Origin: Gammaproteobacteria bacterium
GTDB taxonomy: Bacteria; Pseudomonadota; Gammaproteobacteria; GCA-001735895
Assembly (NCBI GenBank): GCA_029862005.1
Contig: JAOTYD010000003.1
Location: 134,158 to 187,827, forward strand
Reading direction: 5' to 3'
DNA: 53,670 nucleotides
How positions within the stretch are numbered: position 1 is the stretch's first letter; each line of letters opens with the position of its first letter. Positions 1 through 53,670 of this stretch are shown in pieces. A model generated the notes under the pieces. That model did no database searches. It saw nothing but the letters and a program-made list of their open reading frames with translations, and had not been told where the DNA came from. The position numbers and the translations under genes are program-made.

Positions 1-381
1 TATATCGCATTTGCAATTATGGGGCTTAATTATGCGATGCTGCTCAGCCTTGCAGTCGGCCTGTCGGTTATTATTCCTTACGTCGGCGCCACCGTGGTTA
101 CGATTCCTGTCGCCCTGATCGCCTTTTTCCAATGGGGCTTCACTTCGGAGTTTGGCTGGTTGATGGTGATTTACGGTTTTGTCCAGTTTCTGGATGGTAA
201 CTTGCTGGTGCCTTTACTGTTCTCGGAAGTGGTCAATCTGCACCCCGTCGCGATCATTGTCGCGGTCGTATTTTTCGGCAGTTTATGGGGTGTGTGGGGT
301 GTTTTCTTTGCGATCCCGCTGGCGACTTTAATCCAGGCAATTATCAAGGCCTGGCCATCCGATGATCTAATTGCTGAATAA
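1..381 (+). CDS. PerM/AI-2E family permease, C-terminal part
   Basis: The reading frame is open from base 1, so the N-terminus lies outside the window; about 126 codons remain. The segment is almost entirely hydrophobic, with the pattern [19 protein letters not shown], then [20 protein letters not shown] and a final transmembrane run ending near WPSDD. The P-Y-x-G and Q-x-x-x-x-N-x-x-x-P motifs are those of the AI-2E exporter/PerM family of inner-membrane proteins. In gammaproteobacteria a perM-like gene often lies close to dapA and bamC, which agrees with the neighbours here. The substrate cannot be read from the sequence; many members are simply called permeases. Confidence 0.85.
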
Positions 382-459
382 GCAGCAAATTCTTGTACAT
401 TCACAGCAGTCTTTATAACATACGTCCCTTGATTGGCCATGGGAGAACCGGGGTTGTCC

Positions 460-1335
460 ATGTTTAAAGGCAGTATCGTTGCACTGGTGACACCAATGCT
501 CGACAAGGGAGATGTCGATTATACGGCGCTTGAAGCGCTCATCGAATTTCACGTTCGTGAAGGGACTCAGGCGCTCGTAATTGCCGGCACGACCGGTGAA
601 TCGGCAACTCTGAGCCCCGACGAACACTGTGACCTGTTACAAAAAAGCTACGAGATCATTAGTCAGCGCCTGCCGATGATTGCCGGCACCGGTGCCAATT
701 CGACCGCCGAGGCTATCGAACTTACCCGTTGTGCGAAGTCGAGCCATGCGGAGGCCGCGCTGCTGGTATCTCCTTACTACAACAAGCCAACCCAGAAAGG
801 CTTGATTTTGCATCACCAGGCGATCGCCACTGCAGTTGATATCCCGCAGATTCTTTACAATGTTCCGGGGCGCACCGCCTGTGACATGCAGGCCGATACC
901 GTAGCCGAACTGGCTAAAGTCAGTAATATCGTAGGCATCAAGGAAGCGACTGGCAGCATGGACCGACTTGCCGATATCAAGCGTCAGGTTGACGATGATT
1001 TTGCTTTGTTAACCGGTGACGATTCGACGACCTGCGAGTTTATTTTAAACGGGGGTCATGGTGCGATTTCCGTAACCGCCAACGTGGTCCCTGCCAAAAT
1101 GGCCAGGATGTGCCAGCTTGCTCTGGAAGGTAAGGAGAACGAGGCCCGCGCGGCGGATGCGGAAATTGCCGAATTACATCGGCTGTTGTTTATCGAGTCC
1201 AATCCAATACCTGTCAAGTGGGCGATTTCGCAGATGGGTTTCGGGGAGCTGAACCTGCGTTTACCGATGACAGTTTTAGACGAACAGTACCAGCAACCGC
1301 TACGCCAGGCCCTGGTCGCCTGCGGAGCGCTATGA
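460..1335 (+). CDS. dapA: 4-hydroxy-tetrahydrodipicolinate synthase DapA
   Basis: Cytoplasmic enzyme that condenses pyruvate with aspartate semialdehyde, the first committed step of lysine and diaminopimelate synthesis. With the start at 460 the protein has 291 residues and its catalytic residues fall at the E. coli numbers: Thr44/Thr45 (GTTGES), Tyr107, Tyr133 (YNVPGRT), Arg138 and the Schiff-base Lys161 (GIKEATG). In-frame upstream starts at 433 (TTG) and 439 (ATG) would add residues not found in the family, so I chose the ATG giving MFKGSIVALVTPM. A possible -10 (TATAAC, 414-419) sits upstream. The stop overlaps the bamC start (ATGA), implying translational coupling. Confidence 0.97.
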   Translation: MFKGSIVALVTPMLDKGDVDYTALEALIEFHVREGTQALVIAGTTGESATLSPDEHCDLLQKSYEIISQRLPMIAGTGANSTAEAIELTRCAKSSHAEAALLVSPYYNKPTQKGLILHHQAIATAVDIPQILYNVPGRTACDMQADTVAELAKVSNIVGIKEATGSMDRLADIKRQVDDDFALLTGDDSTTCEFILNGGHGAISVTANVVPAKMARMCQLALEGKENEARAADAEIAELHRLLFIESNPIPVKWAISQMGFGELNLRLPMTVLDEQYQQPLRQALVACGAL

Positions 1336-2438
1336 AGTTAATTCCAGCGGTATCGGTTTTGCTACTTGCAGCATTGCTCGCGGCTTGCCAAGGCATGGGT
1401 GCGGATAAGCGTTATCTCGAAGCGTCGCTGGGTAGAAACCTGGAACTGCCTCCGGACCTGTCCGAAAATGAGGAAGGTTCCAGTTTTGAATTGCCGACTG
1501 GATTTTCTGGTAATGCGGACGGATCGACAGACAAAGTGCCGGTACTGGCGAGGGTAGAATCGCTGCGACTCGAGGGCAGCGGTGATCTTTACTGGCTGAA
1601 TGTTGACGAGCCGGTCGATAATCTCTATCAGCTGGTTAAGATTTTCTGGTTTTCCGAAGGCTATCGCCTGGTAGTCGATGAACCGGTTATCGGAATTATG
1701 CAGACCGAATGGGTATTGACGGAACAGGGTACTAGTGAAGATGTCCGCCCGTGGTACCAGAGACTGTTCGCAAGCGACGACCTTTCCGCAAGCCAGGATC
1801 AATTTAAAACCAGGATCGAGCTAGATCCAAATGGGCAGGGTGGCCGGATCTATATCGCTCATCGTGGAACCGAGTATGTTCACGTGCTGGAAACCACCAG
1901 CCGAAGTCAAACGAAGGACGATAGCGACGGTAATCAATGGCGCTTTCGGCAACCCGAACCTGAACTCGAGATCGAAATGTTGTCACGCCTGATGATTTAC
2001 CTCGGTCTGCAAAAAGCCGAGGTCGAGCAGCAAGTGGCGGATATAAAATTGCTTAGTCCAAGGGCTTTCCAACACATCGATCCAAGTGAAAAATCCCCAT
2101 TCCTGATTGTAAAGGATCCATATCAGATCGCCTGGAATCGGATTTATCATCAACTTGAGCGCATGAATTTTGAAATCGAATCTGCGAAGTTTAAAAGAGG
2201 ATTACTCCTAGAGGGCGTGATAATTGTCAATGCGCAGTTCTCCGAGAGTGAAGAGCAAAAAGGATTATTTTCTTTCTTCTCCAGTTCCAGTGAAAACGTT
2301 AAAAAACAAATCGTGGTGGTGTTGGCCGAAGAAACCCATGAACACACCCGGGTAATGATCGAAACGAGCAGTGGAGATTTTGATACCTCTCCTGAGGGGG
2401 CGGCATTTCTGGACCTGTTATATCGGAATATCAGATAA
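1332..2438 (+). CDS. bamC: Outer membrane assembly lipoprotein BamC
   Basis: Lipoprotein subunit of the BAM complex that inserts beta-barrel proteins into the outer membrane. The chosen start (ATG inside the dapA stop, ATGA) gives a typical lipoprotein signal with lipobox LLAAC, Cys near residue 19. The body follows the BamC plan: an unstructured N-terminal stretch that includes LPPDL, then two helix-grip domains (approx. residues 80-200 and 260-365). The family was formerly NlpB/DapX because it follows dapA, as it does here. 368 residues, close to the usual 340-380. The longer open frame beginning at 1218 would bury the signal peptide inside a dapA overlap and is unlikely. Confidence 0.93.
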   Translation: MKLIPAVSVLLLAALLAACQGMGADKRYLEASLGRNLELPPDLSENEEGSSFELPTGFSGNADGSTDKVPVLARVESLRLEGSGDLYWLNVDEPVDNLYQLVKIFWFSEGYRLVVDEPVIGIMQTEWVLTEQGTSEDVRPWYQRLFASDDLSASQDQFKTRIELDPNGQGGRIYIAHRGTEYVHVLETTSRSQTKDDSDGNQWRFRQPEPELEIEMLSRLMIYLGLQKAEVEQQVADIKLLSPRAFQHIDPSEKSPFLIVKDPYQIAWNRIYHQLERMNFEIESAKFKRGLLLEGVIIVNAQFSESEEQKGLFSFFSSSSENVKKQIVVVLAEETHEHTRVMIETSSGDFDTSPEGAAFLDLLYRNIR

Positions 2439-2439
2439 C

Positions 2440-3195
2440 ATGCGTATTGCCTCGTTGGGAAGTGGCAGTCGGGGTAACGCGACCCTGGTACAGCACGAGC
2501 AAACAACACTGCTGGTTGATAACGGGTTTTCTTTAAAACAGTTTACGCAACGCCTCGAGCGATTCGAAATCGATCCCGGTTCGATAGACGCGGTGCTACT
2601 CACCCACGAACATGGCGATCACAGTGGTGGAATCGAGCGTCTTTGCAATAATCACAATATTCCGCTCTGGACTGCGGTGGGTACCGCTCGCGCCACGCTG
2701 CCACCCGATTTTCGCTACCATAGGCTGGTGGCCGGGCAAGCCGTTACCTTCGGCGGGATCGAGGTTTTGCCGATCACTGTGCCCCACGATGCCAGCGAGC
2801 CACTGCAGTTTATTTTTCATCAACTGGACAATGGTAAACGCTTAGGCATTCTCACCGATACCGGTCATGTAACAAGACACATCGTCGAGGCTTTCAGTCG
2901 TCTCAATGCGTTGTTACTCGAGTTTAACCATGATCCCGACTTGCTGGAAGCAGGACCGTATCCGGATATGGTGAAACAACGCGTCGGTGGAAATCTCGGA
3001 CATTTATCAAATCATCAATCGATCGATTTACTGCGTCAGATAGATACCGCCAGTCTAAGCTGCCTGATTGCCGCCCATATTTCGGAAAAGAATAACAGGC
3101 CGATTATCGTCGATGAGTTGATTCGGGAGCTGGAAGATGTGCCGCCCCCGGTGCTGGCCAACCAAAACGAGGGTTTTGACTGGATATCGATTTAG
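2440..3195 (+). CDS. MBL-fold metallohydrolase (YycJ/WalJ-like)
   Basis: Metallo-beta-lactamase-fold protein of 251 residues. The start at 2440, one base after the bamC stop, gives [17 protein letters not shown], the usual opening of this subfamily; the longer frame from 2371 lies inside bamC. The zinc-binding signature THEHGDH is at residues 55-61, with a further His in LGHLSNHQS and an Asp/His in DTGHVT. Homologues are commonly encoded next to dapA-bamC-purC in gammaproteobacteria; the Gram-positive relative YycJ/WalJ is a putative exonuclease, but the substrate here is not known. Its stop codon overlaps the stop region of the convergent folE2 by 4 bases. Confidence 0.88.
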
Positions 3196-4016
3196 GCTTT
3201 TTTATCGGCGTCCTTATCAAACTCGATCAGGGCATAAGCCGAGTGGTTGTGAATCGACTCAAAGTTTTCTGATTCGAGTACGTATTGCCGAATACGATCA
3301 TCCTTGTTTAGTTCGCCCGCGATATCGCGCACCATGTCTTCGACAAACTTGGGATTATCATAGGCTCGCTCGGTCACGTATTTCTCATCGGGACGCTTGA
3401 GCAGGCCATAGAGCTCGCAAGAAGCCTGTTTTTCGACAATATCGATCAGTTCTTCTATCCAGATAAATCCGCTGGTTCTCGCATCAAGCGTGACATGTGA
3501 ACGTTGATTGTGGGCACCATAATCCGAAATCGACTTGGAGCATGGGCACAGGCTGGTTACCGGAATCTGGACCCTGATGCGGGTGTTGGTGATGCCGGCA
3601 TTTATTTCTCCAACCAGGGAAACCTCGTAGTCAAGCAGCGACTCGACCCCCGATACCGGTGCTTTCTTGTTTACGAAGTAGGGGAATTTCATTTCGATGT
3701 AGCCCGATTCGGCTTCGAGCAGTTCAGCCATTTCCCTGAGCATGTCGTTAAACGATGTATAGGATATTTCCTTCTCGTGATCGTTCAGTATCTTGACGAA
3801 TCGCGACATGTGCGTGCCCTTGAACTGGTGCGGCAGGAAAACAAACATGCTGAAGGTTGCGATGGTATGTTGTTTGCCATCGGAGCGGTCTTTAACAATC
3901 ACCGGATGGCGAATATCCTTGATTCCAACCTTGTTTATTGCGAGTTCGCGTGTATCCGCGGATCCCTGGACGTCGGGAATCGTCGAAATTGTTGACTGTG
4001 CTGGTTCACCATTCAT
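3192..4016 (-). CDS. folE2: GTP cyclohydrolase FolE2 (type IB)
   Basis: Converts GTP to 7,8-dihydroneopterin triphosphate, the entry to folate (and queuosine-type) pathways. The 274-residue protein opens with a variable tail and then [14 protein letters not shown], and carries the conserved Cys region [20 protein letters not shown] that supplies the metal-binding cysteine, plus the E-S[12 protein letters not shown] C-terminus. Type IB enzymes are known to tolerate metals other than zinc and are often part of the zinc-starvation response; I see no clear Zur box upstream. The gene is convergent with the MBL gene, and the two stop codons overlap. Confidence 0.95.
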
Positions 4017-4336
4017 GACTTGATCCTTAAGCTATAACTTTGCGCATCGCAGCAGTAGATTAGAATGCGTGATACACGGGATGGAAACTACCGGCATTGC
4101 AATAACCGAGTAAAATCGTAGGTTATTATACCGAGCGTATGGGGTAAGGCAAATGTTCATATTCGCTATTTTCCCTTTAACATTGCAGAATGTGATGGAT
4201 AGCTGCGGTCCTCATCGCCGAATTATTGAGCACAGTCTGGAAGTTAACGAAATCGGTAATTTCGCCGGTTTGCTGAACCTGTCTGCGAGAGACGGGAATC
4301 AGGGATGAGGTATAAATCTATTGTTGTTATTATAAA
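4017..4336. other. Intergenic gap between folE2 and the cold-shock gene
   Basis: 320 bases with no convincing gene. It must contain the folE2 promoter (reading left). The only open frame of note is a 51-codon plus-strand frame at 4153-4308 that lacks a recognisable ribosome binding site and resembles nothing I know. No repeat, tRNA or strong terminator is visible. Confidence 0.5.
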
Positions 4337-4546
4337 TTAAGCGGGTGAAACGTCTTCGGCCTGCGGGCCCTTTGCGCCATCCGTAACTTTCATCGTTACG
4401 GCCTGACCTTGCTGAAGCGTCTTATGACCTTCAGACTGAATGGCGCTGTAATGAACAAAAACGTCTTTTCCACCTTCTTGCGAAATAAAACCATAGCCCT
4501 TGGCATCGTTAAACCATTTAACTGTGCCAGATACTGTTTCAGACAT
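4337..4546 (-). CDS. Cold-shock domain protein (CspA family)
   Basis: Single cold-shock domain of 69 residues that binds single-stranded RNA and DNA. Both RNP motifs are present: KGYGFIS (RNP1) and VFVHYSAI (RNP2), preceded by the usual GTVKWFN. The first ATG giving [13 protein letters not shown] is the standard start; the frame is open 19 codons further upstream but that stretch contains the promoter-like and hairpin sequence. The gene lies 171 bases downstream of dxs on the same strand and is probably transcribed on its own. Whether it is cold-induced cannot be told. Confidence 0.95.
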
Positions 4547-4575
4547 AACATTACTCTGTAGCTTGTTGATATTTA

Positions 4576-4609
4576 TGTCGATTTTTACTACTCGACATCG
4601 CACATTGTA
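4576..4609 (-). promoter_or_regulatory. Candidate -10 and 5'-terminal hairpin of the csp mRNA
   Basis: On the minus strand a TACAAT hexamer (4609-4604) lies so that transcription would begin near 4597. The transcript would then open directly with an inverted repeat, TGTCGA...TCGACA (4597-4592 with 4581-4576), about 50 nucleotides before the csp ATG. I see no good -35 hexamer. Structured leaders are common in csp mRNAs. Confidence 0.4.
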
Positions 4610-4717
4610 GGATAAACCTTATGCGGACGCCATTATTTAAACCAGGCGGTGCGAAACCTATACAATGCTACCCGAATTCGGCGGTTCAGATTTTCTTCTG
4701 TTGTCGCGGCAGCCTGT

Positions 4718-6604
4718 CTAGCTACGGGTAAACTCGACGATAGAATTGCGTATCGTATCGGCATCGAGCCCGTAATCTTTCAGTATCTGTTCCCGGCTCC
4801 CCTGGGAGGGGAACTCGTCGTTGAGCCCCAGGCGCAACAGTGGAGTGTTGATCTTTTCCTGGTTCAGGTACTCGAGAACAGCCGAGCCTGCGCCACCGGC
4901 AATACTGGCATCTTCCAGTGTTACCAGGAAATCGTGGTTGGCGGCCAGGTCTTTTATCAGTGTTTCGTCAAGCGGTTTGATAAAACGCATGTTAACGAGA
5001 CTGATATCGAGATCGTCGGCGATTGGTTGCGCAATGTTGAAAAGACTGCCAAATACCAGTAGTGCGGTTTGTTTCCCGACTCTTGTCTGTATCGCCTTTC
5101 CGATTTCAGCGTCAATGTCAGTATTCACTGCCGAGGGTTGTGCGACGCTGTCTCTCGGGTATCGCACCATGGCCGGCCCGGGATATTGATATGCAGTGTT
5201 GAGCAACTCGAACATATCTTCACCGTTTGCGGGAGCCATCATGATGACGTTCGGGACACACCGAGCAAAGGCAACATCAAAATTACCGGTATGAGTGGCG
5301 CCGTCGGCACCAACAACACCGGCTCGGTCAACCGCAAAAGTTACATCGAGATTCTGTACTGCCACGTCGTGAACAAACTGGTCATAGCCGCGTTGCAGGA
5401 AGGTTGAGTAAATCGCAACCACGGGTTTGAGGCCCTCACAGGCCATCCCGGCGGCGAGAGTTATCGAATGTTGTTCGGCGATGCCGACATCATGGTAACG
5501 CTCCGGTATCTCCTGTGAAAACCTGACCAGTCCCGAGCCTTCCCGCATTGCCGGCGTAATCGCATGCAGCTTCGGCTCTGCATGGCCTTTGGCAACCAGC
5601 CAGTCGGAAAATATATTGGTATATGACTGCAGGCCTGGTTTGCTCGAGGACTTGACTTCGCCGGTTTCCGGGTCAAAGGGACCCACGCCGTGAAACTTGC
5701 AGGCATCTTCCTCGGCCGGGGCATAGCCCTTACCTTTGCGGGTGACGATGTGGAGCATCCGCGGCCCGGGTATTTGCTGTAAATTCCGGATAAGGGATAG
5801 CAGGTCTTTCAGATTGTGGCCATCGATCGGTCCGAAATAAGAGAAACCGAGTTCTTCAAACAGGGTTCCCGGCGTTACCATGCCCTTGACGTGTTCCTCG
5901 GCGCGCTTGGCCAATTCCCAGGCACTGGGAATCCTTTTCAACACTTTTTTACTGCCCGAACGCAGGCTCGAGTAAATCTTGCCCGACCAGATACTGGACA
6001 GGTATTTTGACATGGCGCCGACATTGGGCGAAATCGACATTTCGTTGTCATTTAAGATGACCAGCAGGTTATTGTCGATGGCGCCGCCGTGGTTGAGTGC
6101 CTCGTAGGCCATGCCGGCAGTCATGCCACCGTCACCGATGATAGCCACGTTCTTACGTTCGATCGCTTGCGCGTGCGAAGCAATCTCCATACCCAGCGCG
6201 GCGCTGATTGATGTACTGGAATGACCGGCACCAAAATGATCATATTCCGACTCGGTAATTTTAGGAAAACCCGACAGGCCACCCTGCTGTCGCATTCCCG
6301 CCATTTGATCGCGTCGACCGGTTAGTATCTTGTGCGGGTAGCATTGATGGCCAACGTCCCAGACCAGTCGGTCATGCGGTGTATCGAACAGGTAATGCAG
6401 CGCAATCGTGATTTCCACCGATCCCAGTCCTGAGGCGAGGTGACCGCCGGTGCGCGCCAGGCTTTGTAACAGGAAAGCGCGGATTTCGTCAGCCAGCTCT
6501 GGAAGTTGCGCTTCATCCAGTTCGCGTAAATCCGCAGGGTTGTCGATCTGCGCCAGAATCGGGAAGGTATCGCTTAATTTAGTCAAAGAATTGCTATCCG
6601 GCAT
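4718..6604 (-). CDS. dxs: 1-deoxy-D-xylulose-5-phosphate synthase Dxs
   Basis: Thiamine-diphosphate enzyme that joins pyruvate and glyceraldehyde 3-phosphate to form DXP, the first step of the MEP isoprenoid pathway. 628 residues, full length. Visible signatures are WDVGHQCYPHKILTGRRD near residue 80, the thiamine/Mg motif GDGGMTAGMAYEALNH, the mid-protein YFGPIDGHN, and the transketolase pyrimidine-binding segment DRAGVVGADGATHTG. It is the last gene of the xseB-ispA-dxs set, separated from ispA by 10 bases, so the three genes are almost certainly co-transcribed. Confidence 0.98.
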   Translation of the reverse strand: MPDSNSLTKLSDTFPILAQIDNPADLRELDEAQLPELADEIRAFLLQSLARTGGHLASGLGSVEITIALHYLFDTPHDRLVWDVGHQCYPHKILTGRRDQMAGMRQQGGLSGFPKITESEYDHFGAGHSSTSISAALGMEIASHAQAIERKNVAIIGDGGMTAGMAYEALNHGGAIDNNLLVILNDNEMSISPNVGAMSKYLSSIWSGKIYSSLRSGSKKVLKRIPSAWELAKRAEEHVKGMVTPGTLFEELGFSYFGPIDGHNLKDLLSLIRNLQQIPGPRMLHIVTRKGKGYAPAEEDACKFHGVGPFDPETGEVKSSSKPGLQSYTNIFSDWLVAKGHAEPKLHAITPAMREGSGLVRFSQEIPERYHDVGIAEQHSITLAAGMACEGLKPVVAIYSTFLQRGYDQFVHDVAVQNLDVTFAVDRAGVVGADGATHTGNFDVAFARCVPNVIMMAPANGEDMFELLNTAYQYPGPAMVRYPRDSVAQPSAVNTDIDAEIGKAIQTRVGKQTALLVFGSLFNIAQPIADDLDISLVNMRFIKPLDETLIKDLAANHDFLVTLEDASIAGGAGSAVLEYLNQEKINTPLLRLGLNDEFPSQGSREQILKDYGLDADTIRNSIVEFTRS

Positions 6605-6614
6605 GAGATTACGG

Positions 6615-7520
6615 TTAGTTTTTCCGCTCGACGAACCAGGCCGAAATATACCTTAAAATGTCGGCTTCCTCACCAAATATCGATAGGGCCTCTAGCGCGT
6701 TCTGATGCAACTCCTGGGCTTTTTCATAAGACGCCTCGAGACCGATGATCGAAGGGAAGGTCGGTTTATTTTTGGCGCTGTCAGATCCTTGCGTCTTCCC
6801 GAGCATCTCGGTATCGCCAATAACATCGAGGATATCATCCTGAACCTGGAACGACAGGCCGATGCACTTGGAATACGAATCGAGCGCTTTGAATTGCTGC
6901 CGGGTCAGGTTGTTTGTGCTGTACGCCACCAGTTGTACACAGGTACGAATCAGGGCGCCGGTCTTATGGATGTGCATGGTTTCAAGTTCCGCGATGTTCA
7001 GCGTTTTACCAACCGCGGCCAGATCGATTGCCTGGCCGCCCGCCATACCGCGTGAGCCTGAGAACAGGGATAGTTTTTCGATCATTTGCAAACGAGCCGC
7101 CGGGTCATCGACCATTTCTGGATCATGGCTTATGATGTAAAATGCTAGCGCCTGCAATGCGTCTCCCGCGAGTATGGCAGTGGCTTCATCGAACTCGCGA
7201 TGACAGGTGGGGCGACCACGTCGCAGGTCATCATCGTCCATCGCCGGCAGGTCGTCATGGATCAGTGAATAGGCATGAATGATTTCAACTGCAGCGGCCA
7301 CGCCATCGACTCGTTCCAGTTCGATGCCGAGCGCCGACGCCGTTGCGTACACCAGGATTGGTCGCACCCTTTTTCCCGGGGCCAGCACCGCGTATCGCAT
7401 TGCCCGGTGCAACCGCAATGGATAAACGTCGGCCCTGGGAAGCCAGTTATCGAGCGCGGTGTCTACTCTTTGCTGGAATTCTTCAACCAGGGACTCGAAG
7501 ACCTGGGCATCAATCTTCAT
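6615..7520 (-). CDS. ispA: Farnesyl diphosphate synthase IspA
   Basis: Prenyltransferase that condenses IPP with DMAPP and GPP to give farnesyl diphosphate. 301 residues. The first aspartate-rich motif DDLPAMDDDD lies at residues 89-98, followed by RRGRPTCH, and the second is QVQDDILDVIGD near residue 230. An ATG at 7520 is preceded directly by an in-frame TTG (7523); I prefer the ATG. The start lies inside the end of xseB (11-base overlap), indicating translational coupling. With Dxs downstream it links the first and a late step of isoprenoid synthesis. Confidence 0.97.
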   Translation of the reverse strand: MKIDAQVFESLVEEFQQRVDTALDNWLPRADVYPLRLHRAMRYAVLAPGKRVRPILVYATASALGIELERVDGVAAAVEIIHAYSLIHDDLPAMDDDDLRRGRPTCHREFDEATAILAGDALQALAFYIISHDPEMVDDPAARLQMIEKLSLFSGSRGMAGGQAIDLAAVGKTLNIAELETMHIHKTGALIRTCVQLVAYSTNNLTRQQFKALDSYSKCIGLSFQVQDDILDVIGDTEMLGKTQGSDSAKNKPTFPSIIGLEASYEKAQELHQNALEALSIFGEEADILRYISAWFVERKN

Positions 7521-7755
7521 CAATGTCTTCGAAGGGAACGGTTTGCTGCAGGCCGTTTTTTTCGATTAATTGTTCGACGCGCAGTTCGGCATTAGCAAGG
7601 GTATCCTGGCAAGTCTTTGCGAGTTTGATACCCTTTTCGAATTGCTCGAGTGACTCTTCCAGACCCAGTTCGCCGGATTCCATGTTGCCGACTATTTTTT
7701 CCAGGTGCTGCAGGGATTTTTCGAAATCTTTGAGTTTGTCTTTGTTTTCAGTCAT
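7510..7755 (-). CDS. xseB: Exodeoxyribonuclease VII small subunit XseB
   Basis: Small subunit of exonuclease VII, which degrades single-stranded DNA together with XseA (not in this window). 81 residues, mostly alpha-helical and charged, with the family core FEKSLQHLEKIVGNMESGELGLEES split here as F-E-x-S-L and L-E-x-I-V, then the L-E-x-S-L-E-x-F-E-x-G motif. It heads the conserved xseB-ispA-dxs order of gammaproteobacteria and overlaps ispA. The acidic tail PFEDIDED is typical. Confidence 0.95.
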   Translation of the reverse strand: MTENKDKLKDFEKSLQHLEKIVGNMESGELGLEESLEQFEKGIKLAKTCQDTLANAELRVEQLIEKNGLQQTVPFEDIDED

Positions 7756-7782
7756 TTTATTGCTCGCATTCGAATCAGCGCA

Positions 7783-9144
7783 TTATAGTGTATCCAGGGT
7801 ATCAGCTAAATGACTGACCGGTATTAACTTCAGGTTATCAAACAATCCGCTTTTCGGCATGTTGGCCTGTGGAATGATTGCCGTCTTGAATCCATGTTTA
7901 CTGGCCTCGCGCAGGCGCTCTTCGCCATTGGGTACGGGCCTGATTTCACCGGATAATCCGACTTCGCCAAAGACCAGTGAGTGCCGGTTCAAGGGGCGAT
8001 CACGATAACTGGACAATATCGCAAGCAAGATCGCGAGATCTGCTGCCGTTTCGGTGATGCGTACACCCCCGACCGCATTGATAAAAACGTCCTGGTCAAA
8101 GAGTGGAACACTGCCGTGGCGCTGCAAAATAGCGATCAGCATAGCCAGTCGATTTGATTCGAGGCCCACGCTGAGTCGCCGTGGCTGGCCACCGTGGCAT
8201 TCACTGACCAACGCCTGAATTTCGACCAGGAAAGGGCGTGTACCCTCGCGCGACACCATGATTACGCTGCCCGATACGGGCTGATCGTGCTGGGCCAGGA
8301 ATATCGCCGAAGGATTACTGACCGGCTTCAGACCCTCGTCAGTCATCGCGAAGATACCGAGTTCGTTGATTGCGCCAAATCGATTCTTGACCGCGCGAAT
8401 CACGCGGTAGCGGGTCGAAGCATCGCCTTCAAAGTAAAGCACGGTATCGACCATGTGCTCCAGTACCCGCGGCCCGGCAAGCTGACCTTCCTTGGTCACA
8501 TGACCGACCAGGACGATGGCGACATTGGATTGCTTGGCAAACCTTACCAGCATGGCGGTACTCTCCCTGACCTGGCTGACCGAGCCCGGCGCCGATTGCA
8601 GGCTGCTGCTGAATATTGTCTGGATCGAATCGATGACCATGACCGCGGGCTTGATCTTGCCAGCCTGCTGGATGATATCTTCTACACAGGTCGAGCTGAG
8701 TAATTTCATGTTGTCAGCCGGGATACGCAGACGGGTGGCGCGCAAGCTGATCTGCTGGGGCGATTCTTCGCCGGTGACGTACAGCGCTTCGTGATCCTGG
8801 CTGATCAGGGTCAGGCACTGCAACAAGATTGTAGACTTGCCGATTCCCGGATCTCCACCGAGCAGCACGACCGAACCTTCTACCAGGCCCCCACCCAGTA
8901 CGCGGTCGAGTTCATCGATCTGGGTGCCGAAACGAGGCGTTTCGCTGACGGGAACCTGGTTGAGGGTAAACACTTCGGCCCCACCGGCAATCCCATGCCA
9001 ACTAGCCCTGCTTCCCGGGCTCGACGGTAAGACCGGAATCTCCTCGATACTATTCCAGCTTTTACAGTCGGGGCATTGCCCTGACCATTTGGGTAACGCG
9101 GCTGCGCATTCCCGACACTGAAACAGTGCATTTTGCCTAGCCAT
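7783..9144 (-). CDS. radA: DNA repair protein RadA
   Basis: RecA-like branch-migration ATPase acting in recombinational repair. 453 residues with all expected parts: an N-terminal zinc finger (Cys10, Cys13, Cys24, Cys27), Walker A GGDPGIGKS at 96-104, the RadA-specific KNRFG motif, and a C-terminal Lon-protease-like domain containing the sequence VGLSGEIRPV. It overlaps the upstream CorB-like gene by 8 bases and lies 27 bases before xseB, so it probably belongs to the same transcription run. Confidence 0.97.
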   Translation of the reverse strand: MARQNALFQCRECAAALPKWSGQCPDCKSWNSIEEIPVLPSSPGSRASWHGIAGGAEVFTLNQVPVSETPRFGTQIDELDRVLGGGLVEGSVVLLGGDPGIGKSTILLQCLTLISQDHEALYVTGEESPQQISLRATRLRIPADNMKLLSSTCVEDIIQQAGKIKPAVMVIDSIQTIFSSSLQSAPGSVSQVRESTAMLVRFAKQSNVAIVLVGHVTKEGQLAGPRVLEHMVDTVLYFEGDASTRYRVIRAVKNRFGAINELGIFAMTDEGLKPVSNPSAIFLAQHDQPVSGSVIMVSREGTRPFLVEIQALVSECHGGQPRRLSVGLESNRLAMLIAILQRHGSVPLFDQDVFINAVGGVRITETAADLAILLAILSSYRDRPLNRHSLVFGEVGLSGEIRPVPNGEERLREASKHGFKTAIIPQANMPKSGLFDNLKLIPVSHLADTLDTL

Positions 9145-10438
9145 CGGGCGATGGCTCGGATTTTATATCGGTCGTATCCTGATCCGGCAGCAGGGAGATA
9201 CGGGCGGTTTTAACCATGTTGTTTTTGACCTGCATAATTTCGATCGGGTAATCGTTTATTTTCAAGCTGGTGCCGGCTTCCGGAATGAATTCCATGTGCT
9301 CCAGAATCAGTCCATTCAGGGTTCGAGGGCCCTCGGTCGGCAGGTCGATGTCCAGCTGTCGGTTGATGTCACGGATATGAGTCGAGCCATCGATCAGGAG
9401 ACTGCCGTCGACATCCCGGAAAAAGTCCTGGTGCAGGGCGCTGGGGTCGGTGGTGAACTCACCGACAATTTCTTCCAGGATATCCTCTATTGTTACCAGC
9501 CCCTGGATATCGCCGAATTCATCGACTACAAACCCGATGCGCCGCTTGTTCTTGCGAAAGTTCAGGAGCTGCGTCGTCAGCGCGGTTCCTTCTGGTATGA
9601 AGTATCCCTCGCGGGTCAGGTCGACCAGGCTTTCCGCATCAAATTCATCTTTCAACAGCAGCGGTAAAATCTTGCGCATTAACGCGATACCGATCAGGTT
9701 GTCGATATTTCCCGAGTAAATGGGTATGCGCGTATAAGACAGGTTGGTGATGAGTTTAAGGGTTTCGTGCCAGTCATCTTCCAGATCGATACCGATGATT
9801 TCGCTGCGCGGCACCATGATGTCGTCCACGGTCACCTTTTCCAGGTCAAGAATACTGAGCAGCATATCCCGGTGTGAATCCGGAATCAGGCCGCCGGTTT
9901 CATCTACTGCAACCCGTAATTCTGCCGAGGTGAGCGCGTCGTTATCGGCATCCTTGCCGGTCAACATAAACAGCCTCAGTACCAGTTTCGCGAGCCAGTC
10001 GATAATCACGACCACGGGGTAAGCTATCTTTGATAATGGTCGGTACACGTAGGCCGCTGGGAACGCTATTTTCTCGGGTCTGGTCGCCGCCAGGGTTTTT
10101 GGCGTTACCTCGGCAAACAGCAGTAATATCAGCGTTAAAACGCCTGCGGCGATGGCGATACCCGCCTCGCCGTAAAGGCGATATCCGATATAGGTCGCCA
10201 GCTGGGTAATCAGTATATTGATGAAATTATTGCCCAGCAGTATTAACGTGATAAGCTTGTCGGGGTTTTTCAACAGCTCTACAGCGCGGATTGCTCCGCC
10301 ATGATCTTTGGCAGCCAGGTGCTTGAGACGATAACGATTCAAGCTCATCAACCCGGTTTCCGAACCGGAAAAAAAGCCGGATAGCAGGATCAGTGTGACG
10401 AATGCGATGAACAGCCAGTATAAGGGGATTTCGTTCAA
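9137..10438 (-). CDS. CNNM/CorB-type CBS-domain membrane protein
   Basis: Inner-membrane protein with the DUF21 (CNNM) membrane domain, a pair of CBS domains and a CorC/HlyC C-terminal domain; 433 residues. The N-terminus has the DUF21 signature FFSGSETGLMSLNRYRLKHL and four hydrophobic segments up to about residue 155. A CBS pair follows (VDDIMVPRSEIIGID, then FVVDEFGDIQGLVTIEDILEEIVGE split across the second CBS). Relatives (YfjD/CorB) are implicated in magnesium transport or tolerance. It is encoded directly after ypjD, as in E. coli, and overlaps radA by 8 bases. Confidence 0.92.
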   Translation of the reverse strand: MNEIPLYWLFIAFVTLILLSGFFSGSETGLMSLNRYRLKHLAAKDHGGAIRAVELLKNPDKLITLILLGNNFINILITQLATYIGYRLYGEAGIAIAAGVLTLILLLFAEVTPKTLAATRPEKIAFPAAYVYRPLSKIAYPVVVIIDWLAKLVLRLFMLTGKDADNDALTSAELRVAVDETGGLIPDSHRDMLLSILDLEKVTVDDIMVPRSEIIGIDLEDDWHETLKLITNLSYTRIPIYSGNIDNLIGIALMRKILPLLLKDEFDAESLVDLTREGYFIPEGTALTTQLLNFRKNKRRIGFVVDEFGDIQGLVTIEDILEEIVGEFTTDPSALHQDFFRDVDGSLLIDGSTHIRDINRQLDIDLPTEGPRTLNGLILEHMEFIPEAGTSLKINDYPIEIMQVKNNMVKTARISLLPDQDTTDIKSEPSPDG

Positions 10439-10457
10439 CTAGGTTTGTCGTCGATAT

Positions 10458-11246
10458 TTAAAGGATAAACTCAAGCACCAGCTTGCTGCCGAAGAATGCA
10501 AGCATCAGGAAAGCAAATGCCGACAGGGTCCAGCGAATCGCGGTTTTACCGCGCCAGCCAAACTTTAATCGGCCGAATAGCAAAATCCCGAGAATGATCC
10601 AACCGATAATCGATAACACGGTCTTGTGGACCAGGTGCTGCGCAAATATATCTTCCAGGTAGACGAAACCGGTTAACAATGAAGCACTGAGGCAGATGAA
10701 ACCGAAGCCGAGAAACTGGAACAGCAGGGTTTCCATATCATGCAAAGGTGGCAGATGACGGATGAAGCCGCCGGGGTGATGTTGTCGAATCGAGTGATCC
10801 TGGTAGGCCAGTAATGCCGCCTGGAAGGCGCCCAGCGTTATCAGGCTGTAGGCGATTACCGACACCATGATGTGCCCCTTGATTTCACTGTCACTGATGA
10901 CTATCAGATGATCGGCAAAATGCAGGCTGGCGACCATACTGGCGCATCCACTGATCGGAAACACAACGATGCCGAGGCTTTCGATACGACGGTAAATGCA
11001 GCTTAGGATAATCTGGATCGAGATCAGCCATCCGATTAACGAAAAGGCGGCGAAAAAGCCGAGATTGAGGCCTTGAGACAGGATGATTATTTCATTCATT
11101 GCCATCGCTTGCAGCAGCATCGCGACGACGGCGGGTGACAGCGCAACCCAGCGCTGGTGTTGCTCGGTACCCAGCTGTTTGAAAATTAAAAAAGCAGACA
11201 AGCAATAGAAAAAGACGGCGAGCGCACTTGCGGTGATGGGCGACAT
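10458..11246 (-). CDS. ypjD: YpjD-like inner-membrane protein (cytochrome c assembly/CcmC-like fold)
   Basis: Polytopic membrane protein of 262 residues with about eight hydrophobic segments. The stretch IKGHIMVSVIAYSLITLGAF and the later FAQHLVHKTVLSIIGW carry conserved histidines of the CcmC/HemX-like family. In E. coli ypjD lies beside the corB homologue and ffh; here the CorB-like gene follows by 19 bases, while a metallo-hydrolase gene intervenes before ffh. Function is not established; a role in haem handling or assembly is inferred only from the fold family. Confidence 0.85.
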   Translation of the reverse strand: MSPITASALAVFFYCLSAFLIFKQLGTEQHQRWVALSPAVVAMLLQAMAMNEIIILSQGLNLGFFAAFSLIGWLISIQIILSCIYRRIESLGIVVFPISGCASMVASLHFADHLIVISDSEIKGHIMVSVIAYSLITLGAFQAALLAYQDHSIRQHHPGGFIRHLPPLHDMETLLFQFLGFGFICLSASLLTGFVYLEDIFAQHLVHKTVLSIIGWIILGILLFGRLKFGWRGKTAIRWTLSAFAFLMLAFFGSKLVLEFIL

Positions 11247-11401
11247 GGCTTTCGATCAGTAGCTCAAGATTGAAGTGTAACTGAAAATTCGGATGGTCGC
11301 ACTAGCGTGCAATGCCTATTCCCGTTAATAAATTGGTTCAGATATCACGAGTTGGCGCGAAATTTTACGTGACGCCAGGTAACAGCAACCCGTTTTTTTT
11401 C

Positions 11402-11471
11402 ACCCCCGGAGATTGCCATTTACCCCCGGGTTGTAAATAATTGCACAATTCCGTTGTCTGTTTGCTATAAA
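11402..11471 (+). promoter_or_regulatory. Candidate promoter and direct repeats upstream of the MBL phosphodiesterase gene
   Basis: A TATAAA hexamer (11466-11471) preceded by TGC makes an extended -10; a TTGCAC hexamer lies 19 bases upstream (11441-11446). Just ahead are two exact octamers ACCCCCGG at 11402-11409 and 11422-11429, 20 bases apart, i.e. on the same DNA face, which could be an activator or repressor site. The gap also has to hold the divergent ypjD promoter. Confidence 0.4.
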
Positions 11472-11529
11472 TTCCGCAGTGAAGCAGGAAGTTTCACCTT
11501 CGTTATTCTGAGACGCTTTACCGAACTGC

Positions 11530-12294
11530 ATGCAAATTAAAATACTGGGCTGGGCGGGTGGAATCGGCGCAAACCTGCGAACGACTTCCTTCCTGATAGA
11601 TGACGATTTGTTAGTTGATGCCGGGACTGGTCTGGGCGATCTGCCGCTCAACCAGATGACGGGAATCCGCCGTATATTTCTGACGCATTCGCACATGGAT
11701 CATGTGGTTGGATTGCCATTGCTCGCGGACAGTATGTACGGCGTCCACGATGAACCCGTTGTGGTTTATGCGCAGGAACAAACCATTGAGGCCTTGAAGT
11801 CTCACATCTTCAACTGGATCATCTGGCCGGATTTTTCCGAGTTGCCATCGAAGGAGAATCCTTCGATTAAATTTGAGGTCATGAATCCGGGTGACAAGGT
11901 AAATATCAGGTCTCGTGAAATCGAAATGATCCAGGTTAACCATACGGTCCCCGGCGTGGGTTTTTGCCTTGCGGACGATCAAGCCACCGTTGCCTTTAGC
12001 GGCGACACCACGACCAATGATAATCTCTGGGATGTACTGAATGGCTACGACAAGATCGACTTGTTGTTTGTCGAGGCTGCATTTCCGGATAATGATCTGG
12101 AAATCAGCAAGATTTCAAAGCATTACTGTCCCAGGCTCCTGGGTGAGGATGTTTTAAAAATGAAACATCGCCCCGACATCTGGCTGACCCATTTCAAACC
12201 GGGCGACGAAGAGCTGATTTACCAGGAATGTGTCGATGCGATGGCTGATTTCAATGTGCACCAGCTGAAAGGTGGTGAAATTTTCAAATTCTGA
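11530..12294 (+). CDS. MBL-fold hydrolase, cyclic-nucleotide phosphodiesterase-like
   Basis: Metallo-beta-lactamase-fold protein of 254 residues. The zinc signature THSHMDHVVGLPLL sits near residue 57, with FSGDTTTND and a late LTHFKPGDE supplying further ligands, and the N-terminal GxxGG-like strand. The arrangement resembles class II 3',5'-cyclic nucleotide phosphodiesterases, so hydrolysis of cAMP or another phosphodiester is a reasonable guess but not shown. No signal peptide, so probably cytoplasmic. It stands alone between ypjD (divergent) and ffh; a 7-bp inverted repeat (12295-12314) follows its stop codon at once. Confidence 0.75.
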   Translation: MQIKILGWAGGIGANLRTTSFLIDDDLLVDAGTGLGDLPLNQMTGIRRIFLTHSHMDHVVGLPLLADSMYGVHDEPVVVYAQEQTIEALKSHIFNWIIWPDFSELPSKENPSIKFEVMNPGDKVNIRSREIEMIQVNHTVPGVGFCLADDQATVAFSGDTTTNDNLWDVLNGYDKIDLLFVEAAFPDNDLEISKISKHYCPRLLGEDVLKMKHRPDIWLTHFKPGDEELIYQECVDAMADFNVHQLKGGEIFKF

Positions 12295-12315
12295 CGGGTT
12301 TCCGAATAAACCCGC

Positions 12316-12324
12316 TGGTATAAT
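12316..12324 (+). promoter_or_regulatory. Extended -10 promoter of ffh
   Basis: A perfect TATAAT (12319-12324) preceded by TGG forms a consensus extended -10 element, 30 bases before the ffh ATG. The -35 position (about 12296-12301) is poor, as is allowed with an extended -10. Confidence 0.65.
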
Positions 12325-12354
12325 CCGGCCTTTGCATAGCCTCGAGGCCACTTC

Positions 12355-13722
12355 ATGTTCGAGAACCTGACCGACCGTTTATCCAAAACGCTGCAAGACC
12401 TGCGTGGCCGGGGCCGTCTCACCGAAGATAATATTCGGGATAGCCTGCGCGAGGTTCGCATGGCATTGCTCGAGGCCGATGTCGCGCTTCCGGTCGTCAA
12501 GGAGTTTATCGAGGCCGTACGGGTCAAGGCGCTGGGTCAGGATGTTATCGCGAGCATCTCGCCCGGGCAGGTGCTGATCAAGGTCGTTAACGACGAGCTG
12601 GTCTCGATCATGGGAGAATCCCAGTCGGTTATTGATCTGAATCATAAACCACCCGTGGTCGTATTGATGGCAGGACTGCAGGGAGCAGGTAAGACCACGA
12701 CCGCGGCTAAACTTGCACGCAGGTTACGGGAGGTTGAGAAAAAGTCGGTGATGGTAGCCAGTGCCGACGTGTATCGTCCGGCCGCGATCGAACAGCTGAA
12801 AACGCTTGCGGCTGAAGTCGATGTCGAATTCCATCCCAGTAGTAGTGCGCAGAAACCGGTTGCAATCGCGCAAGAGGCCCTTTCTGCGGCCACCACCGCC
12901 GGTGTTGACGTATTAATCCTCGACACCGCGGGGCGACTGGCCATCGATACGCAAATGATGGATGAAATCCGTGCTATCCATGACGCGGTGGATCCGATCG
13001 AAACCCTGTTTGTCGTCGACAGCATGACTGGACAGGATGCCGCCAATACCGCTAAAGCGTTTAATGACGCGCTGCCGCTGAGCGGGGTGGTGCTCACCAA
13101 GATCGATGGTGATGCGCGTGGTGGTGCAGCCCTGTCGGTCCGGTACATTACCGGCAAGCCGATCAAGTTTATCGGCTCCGGTGAAAAAACGGATGCGCTG
13201 GAAGCATTCCATCCGGACCGTATCGCCTCTCGCATTCTCGGAATGGGCGACATCCTGTCGCTGGTGGAACAGGCACATGAAAAAGTTGATCAGGAAAAAG
13301 CGGAGAAACTGGCACGTAAAGTCAAGAAGGGCAAGGGTTTTGACCTTGAGGACCTGCGTGACCAGTTTACCCAGATGGAAAAAATGGGCGGACTGGGAAA
13401 CCTGATCGACAAGTTACCGGGAATGGGGACTGGCGTCGCGCAGGCGATGCAGAATCCTCAGCATGCCAGTCAGATGAAACGCATGGTCGCGATCATCGAT
13501 TCGATGACACCGCTCGAGCGGCGCCGGCCCGACGTGATCAATGGATCGCGCAAACGCAGGGTTGCGCAGGGATCCGGAACTCAGATCCAGGACGTCAACC
13601 GTCTGCTCAAACAGCATAAACAAATGCAGCGCATGATGAAAAAGATGGGTAGCAAGGGCGGTATGGCGAACATGATGCGGGGAATGAAAGGCAGGCTTCC
13701 ACCCGGTGGAATGCCCTTTTAA
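12355..13722 (+). CDS. ffh: Signal recognition particle protein Ffh
   Basis: GTPase subunit of the signal recognition particle that brings nascent inner-membrane proteins to FtsY. 455 residues. N domain up to residue 95, P-loop GLQGAGKTT at 107-115, then DTAGRL, TKIDGDARGG and the closing GEKTDALEAFHP of the G domain; the methionine-rich M domain from about residue 325 includes the RNA-binding segment around SMTPLERRRPDVINGSR. The partner 4.5S RNA gene is not in the window. It precedes the rpsP operon, a common gammaproteobacterial neighbourhood. Confidence 0.98.
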   Translation: MFENLTDRLSKTLQDLRGRGRLTEDNIRDSLREVRMALLEADVALPVVKEFIEAVRVKALGQDVIASISPGQVLIKVVNDELVSIMGESQSVIDLNHKPPVVVLMAGLQGAGKTTTAAKLARRLREVEKKSVMVASADVYRPAAIEQLKTLAAEVDVEFHPSSSAQKPVAIAQEALSAATTAGVDVLILDTAGRLAIDTQMMDEIRAIHDAVDPIETLFVVDSMTGQDAANTAKAFNDALPLSGVVLTKIDGDARGGAALSVRYITGKPIKFIGSGEKTDALEAFHPDRIASRILGMGDILSLVEQAHEKVDQEKAEKLARKVKKGKGFDLEDLRDQFTQMEKMGGLGNLIDKLPGMGTGVAQAMQNPQHASQMKRMVAIIDSMTPLERRRPDVINGSRKRRVAQGSGTQIQDVNRLLKQHKQMQRMMKKMGSKGGMANMMRGMKGRLPPGGMPF

Positions 13723-13878
13723 AGTCACGCTTTATTAACAATAGCCGCGTCAGCATCGTGCTCGAACGAGCGCCTGTTATCTATACGCAGGTCCCGCGCG
13801 CGCTGCTTCCTTGCGGTTGCTGAAAAATCACGACAGGGCATTCCTGGAAATATCCTCATAAAAACAGGGTTTTAAGAC

Positions 13879-13906
13879 TTCACAGGCGGGTTTATTTAGG
13901 TACAAT
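13879..13906 (+). promoter_or_regulatory. Sigma-70-type promoter of the rpsP operon
   Basis: TTCACA (13879-13884, 5 of 6 matches) and TACAAT (13901-13906, 5 of 6) are separated by 16 bases. A start near 13913 would fall in a GC-rich discriminator, as in growth-rate-controlled ribosomal promoters. The roughly 100-base leader contains a perfect 6-bp hairpin (13917-13932). Confidence 0.65.
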
Positions 13907-14009
13907 ACGCGGTCTTCTGACCTGAGGGTCAGTGGCAAACTGTTGTCTGATGACAGGTAGCAGGTGTTCGGGGTCGATCTTCGGATTCGATTATTATTGG
14001 AGATTTTGT

Positions 14010-14261
14010 ATGGTTTCAATTCGATTGGCACGCGGTGGCTCTAAAAGACGCCCGTTTTATCACGTTGTGGTAAGCGACAGCCGTCGCGCGCGCGATGGCC
14101 GCTACATAGAGCGCGTCGGTTTCTTCAATCCCCAGGCCCGTGGCCAGGAGCAGGAGCTGAAACTCGACGATAGTCGGATCGATTACTGGATTTCTCAGGG
14201 TGCGAAGCCCAGTGAGCGCGTCGCCAGTTTGATCAAGGGAGCACGCAAAGCTGCGGCTTAA
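14010..14261 (+). CDS. rpsP: Ribosomal protein S16
   Basis: Small-subunit protein bS16, 83 residues (E. coli 82). Starts [21 protein letters not shown] and contains [14 protein letters not shown], both family hallmarks. The ATG at 14010 has a Shine-Dalgarno GGAG close upstream; the earlier in-frame start at 13932 lies in the leader hairpin. First gene of the rpsP-rimM-trmD-rplS operon. Confidence 0.98.
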
Positions 14262-14267
14262 GTAGGC

Positions 14268-14777
14268 ATGGGCCAACACGATGATGATCTGATCTGTGTT
14301 GGGCACATCCTGGGTTCGCAAGGATTAAAAGGCTGGGTCAGGGTGTTTTCGAACACGAGCCCACGCGAGAACATCGTAAGTTACGGTCCCTGGTATATCG
14401 AACAGGGTAAAGAACTCAAAGTGACGTCGGTGACGGGACGTTTGCAGGGCAAGAACGTGGTCGCGAGACTTGAGGGAATCGAGGACCGAACCCAGGCAGA
14501 TGAGTTGATCGGTTGCCGGATTTTCATAAAACCGGAACAATTACCCAGCCTGGAAGCCGGGGAATACTACTGGTCCGACCTGGTCGGGTTATCGGTGGAA
14601 ACGCTCGAGGGCGACCCGCTCGGAGAGGTCGCCTCGATGATGGAAACCGGCGCAGACGATGTGATGGTATTAAAAGGAGAGCGCGAGCGCTTAATACCGT
14701 TTGTAATGGATCAGATTGTCAGGGAGGTTGACCTGGTAAACCGGCGTCTGGTGGTTGACTGGTCACCCGAGTACTGA
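14268..14777 (+). CDS. rimM: 16S rRNA processing protein RimM
   Basis: Ribosome maturation factor that assists assembly of the 30S head around S19. 169 residues with an N-terminal RimM domain ([18 protein letters not shown]) and a C-terminal PRC-barrel (residues ~95-169, [21 protein letters not shown]... and the LIPFV motif). It begins 6 bases after rpsP and ends one base before the trmD start, consistent with tight operon coupling. Confidence 0.97.
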
Positions 14778-14778
14778 G

Positions 14779-15528
14779 ATGCGAATCGATGTAATCACGC
14801 TGTTTCCCGAGCTGGTCGAACAGGTGATAAGTTGCGGGGTTGTCGGGCGCGCCGCCGAGCAGAAATTGCTCGAGCTGTGTTGCTGGAATCCGCGCGACTA
14901 TACCCGGGACAGGCACCGCTCGGTCGATGATCGGCCTTACGGTGGGGGCCCGGGAATGTTAATGAAGGTACAGCCGCTGCAGGACGCAATCGGCGCAGTA
15001 CGGGAACAGAATCCTGATGCCCGTCTGGTGTACCTTAGCCCGCAGGGTGAGTTGCTTAAGCAGCAAAAACTGGCCCGGCAGGTGGAACTTGGATCGGTTA
15101 TTTTTTTATGCGGTCGCTACGAGGGTATCGATGAGCGCCTGATCCAGCGGGAAGTGGACGAAGAATGGTCTATTGGTGATTATGTCATCAGTGGAGGAGA
15201 GCTCGCAGCGATGGTCTGTATCGATGCGATGACCCGACTGATACCGGGCGCACTCGGACATGAGGACTCGGCGCAGCAGGATTCGTTTAGCGCCGGTTTA
15301 CTGGATTACCCGCATTACACGCGGCCAGAGAACTACCTGGGAGATAGCGTTCCAGAGGTGTTGTTAAACGGCAACCACCGTGAAATTGACGCCTGGCGTG
15401 AGCAACAGGCACTCGGGCGCACCTGGCAGCGGCGGCCCGATCTGCTGCAACAGATCAGGCTTGATACGAGACAACAGGCTTTGCTGGATGCTTACATCAG
15501 CGAGGCTGAAAGGACTCGCAAGCGGTAA
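14779..15528 (+). CDS. trmD: tRNA (guanine-N1-)-methyltransferase TrmD
   Basis: SAM-dependent enzyme that makes m1G37 in tRNAs reading CNN codons, preventing frameshifting. 249 residues. The start giving [11 protein letters not shown] is used; an in-frame upstream start at 14755 would overlap rimM. Knot-fold motifs are all present: [12 protein letters not shown], the SAM loop [12 protein letters not shown] and [13 protein letters not shown]. The catalytic Asp lies in [11 protein letters not shown]. Third gene of the operon. Confidence 0.98.
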
Positions 15529-15567
15529 ATTACACCGCGTAGAACTTGAGTTATTTGAGGAATTGAC

Positions 15568-15912
15568 ATGAGCAACATAATTGCACAACTCGATGCGGAA
15601 CAGATGAGGTCTGATATTCCTGCATTTTCGCCCGGGGATATCGTGATCGTTCAGGTGCGCGTAAAAGAGGGAGCACGAGAGCGTTTGCAGGCTTATGAGG
15701 GTGTCGTAATTGCGAAGCGAAATCGCGGTATTAACTCGGCTTTCACGGTACGCAAGATCTCCCACGGCGAGGGTGTAGAACGTGTTTTCCAGACCCATAG
15801 CCCCCTGATTGCAGAGATCAAGGTGAAGCGACGCGGAAAGGTTCGGCGCGCCAAGCTGTATTACCTGCGTGGGCGTACGGGCAAAGCAGCGCGCATTCGG
15901 GAAAAGTTGTAG
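15568..15912 (+). CDS. rplS: Ribosomal protein L19
   Basis: Large-subunit protein bL19, 114 residues, at the 30S/50S interface. The N-terminal half has [16 protein letters not shown] and the C-terminal half [18 protein letters not shown] and [19 protein letters not shown] clear GAGG ribosome site precedes the ATG. Last gene of the rpsP operon, followed by an intrinsic terminator. Confidence 0.98.
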
Positions 15913-15938
15913 ACCCTTTCGTTGCGAAAATGCTGGAC

Positions 15939-15973
15939 AAAAAGCGTGTATGCCCGGGCTGCACGCTTTTTTT
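15939..15973 (+). terminator. Rho-independent terminator of the rpsP operon
   Basis: Inverted repeat AAAAAGCGTG (15939-15948) with CACGCTTTTT (15962-15971), a 13-base loop, and the T-run of the right arm. The ATG of the next open frame follows directly at 15974. Confidence 0.85.
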
Positions 15974-15991
15974 ATGGCAGTTAACCAGCTG

Positions 15992-17746
15992 ATGCTCAGT
16001 TCAAGAATATTACTCTTCGTCGCAGTGGGCCTGGGATTGTTATCCCCGGTTACTGCTGACGAACGACTCGACCTGTTGAAGAATATTTCAGCTGCGGGCG
16101 CTCCCGGGCTGACTTTGAAAATGCTCGACCAGGCCCAACCCAGCGTTGATGATGATTTGTACGAGTGGATACTCTGGGAGCAGGAACGACTGGCAATATT
16201 ATCACAATGGCAGCAGTGGGATCAGTTGCTGATCCGCATCGAGGGATTGCCACATGATGTCCCTAATCAATTCAAGCATCAGGTTGTGACTTACCAGGCA
16301 AAGGCTTTTTTTGAACTTGGCCAAACCGCAACCGCGCGCCAGGTGCTGCGACAACAACTCTGGCAGGCTTCGGCCGGTGAGTCGGGCGAATACGAGACAT
16401 GGCGCCGACAAGTCATTGAAACCTACATCGAAGATGGCCGTATCGAGGAAGCACGAATTGCGATGCTCCGCTTCGACCAGGATTTCGACAGTACCGATCT
16501 GGACTGGTTGCTGTTGCGCGCAAGGGTATTAATTGATTCAGGCCGTTATGAACAGGCGATCCTTATTTTACAGGGACAGGAAGCCTGGCAGGCAAGGTTG
16601 ACCAGCATGCTGGCCAGTTTCAGATTGGATCAGATCGACAAGGCTGAACTCTGGCAGCAGGTTAAAAAGCGCAGCGAAAACAAAGCGGTCGGCGCCGAAG
16701 AACGAGCGACATTATGGGCACTGGGATACTTTGCCACCGAGCGGATGTCGCCGGTGGATCGCGTGGTTGCCTTGGAATCGTTATTTCGAATCGGGGTGCA
16801 GTCACCTCTGCGGCTATTCCAGATACCCGTCGACAGGTTGTGGCAGGCCTACCTTGAATATGCTGAACTGGTGGGCAATCGATCCGAACTGTTGCTCGGG
16901 GCAGATGATCAATGGTTGGAGATGGCGACCAAGTCGAGCAAGGTAACCCCGGTTAAGTCACGCTCCCTGTTCGCAATGCTGATATTGCAATCAGCAGAAA
17001 ATGAGACTTTGAATCTGGCAGCCGCTGGTTATATGGATACGTTTGCCGAGGTTGACGAAGCGGAACGTAATCTGCTGGAGAATCTGTTCAATCGAAGCGA
17101 GATCTTTTCCAACGCGCGCAAGATTCCGCATGGGATACGCTATCAGCTCGTTGATCTGGCGTTGAAATCAACTGATATAGAAGAAGCGACACGCCTGATG
17201 TCAGGCCTGAACTCCTTCCCCGAGGGCACAAGTCGATTCGATTGGCAATTACGTCAATCCCGGGTGCTGATACTGGGTGGACGATACGAGGAAGGAAACC
17301 AGGTACTACAAAATCTGATTCGGGAGTATCGCGAAGTCGAGCCTGCAGCAACCGACCGAATTCTGCAAGTCCTGTTCGATCTCCAAACCGTGAACCTGCA
17401 TGAAGACGCGATTACCCATTTCAATCGGCTATTGAGTCTCGAGATCGAACCCAAGCAGCGACGCGAGATTTTATACTGGATCGCGGACTCCTACCGCGGC
17501 CTGAAGCAGTTCGACCAGGCGGCTCTGCTGTATCTACAGTCCGCGATGCTGCCGGCGCCGGACTCGATGGATCCCTGGGCTCAGACCGCCAGATTCAACG
17601 CGGCAGAAAGCCTGCAGGAGTCCGGCCTGGTCGATGATGCGCGCAGGATTTACAAGGAATTGCTGAGCGTTATCGATGATGCCGCCCGACGCTCCATTTT
17701 GAATCACAAGATCCAGCAATTGTGGCTGAATCAGAGCGTTCAGTAG
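15992..17746 (+). CDS. Exported TPR-repeat protein of unknown function
   Basis: A Sec signal peptide (MLSSRILLFVAVGLGLLSPVTA, residues 1-22, split here as MLSSRILLFVAV plus GLGLLSPVTA) is followed by about 560 residues rich in helical tetratricopeptide-like repeats, e.g. around ALFELGQTATARQVL-like, GRYEQAILILQGQE and LKQFDQAALLYLQSAMLP. This suggests a periplasmic scaffold for protein-protein contacts. The exact start is uncertain: ATG 15974 or ATG 15992; I prefer the latter because a weak GGCAG lies at a suitable distance. The gene begins right behind the rplS terminator, so no room for a normal promoter remains unless it lies inside rplS or the gene depends on read-through. I do not recognise a named family. 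Confidence 0.8.
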   Translation: MLSSRILLFVAVGLGLLSPVTADERLDLLKNISAAGAPGLTLKMLDQAQPSVDDDLYEWILWEQERLAILSQWQQWDQLLIRIEGLPHDVPNQFKHQVVTYQAKAFFELGQTATARQVLRQQLWQASAGESGEYETWRRQVIETYIEDGRIEEARIAMLRFDQDFDSTDLDWLLLRARVLIDSGRYEQAILILQGQEAWQARLTSMLASFRLDQIDKAELWQQVKKRSENKAVGAEERATLWALGYFATERMSPVDRVVALESLFRIGVQSPLRLFQIPVDRLWQAYLEYAELVGNRSELLLGADDQWLEMATKSSKVTPVKSRSLFAMLILQSAENETLNLAAAGYMDTFAEVDEAERNLLENLFNRSEIFSNARKIPHGIRYQLVDLALKSTDIEEATRLMSGLNSFPEGTSRFDWQLRQSRVLILGGRYEEGNQVLQNLIREYREVEPAATDRILQVLFDLQTVNLHEDAITHFNRLLSLEIEPKQRREILYWIADSYRGLKQFDQAALLYLQSAMLPAPDSMDPWAQTARFNAAESLQESGLVDDARRIYKELLSVIDDAARRSILNHKIQQLWLNQSVQ

Positions 17747-17788
17747 AAGAGACAGGCTCAATGTCAGCCAAAATTCGATGCCATCACG

Positions 17789-17817
17789 CTTGAAAATATG
17801 CCTCGATAACCGCATAT
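17789..17817 (+). promoter_or_regulatory. Sigma-32 (heat-shock) promoter of htpG
   Basis: CTTGAAA (17789-17795), a 14-base spacer, then CCGCATAT (17810-17817). This equals the RpoH -35 consensus exactly and the CCCCATnT -10 consensus at all but one position. It ends 41 bases before the htpG ATG, matching the known heat-shock control of this gene family. Confidence 0.8.
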
Positions 17818-17858
17818 AGTTGCGTTAATTATCACCTTCCAGTCGGAGAAAACGAGCT

Positions 17859-19757
17859 ATGACTGCAACCGCAAATACTGAAACCCGGGGCTTTGAAACC
17901 GAAGTTAACCAGCTGCTGGATCTGATGATTCATTCGCTGTACTCGAACAAGGAAATATTCCTGCGTGAACTAATATCGAATGCCTCTGATGCCTGCGATC
18001 GATTACGCTTCACCGCGATATCGGATGCCAGTCTTTACGAAGAAGACATCGAACTCAAGATCAAGATCAGTTACGACAAGGACAACCGTACGATAACGAT
18101 TAGTGATAACGGTATCGGTATGACGCGCGAAGAAGTCATCGATCATATTGGTACTATCGCGAAATCCGGAACCCGCGCATTTCTCGATTCGATTACCGGC
18201 GATGAGAAAAAGGACGCCAAGCTTATCGGCCAGTTCGGCGTTGGATTTTACTCGTCTTTCATCGTCGCGGAAGAAGTCACCTTGCGCACCCGCAAAGCGG
18301 GTGACAAATCCGACCAGGGTGTCGAGTGGGTGTCGCAGGGGAAAGGTGAATATAGTATTGCTTCAATCGATAAACCGGGCCGCGGTACCGAAGTAACCCT
18401 CAAGCTGCGCGAAAGTGAAGACGAGTTTCTAAACGACTGGAAACTGCGTTCGATTATTACCGCCTACTCGGATCATATCGATTTCCCGGTGGTCATGGAT
18501 AAAACGGTTGAGCCTGAAGAGGATGATGGCGAAACCGTGGTTGAAGAAGAGATGGTTAACCAGGCCTCGGCGCTGTGGACCCGCCCCAGGTCTGAAATCA
18601 AGGACGAGGAATACAAGGAGTTCTACAAGCACGTTGCACATGATTTTGAGGATCCGATTGACTGGATTCACAATCGTGTCGAAGGCACGAATGAGTACAC
18701 CTCCTTACTCTATATTCCCGCGCGGGCGCCGTTTGACCTTTACGACCGCGAATCCCGCTCAGGTATCAAGCTTTACGTGCAGCGCGTGTTTATCATGGAA
18801 GATGCCGAAAAACTGATGCCCCGCTACCTGCGATTCGTTCGCGGTGTGATCGATTCCAGCAATTTGCCACTCAATATATCGCGCGAAATGCTGCAGGGTA
18901 GCAAGATTATCGACAGTATTCGCAGCGGCTCGGTCAAGAAAGTATTGGGCATGCTCGAAAAAATGGCCAGGAATGATCCCGAGAAATATCAGAAATTCTG
19001 GAAGGAATTTGGCAAGGTAATAAAGGAAGGCCCAGCCGAAGATTTCGCTAATCGAGAAACAATCGGTAAATTGCTGCGTTTTTCGACAACGCATACCGGT
19101 GATGAAGAGCAAACTGTTTCACTGGACGACTATATCGGGCGTATGCAGAAAGACCAGGACAAGATCTACTACATTGCAGCCGACTCCCACGCGGCCGCCA
19201 GCAACAGCCCGCACCTGGAAATCTTTCGCAAGAAGGGAGTCGAGGTATTACTGCTTTCGGATCGGGTCGATGAATGGTTGACTTCCCACCTGATGGAATA
19301 CGGGGGCAAGAAATTGCAATCGGTCGCGAAAGGAGAACTCGACCTGGGTGACGATGAAACTTCGGAGCAAGAGCTCGAAAAGAAGGCAAAATCAGCTGAG
19401 AAACTGCTCAAACGAATGAAGGATGCGCTCGCTGAAAAAGCCGCTGATGTTCGCGTTACCAATCGCCTGACTGATTCACCGGCCTGCATCGTGCTCAATG
19501 AGCAGGACATGGCCATGCATATGCAGCGCATCCTCAAGGAAGCGGGGCATGATTTGCCGAGTTCCAAGCCGATTCTGGAGATCAATACGGATCACCCGAT
19601 CGTTAAGAAGCTCGATGCCGAAAAATCTAAGAAGAAGTTCGCAGACTGGTCTAGTATCTTATTTGATCAGGCATTGCTGGCTGAGGGTGGCCAACTGGAT
19701 GACCCCGCCGGTTTTGTCGCTAAGCTGAATAAGATGTTGGTAACCATTGCCAGATAA
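17859..19757 (+). CDS. htpG: Chaperone protein HtpG (Hsp90)
   Basis: Cytosolic Hsp90-family ATP-dependent chaperone, 632 residues. GHKL ATPase motifs: [15 protein letters not shown] (catalytic Glu), [16 protein letters not shown] and [11 protein letters not shown]. The middle domain has the Arg-bearing [11 protein letters not shown] and the C-terminal dimerisation domain runs to MLVTIAR. A Shine-Dalgarno GGAG precedes the ATG, and a sigma-32-like promoter lies upstream. The last 11 bases overlap the start of the PilZ gene. Confidence 0.98.
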
Positions 19758-20187
19758 CACGACGATTCGAAAATTTATCCGTCACCCCGCAGGCGTACCG
19801 ATAGAGGTTTCGCTGGACTGGGCGGAAGATGAAAACGACGAGACCGTAGACCAGACCATAACCAACGTCAGTCTTGGCGGTCTCGCGTTTGTTTCTCATA
19901 AACCGATCGAGTTGCTGGAGCGTGTCAGGATCTGCATCCCGGTACTAAACGAGGAAAATTACCTGGTCGGTAATGTTGTCTGGTGTGAAAAGGCGGGTAG
20001 TGGTTACGAAATTGGTATCGAGTTCGAAAAATCCAGGGATGCGTTTCGATTGCGAATGATTGAACAAATTTGCCACATCGAGCACTATCGCAAGGAAATC
20101 GCGAGACTGGAAGGGCGCGAGCTAAATCCCCAGGAAGCCGCCAAGGAGTGGATTACCAAGTACGCCGGCGAATTCCCGGCACTCTAA
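19747..20187 (+). CDS. PilZ-domain protein (predicted c-di-GMP binder)
   Basis: 146-residue protein with an N-terminal PilZ domain. Both c-di-GMP contacts are present: RxxxR as R-K-F-I-R (residues 8-12) and NxSxxG as NVSLGG (about residues 39-44). The C-terminal third is a helical extension ([15 protein letters not shown]) without a known domain. The only good start is a TTG at 19747 that lies within the last codons of htpG; no other start leaves the RxxxR motif intact. This overlap implies translation coupled to htpG. The output partner is unknown. Confidence 0.85.
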
Positions 20188-20194
20188 ACCGCTG

Positions 20195-21199
20195 ATGGGC
20201 AAAAAGCCATCAGTCGCCATTATTGGCGCCGGTCTGGCAGGACTTACCTGTGGCACAGCACTAAAGGGCCTGATCGAAGACGTCAAGATTTTCGAGAAGA
20301 ACGTAATCCCCGGCGGTAGGGTAGGGACATTTCGGGCCGGGCATTACGAGTTTAACCACGGCGCACAATATTTCACGGTAAACAATCCACTGTTCTGGAA
20401 TATAGTTTCAGCCTGGCAGACCGAGGGTATCGTGCGCCCCTGGGACGGCTGGATCGTCGAACTGCAGAAAGGGCAGGTTATTAACAGCGACATGTCGACG
20501 CAGCGGTTTGTCGGTGTGCCGCGGATGCAGGTTATCGCGGAGAAACTGGCGCTTAATTGCGATCTGGTGACTTCGGCCAATATATCCGAACTGGAGCGGC
20601 AGGCGGGCGGTGGCTGGCGGCTTTTCAACGAACGCGGCGATTATCAGGGTGTGCATGATATTGTCATTATCGCGACTTCGGCGCACCAGGTCGCCAGTTT
20701 GTGTCGAGCGATTGCAACAATTGCCAGGCCTGCTGAAAATGTCGATATGACCGCGTGCTGGAGTGCGATGTTCGCTTTCGAGAAAACGCTTAACATTCCC
20801 TACGATGCGGCATTCGTTCTTGATTCCCCACTTTCCTGGATTTCCCGTTACCGGATTAACGAAACTGGCAACGATGCCGATTGCTGGGTTTTACAGGCCT
20901 CCCCTGAATGGTCTCAGCAATATGCCGCCAGTTTTCGGGGTCGTGTTATGAATGCCCTGCTCGATGCTTTCTGGGAGGCAACTGATCTGGGAGCCAGTCA
21001 GCCGGTCTCGTCCTCGGTGCATTGCTGGAAGCACGCATTGCCCATCAATCCGATCAGTGAAGATTCGTTATTCGACGAACCGGGAGCGATCGGTGCCTGC
21101 GGTGACTGGTGCACAGCGCCGCGCATCGAGGGGGCCGTGTTAAGTGGTTTTTCGATGGCGGACAGGGTTATGAAATACGTAAATAAGAATTATGATTAA
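20195..21199 (+). CDS. Renalase-like FAD-dependent oxidoreductase
   Basis: Flavoprotein of 334 residues. The N-terminal Rossmann motif VAIIGAGLAGLTCG binds FAD, followed by the family's FEKNVIPGGRVGT and HGAQYFT; the C-terminus GACGDWCTAPRIEGAVLSG is the second FAD-contact segment of the amine-oxidase/renalase-like group. Bacterial renalases oxidise misreduced nicotinamide isomers, but this member may act on something else. It starts 7 bases after the PilZ gene and likely shares its transcript. Confidence 0.8.
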   Translation: MGKKPSVAIIGAGLAGLTCGTALKGLIEDVKIFEKNVIPGGRVGTFRAGHYEFNHGAQYFTVNNPLFWNIVSAWQTEGIVRPWDGWIVELQKGQVINSDMSTQRFVGVPRMQVIAEKLALNCDLVTSANISELERQAGGGWRLFNERGDYQGVHDIVIIATSAHQVASLCRAIATIARPAENVDMTACWSAMFAFEKTLNIPYDAAFVLDSPLSWISRYRINETGNDADCWVLQASPEWSQQYAASFRGRVMNALLDAFWEATDLGASQPVSSSVHCWKHALPINPISEDSLFDEPGAIGACGDWCTAPRIEGAVLSGFSMADRVMKYVNKNYD

Positions 21200-21226
21200 C
21201 GCGTAGACATGATAACCGGTAGCCGG

Positions 21227-21619
21227 ATGAGTAATAACGAAAATACCGTTCGTCTCGATAGATGGTTGTGGGCAGCGCGCTTTTTCAAAACCAGGGCACT
21301 CGCCAGCGAGGCAGTTTCCGGCGGCAAGGTCCACTTGGCAGGCAATCGAATAAAACCGTCGCGCAAGGTTAAATTAAATGATTGCTATGAAATTCAGCGC
21401 GGGTATGAGCGTTATGAAGTGATCGTGACCGATGTCTCGGACCGTCGTGGCCCGGCTTCCACTGCACAGAACATGTACCGAGAAACCGAGGGTAGTATCG
21501 AACGACGCGTTGACGAGGCGGAGAAACGCAGGTTGGCTATGATGCAGCGGCCCCGTTCGAGTACCCGTCCCGACAAGAAGCAGCGCCGGAAAATACGCCA
21601 GTTTAACGAAAAGTTATGA
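21227..21619 (+). CDS. hslR: Heat-shock protein 15 (HslR), ribosome-associated S4-domain protein
   Basis: 130-residue basic protein with an N-terminal S4 RNA-binding domain (VRLDRWLWAARFFKTRALAS, then GGKVHLAGNRIKPSRKV) and a lysine/arginine-rich C-terminus (RPDKKQRRKIRQF). Hsp15 recycles 50S subunits that carry a stalled nascent chain. An ATG at 21209 is also possible (six more residues); neither start has a strong ribosome site. It lies in the same run as htpG, so it may be heat-induced through the same promoter. Its stop overlaps the next gene (ATGA). Confidence 0.93.
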   Translation: MSNNENTVRLDRWLWAARFFKTRALASEAVSGGKVHLAGNRIKPSRKVKLNDCYEIQRGYERYEVIVTDVSDRRGPASTAQNMYRETEGSIERRVDEAEKRRLAMMQRPRSSTRPDKKQRRKIRQFNEKL

Positions 21620-21954
21620 ATCGGGTGTTTGTCTATGGCACCTTGAAGAAAGGCCATCGCAATAGCCATTTCATGCATGGCGCCGAGTTCCTCGGTAACT
21701 TTAAAACTCAAAAAATTTACTCGATGTACGAGTTCGACGACTATCCCGCGGTGTGCCTGCACGGCCGTCATGCAATCGAGGGCGAGGTTTACCACGTCAG
21801 TAATCGCCAGATCAGGATGCTGGACGACCTCGAGTGGTACCCGCACTTCTACCAGCGCATTGAAATCCCGACGAGCTACGGTGATGCCTGGATGTACATC
21901 GTAAAAATCGAGTTCTGCCACGGCAAAAAGCAAATCCCCGGCACCTGGCGCTAA
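21616..21954 (+). CDS. Gamma-glutamylcyclotransferase-like protein (AIG2/GGCT fold)
   Basis: 112 residues. The substrate-loop motif VFVYGTLKKGHRNSHFM and the acidic catalytic segment MLDDLEWYPHFYQR identify the GGCT/AIG2 family, which removes gamma-glutamyl groups as 5-oxoproline or related products. It overlaps hslR by 4 bases and is the last gene of the plus-strand run; a repeat element follows 23 bases later. Confidence 0.88.
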   Translation: MNRVFVYGTLKKGHRNSHFMHGAEFLGNFKTQKIYSMYEFDDYPAVCLHGRHAIEGEVYHVSNRQIRMLDDLEWYPHFYQRIEIPTSYGDAWMYIVKIEFCHGKKQIPGTWR

Positions 21955-21977
21955 CCCGCTCATTTAAGCCTCCGCCG

Positions 21978-22111
21978 TTGCCATGGCGAGTGGATCCCCA
22001 CAAAAGGCGCTTCCAACCGGCGCAGGCGCCGGTTGGTCCATCCATGGAATCGCTTGGAGCGCGGCATCCCTGCCGCGCTACACTTTTGTGGGGATCCACT
22101 CACCGTGGCAA
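21978..22111 (+). repeat. Hairpin repeat element, copy 1
   Basis: 134-bp palindromic element in the gap between the GGCT gene and convergent plsB. Outer arms of 28 bp (21978-22005 and 22084-22111) pair with two mismatches. The 86-bp core (22002-22087, from AAAAGGCGC to TACACTTTT) is 81/86 identical to that of copy 2 at 38959-39044. Two internal hairpins: 22013-22036 (11-bp stem) and 22059-22078 (8-bp stem, loop TCCC). It could also act as a bidirectional terminator for the two converging genes. Confidence 0.9.
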
Positions 22112-22203
22112 GAATCATGTCCAATATCGAAATACTTTTTCAGGGAGCCGCAGGCCACCCAGTCAGTCCCGAGGAGCCTCATTGGTTGCCGATTGGCGAC
22201 AGG

Positions 22204-24633
22204 TTATTGGGGGGCGGTCTTGATCAGGGACAGGATACTGCTGCGGACCTCGGTGCTGAGCAGGTTACGTACATCGAGACTGACGTAATCGAATTCCGTT
22301 GCGAACTCCAGCTGCTGCTGATTGTTCTTCACCAGATATTCGTTCTCGAGCATGGTCTCTATAAAGTCCCGAAACAGCAGGCGGTCGAAAAAGTCAGGTG
22401 AATTAAAGCCATAAATCATCGAGATTTTTTGTGCGAGCAAATGGCAGCGATGTTCCAGTGTCGCTTCCTGCAATGGATCCCCCGAAGTTTGCCATAGTAC
22501 GATAAAGGTCATGTAGTATCGCTCGAGAATAGGCTGAACAATGTGCGCCAGCCTGGTCAACTGGATAAATTCGTGATTACTGCGCCGCGGACGTCGTAAA
22601 TCCTTGTCGACCTGCTCGAGCAGGGATTCGTCGATAAGGCAGGAGATACATTCATCGACAATTTCCTCGAGACCGGTATCCTGCCACTCCAGTTGCAGTT
22701 CCGATTTCAGAAACGGGTAAAGCAGTTTTATTTTCCGCTGTACGCTGGCGCGTGGTACCCGTCGGACATTGACGAAACAACAGGCAATCAGCGCCGGGAT
22801 AACCAGGCTGTGTAAACTATTGTTGCGATAGTATCCAATCAGGACCGAATCCTTCGGCTTCAGGTAAACAATATCACCCAGTTCATGCTCGCGGATGTGA
22901 ATAATTTTCTGGTCTGCAATACGCCTGATCTGCTTCTTGTTAACCTTGCCTTCGATATGGATCGACGCCAGGCAGTGGGCCCCGCGGATGAGCCGGTGAT
23001 GGAGGCGGGCCTGGCTTATTAGCTCTTCAATTTCGATGCTTTGCCGGGGCGTGGCAAGCAAAATGGTGGCGATCGAATTGACCGGGTTGATGACGCAGGC
23101 GCGATTGATACCGTACATGATCTCCCGGGCCAGATGATGCAGGCTGGCAAGATACCATTCGGGTTTTTGCCTGACCTCTTCGTATCGATCCGAGAAGTCG
23201 TCGCAGTGTTGTTGAAGTATCTGGTTGAGCTCAATGGGCTCGCCGAAGCTCGTGGTAACCTTGCCGAAATGGCCCTTGAGCCTGAAAATTGCAGTTAAGG
23301 CACCCAGGGTTGACTCGCGTTTCTTGTTACCCCCGTAGAGTTCACCGAGGTAAGATTTACCCTCGATCAGTTTCTCATACCCGATATAAACGGGAACAAA
23401 AGCAAGGGGTCGGACCTGGCTCTTGATGTAGGCATCGACGGTCATGCCAAGCATTCCGAACCTGGGCTTGAGCATTCTTCCAGTGCGACTGCGGCCGCCC
23501 TCGACAAAATATTCCAGCGGAACCCCGAGCTCAACCAGCTGGTTAATATAGGCGCGAATTACCGCGTTGTAGACTGCGTTATCCTTGAAACTGCGGCGGA
23601 TAAAAAACGCCCCACCGCCGCGCAGTATCCGGCCGATAAAGGGAATATTGAGATTGTCTCCTGCAGCGATATACGGTAGTGCCAGGTTCTCGTTGTATAT
23701 TACATAAGAAAGTAGCAGGTAATCGACATGGCTCCGATGGCAGGGAACGTACACCAGTTGATGAGTCAGAGCAGCCTGGCGAATACGTTCGACATTGTAT
23801 ACCTCGATTCCGCTATAGAATCGGTTCCAGAACGCACGCAATAATCGCAGCATGACTTCGATCGTCAGCTGGGTGCAGTCGGCAAATATTTCGCGACAAT
23901 ACTTGTGTGCCCTTGTATAGCTTTGCAGCGTACTATCGGCCTCTTCGGAGACCAGGCTTTGAACGATTTGATCTTCAATAACTTTCGCGGACAAGTGCTT
24001 ATGGCTGGTAATCTGGGGTCCATGGGTGGCTTCACGCTGTTGACGCAGCATGGCAACCAGAGATTCCTGCAGATCCTGTTCGTCATTGCCGTTTTGTTCT
24101 ATAAGCTCGCGAAAATCGAGCGCCTGCGAAAAAATAAGCCGCGTGTTACGGCCGTGAAATAAAATGGTAAAGAACTTGCGGGTACGCCCGGCAAGCGCCC
24201 AGGTATCCGCGAACAGGACCTGCAGCCAGTTTTTGTGACGTGACAGGGAGCGGCCCCAGAAAACCGAAACCGGCACAACCTGCAAATCCAGATCCTTGTC
24301 GTCTGCGAAGGCTTGCATTAATTCGGTCAGCTTCGCCGAGCGTTTGCGCCGGCGTTTAATCCAGTCGGTCAGCGGGCTGCGTGAAGCAATGCTGTAAACG
24401 GAGTGCAAATGGCTTAAGGCATCGATCGGGATATGGGCCTGCGGCTCTGGAAGACCGTAGCGATGGCAGGCCTGGGTTAATACCAGTAAATCACTGATGC
24501 CACGGTCGGCAAGCACATAGAGTGTAGGACGCGCAGGATCCAGGACCGAAGCCAGATTACCTGCAGGGAAAACATCGACCTTTACCCAGAGAAATAAAAT
24601 CCTGCGTAGAATTCGATTAAACTGTGGCTTCAA
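22204..24633 (-). CDS. plsB: Glycerol-3-phosphate acyltransferase PlsB
   Basis: Inner-membrane enzyme adding the first acyl chain to glycerol 3-phosphate in phospholipid synthesis. 809 residues. The four acyltransferase blocks are clear: HRSHVDYLLLSY (catalytic His-x4-Asp), GGAFFIRRSFKDN, FVEGGRSRTGRMLKPRFG and VPVYIGYEKLIEG. The start codon appears to be a TTG (24633) giving MKPQFNRILRR; no nearby ATG would keep the N-terminal domain. It is a single-gene unit convergent with the GGCT gene. Confidence 0.96.
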   Translation of the reverse strand: MKPQFNRILRRILFLWVKVDVFPAGNLASVLDPARPTLYVLADRGISDLLVLTQACHRYGLPEPQAHIPIDALSHLHSVYSIASRSPLTDWIKRRRKRSAKLTELMQAFADDKDLDLQVVPVSVFWGRSLSRHKNWLQVLFADTWALAGRTRKFFTILFHGRNTRLIFSQALDFRELIEQNGNDEQDLQESLVAMLRQQREATHGPQITSHKHLSAKVIEDQIVQSLVSEEADSTLQSYTRAHKYCREIFADCTQLTIEVMLRLLRAFWNRFYSGIEVYNVERIRQAALTHQLVYVPCHRSHVDYLLLSYVIYNENLALPYIAAGDNLNIPFIGRILRGGGAFFIRRSFKDNAVYNAVIRAYINQLVELGVPLEYFVEGGRSRTGRMLKPRFGMLGMTVDAYIKSQVRPLAFVPVYIGYEKLIEGKSYLGELYGGNKKRESTLGALTAIFRLKGHFGKVTTSFGEPIELNQILQQHCDDFSDRYEEVRQKPEWYLASLHHLAREIMYGINRACVINPVNSIATILLATPRQSIEIEELISQARLHHRLIRGAHCLASIHIEGKVNKKQIRRIADQKIIHIREHELGDIVYLKPKDSVLIGYYRNNSLHSLVIPALIACCFVNVRRVPRASVQRKIKLLYPFLKSELQLEWQDTGLEEIVDECISCLIDESLLEQVDKDLRRPRRSNHEFIQLTRLAHIVQPILERYYMTFIVLWQTSGDPLQEATLEHRCHLLAQKISMIYGFNSPDFFDRLLFRDFIETMLENEYLVKNNQQQLEFATEFDYVSLDVRNLLSTEVRSSILSLIKTAPQ

Positions 24634-24690
24634 CGGGGACCTGTCGGTTTACTGCAAGTCACACAATCATAACCTTTTGGGGGCAACATA

Positions 24691-25911
24691 ATGAATAAAA
24701 TCAAACTGGAATTTGAAAATTCCAATGGTGAAAAACTGGCCGGTTTGCTTGAACTGCCCGAGCGGGTTGGCGATGTTTCCAGTTTTGCACTGTTTGCGCA
24801 CTGCTTTACCTGCGGCAAGGATATTGCCGCGGCATCAAGAATCAGTCGCGCCCTCGCCACCCGGGGTATCGCAGTTTTGCGTTTCGACTTTACCGGGCTT
24901 GGCAGCAGCGACGGCGATTTTGCCAATACTAATTTTTCATCGAACATCGAAGATTTGATCCTCGCCGCAAAGGCGCTTGAGGAAAGCTATCGAGCCCCGC
25001 AAATTCTGATCGGACATAGTCTCGGTGGCGCCGCGGTCCTCGGCGCGGCGGTAAAACTCGATTCCGTCAAGGCAGTGGTAACAATCGGCGCACCCGCGAC
25101 CGCGCAACACGTGGCCCACCTTTTCAAGGAAAAGGCCGATCAGATCCAGCAGCAGGGTGAAGCGGTGGTTGCACTGGGCGCGCGCGAGTTTTCGATCAAG
25201 AAACAGTTTCTTGACGATATCGATCAATATTCGTCAACCGAAAAAATACGCGACCTTGACGCTGCGCTTCTCGTGTTTCATTCGCCCGTGGATACAATTG
25301 TGTCGATCGACGAGGCGGCCAGCATCTACCAGTCGGCAAGGCATCCGAAGAGCTTCATCTCGCTCGATCAGGCCGATCATCTATTGAGCAAGGCAGACGA
25401 TGCGGAGTATGTTGCGCTGACAATCGCCTCCTGGACAAGCCGCTATCTCGAGCTCGGTCCCGAAACGGATACCGTTGAGAATCCGGACCTCGTATCAGGC
25501 GAAGTGCTGATATCCGAATTGAATCAAAAGTTTTTACGTGGCATGTACACTAACAGTCACTTCCTGCGAGCAGATGAACCGCAGAAGTACGGCGGCTCGG
25601 ATTTGGGCCCGAATCCTTATGACCTGTTGCTGATGTCGCTGGGTGCCTGTACCTCGATGACGCTGCGCATGTATGCCAATTTTAAAAAACTGCCGCTTGA
25701 AGACGTGTCGATTCGACTGCTACATGAACGCGTACACGCCGAGGATTGCATCGATTGTGATGACAAGATCGAACGCATTACGCGTCGTATTTCCCTGGCA
25801 GGTGAGCTGAGTGGAGAGCAACGCCAGAAATTGCTCGAGATCGCCGACAAATGCCCGGTGCACCGGACCCTGGAGAGCGATCCGCAAATTGTGACCGTAC
25901 TCGAAGATTAA
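24691..25911 (+). CDS. Bifunctional alpha/beta hydrolase - OsmC fusion protein
   Basis: 406 residues in two domains. Residues 1-255 are an alpha/beta hydrolase with nucleophile elbow GHSLGGAAV, an Asp in HSPVDTIV and a His in DQADHLL. Residues ~270-406 are an OsmC/Ohr-like domain whose two redox cysteines lie in LGACTSMTLRMYA and DKCPVHRTLES, the pattern of thiol peroxidases acting on organic hydroperoxides. The same fusion is known in other proteobacteria; its substrate is not. It has a strong GGGGG ribosome site and is convergent with the DUF3187 gene, 7 bases apart. Confidence 0.9.
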   Translation: MNKIKLEFENSNGEKLAGLLELPERVGDVSSFALFAHCFTCGKDIAAASRISRALATRGIAVLRFDFTGLGSSDGDFANTNFSSNIEDLILAAKALEESYRAPQILIGHSLGGAAVLGAAVKLDSVKAVVTIGAPATAQHVAHLFKEKADQIQQQGEAVVALGAREFSIKKQFLDDIDQYSSTEKIRDLDAALLVFHSPVDTIVSIDEAASIYQSARHPKSFISLDQADHLLSKADDAEYVALTIASWTSRYLELGPETDTVENPDLVSGEVLISELNQKFLRGMYTNSHFLRADEPQKYGGSDLGPNPYDLLLMSLGACTSMTLRMYANFKKLPLEDVSIRLLHERVHAEDCIDCDDKIERITRRISLAGELSGEQRQKLLEIADKCPVHRTLESDPQIVTVLED

Positions 25912-25918
25912 ACCTGAA

Positions 25919-26881
25919 TCAGAATCCCGTGCTCAGGCGGGCACCAAAACTGATATCGGGTGCAGTGCCGACCAGGATATCTTCGGAGAAGAACAGGTCG
26001 ACCCGGTGGTTTTCGAACAATCCGAGAAATCCGAGCCCCAGTTGAATCTGAAGCGATTCATCGAAAGCGTCCAGATCGCTGTCTTCAATCGTTTCGGAAT
26101 GCAGGTCAAGCTGGGCGATTCCGACCAGTTTCTCGCTAAATCGGTACTCGAGGCCTAGCTGGGCCACCCAGATTTCATCGACGATCAGTCCTTCAAGGGT
26201 GCCGTCGTCAGCGGGGAAACTTAATCCCAGCAATCCGTAGAGCGACATTTCTTCATCGATACGCTTTTCACGCGAAATCCAGATTGCGAAATCGACCGCC
26301 TCGTTACCGCTGAAATCTGACTCGGAGCCGGTCGGTAACTCGATGCCGACGAAGTAACGGATCTCGTTCTGCGACTCAAAACCGATTGCGATTGAAAGAT
26401 CGCCGAGGCCGCTGGTGTCACTATCCTGCGAAAACTGTTCGATTCCCTCGCGCAGGTATTCGATGTTAAATTCGTCTTTGGGGAACTTGTCCCGATCGCC
26501 TTCAGGTAATCCGAATAATTCGTGCCAGCTATCGATCAATCCGTCGAGCTGACCGCCGCTGTTGGCCGCGAAGGGAATATTTACCTGCGCCAGCCATCGG
26601 TCTTTGCGGTAACTGAAACCGAGCTCGTAGCGATAGTTTTCCACGTCGATGACCAGGTTTTCGCCACTTTCACTTTCTTCCTGGAGGGTATTCGTTATAT
26701 AAAAGCTGTGGTCGATTCGCCAGCCATTGTCTGGGTTAACGGGAGCCTGGGTCGGCAAATAGATTGGTTGCAGCACGGGATTGAGGTCACGCGTCGCAAG
26801 GCCCACGCCCGCAGTTGAGATTTTGCTGATGCTGGAGAGAACCATAACGCCCGCAAGTAAAATCCACCTATTCAGTCTCAT
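25919..26881 (-). CDS. DUF3187-like outer-membrane barrel protein
   Basis: About 320 residues starting with a signal peptide ([19 protein letters not shown] then KISTAG). The rest alternates short hydrophobic beta-strands, many ending in aromatic residues, with acidic turns, and closes with [10 protein letters not shown], a C-terminal aromatic typical of outer-membrane proteins. It matches my memory of the DUF3187 family; no function is known. In-frame starts at 26896 (GTG), 26890 and 26881 (ATG) all overlap prfC; I chose 26881 because it gives a clean signal peptide. Coupled to prfC. Confidence 0.75.
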
Positions 26882-28463
26882 AGTCACCATGCTCACGGGT
26901 TGCGAGAAATTCTATTTCAGGCCAACGTTCCTCGGTCATGGTCAGGTTAACCCGTGACGGGGCAACGTAGGCAAGGTCCCCGGCATGGTCGAGAGCCAGG
27001 TTGTTACGCATTTTCTTTTTGAATTCCTCGAGTTTTTTATTGTCGCTGCAGGAGATCCAGCGGGCAGTATTGACGTTAACGGCTTCAAACTGGCAGTCCA
27101 CACCGTATTCGTCTTTGAGTCGATGAGCGACCACGTCGAACTGGAGCACCCCGACCGCTCCAAGTATCAGGTCATTGTTGGCGATTGGTCTGAATAGCTG
27201 GGTTGCACCTTCCTCGCATAACTGGGTCAATCCTTTCAGCAGGGCTTTCATTTTAAGCGGGTCTTTCAGCTGCGCGCGTCTGAACAGTTCCGGGGCGAAA
27301 TTCGGGATACCGGTGAAGGCAAGCTGCTCGCCCTGGCTGAAGCTGTCACCGATTCGAATGGTGCCGTGGTTGTGAATGCCGATGATATCCCCGGTATAGG
27401 CTTCTTCCACGCGCCCGCGGTCGGCCGCAAAAAAGGTCAATGCATCCGGAATTTTCATGTCTTTGCCGATACGGACGTGCCGCAGTTTCATGCCCCGGGT
27501 ATATTTTCCCGAACAGATCCGCATGAAGGCAATTCGATCACGGTGTTGCTTGTCCATGTTTGCCTGGATCTTGAACACGAAACCGGTGAGCTTGTCCTCG
27601 TCGGGTGCAACGTCGCGGCTCCTGGCAGGGCGGGGCGTGGGATGCGGTGCGTATGCGCTGATGGCATCGAGCAGTTCGGCCATGCCGAAATTGTTGATCG
27701 CGGATCCGAAGAAGACCGGGGTCAGTTCGCCTCGAAGATAGCTTTCGAGATCAAATTCACTGGCGGCGCCGCGCACCAGCTCGATCTCCTCGCGCAGTTC
27801 GTCTGCCATGCCACCCAACACATCGTTAAGCCTCGGGTTGTCAAGACCCTCTATCACTTCACCGGACGATATTTTTTCCGCATCACTCGCGGAAAACAGA
27901 TGCACCGAGTCGTTGAGTAAATGGAACACTCCTTTCAGACTTTTCCCCATGCCGATGGGCCAGGTAATCGGTGCGCATTGAATCTTAAGCACTTCTTCGA
28001 CTTCATCCAGCAGGTCGATCGGGTCCCGACCTTCACGATCGAGCTTGTTAATGAAGGTGATGATCGGGGTATCGCGTAACCGGCAGACCTCCATCAATTT
28101 AATGGTACGGGCCTCTACGCCCTTGGCGCAGTCGATCACCATGAGTGCAGAGTCAACCGCGGTCAGGGTTCGGTAGGTGTCCTCCGAAAAATCCTCGTGT
28201 CCCGGTGTGTCAAGCAGGTTGATAATAATGTCGCGGTAGGGAAACTGCATCACCGACGAGGTTACCGAGATGCCACGCTGTTTTTCCAGTTCCATCCAGT
28301 CGGAGGTGGCGTGCCTGGCCGCCTTGCGACTTTTAACGGTGCCGGCCATCTGGATTGCCTTACCAAACAATAACAGCTTCTCGGTCACCGTCGTCTTGCC
28401 GGCATCCGGATGCGAAATGATCGCAAAGGTACGGCGTCGACGCATTTCGTCAATGTCTGACAT
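26868..28463 (-). CDS. prfC: Peptide chain release factor 3
   Basis: Translational GTPase that recycles RF1/RF2 after peptide release. 531 residues. G motifs: SHPDAGKTT (G1), [14 protein letters not shown] (G3) and [10 protein letters not shown] (G4). The long switch region [21 protein letters not shown] is the RF3 form (split here as [11 protein letters not shown] and ELEKQRGIS). It lies downstream of rimI by 31 bases and overlaps the DUF3187 gene. Confidence 0.97.
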
Positions 28464-28494
28464 GTATAGCTTCCAAACTTGTTAACAGGACTGG

Positions 28495-28974
28495 CTAGCG
28501 GCTGAGCGCATCGCCAGGCGGTGATATATGCCTTGCAAACAACAAGGCATCTTCACGGCCTTCGTTTGCAGGGTAGTAGTCTTTACGGCATCCGATTTCG
28601 TTAAAGCCGGCCGAATTATAGCAACTTATCGCGGCGGTATTACTCGGCCGAACTTCGAGCAACATCGTCCGTGCATCACGGTCACGGGCCTCTTCGACCA
28701 GAAACTCGATAAATTGCCTCCCGTAGCCCTTGCGCTGGTGTTCCCTGGCTATCGACAGGTTCAGCATGTGACTTTCGCCGGCGGTGACGCTGATAACCGC
28801 GTGACCCACGATACTCTGCTGATAAAGTGCCAGCCAGCAGTGATAGCCGACGCGAATACAGTCGTTGAAGATTTTATCGGTCCATGGAAACTGGTATACC
28901 TCGCGTTCGACATTCATGACCCACCGGATGTCGGCAAGGGTCATGCGCCGAAACCACAACTCGGAATTACTCAT
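28495..28974 (-). CDS. rimI: Ribosomal-protein S18-alanine N-acetyltransferase RimI
   Basis: GNAT-family acetyltransferase, 159 residues. Acetyl-CoA pyrophosphate loop REHQRKGYGRQF, followed by LLEVRPSNTAAISCYNSAGF, which is the family's substrate-site motif. The start giving MSNSELWFRRM overlaps the uracil-DNA glycosylase stop (ATGA). RimI acetylates the N-terminus of S18. Confidence 0.9.
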   Translation of the reverse strand: MSNSELWFRRMTLADIRWVMNVEREVYQFPWTDKIFNDCIRVGYHCWLALYQQSIVGHAVISVTAGESHMLNLSIAREHQRKGYGRQFIEFLVEEARDRDARTMLLEVRPSNTAAISCYNSAGFNEIGCRKDYYPANEGREDALLFARHISPPGDALSR

Positions 28975-29732
28975 TGCAGCATCTGGTAGAGCAGTTTTAG
29001 ATCCTGCCAAGCGATAGCCTTGGCTGATGGGTTGCGCAACAGGTAGGCCGGGTGGTAGGTGACCTTGACCGGAATTTCAGTTCCAGGCAGTTTGTGCATT
29101 TGCTTTATCAGCTTGCCAACCGGTTGACTGGTATTGAGCAGGTTATGCGCGGATACCCGACCGACCGAGAGAATTACCCTGGGCGCAAGCTGCTCGATTT
29201 GTGCCTCCAGGTAGGCGCGGCATTGTTGCGCCTCATGGGGTTTCGGGTCACGATTATTGGGGGGGCGACATTTTACGATATTAGTGATGTAAACCTGTTC
29301 GCGCGAGATACCGATTGCGGCCAGCATCCGGTCGAGCAATTGCCCGGAGCGTCCGACAAAAGGTTCGCCACGAATATCTTCCTCGTGCCCCGGGCCTTCG
29401 CCGATAATTAAAAGATCTGCGTGTCGGTCACCAACTCCGGGTACTTTTTGCGTGCAATTTTGCGCAAGCTCGCAGGCGTCACAGGTATGGATTGCGTCGA
29501 TAATCGAATCCCAGGATGCGAAGCTTTCTGGAATAGATGTCTCGGCAACAGGGCTCACCGGGATCACGGTAGTCGAACCTTCAATGACATCAGCTTCGGT
29601 TCGTGATACAGGGTCGCTGCCTGCCTCGGCGACAGGTTCGCTTGCCGACCTGTCGCCGGGGACAGCTTGACGTTCACTCCAAACTTGAATGCCGATTCCC
29701 TGCAGGCATTGCTGTTGCCGGTTGGTTAACAT
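28971..29732 (-). CDS. Family-4 uracil-DNA glycosylase (Fe-S type)
   Basis: 253 residues. An N-terminal, low-complexity linker (about residues 20-75, rich in Ser/Val/Glu) precedes the catalytic domain. The iron-sulfur cysteines appear as CDAC, then in IVKCRPPNNRDP and QQCRAYLEAQI; the active-site loop is GEGPGHEEDIRGEPFVGRSGQLLDRM in pieces GEGPGHEEDIRGEPF and VGRSGQLLD, and the late HPAYLLR loop is present. This is the class that removes uracil from DNA in many bacteria without or beside Ung. It sits between leuA and rimI, as is usual in gammaproteobacteria. Confidence 0.92.
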   Translation of the reverse strand: MLTNRQQQCLQGIGIQVWSERQAVPGDRSASEPVAEAGSDPVSRTEADVIEGSTTVIPVSPVAETSIPESFASWDSIIDAIHTCDACELAQNCTQKVPGVGDRHADLLIIGEGPGHEEDIRGEPFVGRSGQLLDRMLAAIGISREQVYITNIVKCRPPNNRDPKPHEAQQCRAYLEAQIEQLAPRVILSVGRVSAHNLLNTSQPVGKLIKQMHKLPGTEIPVKVTYHPAYLLRNPSAKAIAWQDLKLLYQMLQ

Positions 29733-29738
29733 CGACTT

Positions 29739-31286
29739 TTATACATCTCCCAGCTGGGGATGGGTTCGATCAGCGCTATTGATTACCTTGTTCAAGGCAT
29801 TGATATAGGATTTTGCCGAAGCAATGACAATATCCGTATCGGCTCCCTGGCCATTGATGACGCGGCCTTCTTTTTCGACCCTGACGGTAACCTCACCCTG
29901 CGAATCGGTTCCGGTCGTAATTGCGTTGACCGAGTAAAGCTGCAGGTTGACGCCGGTCCCGGTCAACTTTTCAATTGCCTTGAAACAGGCGTCGACCGGC
30001 CCGTCACCGCTGGCTTCAGCCTGTTTCTCGCTGCCATCGATATTCAGCGTCATCGTCGCGCAGGGTGTTTCACCGGTTTCACAGCAAACTTTCAGGCTGA
30101 CCAGCTTGATGGTTTCGTTTTCGGTTTCGAGCGCGGCTTCGTTGACCAATGCGAGCAGGTCTTCATCGTAGATATCGTGCTTTTTATCCGCCAGGCTCTT
30201 GAAACGGGTGAAGACCTCGTTCAGTTCCTCCTCCGATGCGAACTCGATGTTCAGCTCCGCCATGCGCGATTTGAAGGCATTGCGGCCCGAATGCTTGCCA
30301 AGCACCAGCTTGTTGGTTGACCAGCCAACATCCTGGGCGCGCATGATTTCGTAAGTCTCACGTGATTTCAGGACGCCATCCTGGTGGATGCCGGATTCAT
30401 GCGCGAAGGCATTAGCCCCAACAATTGCCTTGTTAGGCTGTACTGTAAAGCCGGTTATTCCTGAAACCATTTTAGAGCAGTTCATGATTTGCGTGGTGTC
30501 AAGACTGGTATCGCAGGGAAATATATCCTGGCGGGTTCGAACCGCCATGACGATTTCCTCTAACGATGCGTTTCCGGCGCGTTCGCCCAGGCCGTTTATG
30601 GTGCATTCAACCTGGCGTGCACCGCACAACACGGCGGATAATGAATTACCGACTGCAAGCCCCAGGTCGTTGTGACAATGCACGGAAAAGATCGCCTGGT
30701 CCGAGTTGGGGATGCGCTCCATCAGGTCCTTAATCAATTGACCGAATTGATGTGGCACATTGTAACCCACGGTATCCGGGATATTGATCGTCGTCGCGCC
30801 CTCGGCGATAACTGCCTCGATGATGCGGCACAGAAAATCAGGTTCCGAACGACCCGCATCTTCGGGGGAAAACTCGACGTCGTCGGTGTACTTTCGCGCC
30901 ATGCGAACGGCCGCCACGGCTGCTTCTACCACCTGGTCGGGTGTCATGCGCAGTTTGTGTTCCATGTGAATGGGTGAAGTGGCCAGAAAGGTATGGATCC
31001 GTCCCGAAATAGCGGGTTTGATGGCATCGCCGGCGCGCTCGATATCGACCTGTTTGGCCCGCGCGAGCCCACATACCGTACTGTCCTTGATGATTTCGGC
31101 AACTGCCTTAACCGATTCGAAATCCCCGTCACTTGCAATTGGAAATCCCGCCTCGATAATGTCGACTTTCATCAATTCAAGTGCCCGCGCGATGCGTATT
31201 TTTTCATCACGCGTCATCGACGCACCCGGACTCTGCTCACCATCGCGCAGCGTGGTGTCAAAAATGATTAATTTCTCTTTGCTCAT
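29739..31286 (-). CDS. leuA: 2-isopropylmalate synthase LeuA
   Basis: Condenses acetyl-CoA with 2-ketoisovalerate, the first step specific to leucine. 515 residues, the long form with a C-terminal leucine-binding regulatory domain. Catalytic motifs: [16 protein letters not shown] at the N-terminus and the metal-binding [13 protein letters not shown]. The C-terminal part (after ~390) holds the allosteric domain, so feedback inhibition by leucine is expected. A leucine-rich leader peptide and hairpin lie 80 bases upstream. leuB-D are not in the window. Confidence 0.97.
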
Positions 31287-31342
31287 GGCTATCTCGTCTG
31301 TCTGAACGTTAAATATAATGGGTGTTGTTTACGTTTGCCCTC

Positions 31343-31378
31343 GTCAGGAGTTCTCTGATCTGCCTTACGGCAGCAGAG
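31343..31378 (-). promoter_or_regulatory. RNA hairpin overlapping the end of the leucine leader peptide
   Basis: On the minus strand CTCTGCTGCC (31378-31369) pairs with GGCAG-AT-CAGAG (31358-31343 region), enclosing the leader's last codons and stop. It is not followed by a T-run, so it is not a standard intrinsic attenuator; it may act by another route. Confidence 0.5.
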
Positions 31379-31466
31379 CGAGCAGCAGAGACAGCAGCAG
31401 GTACGCAGGCAGGAGACCCAGGCTGGCTGGAGTCTGTATTGGGGAACTGGGGTACCGAAATTGCAT
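31365..31466 (-). CDS. leuL: Predicted leucine-rich leader peptide upstream of leuA
   Basis: 33-codon frame between pssA and leuA on the leuA strand. Eleven of 33 residues are leucine, eight of them among the last eleven (LLLSLLLALLP), encoded by runs of CTG/CTC. Leucine-codon runs just ahead of a leucine gene are the classic mark of attenuation by ribosome stalling. There is no Shine-Dalgarno; instead a good promoter places the transcription start at or one base before the ATG, so the mRNA may be leaderless. The run could also be a chance product of a CAG-rich stretch (31371-31400), hence moderate confidence. Confidence 0.55.
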   Translation of the reverse strand: MQFRYPSSPIQTPASLGLLPAYLLLSLLLALLP

Positions 31467-31473
31467 AGAATGA

Positions 31474-31502
31474 AATATAGCCAACTCTGACGAGCTTGCC
31501 AA
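31474..31502 (-). promoter_or_regulatory. Promoter of the leader-leuA transcript
   Basis: Minus-strand TTGGCA (31502-31497), a 17-base spacer, and TATATT (31479-31474). Both hexamers match 4-5 of 6 consensus bases with ideal spacing. The start is predicted at 31467-31466, i.e. at the leader ATG. Confidence 0.6.
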
Positions 31503-31533
31503 GCAAAATCTCGGTTCTATGCTCAGGCGGGAG

Positions 31534-32316
31534 TTACTGCTGGGATCCCGAAAGGCGCACCCGCTTGCGATTCCAGCGGAATAGCGAAACGATCGGGCCG
31601 GACAACATGTACAGGAAAAAGAAAGAGAACAGCACGGTTGCCGTTTCCATTGACAGGAAAACAAAAATCAGCACCACCGCCAGTATCGCCACGAAAGGGA
31701 CGCGTTCGCGTAAATCGAAATCCTTGAAACTGTAGTAAGGGAATCGTGAGACCATCAGGATCCCGGTCACGGTGGTAAGCACCAGTGCCGCGTAGGTCAC
31801 GTCCTCTCCGGCGATGTCGTAACTTTCGCATACCCAGACCGCACCCATGACCACGGCTGCTGCCGCGGGACTGGCAAGACCCTGGAAGTAGCGCTTGTCG
31901 GCAACGCCGATCTGGGTATTGAAGCGCGCCAGTCGGAGCGCGGTCGAAGCTGCATAAATAAATGCTGCCAGCCACCCCAACTTACCCATGAACGGCGATA
32001 CATCGCGCAGATATTCCAGCGACCACAGGTACATGATCAGTGCCGGCGCGACACCAAATGAAACCATATCGGAAAGGCTGTCGTACTCGGCGCCAAAGGC
32101 CGACTGGGTATTGGTCAGGCGCGCCACGCGGCCATCCAGGCCGTCGAGTAAACCGGCCAGGAAAATTGCGATTGCGGCAATTTCAAAGCGCTCATTCATG
32201 GCCGCGATAATCGCGTAGAACCCGGCAAACAGGGCGCCCGTGGTGAACATGTTGGGCAACAGGTAGATGCCCTTGCGCATACGCTTGCGAACTTCTTTCG
32301 GGTTGCTGTCATCCAT
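31534..32316 (-). CDS. pssA: CDP-diacylglycerol-serine O-phosphatidyltransferase
   Basis: Integral membrane enzyme making phosphatidylserine, the precursor of phosphatidylethanolamine. 260 residues with about seven hydrophobic segments and the CDP-alcohol phosphotransferase signature DG-x2-AR-x8-G-x3-D-x3-D, seen as DGRVAR...FGAEYDSLSD. This is the multi-pass type 2 enzyme rather than the E. coli peripheral type. It lies 36 bases after ilvC in the same direction; ilvC-pssA-leuA is a frequent order in gammaproteobacteria. Confidence 0.93.
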   Translation of the reverse strand: MDDSNPKEVRKRMRKGIYLLPNMFTTGALFAGFYAIIAAMNERFEIAAIAIFLAGLLDGLDGRVARLTNTQSAFGAEYDSLSDMVSFGVAPALIMYLWSLEYLRDVSPFMGKLGWLAAFIYAASTALRLARFNTQIGVADKRYFQGLASPAAAAVVMGAVWVCESYDIAGEDVTYAALVLTTVTGILMVSRFPYYSFKDFDLRERVPFVAILAVVLIFVFLSMETATVLFSFFFLYMLSGPIVSLFRWNRKRVRLSGSQQ

Positions 32317-32352
32317 AGATTCAGGACCGACGCGAGGCGCCTACGAATCCTT

Positions 32353-33393
<1,041 letters not shown>

Positions 33394-33431
33394 TTAATGT
33401 TTTTTTATTAAAGCGTACCTTCCGGGTACCA

Positions 33432-33926
33432 CTAAATGGTAAGCGCTTTTTCGCCGCGCATTATACCCATCGAGCCGGAGCGAACCACCTCGACGATGTT
33501 GTTTTCGTGCATGGCCCTGATGTAAGCGTCGAGTTTATCCCCAGCGCCGGTCAACTCGATACAGAAAGTGGTATCGGTGACGTCGATAATACGTGCCCGG
33601 AATATATCCGACAGGCGTTTTACCTCGGCACGCTGCGATTCGCCTTCGGCCTTGACCTTGACAAACATCATTTCACGCTCGATGAAATTACCCTCGGTAA
33701 AGTCCTGCAGCTTGACGACATCGACGAGTTTATTGAGCTGCTTGGTGATCTGCTCGATGATACGATCCGAGCCGGTTGTAATAATCGTCATGCGCGACAG
33801 GGTCTGGTCTTCCGTGGTCGCCACCGTCAGCGATTCGATGTTGTAACCCCGCGCGGAGAACAAACCGGAGATACGGGAAAGTGCGCCGGCCTCGTTTTCG
33901 ACCAGCAGGGAAATGATGTGTCGCAT
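33432..33926 (-). CDS. ilvH: Acetolactate synthase small (regulatory) subunit
   Basis: 164 residues, the length of IlvH. An N-terminal ACT domain (MRHIISLLVENEAGALSRI, GLFSARGYNIESL) binds valine for feedback inhibition, and a C-terminal domain follows. The ATG overlaps the ilvI stop (TAATG-type, one shared base), so the subunits are made together. Confidence 0.96.
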   Translation of the reverse strand: MRHIISLLVENEAGALSRISGLFSARGYNIESLTVATTEDQTLSRMTIITTGSDRIIEQITKQLNKLVDVVKLQDFTEGNFIEREMMFVKVKAEGESQRAEVKRLSDIFRARIIDVTDTTFCIELTGAGDKLDAYIRAMHENNIVEVVRSGSMGIMRGEKALTI

Positions 33927-35677
33927 TAAACCAGTTCTCCCTTCGCCTTTAGTGATGCCTGCACTTTCTGCTGCAGCGGGGAGATATCCATTTCGTTATG
34001 GGCTTTTCCGGCCGAAATCATCGGGTATACATTCGCTTCCTGGTCGGTAATGATGTCGAGAAACACGGTTCGGTCCTTGAGCTTGAAGGCCTCAACCATT
34101 GCATCGTGTAAATCGTCGGGATCTTCGACGCGAATGCCGACGTGCCCGTAGGCCTCGGTCAGCTTGACGAAATCGGGCAGCGAATCCATGTAAACATGCG
34201 AATAACGCTTCTCGTAGAAGAATTCCTGCCACTGGCGCACCATTCCGAGATAGCGGTTATTAAGATTAATAATCTTGACCGGGGTGCCGTACTGCAGGCA
34301 GGTGGATAACTCCTGGATGCACATCTGGATGCTGCCTTCTCCGGTGACGCAGGCGACGTCCTTATCGGGGAAGGCAAGTTTGACGCCCATCGCAGCGGGA
34401 AGTCCAAATCCCATCGTGCCGAGACCCCCGGAATTGATCCAGCGTCGTGGCTTATCGAAATGATAGAACTGGGCGGCATACATCTGGTGTTGACCGACAT
34501 CCGAAGTAATATAAGCATCACCCTTGGTGACTTTATAGAGTTCTTCCACGGCCTCCTGCGGCTGAATCAGGCCTTTCTTCTTCTCGTAAGCGAAGCTTTC
34601 CTGCGACTGCCAGGCCTTGATAGTTTTCCACCACGCATCAAGCGCCTTCTTGTCGACTCTGAGATCGGTGTGTTCCAGCTGTTTTATCATCTCGATCAGA
34701 ACCTGTCTGGCACCCCCGACGATCGGAATATCGGCGTTGATCGTTTTTGAAATTGATGCGGGATCGATATCGACATGAATAACTTGGGCATAGGGGCAGA
34801 ACTTACTGGTCACACCGGTTATACGATCGTCAAAACGTGCCCCGATGCAAATTAAAACGTCGCATTCGTGCATCGCCATGTTGGCTTCGTAGGTGCCGTG
34901 CATGCCCAGCATTCCAATAAATAGCGGATCGGTTCCGGGAAAAGCCCCCAGGCCCATCAGGGTTTGCGTGATCGGATATCCGAGCTTACGCACAAAGCTG
35001 CGCAACTCATCCGACGCATTGTCGAGAATAACGCCGCCGCCGGTATATATCATGGGCCGCTTGGCACTGAGCATTAATTCGATTGCACGTTTAATCTGGC
35101 GCGGATGACCCTTGAAATTCGGATTGTAGGAGCGCATCTCGACCTTTTCCGGGTACTGGTACGGAATCTTGATATGCGGCGCGGTAATATCCTTCGGGAT
35201 ATCGACAACGACGGGGCCGGGACGACCGCTGGTGGCAACGTAAAAAGCCTTCTTCAGGGTCTCCGCCAGTTTATTTAAATCCTTGACCAGGAAATTATGT
35301 TTGACACAGGGTCGGGATATGCCCACCGAGTCGACTTCCTGAAATGCGTCACTACCGATTGCGTGGCTTGGAACCTGACCGGTTATTACAACCAGTGGTA
35401 TCGAATCCATGTAGGCAGTCGCGATGCCGGTGATCGCGTTGGTCGCGCCGGGACCGGAAGTCACCAGGCAGACGCCTGGCTTGCCGGTTGCCCGTGCATA
35501 ACCATCCGCGGCATGCGTAGCACCTTGCTCATGACGCACCAGGATATGCTCTACGTCGTCCTGCTTCTGCAGTGCGTCGTAGATATGCAGGACGGCACCA
35601 CCCGGGTAGCCAAACAGGTGTTTGATCCCTTCGTCTTTCAAGAACTGGATTATTATTTCGGAACCCGATAATTCCAC
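33926..35677 (-). CDS. ilvI: Acetolactate synthase large (catalytic) subunit
   Basis: Thiamine-diphosphate enzyme forming acetolactate or acetohydroxybutyrate. 583 residues: N-terminal domain with catalytic Glu in VRHEQGATHAADGYAR, central FAD-binding domain, and C-terminal thiamine domain with TGEGSIQMCIQEL...NLNN. The motif reads GEG where GDG is textbook; the same variant occurs in other gammaproteobacterial large subunits as I recall. The start is a GTG with an AGAGG ribosome site five bases upstream. Paired with ilvH, followed by ilvC. Confidence 0.96.
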   Translation of the reverse strand: MELSGSEIIIQFLKDEGIKHLFGYPGGAVLHIYDALQKQDDVEHILVRHEQGATHAADGYARATGKPGVCLVTSGPGATNAITGIATAYMDSIPLVVITGQVPSHAIGSDAFQEVDSVGISRPCVKHNFLVKDLNKLAETLKKAFYVATSGRPGPVVVDIPKDITAPHIKIPYQYPEKVEMRSYNPNFKGHPRQIKRAIELMLSAKRPMIYTGGGVILDNASDELRSFVRKLGYPITQTLMGLGAFPGTDPLFIGMLGMHGTYEANMAMHECDVLICIGARFDDRITGVTSKFCPYAQVIHVDIDPASISKTINADIPIVGGARQVLIEMIKQLEHTDLRVDKKALDAWWKTIKAWQSQESFAYEKKKGLIQPQEAVEELYKVTKGDAYITSDVGQHQMYAAQFYHFDKPRRWINSGGLGTMGFGLPAAMGVKLAFPDKDVACVTGEGSIQMCIQELSTCLQYGTPVKIINLNNRYLGMVRQWQEFFYEKRYSHVYMDSLPDFVKLTEAYGHVGIRVEDPDDLHDAMVEAFKLKDRTVFLDIITDQEANVYPMISAGKAHNEMDISPLQQKVQASLKAKGELV

Positions 35678-35897
35678 ACTAACCTCTGATAATCATTAAA
35701 ACAAAAAGCGCAATTGTTTATGCCAAACCCAAAATTCTATTATGGTTAATAGTCAAATGCACTAATAACAGCTTGGATTTATTGAAGATATCCCAAAAAA
35801 TCGCAAATTTAGACGCCCAGGGCCGGGATTATCGATGTTTGCGGCTCGGAATCGATTTAAGCCGGGTTTGACGGGATTTTCAGGAGAATCGGGGACT

Positions 35898-36128
35898 TCA
35901 GATTTTCTTCAGTAGAAAAACAAACTTTCCACCTTCCTCACCCGATGACAACAGCTGGATATTGGTCTGCTTCGAAAATGCCTCGAAGTCTTTTATCGAT
36001 CCCTGGTCAGTCGAGATTACTTTCAGGGTTTGACCGCGCTCCATGTCGTCAAGCATTTTCCTTGCCCGCAACATTGGCAGCGGACAGTTCAGTCCCGAGG
36101 CGTCAAGTTCCCGGTCGAATGTTGCCAT
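35898..36128 (-). CDS. tusA: TusA-family sulfur carrier protein
   Basis: 76-residue sulfur-relay protein. The Cys-Pro-x-Pro motif LNCPLPMLRARK carries the persulfide; the rest (GQTLKVISTDQGSIKDF, then FLLKKI) is standard for SirA/TusA. The ATG at 36128 is preceded by an in-frame TTG. It lies 84 bases downstream of a rhodanese gene on the same strand, a pairing also known from sulfur-oxidising bacteria, and ends 220 bases before ilvI. It could serve tRNA thiolation or sulfur oxidation. Confidence 0.9.
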   Translation of the reverse strand: MATFDRELDASGLNCPLPMLRARKMLDDMERGQTLKVISTDQGSIKDFEAFSKQTNIQLLSSGEEGGKFVFLLKKI

Positions 36129-36212
36129 CAAAAATCTCCGTTTGCCGGTTGGCGGGTCTTACCAAACGGCATTTATATGTCAGGGCTTTTTAAAAGGCAA
36201 GCGAGACCGTAA

Positions 36213-36557
36213 CTAGACGATGGCCTCGGCGGGTTTAAGGTCGAGAGCATGACCTCCCGCCGCCCACTTGACGACGCCACCGCGCAGACTGATCACGTTA
36301 TTGATACCCTGCTGGTTTAAGAAACGGCAAACCTGCGCAGAGCGGCTCCCGGTTCGACAGTAGATAACGATTTGGCGCGGTGATTCGGAGAAGTAGTTGA
36401 TTTTTAGCGGGATGAGGTGCATCGCCAGCGTCTTGGCGTTGGGCAATACACCACGCTCGATTTCCGCCGGGGTACGGATATCGAGTAATTCAAAATGATC
36501 TTCCTTGCGTAACATGCGATGCAAATCGGAAACGCTTATTTCTTTTATCCGGGACAT
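36213..36557 (-). CDS. Single-domain rhodanese (sulfurtransferase)
   Basis: 114 residues. The persulfide-forming active-site loop is CRTGSRS; ahead of it LLDIRTPAEIERGVLPNA is the usual rhodanese substrate-side motif. It precedes tusA and is divergent from the bepA-like gene (83 bases apart). Likely passes sulfane sulfur to TusA. No signal peptide, so cytoplasmic. Confidence 0.9.
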   Translation of the reverse strand: MSRIKEISVSDLHRMLRKEDHFELLDIRTPAEIERGVLPNAKTLAMHLIPLKINYFSESPRQIVIYCRTGSRSAQVCRFLNQQGINNVISLRGGVVKWAAGGHALDLKPAEAIV

Positions 36558-36640
36558 AGAACCTGGCTTGTGGAACGAATACTGTACTACTGTGTCGATA
36601 CTATTCTAATATAGTCCAATTTTATATCGATCCCAGTAAA

Positions 36641-38023
36641 ATGTTGTTGTGTTTCCGGCTATTACGCAATCTCGGCCTCATGGCCTGTATCGGAATTTCG
36701 CTGCTGCTAAACAGCCAGGTTTCCTACGCGAATTCCGAGCTGCCGAGCCTGGGTGAAAATGCGCCATTTAACATTGACCGCGAGACGAAGTTAGGGCGCT
36801 CGGTTTACGAAAAACTTCTGGCAAACGGGTTGATCGAAACCAACCCGTTGCTCGATCACTATATTAATGACTTTGGATTCCGGTTACTGGCAGGAGTTGA
36901 CAACCGCGCGCGCGAGTACCGTTTCTTCATCGTGCGTGATGATTCGGTAAACGCATTCGCGCTGCCCGGCGGCTATATCGGTGTGAACCGGGGTTTGATC
37001 GCGCTGGCTCGTACCCAGCACCAGTTGGCCTCGGTGCTGGCACACGAGATAGCCCACGTCCGATTGATGCACGGCATCAACATGATGGAAAAAGCAGGTG
37101 AGATCAGCAACGCGACCATTTTGACGATGCTCGCGGGTTTGCTGGTCGGGAGCGTCGATTCACAGGCCGGTAGCGCGTTGTTATTTGGTGGTGCGGCGGC
37201 CGGTCAGCAAGCGATGATCAATTACACCCGGGAGAACGAATACGAGGCCGATCGGATCGGGATCGGGCTGTTGAGTGATGCCCGGTTCGATCCCCAGGGC
37301 ATGGTCGAGTTTTTCGGCATCATGGGTCAGCTCTCGGGCAGTTCCGGGCTTGGTGGGATCGAGTACTTGCGTACCCATCCACTCAGCAATAATCGTGTCG
37401 CGGAAGCGATTAACCGGGCCAATAGCTTGCCCGCAGGTGCCAACCAGGTGGACGATTTTTTGTTGTTCAAGGATTTTCTGCAATACCTGAGTAGTGATCA
37501 CTTACCGCTGCAGGGTAGCGAATATCTGCGTGCGCTGGCCTCGATTCAGGCCGCCGAGTATCAGCGTGCCGATAAGATGCTGGGTGAGTTATACCGTGGC
37601 GATAGTGAAAACATCTGGTACGGCATCGCTTATGCAGAAAACCTGGAACAGCTGGGGCGCGAGGCCGACGCGGAGCTGGTGTATCGGCGCTTGCTCGATA
37701 TCTTCCCCGGGGACTACGTGCTTTCGCTGCGCCTGGTACGCTTGCTCAAGATGGTCGGCCAAAATCAGGCCGCGCTGTTGATTGCAAGGCGGCTCGAAAA
37801 CAGGTTTTCTCAAGAGCAGCAGGTTTATTTCGAGTTATCGGAAATTTACCGGGCGCTGCAACAACCTGCTCTGCGTATGATGGCCGAGGCAGAATTTCAT
37901 CGAATTACAGGTAATCCGCAACAGGCAGTAAAACTCTACGATCAGGTACTTAAGTTACCCGAGACAGATCTCGCTACCGAATCAAAGGCTCGCGAAAAGC
38001 GCCTGCTGCTGTTAGAAAAATAA
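36641..38023 (+). CDS. bepA: BepA-like periplasmic M48 metalloprotease with TPR domain
   Basis: 460 residues. Signal peptide to about residue 30 (SQVSYA), zinc-protease domain with HEIAH (His135, Glu136, His139) and the third ligand in ENEYEADRIG, then TPR-like repeats from ~290 to the end. BepA checks assembly of LptD and other outer-membrane proteins. In gammaproteobacteria it is often beside a tusA-type gene, as here. Confidence 0.92.
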   Translation: MLLCFRLLRNLGLMACIGISLLLNSQVSYANSELPSLGENAPFNIDRETKLGRSVYEKLLANGLIETNPLLDHYINDFGFRLLAGVDNRAREYRFFIVRDDSVNAFALPGGYIGVNRGLIALARTQHQLASVLAHEIAHVRLMHGINMMEKAGEISNATILTMLAGLLVGSVDSQAGSALLFGGAAAGQQAMINYTRENEYEADRIGIGLLSDARFDPQGMVEFFGIMGQLSGSSGLGGIEYLRTHPLSNNRVAEAINRANSLPAGANQVDDFLLFKDFLQYLSSDHLPLQGSEYLRALASIQAAEYQRADKMLGELYRGDSENIWYGIAYAENLEQLGREADAELVYRRLLDIFPGDYVLSLRLVRLLKMVGQNQAALLIARRLENRFSQEQQVYFELSEIYRALQQPALRMMAEAEFHRITGNPQQAVKLYDQVLKLPETDLATESKAREKRLLLLEK

Positions 38024-38071
38024 CAATCGACCCTCGCAGAAATAAAGCTTTAGCCGCGGCTGCCGATAAGT

Positions 38072-38087
38072 ATTCTGTAACCAGAAT
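38072..38087 (+). promoter_or_regulatory. ATTC-N8-GAAT palindrome upstream of soxYZ
   Basis: ATTCTGTAACCAGAAT is a perfect inverted repeat (7-bp arms if flanking T/A are counted, 4-base centre). As ATTC-N8-GAAT it equals the operator I recall for SqrR/BigR-type ArsR repressors that sense sulfide or persulfides. It ends 23 bases before the soxY ATG, where a repressor could block transcription. Confidence 0.6.
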
Positions 38088-38110
38088 ATTGTTATCAGCA
38101 GGCACCCGGC

Positions 38111-38554
38111 ATGAAAAGAAGAACCCTATTGAAAGCGAGCCTTCAGCTAGGCGTTGGCGCAATGCTGTTTCCGGGGGTCGCGCTGAGCGCTTATCCCACC
38201 AGGGCCTTTCTGGCCAAGCAGATACCGGACGCACTGCGCGAAGCTTTCGGTACGGCTGATATCGGCGAGAGCGACAAGATAGAAATAGAAGCGCCGCATA
38301 TCGCCAGCGATGCGAACATGGTTCCGGTCAGAATCAGATCCGGGTTTGAGAATACCGAGTCAATCTCGCTCGTGGTTACGGGAAACGAACCACCCTTTAC
38401 CGCCTATTTCAAAATTTACCAGGCGCAAAGTTTTGTATCGACTCGAGTGAGGATGGCCGCTACCAGTGATCTGCTGGTCATTGTCAAGGCCGATGGGATT
38501 CTGCACACCAACAAGCGACCGGTTCGCGTCAGCCGTAACGGCTGTGGAGAGTAG
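38111..38554 (+). CDS. soxY: SoxY-like thiosulfate-oxidation carrier protein
   Basis: 147 residues. N-terminal twin-arginine signal (KRRTLLK, residues 2-8, hydrophobic core to ~27) exports the folded SoxYZ pair. The C-terminal swinging arm ends NGCGE with Cys145 as sulfur-binding residue, instead of the canonical GGCGG. SoxY holds the sulfur intermediate as a thioconjugate during thiosulfate oxidation. soxXA, soxB and soxCD are absent from the window. Confidence 0.88.
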   Translation: MKRRTLLKASLQLGVGAMLFPGVALSAYPTRAFLAKQIPDALREAFGTADIGESDKIEIEAPHIASDANMVPVRIRSGFENTESISLVVTGNEPPFTAYFKIYQAQSFVSTRVRMAATSDLLVIVKADGILHTNKRPVRVSRNGCGE

Positions 38555-38556
38555 CC

Positions 38557-38868
38557 ATGGCCAGGACCCTGAAAATCCGCGCACACGAGATTGATGGACA
38601 GGTAGTCGTCAAAAGCGTGATCAACCATCCCATGGAAACCGGGCAGCGCAAGATAAAGAAAACCGGGAGAAAGATACCTGCTCACTTTATCAAGGAAGTC
38701 GTCGTCAGCCGCAACCGGAAGATTGTCATGGAAGCTTTCTGGGGTAAGTCGATTTCGAGGAATCCATATCTTTCTTTTCAGATTCCGGGCCGTAAGGGTG
38801 ACACGATTACCATCTCCTGGCTCGACAACCGCGGCAATTCCGATACCGCCAGCGCCAACGTCCGCTAA
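38557..38868 (+). CDS. soxZ: SoxZ sulfur-oxidation protein
   Basis: 103 residues, immunoglobulin-like partner of SoxY. Typical opening KIRAHEIDGQVVVKSVINHPMETG and the IPAHFIKEVVV and WLDNRG motifs. It has no signal of its own; it is carried out by SoxY through the Tat route. Two bases separate the genes. Confidence 0.92.
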   Translation: MARTLKIRAHEIDGQVVVKSVINHPMETGQRKIKKTGRKIPAHFIKEVVVSRNRKIVMEAFWGKSISRNPYLSFQIPGRKGDTITISWLDNRGNSDTASANVR

Positions 38869-38932
38869 CCGATTCGTTATTCCGGGCAAGCACGTCACAC
38901 AATCATAACGCTTGAATAACCAGTCTCTGGTC

Positions 38933-39070
38933 GGGACCCACCCCCGAAAGAACGCCGCAAAAGGCGCTTCCAACCAGCGCGAACGCCGGTTGGTCCATCC
39001 ATGGAATCGCTTGGAGCGCGGCGTCCCTGCCGCGCTACACTTTTGCGGCGTTCTTTCGGGGGTGGATCCC
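38933..39070 (+). repeat. Hairpin repeat element, copy 2
   Basis: 138-bp palindromic element, same orientation as copy 1. Outer arms of 30 bp (38933-38962 and 39041-39070) pair with one mismatch; they share no sequence with the arms of copy 1 beyond the AAAA/TTTT border. Core 38959-39044 (86 bp) is 81/86 identical to copy 1. Internal hairpins: 38970-38993 and 39016-39035; in the second, A in copy 1 is replaced by G, giving a G-T wobble that keeps the stem. It lies between soxZ and mtaB. Confidence 0.9.
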
Positions 39071-39138
39071 TGAAATAATCTGGGTTTTGGTAGTGGAAGT
39101 TGTTAGAATCCGCGGACTTTTTCAGGAGCAATCAACAA

Positions 39139-40476
39139 GTGTTGATCAACTTCCAGGCACTCGGTTGTCGGCTTAACGAAGCCGAGCTCGAAACCTGGGC
39201 CAGCGAATTCTTGCAGCGCGGACACCAGGTGACCACCGATGCCGCGGAAGCCGACGTGGTCGTGTTCAACTCCTGTGCCGTTACCGCGCAGGCGGACCGG
39301 AAATCACGCCAGCAGATCGGACGTTTGCAGCGTAACAATCCGAAGGCCAGCCTCGTGGTTACGGGCTGTCATGCCAGCCTCAATCCCGACGCGGTCAAAC
39401 GCTACCTAGGCGTTGACCTTGTCGTCGATAATCAGCAAAAAGAGCAACTGGTGGAAACCACGCTGGCTCTGGTTGGTAACCGTAGCGTCAACGATATGCT
39501 ACATGAACCGTTAGTTGATCAATCGCTGAATGCATTGCTGGTGCGAGGTCGTCACCGTGGATTTATCAAGATTCAGGACGGCTGTCGCTATCGCTGTACT
39601 TATTGTATCGTCACGATTGCCAGGGGTGCCGAGCGCAGTCGTTGCGAGGCAGAGATTCTGGCCGAGATAAACAGCTTGCATCGACAGGGCGTGCAGGAAA
39701 TTGCGCTGACCGGCGTGCATGTTGGCGGTTACGGCAGCGATATCGGCTCCAGCCTGTATCGCTTGCTAAGCGAGATTCTCGAGCATAGCCAGATTCCCCG
39801 AATTCGGCTGGCCTCGGTCGAACCCTGGGACCTGCCTGATCATTTCTTCGATTTATTCCAGGATTCGCGTTTGATGCCGCACATGCACCTGCCCATTCAA
39901 AGTGGTAGCGACACGGTTTTACGTCGGATGGCGCGGCGCTGTAAGACCAATGAGTTTGCGCGCCTGGTGGATAGGGCACGAGAGGCAATTCCGTTATTTA
40001 ATGTAACTACGGACCTGATCACCGGATTTCCAGGCGAGACCGAGCAGGAATGGCGCGAGACCATGGATTTCGTTACCAAGACAGGGTTCGGGCACATTCA
40101 TATTTTCCCCTTTTCGGCACGTGCTGGAACCAGGGCAGCCAGTTTGCCGGGGCAGGTCGATGGAACCATTAAAAAGGCACGCAGTCGCGAGATGCATGCG
40201 CTGGCGGCAAGGTTGAAGCGGCAGGAACTGGAGCGTCATATTGGTACCAGGGCTGAGGTGCTTTGGGAACAGCAGATTAACCATAGTCTCGGTCAGTGGA
40301 TTGGTTACACGCCGCATTACCACAAGGTCACGTCGATGAATGCGCAAATTTCCGCGGCCGAAATTAGTGCAGTGAGCATCGATACCGTTTCCGATGATGG
40401 ATCGATGCTCGTAAACGAAGGATACCGGACACAGGTTATGGTCGACGATATCGGGCAACATGACGCGCGAATTTAA
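39139..40476 (+). CDS. mtaB: tRNA t6A37 methylthiotransferase MtaB
   Basis: Radical-SAM enzyme forming ms2t6A37 in tRNA. 445 residues from a GTG start that has AGGAG ten bases upstream. UPF0004 cluster cysteines Cys10 (GCRLNEAE), Cys46 (NSCAVTA) and Cys77 (VTGCHAS); radical-SAM CxxxCxxC as Cys149, Cys153, Cys156 (DGCRYRCTYC). A TGT-TAGAAT extended -10 (39101-39109) is the likely promoter, just after the repeat element. It overlaps kdkA by 17 bases. Confidence 0.95.
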   Translation: MLINFQALGCRLNEAELETWASEFLQRGHQVTTDAAEADVVVFNSCAVTAQADRKSRQQIGRLQRNNPKASLVVTGCHASLNPDAVKRYLGVDLVVDNQQKEQLVETTLALVGNRSVNDMLHEPLVDQSLNALLVRGRHRGFIKIQDGCRYRCTYCIVTIARGAERSRCEAEILAEINSLHRQGVQEIALTGVHVGGYGSDIGSSLYRLLSEILEHSQIPRIRLASVEPWDLPDHFFDLFQDSRLMPHMHLPIQSGSDTVLRRMARRCKTNEFARLVDRAREAIPLFNVTTDLITGFPGETEQEWRETMDFVTKTGFGHIHIFPFSARAGTRAASLPGQVDGTIKKARSREMHALAARLKRQELERHIGTRAEVLWEQQINHSLGQWIGYTPHYHKVTSMNAQISAAEISAVSIDTVSDDGSMLVNEGYRTQVMVDDIGQHDARI

Positions 40477-41170
40477 ATCGTCGAAATGTTTCATTCTGCA
40501 ATTGCAAAGCAGTACACGCGAATTTACCGACGAAATGTTTACTGCCGATTACTGGCAACATCAACCGGGTTACCAGGTTATCAGTGCCGGGGGGCGTGGT
40601 GGAAGCTGCCTGATCGAGATCGATGGCAGGGAAGCTGTCCTGCGCCGTTATCATCGCGGCGGTATGGTGCGCAAAATGCTCAGCGATCAATACCTGTGGT
40701 TGGGCAAGACTTTAACCCGACCCTGGCGTGAATGGAAAATTTTACAGCGTGCGCGTAAAGCAGACCTGCCCGTGCCCGAACCGATCGCTGCCTGTGCCTG
40801 CCGCAGCGGCCTGGTTTATCGGGCGGCATTGATAACGGCGTACCTGGTCAATACCGAGATGCTGACACAGCGCCTGCAGCATGAAAATCTCGGGACAGAA
40901 AATTGGTACCAGCTGGGATTACTCATCAAGCGCCTGCACGCGGAGGGTATACGCCACGCCGATCTCAACTCGGACAATATACTGATCGATTCGCAGAATC
41001 GTTTTTTCGTGATTGACTTCGACAGGGCGCGTATCATGAATCAAATCGACGACTGGCAATGGCAACCTCTTTTTCGCTTGCAGCGATCGATAGAAAAGAG
41101 AAATCGGAACCGGGGTCTCCACTATGGCGAAGACGATTGGCAGGCCCTGATGGATGGTTACCAGTCGTAA
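40460..41170 (+). CDS. kdkA: 3-deoxy-D-manno-octulosonic acid kinase KdkA
   Basis: 236-residue kinase-fold enzyme that phosphorylates Kdo of lipid A-Kdo at the inner membrane, as in Haemophilus/Vibrio. GRGGSCLIEIDGREAVLRRYHRGG holds the ATP loop (split at GRGGS and AVLRRYHRGG), and the catalytic loop HADLNSDNILID plus FDRAR is clear. Convergent with waaA, 9 bases apart, so the Kdo genes are grouped. Confidence 0.93.
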   Translation: MTREFKSSKCFILQLQSSTREFTDEMFTADYWQHQPGYQVISAGGRGGSCLIEIDGREAVLRRYHRGGMVRKMLSDQYLWLGKTLTRPWREWKILQRARKADLPVPEPIAACACRSGLVYRAALITAYLVNTEMLTQRLQHENLGTENWYQLGLLIKRLHAEGIRHADLNSDNILIDSQNRFFVIDFDRARIMNQIDDWQWQPLFRLQRSIEKRNRNRGLHYGEDDWQALMDGYQS

Positions 41171-41179
41171 AGGACTCGG

Positions 41180-42406
41180 TTACGGTCGGTTGCTGATTAG
41201 GGCCATGTATTGCTGAATGATGTCCGGTTGGCTCATCACGCGGGACTTTGCCTCCTGTCCTAGTGCTTCCGCCCGTTCCGGGTGTCTTAGTAGATCGGCG
41301 ATCGACGCCCAGCACTCGGTAACGCTTCCTACCTGCAGCACACCCTGGTCAGCGCCTAACATCCGGATATCCTCGGCTATATTACTGTCCGAGGGCCCGG
41401 TAATAATCGCACGACCGAGGCTTGCGGGTTCGAGCAGGTTGTGACCGCCGGTTGTATCGAAAGAACCTCCCATGATGACAACCCTGGCGTGGGCCATCAA
41501 GGCAGCTAGTTCGCCGAGCGTATCCGCCAGGTAAACCCCGGTTTCCGGTTCAATTGGTTGCGCCTTGCTGCGTACTGAATAAGTCATGCCCAGGTCTTCG
41601 ATCTGGACCTGAATTGTCCCGCTGCGGTCGGGATGCCGGGGTGCCAGTACGATCAGAAGGTGCTCGAGTTCCGGCGGCCGTGCTGCCAGGAACTGCTGTT
41701 CCTCGCCGGAGTGACTGGAAGCAAGAATCACGTAATCGCGTTCGATCAACCGGGATACCGGATTCGCCTGTTTACCGTGTAACTTGAGGTTGCCAACGAT
41801 CCTGATGCGATCTTCGCTGACCCCCAGGCGTGTAAAAGCATCCAGGTCCTGTTTGTTGCGCGCCAGGATTTGAGCGAAATAGCCGAGTGTCGTCGATAAC
41901 AGGCCGCGCACGAATCCACCCGCGTCCAGGGATTTCCGTGACAGGCGGGCATTGACCAGCAACAACTCAACGCCACGGCTGCGCGCCTGGTAGAGCAGCT
42001 CGGGCCAGAGCTCGGTTTCCATTACCAGGCCCAGCTTTATGTTGTGTTGTCGAAAGAAGCGTCGGCATGGCCAGCAGTGATCGAATGGAATCACGCTGCT
42101 GCAAACCGAATCGGAAAAAAGGTCCTGAATCACCTGGTAGCCGGTTGCGGTAAAACTCGTGAATAACACGTTTTCACCCTGCTGCATCAGCGCTTGCACC
42201 AACGGCGTGACGGCGTTTACCTCGCCAACCGACGAGGCGTGCACCCAGATCCGTTCATCATTGCCGCCCTGCAGGCCGAACATTCGCATTGACAGGTAAC
42301 GCGGCAATCCGTGTTTGAAACCGTGTTTCAACGCGTGCAGGATCCAGAATAGGTACAACGGAAAGGTGAGCAGGCGATATCCAAATCCGGGTGACGGCAC
42401 TGTCAT
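41180..42406 (-). CDS. waaA: Kdo transferase WaaA
   Basis: Glycosyltransferase adding Kdo to lipid IVA. 408 residues with one N-terminal membrane anchor, the motif WVHASSVGEVNAVTPL, METELWPELL and C-terminal GGSFDTTGGHNLLEPASLG. Presence of KdkA downstream suggests a single phosphorylated Kdo, as in organisms with monofunctional WaaA. It lies 9 bases after the lpxL-like gene. Confidence 0.95.
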   Translation of the reverse strand: MTVPSPGFGYRLLTFPLYLFWILHALKHGFKHGLPRYLSMRMFGLQGGNDERIWVHASSVGEVNAVTPLVQALMQQGENVLFTSFTATGYQVIQDLFSDSVCSSVIPFDHCWPCRRFFRQHNIKLGLVMETELWPELLYQARSRGVELLLVNARLSRKSLDAGGFVRGLLSTTLGYFAQILARNKQDLDAFTRLGVSEDRIRIVGNLKLHGKQANPVSRLIERDYVILASSHSGEEQQFLAARPPELEHLLIVLAPRHPDRSGTIQVQIEDLGMTYSVRSKAQPIEPETGVYLADTLGELAALMAHARVVIMGGSFDTTGGHNLLEPASLGRAIITGPSDSNIAEDIRMLGADQGVLQVGSVTECWASIADLLRHPERAEALGQEAKSRVMSQPDIIQQYMALISNRP

Positions 42407-42415
42407 TTCATCGAT

Positions 42416-43345
42416 TCACGGGTAGAAGGGGGCCTCGCCGGGAGGACGGGTTTTGAAACGCTGGTGTATCCACATGTAACTTTCGGGGAATTGTCGCACG
42501 TACTCTTCGATTGAGCGGTTAATGGCGCTGGCATCTTCGAATTCATCGTCGCTGGGGAAGTCCTCGAGCGGGGCATCGATGTGGAGGATATAACCGCTGC
42601 CATCCTTTTTACGTTCCGGATAGTACGGCAGCATCGCTGCCCCCGACGACTGTGCCAGGCGTGAACTTGCTGTAATAGTTGCGGTAGCGATGCCCATGAA
42701 GGGCGCAAACACGTTACGCTCGCGTCTGAAATCCTGGTCCGGCGCGTACCAGGTTGGAATTTTTTGCCTGATGCCCTTGACCAGCTGCCGGGTGTTCTTG
42801 CGTGATACCGTGTTGACGAAGTAACGGCAACGCCGCGTATAAAGGTAGCTGTCGAACAGCTGGTTTCGCTGAGTTCGATACATGACCTGCACCGGCATGA
42901 ACAGAGCCAGCAGGCGAGCGCCGATTTCGAGACTGGTAAAATGGCCGGTCAGCAGGATAGCTCCGCGTCCGCTGTCGAGCACCGCGTCGAGATGTTCGCG
43001 TCCTTCGATCTCGACTATCGACCTTAACTTGTCTGCGCCCCACCACCAACACATCGCCATTTCGATCAGTGAAATACCGATATTTTGATAACAGGCCTTT
43101 TTTATGCGATTGCGCTCGTCGACGGACTTTTCAGGAAAGCAGTGCGCAAGATTAGTATCGACTATTTTCTTGCGAGAACCGGTAACCAGGTAGATAACGC
43201 GACCAATCAGCCGACCAACCGATAGCTCGATACGAAATGGCAGTAACGAAACCAGGCGCAACAGGCCGAAAATACACCACATCGGCCAAAATTTCGGTGA
43301 TAAGTAATCGCTCGCCTTGAATAAAACGGAGCTCGCTTCGCCCAT
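42416..43345 (-). CDS. LpxL/HtrB-family lipid A acyltransferase
   Basis: 309 residues. N-terminal membrane segment (FWPMWCIFGLLRLVSLLPF), catalytic His-x4-Glu as GHFTSLE, and the family's YAPDQDF and MWIHQRFKTRPPGE motifs. It transfers a secondary acyl chain to lipid A; LpxL versus LpxM cannot be told. It starts 3 bases after the tolC stop and ends just before waaA, forming a tolC-lpxL-waaA envelope operon. Confidence 0.9.
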   Translation of the reverse strand: MGEASSVLFKASDYLSPKFWPMWCIFGLLRLVSLLPFRIELSVGRLIGRVIYLVTGSRKKIVDTNLAHCFPEKSVDERNRIKKACYQNIGISLIEMAMCWWWGADKLRSIVEIEGREHLDAVLDSGRGAILLTGHFTSLEIGARLLALFMPVQVMYRTQRNQLFDSYLYTRRCRYFVNTVSRKNTRQLVKGIRQKIPTWYAPDQDFRRERNVFAPFMGIATATITASSRLAQSSGAAMLPYYPERKKDGSGYILHIDAPLEDFPSDDEFEDASAINRSIEEYVRQFPESYMWIHQRFKTRPPGEAPFYP

Positions 43346-43348
43346 CGG

Positions 43349-44677
43349 CTATGGCTGAATCAACCAGCGGTTGATGTCGAAAAGGTCGTCTTCCTTGAGT
43401 AATCCCGCCGCCTGTTTTAATCTCAGTTTATTGAGCAGGTAATCGTAACGTGAACTCGCGTAGTCGCGCCGGGTACGGTATGTTTCCCGCAGCGATACCA
43501 ACACGTCGACCGAGGTTCGCGTACCCACTTCGAATCCGGCCTGGGTTGCCTCGAGGGCAATTTTGCTCGACTCATTTGCCTGCTTGAGCGCCTTGACCTG
43601 GCTGATTCCAGAAACCACGTCGAGGTAAGCCGTGCGCGATTGCTGCGAAGCCAACCGGGTTTGTAACAGCACCGTGTTTTTGGCGGAAACAAAATTTGAC
43701 TCGGCCTGGGCTTGCTCGGCGCTAATGCGACCGCCGGTATAAAGTGGCACCTGTAATTCAATACCCAGGGTCAGATCGTCCTGTTGGTAATCACCTCTTA
43801 GTTCATCACCATCGACATCGTTATCCGCATAACTTGCCGTCAGATCGAGCGTTGGATATCCACTCCTGGAATTTTTATCACGCTCGAAACGCGCCGCATT
43901 GAGGTCCTGTTGCGCCGCGATAAGATCGAGGTTGTTTTTTAACGCCAGTAAAACCCAGGGCTCGGCGGTGATCGGGTCGGGTAGCGATAGCTTGAGGTCA
44001 TCACCCAACGGTGCCAGTTTTTTGATCGAGGGGTCGGCGGTAATAACTACCAGTGACTGTAACGCATTTTCGAGTATGTTTTCGGCCAGGATCGCATCCG
44101 CTTCGGCAGTGTCGAATCGGGCCTGCGCCTCCTGTACGTCGGTAATCGCGATCAGCCCCACTTCAAAACGTTTTTGCGCCTGTTCCAGCTGACGCTCAAT
44201 AGCGTTGCGTTCGGCGTAAGCGAACTCGACGTTATCCTCAGCCGCGAGGATAGCGAAATAGGTCTCCGCTACCCTTAAGATTAATGCCTGGCGGGCAGCA
44301 TTAAGACGGGCGAGTTCAGCCGCAGTACTGGCTTCGGCGACGTTGATATCGCCCTGGATTTCGTTGTTATACAGCGACTGCGACAGGTTAAGGCTGTAGC
44401 CGATGGTTTCACTGTCATTGTCTCCGGTTTCAGAATTATCGGACTCACGCGCTGTACCACTTGCATTCAGGGATATCTGCGGTTTGCGTCCGGAACGAGC
44501 CTGCGGTAGTGCCTGGACTGCTGCCAGGTAACTGGATTCCGCAATCATCAGTTCGGCATCATTTTCCAATGCAAGGCCGTAGACGGTAACAAGATCCTCG
44601 GCTGGCGATGCCTGCCACCAGAATAGTAAGATCAGCAAGGCGAGTTTCGACGGGAATTTTTGCATTAGAGGCTTCAC
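43349..44677 (-). CDS. tolC: TolC-family outer membrane efflux protein
   Basis: 442 residues with signal peptide (to about WWQASPA) and the two long OEP repeats with their coiled-coil helices (e.g. residues ~150-210, ~330-400). The strand motif YNNEIQGDINVAEA and LQVPLYTGGRISAEQAQAE mark the family. Outer-membrane/periplasmic duct for RND, MFS or type I exporters. Upstream genes are a rhodanese and an isoaspartyl methyltransferase, the usual context in gammaproteobacteria. Confidence 0.92.
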   Translation of the reverse strand: MKPLMQKFPSKLALLILLFWWQASPAEDLVTVYGLALENDAELMIAESSYLAAVQALPQARSGRKPQISLNASGTARESDNSETGDNDSETIGYSLNLSQSLYNNEIQGDINVAEASTAAELARLNAARQALILRVAETYFAILAAEDNVEFAYAERNAIERQLEQAQKRFEVGLIAITDVQEAQARFDTAEADAILAENILENALQSLVVITADPSIKKLAPLGDDLKLSLPDPITAEPWVLLALKNNLDLIAAQQDLNAARFERDKNSRSGYPTLDLTASYADNDVDGDELRGDYQQDDLTLGIELQVPLYTGGRISAEQAQAESNFVSAKNTVLLQTRLASQQSRTAYLDVVSGISQVKALKQANESSKIALEATQAGFEVGTRTSVDVLVSLRETYRTRRDYASSRYDYLLNKLRLKQAAGLLKEDDLFDINRWLIQP

Positions 44678-44717
44678 ATTTTTGGTTTGCGCGGATTATA
44701 AAGAAACTGGTATCGGA

Positions 44718-45032
44718 TTAATACAAAGGCATATCGAGGTCAACCTCGCGCGCCCAGGCGTCAACACCACCATCCAGGTTAACCAGCCCCACGACTGACT
44801 GTTGTTGCAGGAACCTGATGACATTCTGGCTGCGAATGCCATGGTGGCAGATCACGATAATCTCGTCAGTATTTTGCAGTTGCGCCAGCTCATGCGGTAT
44901 CTGTCCCATCGGGATATTAATACTGCCGTCGATATGGCAGACTTCGAATTCCCAGGGTTCCCGGACGTCGAGTAGCAGTGGTTTTGCAGATTGCAAATGT
45001 GCAGCCAACTGCGTTGCGTTCATGCTACGCAT
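44718..45032 (-). CDS. Rhodanese-like domain protein (GlpE-like)
   Basis: 104 residues, one rhodanese domain with active-site loop CHHGIRS and the LLDVREPWEFEVCHIDGSINIPM entrance motif (LLDVREPWEF plus INIPM). Start chosen at 45032 because AAGCGG lies at -8; the ATG at 45023 has no ribosome site. It is 11 bases after the isoaspartyl methyltransferase gene. Confidence 0.9.
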   Translation of the reverse strand: MRSMNATQLAAHLQSAKPLLLDVREPWEFEVCHIDGSINIPMGQIPHELAQLQNTDEIIVICHHGIRSQNVIRFLQQQSVVGLVNLDGGVDAWAREVDLDMPLY

Positions 45033-45043
45033 TGGCCGCTTAA

Positions 45044-45670
45044 TCAGGCTCGCAGTCGCGGTAGATCAGTTTCGAACAGGGATTGGGTCGTCCATTCGGC
45101 ATCGCCGACACGTGATATTAGCAGGGCCTCCATGACCGGCGACTGGCCGACAACGATAAACATTCTACCACCCGGCTTAAGCGCCAACTTCAGATTTTCG
45201 GGCACTTGCGGCAACGAACCCGTGACCGCAATTACGTCGTAGACTGCCGAGAAATCGATCTGCGCCAGCCCAAGCTGCTGAAATTCGACATTGTCCTGTC
45301 CGCTATTGGTGACGTTGGTTCGGGCAAAGTCAATAATTTCGGCGCTCGGATCGATGCTGGTAACCCGATCGCCCAGTTTTGCCAGGCAAGTCGTGATGTA
45401 TCCACCACCACTGCCAACCTCCAGCACCCGGTCTTCGGGTTTGATCAACAGCGCCTGCAGCATGCGACCTTCGATCGTTGGTGGCAGCATGCTGACGCCA
45501 TTGCCGACCGGAATCTGGCAGTCCGCGTAGGCAAGCCCCTTGTAGGCCTCGCGCACGAAGTCTGCACGGTTGACCTGGTTAAGCGTGTTCAATACCTGGT
45601 GATCGAGGACTTCCCAGGGGCGGATCTGTTGTTCGATCATGTTGAACTTGGCGATTTCTGCGTTGACCAT
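45044..45670 (-). CDS. pcm: Protein-L-isoaspartate O-methyltransferase
   Basis: SAM-dependent methyltransferase of 208 residues that repairs isoaspartate in damaged proteins. Motif I VLEVGSGGGYITTCLAKLG and the PIMT-specific NMIEQQIRPWEV and GNGVSMLPPTIEGRML are present. The start giving MVNAEIAKFNMI is preferred to 45721. The family is in part divergent from E. coli Pcm (this tolC-linked version lacks the long N-terminus), so activity is a family-based call. Confidence 0.85.
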   Translation of the reverse strand: MVNAEIAKFNMIEQQIRPWEVLDHQVLNTLNQVNRADFVREAYKGLAYADCQIPVGNGVSMLPPTIEGRMLQALLIKPEDRVLEVGSGGGYITTCLAKLGDRVTSIDPSAEIIDFARTNVTNSGQDNVEFQQLGLAQIDFSAVYDVIAVTGSLPQVPENLKLALKPGGRMFIVVGQSPVMEALLISRVGDAEWTTQSLFETDLPRLRA

Positions 45671-45727
45671 GAGAGTTTCACTTGTGGTTTTATAGCGAGT
45701 GAGTATATCGCATCCGTGCAAGGTTAA

Positions 45728-46030
45728 TCACCAGTCGTTACAACTATAATCGTGGGTTATTTCCTCGCCCGGCCAGATGTCACGCAACGCCACGACGCTG
45801 AGGTCATCGTAATAGCAGGCGTTGGGATCGTCCGAGTGGTTGATGTACCTGAATCGGCACAAAACCTCGATACCCTGGCCGGCGTTAATCCACAGGACAT
45901 GGGGTCCATCGCTGGTACAGGGGCTTCCTTCCAGCCAGCCGATAATCGTGTCTTTACTGATATAACTGCCTGCAAACAGCCCCCTGCCGTGGATACCGCT
46001 GGTCGCAATGTAGGTATTTTCTAGTATCAA
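45728..46030 (-). CDS. Small SET-domain protein (predicted protein-lysine methyltransferase)
   Basis: 100 residues, nearly only the SET fold. Three SET motifs are readable: GIHGRGLFAG (SET-N), RYINHSDDPNACY (the NHS motif that binds SAM) and PGEEITHDY (catalytic Tyr). No pre-SET or post-SET zinc clusters. The only plausible start is TTG at 46030 and it has no clear Shine-Dalgarno. It is divergent from the FadL-like gene and lies 57 bases before pcm on the same strand. The substrate is unknown. Confidence 0.8.
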   Translation of the reverse strand: MILENTYIATSGIHGRGLFAGSYISKDTIIGWLEGSPCTSDGPHVLWINAGQGIEVLCRFRYINHSDDPNACYYDDLSVVALRDIWPGEEITHDYSCNDW

Positions 46031-46198
46031 TTGTTTTAATTTTACGATCTAAAGCGTATGATTTTGTGACCAATCGCGAATATAACAAATACCAGCGATG
46101 GCGTTAACGCGGGAAAATACCAGGCGAGACGCAATAATAATCCAGGAATTGGCCCGGAGCAGGCAGGTTTTTTGAACCTGGAGGAAGAGAGTCGACAC

Positions 46199-47443
46199 AT
46201 GAAAAAAATAATTATTACAGCGCTGGCTTGCAGCATTGCGGGTACGGCGCATGCCGGTGGTTACCGGGTTGCCTTGCAGGGGCAGAAGGCGCTCGCGATG
46301 GGGCATACCGGGGTCGCCTTGACCGATAGTGCCGAAGTCGTATTTTTCAATCCGGGGTCAATGACCCAGCTCGAAGCCGAAACCGACATCGTCGGCAGTA
46401 TTTTCCTGCTCGAAGGCATGACCGAGTATGCGAGCGAGGAGACCCTGGTTGAAGAGGAAACCGACACTCCGCTGGGCACGCCACTCAACGGATACTTCGC
46501 GCAAAGGATATCGGACGAAATGTCCTGGGGAATGGGTGTCTATACACCTTACGGAAACAAGGTCGAATGGCCGAAAGACTGGGCAGGGTCGCACCTGGTG
46601 AACGATATTGAACTGCAGGCCATCTACTTCCAGCCCACCATTGCCTATCAGCTAAACGATACCACGAGCATCGGCTTTGGCCCCACCCTGGTGGTGGGTT
46701 CGGTTGAATTTAATCGCAATTTGACTACGTCACTGACCGATGCCGATGGTAACCGCTCCAATGTTACGATCAAGGCCGATAACGTAACCGCGTGGGGCTA
46801 CAATCTCGGCATCTTGCATAAGCTTTCGGACAAGACATCGCTGGGTTTCAGCTATCGCTCGGAGATCATCCTCGAGGCGCGTGGCGAGGATGCCGATTTC
46901 GACGATGTTCCGACAGCCCTGGAATCCACCTTTGCCGATGGTGATGTCGATGGCGATCTTCCATTACCGGCAGAACTGACTCTCGGTATTGCTTATAAGT
47001 ACAGTGACAAGCTGACCCTGGCTTTCGATTACAATCGCACCTACTGGGATGTCTTCGACGAGCTGACATTCGAATTCGACAACGGTATCGAGTCGGTGAA
47101 TCCGAGATTCTATGAAGATTCGAGCATCTATCGGTTCGGTGCACAGTATCGCTACAACGACAAGTGGACGCTGCGCGGTGGTATTTATTTCGATGAAACC
47201 CCGATACCGGAAGGATCGTTTGAGCCGATAACTCCGCGCAACGATTCGATCGGGTATACGGCGGGCGCTACTTATAGATACTCCAAGAACCTGCAAATGG
47301 ATTTTTCAATACTGATTCTGACTTTTGACGACGAAGAAAATTCCTACGATTATTACGAAGAGGGTGGTTTCACCATCCCGTTCAGTGGAGACTATGATTC
47401 GGCGGCCAATTCGATCGGGTTTGGCCTGTCGTACCGGTACTAG
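46199..47443 (+). CDS. FadL/OmpP1-family outer membrane transporter
   Basis: 414-residue barrel. Signal peptide (MKKIIITALACSIAGTAHA) and then GGYRVALQGQKALAMGHTG, the hatch motif of the OmpP1/FadL/TodX family, with NPGSMTQL. It ends SIGFGLSYRY, an outer-membrane C-terminal aromatic. GGAAG-like ribosome site upstream. Imports long-chain fatty acids or hydrophobic compounds. It is followed by an SGNH lipoprotein 10 bases later, suggesting that hydrolysis and uptake are linked. Confidence 0.9.
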   Translation: MKKIIITALACSIAGTAHAGGYRVALQGQKALAMGHTGVALTDSAEVVFFNPGSMTQLEAETDIVGSIFLLEGMTEYASEETLVEEETDTPLGTPLNGYFAQRISDEMSWGMGVYTPYGNKVEWPKDWAGSHLVNDIELQAIYFQPTIAYQLNDTTSIGFGPTLVVGSVEFNRNLTTSLTDADGNRSNVTIKADNVTAWGYNLGILHKLSDKTSLGFSYRSEIILEARGEDADFDDVPTALESTFADGDVDGDLPLPAELTLGIAYKYSDKLTLAFDYNRTYWDVFDELTFEFDNGIESVNPRFYEDSSIYRFGAQYRYNDKWTLRGGIYFDETPIPEGSFEPITPRNDSIGYTAGATYRYSKNLQMDFSILILTFDDEENSYDYYEEGGFTIPFSGDYDSAANSIGFGLSYRY

Positions 47444-47453
47444 GGTGGATATT

Positions 47454-48935
47454 ATGAAAATCGTCAAATCGAAAACGTTACTTGTGCTCGCCATGGTTTC
47501 CCTGGTAGCGGGTTGCGACACCGACATTTCCGGCAGTTCCGGAGAAGATCCCAGTGCAGGCTCTGCCGATTTTACAACTTTTGTCGCACTCGGTGACTCG
47601 CTAACTGCCGGCTATGCTGATGGTGCCCTGTATCTTCACGGACAGGAAAACTCCCTGCCGCTGATTCTTTCGCAGCAATTTGCACTTACCGGCGGTGGGG
47701 CCTTCACCCAGCCGCTGATGCCTGTCGGGGGAACGGGCAGCCTGACCCATACCGCAGTCGACCTGGGGCGCGCGGACCGCCTCGTACTAGTGCCGACCGG
47801 TAATCCGTCGCAACCAGTCGCGCCGGACACGATAACCCCGGTGCAATCGACCGCCATCGACGCACGCGTCGGCAACGGTGGATTTAATAACATGGGTGTG
47901 CCTGGCGCGAAGGCGATTCATCTAGCCGTGGCCAACTATGGAGCAAACAGCCTGGCGGCATTCATTGCGGGGACGTCGAATCCGTATTTTGCACGCTTCT
48001 CGTTAAACGACACGACAACCATGATTGCGGATTTTCTGGCGCAGGCGCCGACCTTCTTTGTGTTGTGGATAGGAAATAACGACATTTTGCTGTATGCAGT
48101 GGACGGGGGACCGGGCAACGCTAATCCACCTTACGGCACGACCACCACCGATGTCAGCGACCCGACCCTGTTCAACGCGGCTTACAATGGCGCTGTTGCC
48201 GCGATCACAGGCACGTTCCCGGACTCTAAGGGCGTGCTGGCCACGATTCCCGATATTGCCACGATTCCGTATTTCACGACCGTGCCCTACAATCCGATTC
48301 CGATGGATGCGACCACCGCGGCGTTGAGTAATGGCGCCTATGCGGCCTACAACGCGGGAATTGCCAGTACTCCGATTTCGCCTGCCGAGATCGCTCAACG
48401 AACGATCGTGTTTGCAGCGGGGCAAAACGCACTGGTTATCGAGGACGATAGCCTGACAACGGTAATTGGTTTACCGTCGATTCGCCAGGCGACTGCGAAC
48501 GATCTGATCATATTAACCTCGTCTCCCAAGATTGGAACCGAGGCGGTGATGGGCGATCCGACCACGATCTGGGGTGTGGGTACTGCGATGCTCGACGCAG
48601 ACGTATTGACCGAAGCCGAAATAGGTTATATCGAGACCGCGCGCACAGCGTACAACGCGACCATTGTCGCCGCCGCGAATGCCGACCCCGACCTGTTGCT
48701 GTTCGACGCCGCAGCGAAACTGACCGAGCTCAATGCGACCGGAATCATTTATGGTTCGGGCGGTGTCTCTTCCACCTTCGCGCAGGGCGGGGCGTATTCG
48801 CTCGATGGCATACACCCGACCGCAAGGGGTTATGCCGTGATCGCCAATGAAATTTTCAAGGTTATCAACGAAGGCTTTGATGCCTTTATCCCACCGGTTG
48901 ATCCAAACCAGTACACCACCGTTTTTTATCAATAG
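47454..48935 (+). CDS. SGNH/GDSL-hydrolase lipoprotein
   Basis: 493 residues. Lipoprotein signal with lipobox LVAGC (Cys21). Catalytic blocks: GDSL with Ser49, GNND in WIGNNDILLYA, and D-x-x-H in DGIHPTARGY near the C-terminus. Probably an ester or lipid hydrolase on the cell surface or outer membrane. The ATG at 47454 has GGTGG upstream; the longer frame from 47325 lies in the preceding gene. Low-complexity, Thr/Ala/Gly-rich insertions separate the blocks. Confidence 0.87.
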   Translation: MKIVKSKTLLVLAMVSLVAGCDTDISGSSGEDPSAGSADFTTFVALGDSLTAGYADGALYLHGQENSLPLILSQQFALTGGGAFTQPLMPVGGTGSLTHTAVDLGRADRLVLVPTGNPSQPVAPDTITPVQSTAIDARVGNGGFNNMGVPGAKAIHLAVANYGANSLAAFIAGTSNPYFARFSLNDTTTMIADFLAQAPTFFVLWIGNNDILLYAVDGGPGNANPPYGTTTTDVSDPTLFNAAYNGAVAAITGTFPDSKGVLATIPDIATIPYFTTVPYNPIPMDATTAALSNGAYAAYNAGIASTPISPAEIAQRTIVFAAGQNALVIEDDSLTTVIGLPSIRQATANDLIILTSSPKIGTEAVMGDPTTIWGVGTAMLDADVLTEAEIGYIETARTAYNATIVAAANADPDLLLFDAAAKLTELNATGIIYGSGGVSSTFAQGGAYSLDGIHPTARGYAVIANEIFKVINEGFDAFIPPVDPNQYTTVFYQ

Positions 48936-48960
48936 ATCGATATCCCGTTTGACGCAAGCA

Positions 48961-48978
48961 GTCGCGAATTTTCGCGAC
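48961..48978. terminator. Possible terminator hairpin after the SGNH gene
   Basis: GTCGCGAA and TTCGCGAC form a perfect 8-bp inverted repeat with a 2-base centre, 26 bases after the stop codon. There is no T-run, so termination could be Rho-assisted. Confidence 0.35.
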
Positions 48979-49135
48979 CGCTGCGCCCTTTCCCGCACTC
49001 TGAATCCGGCTATCAACGCCTGATCCTCAAACCTGCTGTAACCTGTGAATTCAGATATTTAAACTATACTGCTGTCATTACTTTGACAGGGTCGGTGTGG
49101 TACTGGCCCGATAACAACAATAGTGCTGCCCAGTC

Positions 49136-49972
49136 ATGTCGGATATCCAACAACACCTGCAGGAAGTAACCGAGCTGATATCGTTGCCCGAGGTTTATCT
49201 GAAGGTGCAGCGTTTGATGGACGACCCGGCTGCGGATATCTACGATTTCGCCGAAGTCATCAGCGTTGATCCGAACCTGTCGACACGCGTCCTGAAGGTG
49301 GTCAACAGTGCATACTTCGGCTTTCCCGAACCGGTCGAAAGCATATCACGCGCAATTAACATGATTGGCATCGGCCCCTTGCATAACATGGTGCTGGGTA
49401 TTTCTGCGATATCGAGCCTGTCGCTGCCCAACGATATCATGCCGTTGAATACCTTCTGGCGTGCGAGCCTGTATTCGGGGGTGCTGGCGCGCTTACTGGC
49501 CGAAAAATTGAAGTTGTCGAAGAGCGATCACCTGTTTATCGCCGGGTTGCTGCATGAAATAGGTCACCTGGTGCTGTATTCGAAGTTTCCGCAGCAGGCC
49601 TCGGAGGCACATAAAATAGCGGAAGAGCAGGGCCTGCCGCTACACGTGGCCGAGGTGCAGGTCATGGGTTATCACTACGGCGACGTCGGGGCCATGTTGA
49701 TGGCCAACTGGAACCTGTCCGATAACCTGCAAATGCTTACCCGCTACCAGCCGACGCCCAGGGCCGCAACCCAGAACCAGGTCGAAACCGCACTGATGAA
49801 TCTGGCCCATACCTGCGCCCATTCAGTGACTACAGAAAATCGCAACGCTGCCGATACCGTAACCGATGCCGAAGTCCTGGAAATAACAGGGCTGACGCAG
49901 GCGGAACTTGAATTCTCGATGGATGAGGCCGGGTCGATCAGCGCTGACATGGAAAAGGTCATCCTGGCTTAA
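49136..49972 (+). CDS. HDOD-domain signalling protein 1
   Basis: 278 residues made essentially of one HDOD domain, a degenerate HD-family output module. Motifs VLKVVNSAYFGFPEPVESISRAI and a later LLHEIGHLVLY (His-Glu in place of His-Asp). HDOD proteins relay signals rather than cleave nucleotides in most studied cases. First gene of a cluster with a second HDOD gene 22 bases later; a TTGACA (49083-49088) lies upstream without a matching -10. Confidence 0.9.
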   Translation: MSDIQQHLQEVTELISLPEVYLKVQRLMDDPAADIYDFAEVISVDPNLSTRVLKVVNSAYFGFPEPVESISRAINMIGIGPLHNMVLGISAISSLSLPNDIMPLNTFWRASLYSGVLARLLAEKLKLSKSDHLFIAGLLHEIGHLVLYSKFPQQASEAHKIAEEQGLPLHVAEVQVMGYHYGDVGAMLMANWNLSDNLQMLTRYQPTPRAATQNQVETALMNLAHTCAHSVTTENRNAADTVTDAEVLEITGLTQAELEFSMDEAGSISADMEKVILA

Positions 49973-49994
49973 TCCTAAACAGGATAGCTATCAA

Positions 49995-50885
49995 ATGAAG
50001 GCTGCACGTGAATTCGTCAGCGACATGGCCGAGCACGTCTCGATGCCCGAGGTCTATGTCGCGATTCGAAAACTGCTGTTGAATCCCGATGCCACGATGG
50101 AGGAATTTGTCGAGGTAGTGGAGCGTGACTCGATGCTGGCGGTGCGGATCATGCGCATGGCGAAAAGCCAGTATTTCGGATTTCCCCGTAATTGCGAAAA
50201 TCTCTACCAGGCGATCAGCCTGATCGGCCTGATGCAGTTACACGACCTGATGCTGGGTTCGCTGTGCATGCGCACGTTCGCTGCAATCCCGGAAGCGGTG
50301 CTCAATCTGCGAGATTTCTGGCGCTACAGCGTGCAGTGCGGTATCGCTGCGCGAACCATTGGGCAACATAGTAAGGCCGAAAGCCACCACGTGTTTTTCA
50401 CTCTGGGGTTACTGCATGATATCGGTCACGCCGCATTGTTCCTCAAGGCACCCGATGCGTCGTTAAAGGCGCTCGAACTCAGCCAGCTGTATGACCGTGA
50501 ACTGGCCGAGGTGGAACGTGAACAGATGGGCTTCAACTATTGCCAGGTGGGTGCGGAACTGATGCAGAGCTGGCACCTGCCGCCGGTTTACCAGCAGGTA
50601 GCCGCCTTTCATCTCGAACCGGATCGTGCCGACGAGTCGTTTCAAGACGCGGTCGAAGTGGTGCACCTGGCGCATGCCCTGCGCCAGGACTCGAACCCGG
50701 GTAGCCACCACCACCTGATCAACAGCAGTATCGAACAAAAACCGCTGTTCAAAAACCTGCCCGAAAAAATCGACGAGATCGTGGCCCGGGAGATCGAGGC
50801 GAACACCGACCAGGTGCTCGGCCTGTTATGGCCGGGTGCAGCGCTGGAACTGGTTTCTGATTCAGCGGGGGCAGGCAATGCATAG
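49995..50885 (+). CDS. HDOD-domain signalling protein 2
   Basis: 296 residues, a paralogue of the preceding protein: MPEVYVAIRKLL, RMAKSQYFGFPRNCENLYQ and GLLHDIGHAALF align with it, here with a true His-Asp pair. C-terminal extension with a helical DQVLGLLWPG segment. AGGATAG at 49981-49987 is the ribosome site. Its last 8 bases overlap the GAF-HlyD gene, which indicates coupled translation. Confidence 0.9.
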   Translation: MKAAREFVSDMAEHVSMPEVYVAIRKLLLNPDATMEEFVEVVERDSMLAVRIMRMAKSQYFGFPRNCENLYQAISLIGLMQLHDLMLGSLCMRTFAAIPEAVLNLRDFWRYSVQCGIAARTIGQHSKAESHHVFFTLGLLHDIGHAALFLKAPDASLKALELSQLYDRELAEVEREQMGFNYCQVGAELMQSWHLPPVYQQVAAFHLEPDRADESFQDAVEVVHLAHALRQDSNPGSHHHLINSSIEQKPLFKNLPEKIDEIVAREIEANTDQVLGLLWPGAALELVSDSAGAGNA

Positions 50886-52638
50886 CCGGTTTTCTGAAAA
50901 ATGGCTGGAAACCGTATGCGGCATGTTGCCCGATGTGCACTCCGCGGTGTTCATGGTGCCCGACCCGGACAACAACCAGCTGCACCTGCTGGCGCAATGG
51001 CCCGAAGACCTCCCAAAGCACCAGGATTTCTTTGCCACGGTCAAATACGCGCTCAAGAAAAAAGGTGAAATCTGTTTCTCGAGGGCGCTGGTCGTCGACG
51101 GCCAGGCGCTGGATTACTTCGCCAAGCCGGTTTATATCCGTTCGCGGTTGGCCGGGGTGCTCGCGGTCAAGATGAAACATGTTCCGACCACCAAGCACCT
51201 GGCCGTGTTTCATTCGCTCAGGCGCAGTGTCAAATGGCTGGGCCTCGCGAGCTTCGAGAAGCCAGAATCCGACAATAATGAATTCTACAGCCATGTCGTT
51301 GGCGTGCTGGCAAGCTGCTTTGAACAGGGCAGCTACCAACAGGGATTGATGCGCATGGTTGCCGAACTGACCAGCCATTTCAACTGCGAGCGCGTCGCTT
51401 TTGCTGAACTGCGCGGGCACCACTGCGAGGTCATTGCTCTGTCGAACAGCGCCGAGTTCGACCAGCGCTCGAACCTGGTGCGCAAAATCGCGGACGCCAT
51501 GGACGAAGCCGTCGAACAGGATAGTTCGATCCTGTTTCCAGATCAGGAGAGCAAGGTGATCCAGCGCGCACACCAGGAACTGGCGCGCAAGTACGGATCC
51601 GGCTCGATCGCGACGATTCCGCTGATCACCGAGCGCAAGGTGTTCGGCGCGATTACGCTGCTCTGCAGCGAAGACCTGCCGCTCGAACATAAGACGCTTG
51701 ATCTGTGCCAGCAAACCCTGTCGCTATTGACGCCGTTCCTGGCGCTCAAACGAGACCAGGAGCGGAGCATATTGCCGAAACTATGGGACAGCATCACTGG
51801 AGGACTCGGTGCTGTGTTCGGCCTGAAGCATTTGCGTACCAAGGCGATCACGGCCACGCTTGCGGCTTTCCTGGTGGTAACCAGCATGGTCGAGGCCAAT
51901 TTCCGCATTACCGCCGATGCCGTGCTCGAAGGTGAGGTGCAGCGCGTGGTCGCCGCGCCAATTTCGGGTTACCTGCTGTCCTCGGCGGTTCGCGCCGGCG
52001 ATACCATTCGCCAGGGTGAAGTCATGGCGAGCCTGAATGATTCCGAGCTGAAACTCGAACTGACCCGCCTCAACGGTAGCTTACAGAAATTGCGCCGTGA
52101 ATATCGCGAAGCCCAGTCGGCTCGAGACCTGGTCAAGGTGCGCGTAATACGGGAGCAGATCAACCAGGCCGATGCCGAGATTGAACTGGTCAATCAGCAG
52201 CTCGCGAGCATCAACCTGACCGCGCCTTTCGACGGTGTCGTGATCGAGGGCGACCTGAGCCAGATGCTCGGCTCGCCGGTCGAACGCGGCGATACCCTGT
52301 TCAAGATCGCACCGCTGGAAGGTTATCGCATCATCCTCAAGGTTGACGAAAGCGAGATCTCGTACGTGGAGGAGGGCCAGGCGGGTTCGTTGACGCTGGC
52401 GAGCCTGTCCAAACGGAACCTGCCGCTCAAGGTCGAGCGTATTACCTCGGTCGCCAAGGCCGAGGACGGTGCCAACATCTTCCGCGTCGAGGCCTCGCTG
52501 CCGGACGCGCCCGCGGTGCTGCGGCCGGGCATGGAGGGAATCGGCAAAATCGATGCCGGACGCGAACGCCTGGTCTGGATCTGGACCCGCGAGATGGTTG
52601 ACTGGTTCCGGCTCTGGCTCTGGTCCTGGTGGCCGTAA
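50878..52638 (+). CDS. GAF-domain / HlyD-type membrane fusion protein
   Basis: 586 residues. N-terminal cytoplasmic sensor region with a GAF-like domain (approx. 150-300, MRMVAELTSHFNCERVAFAEL..VFGAITLLCSEDLPLE in pieces), then one membrane helix (about 335-355), then a HlyD/biotinyl-lipoyl hairpin (VAAPISGYLLSSAVRAGDTI, coiled coil ~405-450, LTAPFDGVVIEGDLSQMLG) and a barrel. The last 21 residues hold seven tryptophans. This joins a sensor with a periplasmic adaptor in one chain. It is next to an M50 protease rather than an ABC exporter. Confidence 0.87.
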   Translation: MHSRFSEKWLETVCGMLPDVHSAVFMVPDPDNNQLHLLAQWPEDLPKHQDFFATVKYALKKKGEICFSRALVVDGQALDYFAKPVYIRSRLAGVLAVKMKHVPTTKHLAVFHSLRRSVKWLGLASFEKPESDNNEFYSHVVGVLASCFEQGSYQQGLMRMVAELTSHFNCERVAFAELRGHHCEVIALSNSAEFDQRSNLVRKIADAMDEAVEQDSSILFPDQESKVIQRAHQELARKYGSGSIATIPLITERKVFGAITLLCSEDLPLEHKTLDLCQQTLSLLTPFLALKRDQERSILPKLWDSITGGLGAVFGLKHLRTKAITATLAAFLVVTSMVEANFRITADAVLEGEVQRVVAAPISGYLLSSAVRAGDTIRQGEVMASLNDSELKLELTRLNGSLQKLRREYREAQSARDLVKVRVIREQINQADAEIELVNQQLASINLTAPFDGVVIEGDLSQMLGSPVERGDTLFKIAPLEGYRIILKVDESEISYVEEGQAGSLTLASLSKRNLPLKVERITSVAKAEDGANIFRVEASLPDAPAVLRPGMEGIGKIDAGRERLVWIWTREMVDWFRLWLWSWWP

Positions 52639-52650
52639 AGGATTACAGCA

Positions 52651-53670
52651 ATGAGCGATGGATTGATCAGTCCCCACTGGTACCGGGTTGCAAAGCTACA
52701 GCCCTGCCTGCACGAGCAGGTCAAAATTCATCGGCATGACTATCGCGGGCTGATCTGGTACCTGCTCGAGAACGCCACCACCGGGCGCAGCCATCGCTTC
52801 AACCCGGCCGCCTACCAGTTCATCGGCCTGATGGATGGTAAACGCAGCGTGCAGGAAATCTTTGACCAGATTTGCACGCAACTCGACGAGTTTGCGCCCG
52901 GCCAGGAAGAAATTATCGACCTGATGAGCAAGCTGTACGAGTCGGACCTGCTCAAGAGCGAGGCGCTCGCCAACGTCGAAGAGCTGTTCGAGCGCCAGAC
53001 ACGCCAGAAAGCCAACAAACTCAAGCAACGTTTTTCGAATCCGGTGGCGCTGCGCTTTGCGCTGTGGGATCCGGAAGATTTCCTGAATCGACACCAGGCC
53101 AAGGTGAACTGGATGTTCAGCAAGCAGGTTGGATTGCTGTGGTTGGGTCTGATGCTCTATACCGGGCTGCAGGCCGCGCAGCACTGGCCCCAGATAAGCC
53201 ATCACTTCGGGCTCAACGCGCTGTCACCCTACAACCTGCTGCTGATGTTCGTGCTGTATCCCCCGATCAAGTTCGTGCATGAACTCGGACATGCCTTCAG
53301 CGCCAAGCTCGAGGGTGGCGAGGTGCATGAAATGGGGATTAACTTCCTGATGTTCATGCCGGTGCCCTACGTCAACGTCTCGACCGCGACCCACTTCCGT
53401 AGTCGCTACAAACGCATCCTGGTGAGCGCTGCTGGCATCATGGTGGAACTGTTCATAGCTGCGCTCGGACTGCTGCTGTTCCTTGCGGCACAACCGGGAC
53501 TGGTGCAAAGCATCGGCTTCAACATGTTCCTGATTGGCGGCGTGTCGTCGCTTTTTTTCAACGGCAATCCGCTGCTGAAATATGACGGCTACTACGTGCT
53601 CGCCGATGCACTGGGTATTCCAAACCTGTTTCAGCGCTCCGCGCAGTTCTGGCAATATTTTTTCCAGCGT
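52651..53670 (+). CDS. PqqD-like / M50 zinc metalloprotease, N-terminal part
   Basis: Open to the window end; 340 codons are visible. Residues ~25-95 resemble a PqqD/RRE-type winged helix (YRGLIWYLLENATTGRSHRF, AYQFIGLMDGKRSVQEIF). After a first membrane helix comes the S2P-type active site HELGHAFSAKLEGG (His210, Glu211, His214), and the distal ligand motif NGNPLLKYDGYY with Asp312. Membrane-embedded zinc protease of the M50 family, of the 'putative peptide zinc metalloprotease' kind. Begins 12 bases after the HlyD gene. The C-terminus is missing only because the window ends. Confidence 0.85.
   Translation, partial: MSDGLISPHWYRVAKLQPCLHEQVKIHRHDYRGLIWYLLENATTGRSHRFNPAAYQFIGLMDGKRSVQEIFDQICTQLDEFAPGQEEIIDLMSKLYESDLLKSEALANVEELFERQTRQKANKLKQRFSNPVALRFALWDPEDFLNRHQAKVNWMFSKQVGLLWLGLMLYTGLQAAQHWPQISHHFGLNALSPYNLLLMFVLYPPIKFVHELGHAFSAKLEGGEVHEMGINFLMFMPVPYVNVSTATHFRSRYKRILVSAAGIMVELFIAALGLLLFLAAQPGLVQSIGFNMFLIGGVSSLFFNGNPLLKYDGYYVLADALGIPNLFQRSAQFWQYFFQR

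Follow-up and report, generated by a model that had tools for sequence, protein, structure and literature searches.

The window analysed here is a stretch of 53,670 nucleotides from a gammaproteobacterial genome (hereafter the source genome), and it contains two copies of a repeated element. Copy 1 is flanked by a gene for a GGACT protein on the plus strand and a gene for glycerol-3-phosphate acyltransferase on the minus strand, as identified by Pfam. The open reading frame (ORF) caller had scored these neighbours as tandem, and the Pfam assignments thus place copy 1 between converging genes too. Copy 2 is located between soxZ and a radical-SAM/UPF0004 gene, which are arranged in tandem, and the strand that bears its GGA loops (the GGA strand) is antisense to both of them. 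The strand of the element that matters is the minus strand of the window for both copies, and the features are as follows:

21980..22109, minus strand (as RNA): copy 1 of the element, 22-nt arms and 86-nt core
22088..22109, minus strand: copy 1, 5' outer arm of the RNA; 20/22 positions pair with 21980-22001
21980..22001, minus strand: copy 1, 3' outer arm of the RNA, paired with the other arm
22002..22087, minus strand: conserved core of copy 1 (86 nt; RNA strand AAAAG ... CTTTT), one of about 30 in the genome
22065..22072, minus strand: copy 1, loop of hairpin H3, CAGGGATG, predicted CsrA site 1; GGA in 96/99 anchored copies
22039..22046, minus strand: copy 1, loop of hairpin H2, CATGGATG, predicted CsrA site 2; GGA in 93/96 anchored copies
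22013..22036, minus strand: copy 1, hairpin H1 (CCAACCGGCGC stem), without a GGA loop
38937..39066, minus strand (as RNA): copy 2 of the element
38959..39044, minus strand: copy 2, conserved core, 94% identical to the core of copy 1
39022..39029, minus strand: copy 2, loop of H3, CAGGGACG, predicted CsrA site 1
38996..39003, minus strand: copy 2, loop of H2, CATGGATG, predicted CsrA site 2

The exact unit of the element consists of a 22-nt arm, an 86-nt core and a second 22-nt arm. An initial annotation of the window had described two copies at these positions, with arms that are self-complementary within each copy, and this description proved accurate: the cores agree at 81/86 positions (94% over 86 bp), and 20/22 (copy 1) and 21/22 (copy 2) arm positions outside the core are complementary. 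In both window copies the AAAAG and CTTTT ends inside the core add to the arm pairing, and a few extra outer pairs extend the stems to the 28-30 bp given previously. When folded as RNA of the minus strand, copy 1 and copy 2 reached -91.8 and -92.4 kcal/mol (z -10.4 and -11.2, respectively), and 0/200 shuffles were as good. The arms of the two copies had also been called unrelated to each other. They are indeed copy-specific, but not wholly unrelated, as a weak consensus of roughly GCnACCnCGGG...GC can be recognised. The further statement that core substitutions keep an internal hairpin pair does not hold, as the change concerned (CATCCCTG/CGTCCCTG on the plus strand) falls on the variable N of a GGA loop of the minus strand.

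A whole-genome search with the core recovered about 30 copies in the source genome, namely 30 full or partial copies registered as loci and one further full-length match. Among same-genus genomes the core was present in 6/23 further ones searched, and it was found in 0/15 genomes of other families. A genus search with the window DNA added G043, G044 and G045 as carriers, giving a total of at least 9/30 same-genus genomes, which is a lower bound since scoring covered the best candidates per genome. The exact core pattern occurred in 77 stretches of genome contigs, all titled as gammaproteobacterial MAGs and one of them as Pseudomonadales. A phage origin was rejected, the same pattern being present in 0 viral contigs. 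Altogether 101 distinct copies were collected from the source genome and its relatives, and both boundary motifs are exact in 90 of them. Five copies (L024, L025, L027, L029 and L030) have a longer core of 100-101 nt with a different hairpin on the H3 side, and arm pairing is lost in L024.

In the 30 copies of the source genome, arm pairing continues to position 22 and then drops towards background, and 609/660 arm positions form Watson-Crick pairs. Among the 99 collected copies with both full arms, 94 pair at 17 or more of the 22 positions. Mean arm pairing was 20.2/22 within copies versus 11.2 for arms taken from different copies, for which pairing at 17/22 or better was reached in 321/9702 combinations. 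Loci were regarded as orthologous when at least 100 bp of flank matched on the side without neighbouring repeats. This gave 24 groups with 43 pairs and 946 arm positions, the pairs within one group not being independent. At these positions 623 were unchanged, 228 had changed on both sides and were still Watson-Crick, 82 had changed on one side, and 13 showed other double changes. Of the one-sided changes, 50 produced a GGA-strand wobble, 14 produced the opposite type and 18 gave other mismatches. Thus the arms change in place yet stay paired, and they are not simply imported from target sites.

Covariation was evaluated in an alignment of 39 copies with the exact 86-nt core, in which one copy per arm cluster was drawn from 55 copies pairing at 17/22 positions or better. 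In the outer helix, both sides change in 25/27 pairs. Across the structure as a whole, 95.8% of the cells pair, compared with 79.9% in shuffled and 38-43% in slid alignments, although the first figure leans upward because the rows had been preselected for pairing. The covariation score was 0.446 versus 0.125 for the control, and changes on both sides were counted in 289 cells versus 65.8 in shuffles. The outer arms therefore co-vary across the collected copies, a check that the initial annotation had proposed. Its suggestion of RNA-like divergence, with the outer stem free to change as long as it pairs, is borne out by these 25/27 covarying pairs, by the 228 compensated positions and by wobbles that favour one strand.

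This strand preference was measured by counting the arm mismatches by type. In the ATCC orientation, which is the plus strand for both window copies, the arms contain 68 A.C and 14 G.T mismatches (94 copies, the five poorly paired ones being left out). The A.C:G.T ratio was 61:14 when counted once per arm cluster (p = 4e-8) and 37:12 with one copy per cluster (p = 5e-4). In the source genome alone the asymmetry was not significant (17:11, p = 0.34), and in the relatives alone it was 51:3 (p = 3e-12). As an A.C mismatch on one strand corresponds to G.U on the other, the RNA of the other (minus) strand keeps its pairing. Two further repeat families of the same design, B and C, adjoin core copies. 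Family B in its GGA orientation has 29 G.T and 0 A.C mismatches (40 complete copies, not de-duplicated for orthology). The asymmetry of family C is weak, with 5:2 in the inner arm (p = 0.45), 16:6 in the outer arm (p = 0.05) and 21:8 in both together (p = 0.02; 39 complete copies). Where B and core copies are adjacent in the source genome, their GGA strands are opposite in 6/8 pairs (C3:115 kb, C2:114 kb, C13, C30 and two on C1) and run in the same direction at C2:144 kb and, with a partial B, at C3:95 kb. Hence a regional mutation bias cannot give both asymmetries. YPAL-like elements from other genera (see below) gave a G.U test of 34:17 (p = 0.024; 31 well-paired copies, 11/42 poorly paired ones dropped) and of 12:8 in G181 alone, where the arms are much alike between copies. 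This result points weakly in the same direction.

On the minus strand the loops of H2 and H3 read CA-N-GGA-N-G, which we take to be the signature site of CsrA/RsmA. Among the 101 core copies, GGA is kept in 96/99 anchored copies for H3 and 93/96 for H2. In the neighbouring families it is kept in 40/40 anchored copies for loop B2, 38/39 for loop C1 and 27/27 for loop C2, for which 12/39 family C copies were not anchored; the pattern used for loop B1 anchored none of the 40 family B copies. The bases on either side of GGA are both variable, and H3 also occurs in a one-base-shorter form, CAGGA[C/T]G. The distance from GGA to GGA is 26 nt in the core, 23 in B and 28 in C. Conserved GGA loops, varying neighbours and a dimer-type spacing are the sequence characteristics of CsrA-binding RNA, and all of them are found here. 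The loops are predicted sites, and each pair would suit both binding faces of one CsrA/RsmA dimer.

The genome encodes one CsrA, which is identical at 51/58 positions to chain 1y00_A 'Carbon storage regulator', presumably E. coli CsrA, and which has L4 and R44, two residues that we take to have known CsrA roles. Two divergent CsrA relatives were also seen, one of 106 aa with two CsrA domains in tandem (G000:C56:6472-6762, L157) and one of 62 aa (C10:7772-7900, L158). The RF00018 (CsrB) model gave 0 matches in the source genome, which is a weak negative because E. coli alone was positive among its 14 controls. On contig C1, 5 ANGGAN loops were counted in 102 hairpins of both strands versus about 0.4 expected under uniform loops, an excess that probably consists of the elements themselves and so gives no independent support.

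With regard to genomic context, 19 of the 30 copies in the source genome lie between converging genes, compared with 14/76 gaps of at least 100 bp on contig C1 (p = 7e-8). These counts come from a rough ORF caller, with one more copy lacking an upstream call, and copy 1 alone was corrected. In most copies the RNA can be 3' untranslated region (3' UTR). The GGA strand is antisense to both neighbours in 5/30 copies, including copy 2, whose RNA would therefore need its own start or a long read-through. As for a conserved promoter, no column exceeded 0.55 bit within 80 nt of the arms in 93 copies. The element was also rejected as an intrinsic terminator, since runs of at least four T in the 12 nt following the stem were found in 2/98 copies on the GGA strand and in 3/98 on the other. 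A T-run does follow the stem in L006.

Family B has 9 matches in the source genome and is present in 17/31 genus genomes, and family C is present in 13/31. Family C passes the cut-off of the Rfam model RF01731 (TwoAYGGAY) in 12/31 genus genomes, or in 14/31 at E 0.001, with 3 matches above the cut-off in the source genome. Beside copy 1, at 22136-22190, the window contains what appears to be half of a family C outer stem (TTTTTCAGGGAGCCGCAGGCCACC...GGTTGCC), and a complete family C hairpin is found at the orthologous place in G002 (L079). The 86-nt family itself does not reach the curated RF01731 cut-off of 43 bits and passes no Rfam cut-off. Two core copies of the source genome (on C18 and C7) score 37.5 and 36.4 bits with RF01731 on the GGA strand. 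The window copies gave no RF01731 match even at E 10, and none was found in the window or in L001/L015. Rfam ncS025, MIR839, MIR1151 and Ysr224 were rejected as identities, all of their matches being far below the cut-offs.

TwoAYGGAY (RF01731, clan CL00106) is listed as a probable RNA in the portion of PMC2864571 available to us. The accessible sections of PMC4333381 predict two CsrA sites for it, mention tandem G.A pairs and describe weak conservation of its external stem. The 86-nt family shares this architecture, with two neighbouring A-N-GGA-N hairpins on one strand inside a variable, poorly conserved outer stem, and with tandem G.A stem pairs of the kind given in those sections, here in H3 of about half of the copies. 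Unlike TwoAYGGAY, it includes a third hairpin, reaches about 30 copies in a single genome and scores below the cut-off. The initial annotation had recognised no described family. This stands for the 86-nt family, which is below every Rfam cut-off, but its architecture is that of TwoAYGGAY and its neighbour families are TwoAYGGAY and YPAL-like.

By eye, the core of family B (two hairpins: GAGCCTACATGGATGTATTTACGGCG, CAAGGATG loop) is contained in the RU-2 sequence printed in the accessible pages of PMC2759123. Judged from the same pages, YPAL/RU-2 of Yersinia resembles family B in its core and in being a dispersed, intergenic, long hairpin. It differs, again by eye, from the 86-nt family in its core. 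In the available part of PMC2229807, YPAL is treated as a mobile miniature DNA element. No link to CsrA was found in the YPAL literature as far as it was available (PMC2759123 and PMC2229807 among the sources), and the literature search recognised no work joining CsrA to such repeats or to YPAL. The word CsrA is absent from the main texts of PMC3733652, PMC2229807, PMC2267715 and PMC5193452. The YPAL-type hairpin GAGCCTACANGGANGTATTYACGGCG, the second hairpin of family B, was found with at most one mismatch in 31/369 genomes of the class sample, the source genome included. Up to 424 pattern matches occurred in one genome (G279), and the reversed control pattern gave 0. YPAL-type copies from other genera (L308-L347) have long copy-specific arms in G113 and G269, in addition to the much-alike arms of G181.

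The loops of the decoy RNAs CsrB, CsrC, RsmY and RsmZ have the form CAGGA(U/C/A)G, and these RNAs are single genes with many sites. The element resembles them in presenting GGA hairpin loops on one RNA strand and differs in having two sites per copy and dozens of copies. GTAG REPs are described in the available text of PMC3733652 as dispersed extragenic palindromes of 20-40 bp, often between converging genes. On that description the element is like GTAG REPs/REPINs in being a dispersed extragenic palindrome frequent between converging genes; it is unlike them in its long outer stem, which changes from copy to copy, and a link to a transposase was not found. GTAG precedes H3 of the core, its last two bases being paired. 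An integron attC site was rejected, since the conserved part of the element is its centre and no attC box, in the usual definition of that box, was seen.

The cores of one genome also resemble each other in a specific manner. Two facing columns of H3 are either C/C, Watson-Crick with G, or A/A, forming tandem G.A. The source genome has 25 copies in the C state, 4 in the A state and 1 unread. The C:A counts are 6:1 in G020 and 4:0 in G044, which are C-type genomes, and 1:21 in G002, 1:12 in G009, 0:9 in G007 and 1:9 in G045, which are A-type genomes. The state depends on the genome more than on the locus, as it differs at the same locus in 11 of the 13 orthologous groups that join the source genome to an A-type genome (the exceptions are the L001 and L029 groups). 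This pattern points to homogenisation of cores between copies, presumably by gene conversion or an equivalent process with the arms outside the tract. Overall core identity, which was 0.926 within the source genome (23 cores), 0.915 for orthologous copies (9 pairs) and 0.894 between genomes, supports homogenisation mildly, and the paired C/A switch is the stronger sign. As orthologous cores are slightly more alike than those of different genomes, homogenisation is incomplete.

Element-free sites were compared for copy 1, as the initial annotation had proposed. At this site G045 and G002 carry the element with arms that are different but still paired. No exact inverted repeat longer than 9 bp was present in 7/7 measured element-free regions. 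In L080, L085, L086, L087 and L090 the alignment of the upstream gene extended to, or almost to, the end of that gene, and it ended early in L083 and L088, the less clean members of the seven. Outside the seven, L091 and L094 have unrelated sequence between the two genes. Also outside the seven are L081 (G040) and L089 (G043), in which other large hairpins occupy the intergenic site; the hairpin belongs to family C in L081 and to no family studied here in L089. As the flanks of the element-free relatives are 70-79% identical, the region may have been remodelled.

The initial annotation had considered that the element targets the centres of existing palindromes. Copy-specific arms are what such targeting would leave, and precedents are reported: YPAL targets span or adjoin dyad symmetry according to the available part of PMC2229807, and REP dimers lie within long palindromes in A. 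variabilis (PMC3733652). The large hairpins of the core-free L081 and L089 also fit. The seven regions without an inverted repeat over 9 bp do not, nor do the fixed arm length, the weak arm consensus and the change of arms in place within orthologous loci, and five non-core inverted repeats in 354,640 bp include none that resembles an empty target by eye. The idea thus found no support at the one site examined and is disfavoured from that site; we regard insertion into palindrome centres as extremely improbable. A mobile element of single-stranded DNA is another explanation, in which an HUH transposase (Y1/RAYT-type) acts on the folded strand and pairing is maintained because mobility requires it. 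The element is indeed multi-copy, intergenic and present at some loci only, the genome has two Y1_Tnp genes, and GTAG stands at the foot of H3. G.T is a better DNA mismatch than A.C, so a folded single DNA strand would likewise favour G.T. On this explanation a stranded copy should decay, yet compensated arm changes continue at fixed orthologous loci; neither the core nor the B loop patterns occur in the Y1 loci L160 (2239 bp) and L161 (3327 bp), and the GGA loops of three families are left unexplained. We consider it quite unlikely.

Another reading is an mRNA stabiliser without any role for CsrA, located between converging genes and either structural at the 3' end or terminator-like. It would agree with the enrichment between such genes, with the very stable stem and with the T-run in L006. 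It is nevertheless unlikely, since T-runs after the stem are rare on either strand and such a role does not explain why GGA is kept while both adjoining bases vary. It could also be argued that template-switch correction of an imperfect palindrome keeps the arms complementary at the DNA level without selection. The very small number of mismatches is in line with this, as is the orthologous copy L143, whose left arm resembles one relative and whose right arm another (L053, L114), like a half-corrected state. However, strand symmetry would then be expected, and the ratios of 61:14 in the core family and 29:0 in family B favour wobbles on the GGA strand. Such correction may add to arm change, but as the whole explanation it is very improbable.

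The 86-nt family is a real, selected RNA element. It is most likely a high-copy, two-hairpin element of the TwoAYGGAY kind, predicted to bind CsrA. The copies, their pairing, the compensated change within loci, the strand, the GGA signature and the presence of CsrA can all be read from the sequences. From them we infer transcription, CsrA binding and a decoy or 3'-end role, and we consider it probable that the copies are CsrA-binding RNA elements, scattered over the genome, with an outer stem that drifts as far as pairing allows. A structured RNA of about 130 nt would be read from the minus strand of the window, and likewise from copies dispersed over the genome. Its outer stem of 27 bp would enclose a junction of three hairpins, two of them with CA-N-GGA-N-G loops 26 nt apart. 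Each copy would be retained at its own locus as RNA, with the core held and the GGA loops almost invariant. The outer stem need only pair, so compensated drift would make the arm sequence copy-specific, and the cores of one genome would to some degree be homogenised between copies. As most copies have converging genes on either side, the RNA would usually fall within a 3' UTR. There it may serve CsrA as a local binding site or act as one decoy among many, and may cap the transcript end.

It is conceivable, though doubtful, that the 86-nt family, the YPAL-type hairpin and TwoAYGGAY belong to one functional class, a distributed CsrA sponge. If so, CsrA would be jointly titrated by two-site clamps, dozens to hundreds of them in 3' UTRs, and coupled to transcription across many operons, whether these clamps replace a single CsrB gene or act alongside one. 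The reading of the copies as CsrA-binding RNA links three things that have been described separately, namely variable-arm palindromes, YPAL repeats and TwoAYGGAY RNA, and offers a testable function for dispersed palindromic repeats hitherto described as miniature mobile DNA. Moreover, comparing G.U with A.C in copy-specific arms is a cheap indicator of the RNA-acting strand in a repeated palindrome. If CsrA does bind these elements, its regulation would in these bacteria be spread over many loci, which would alter how CsrA targets and decoys are counted.
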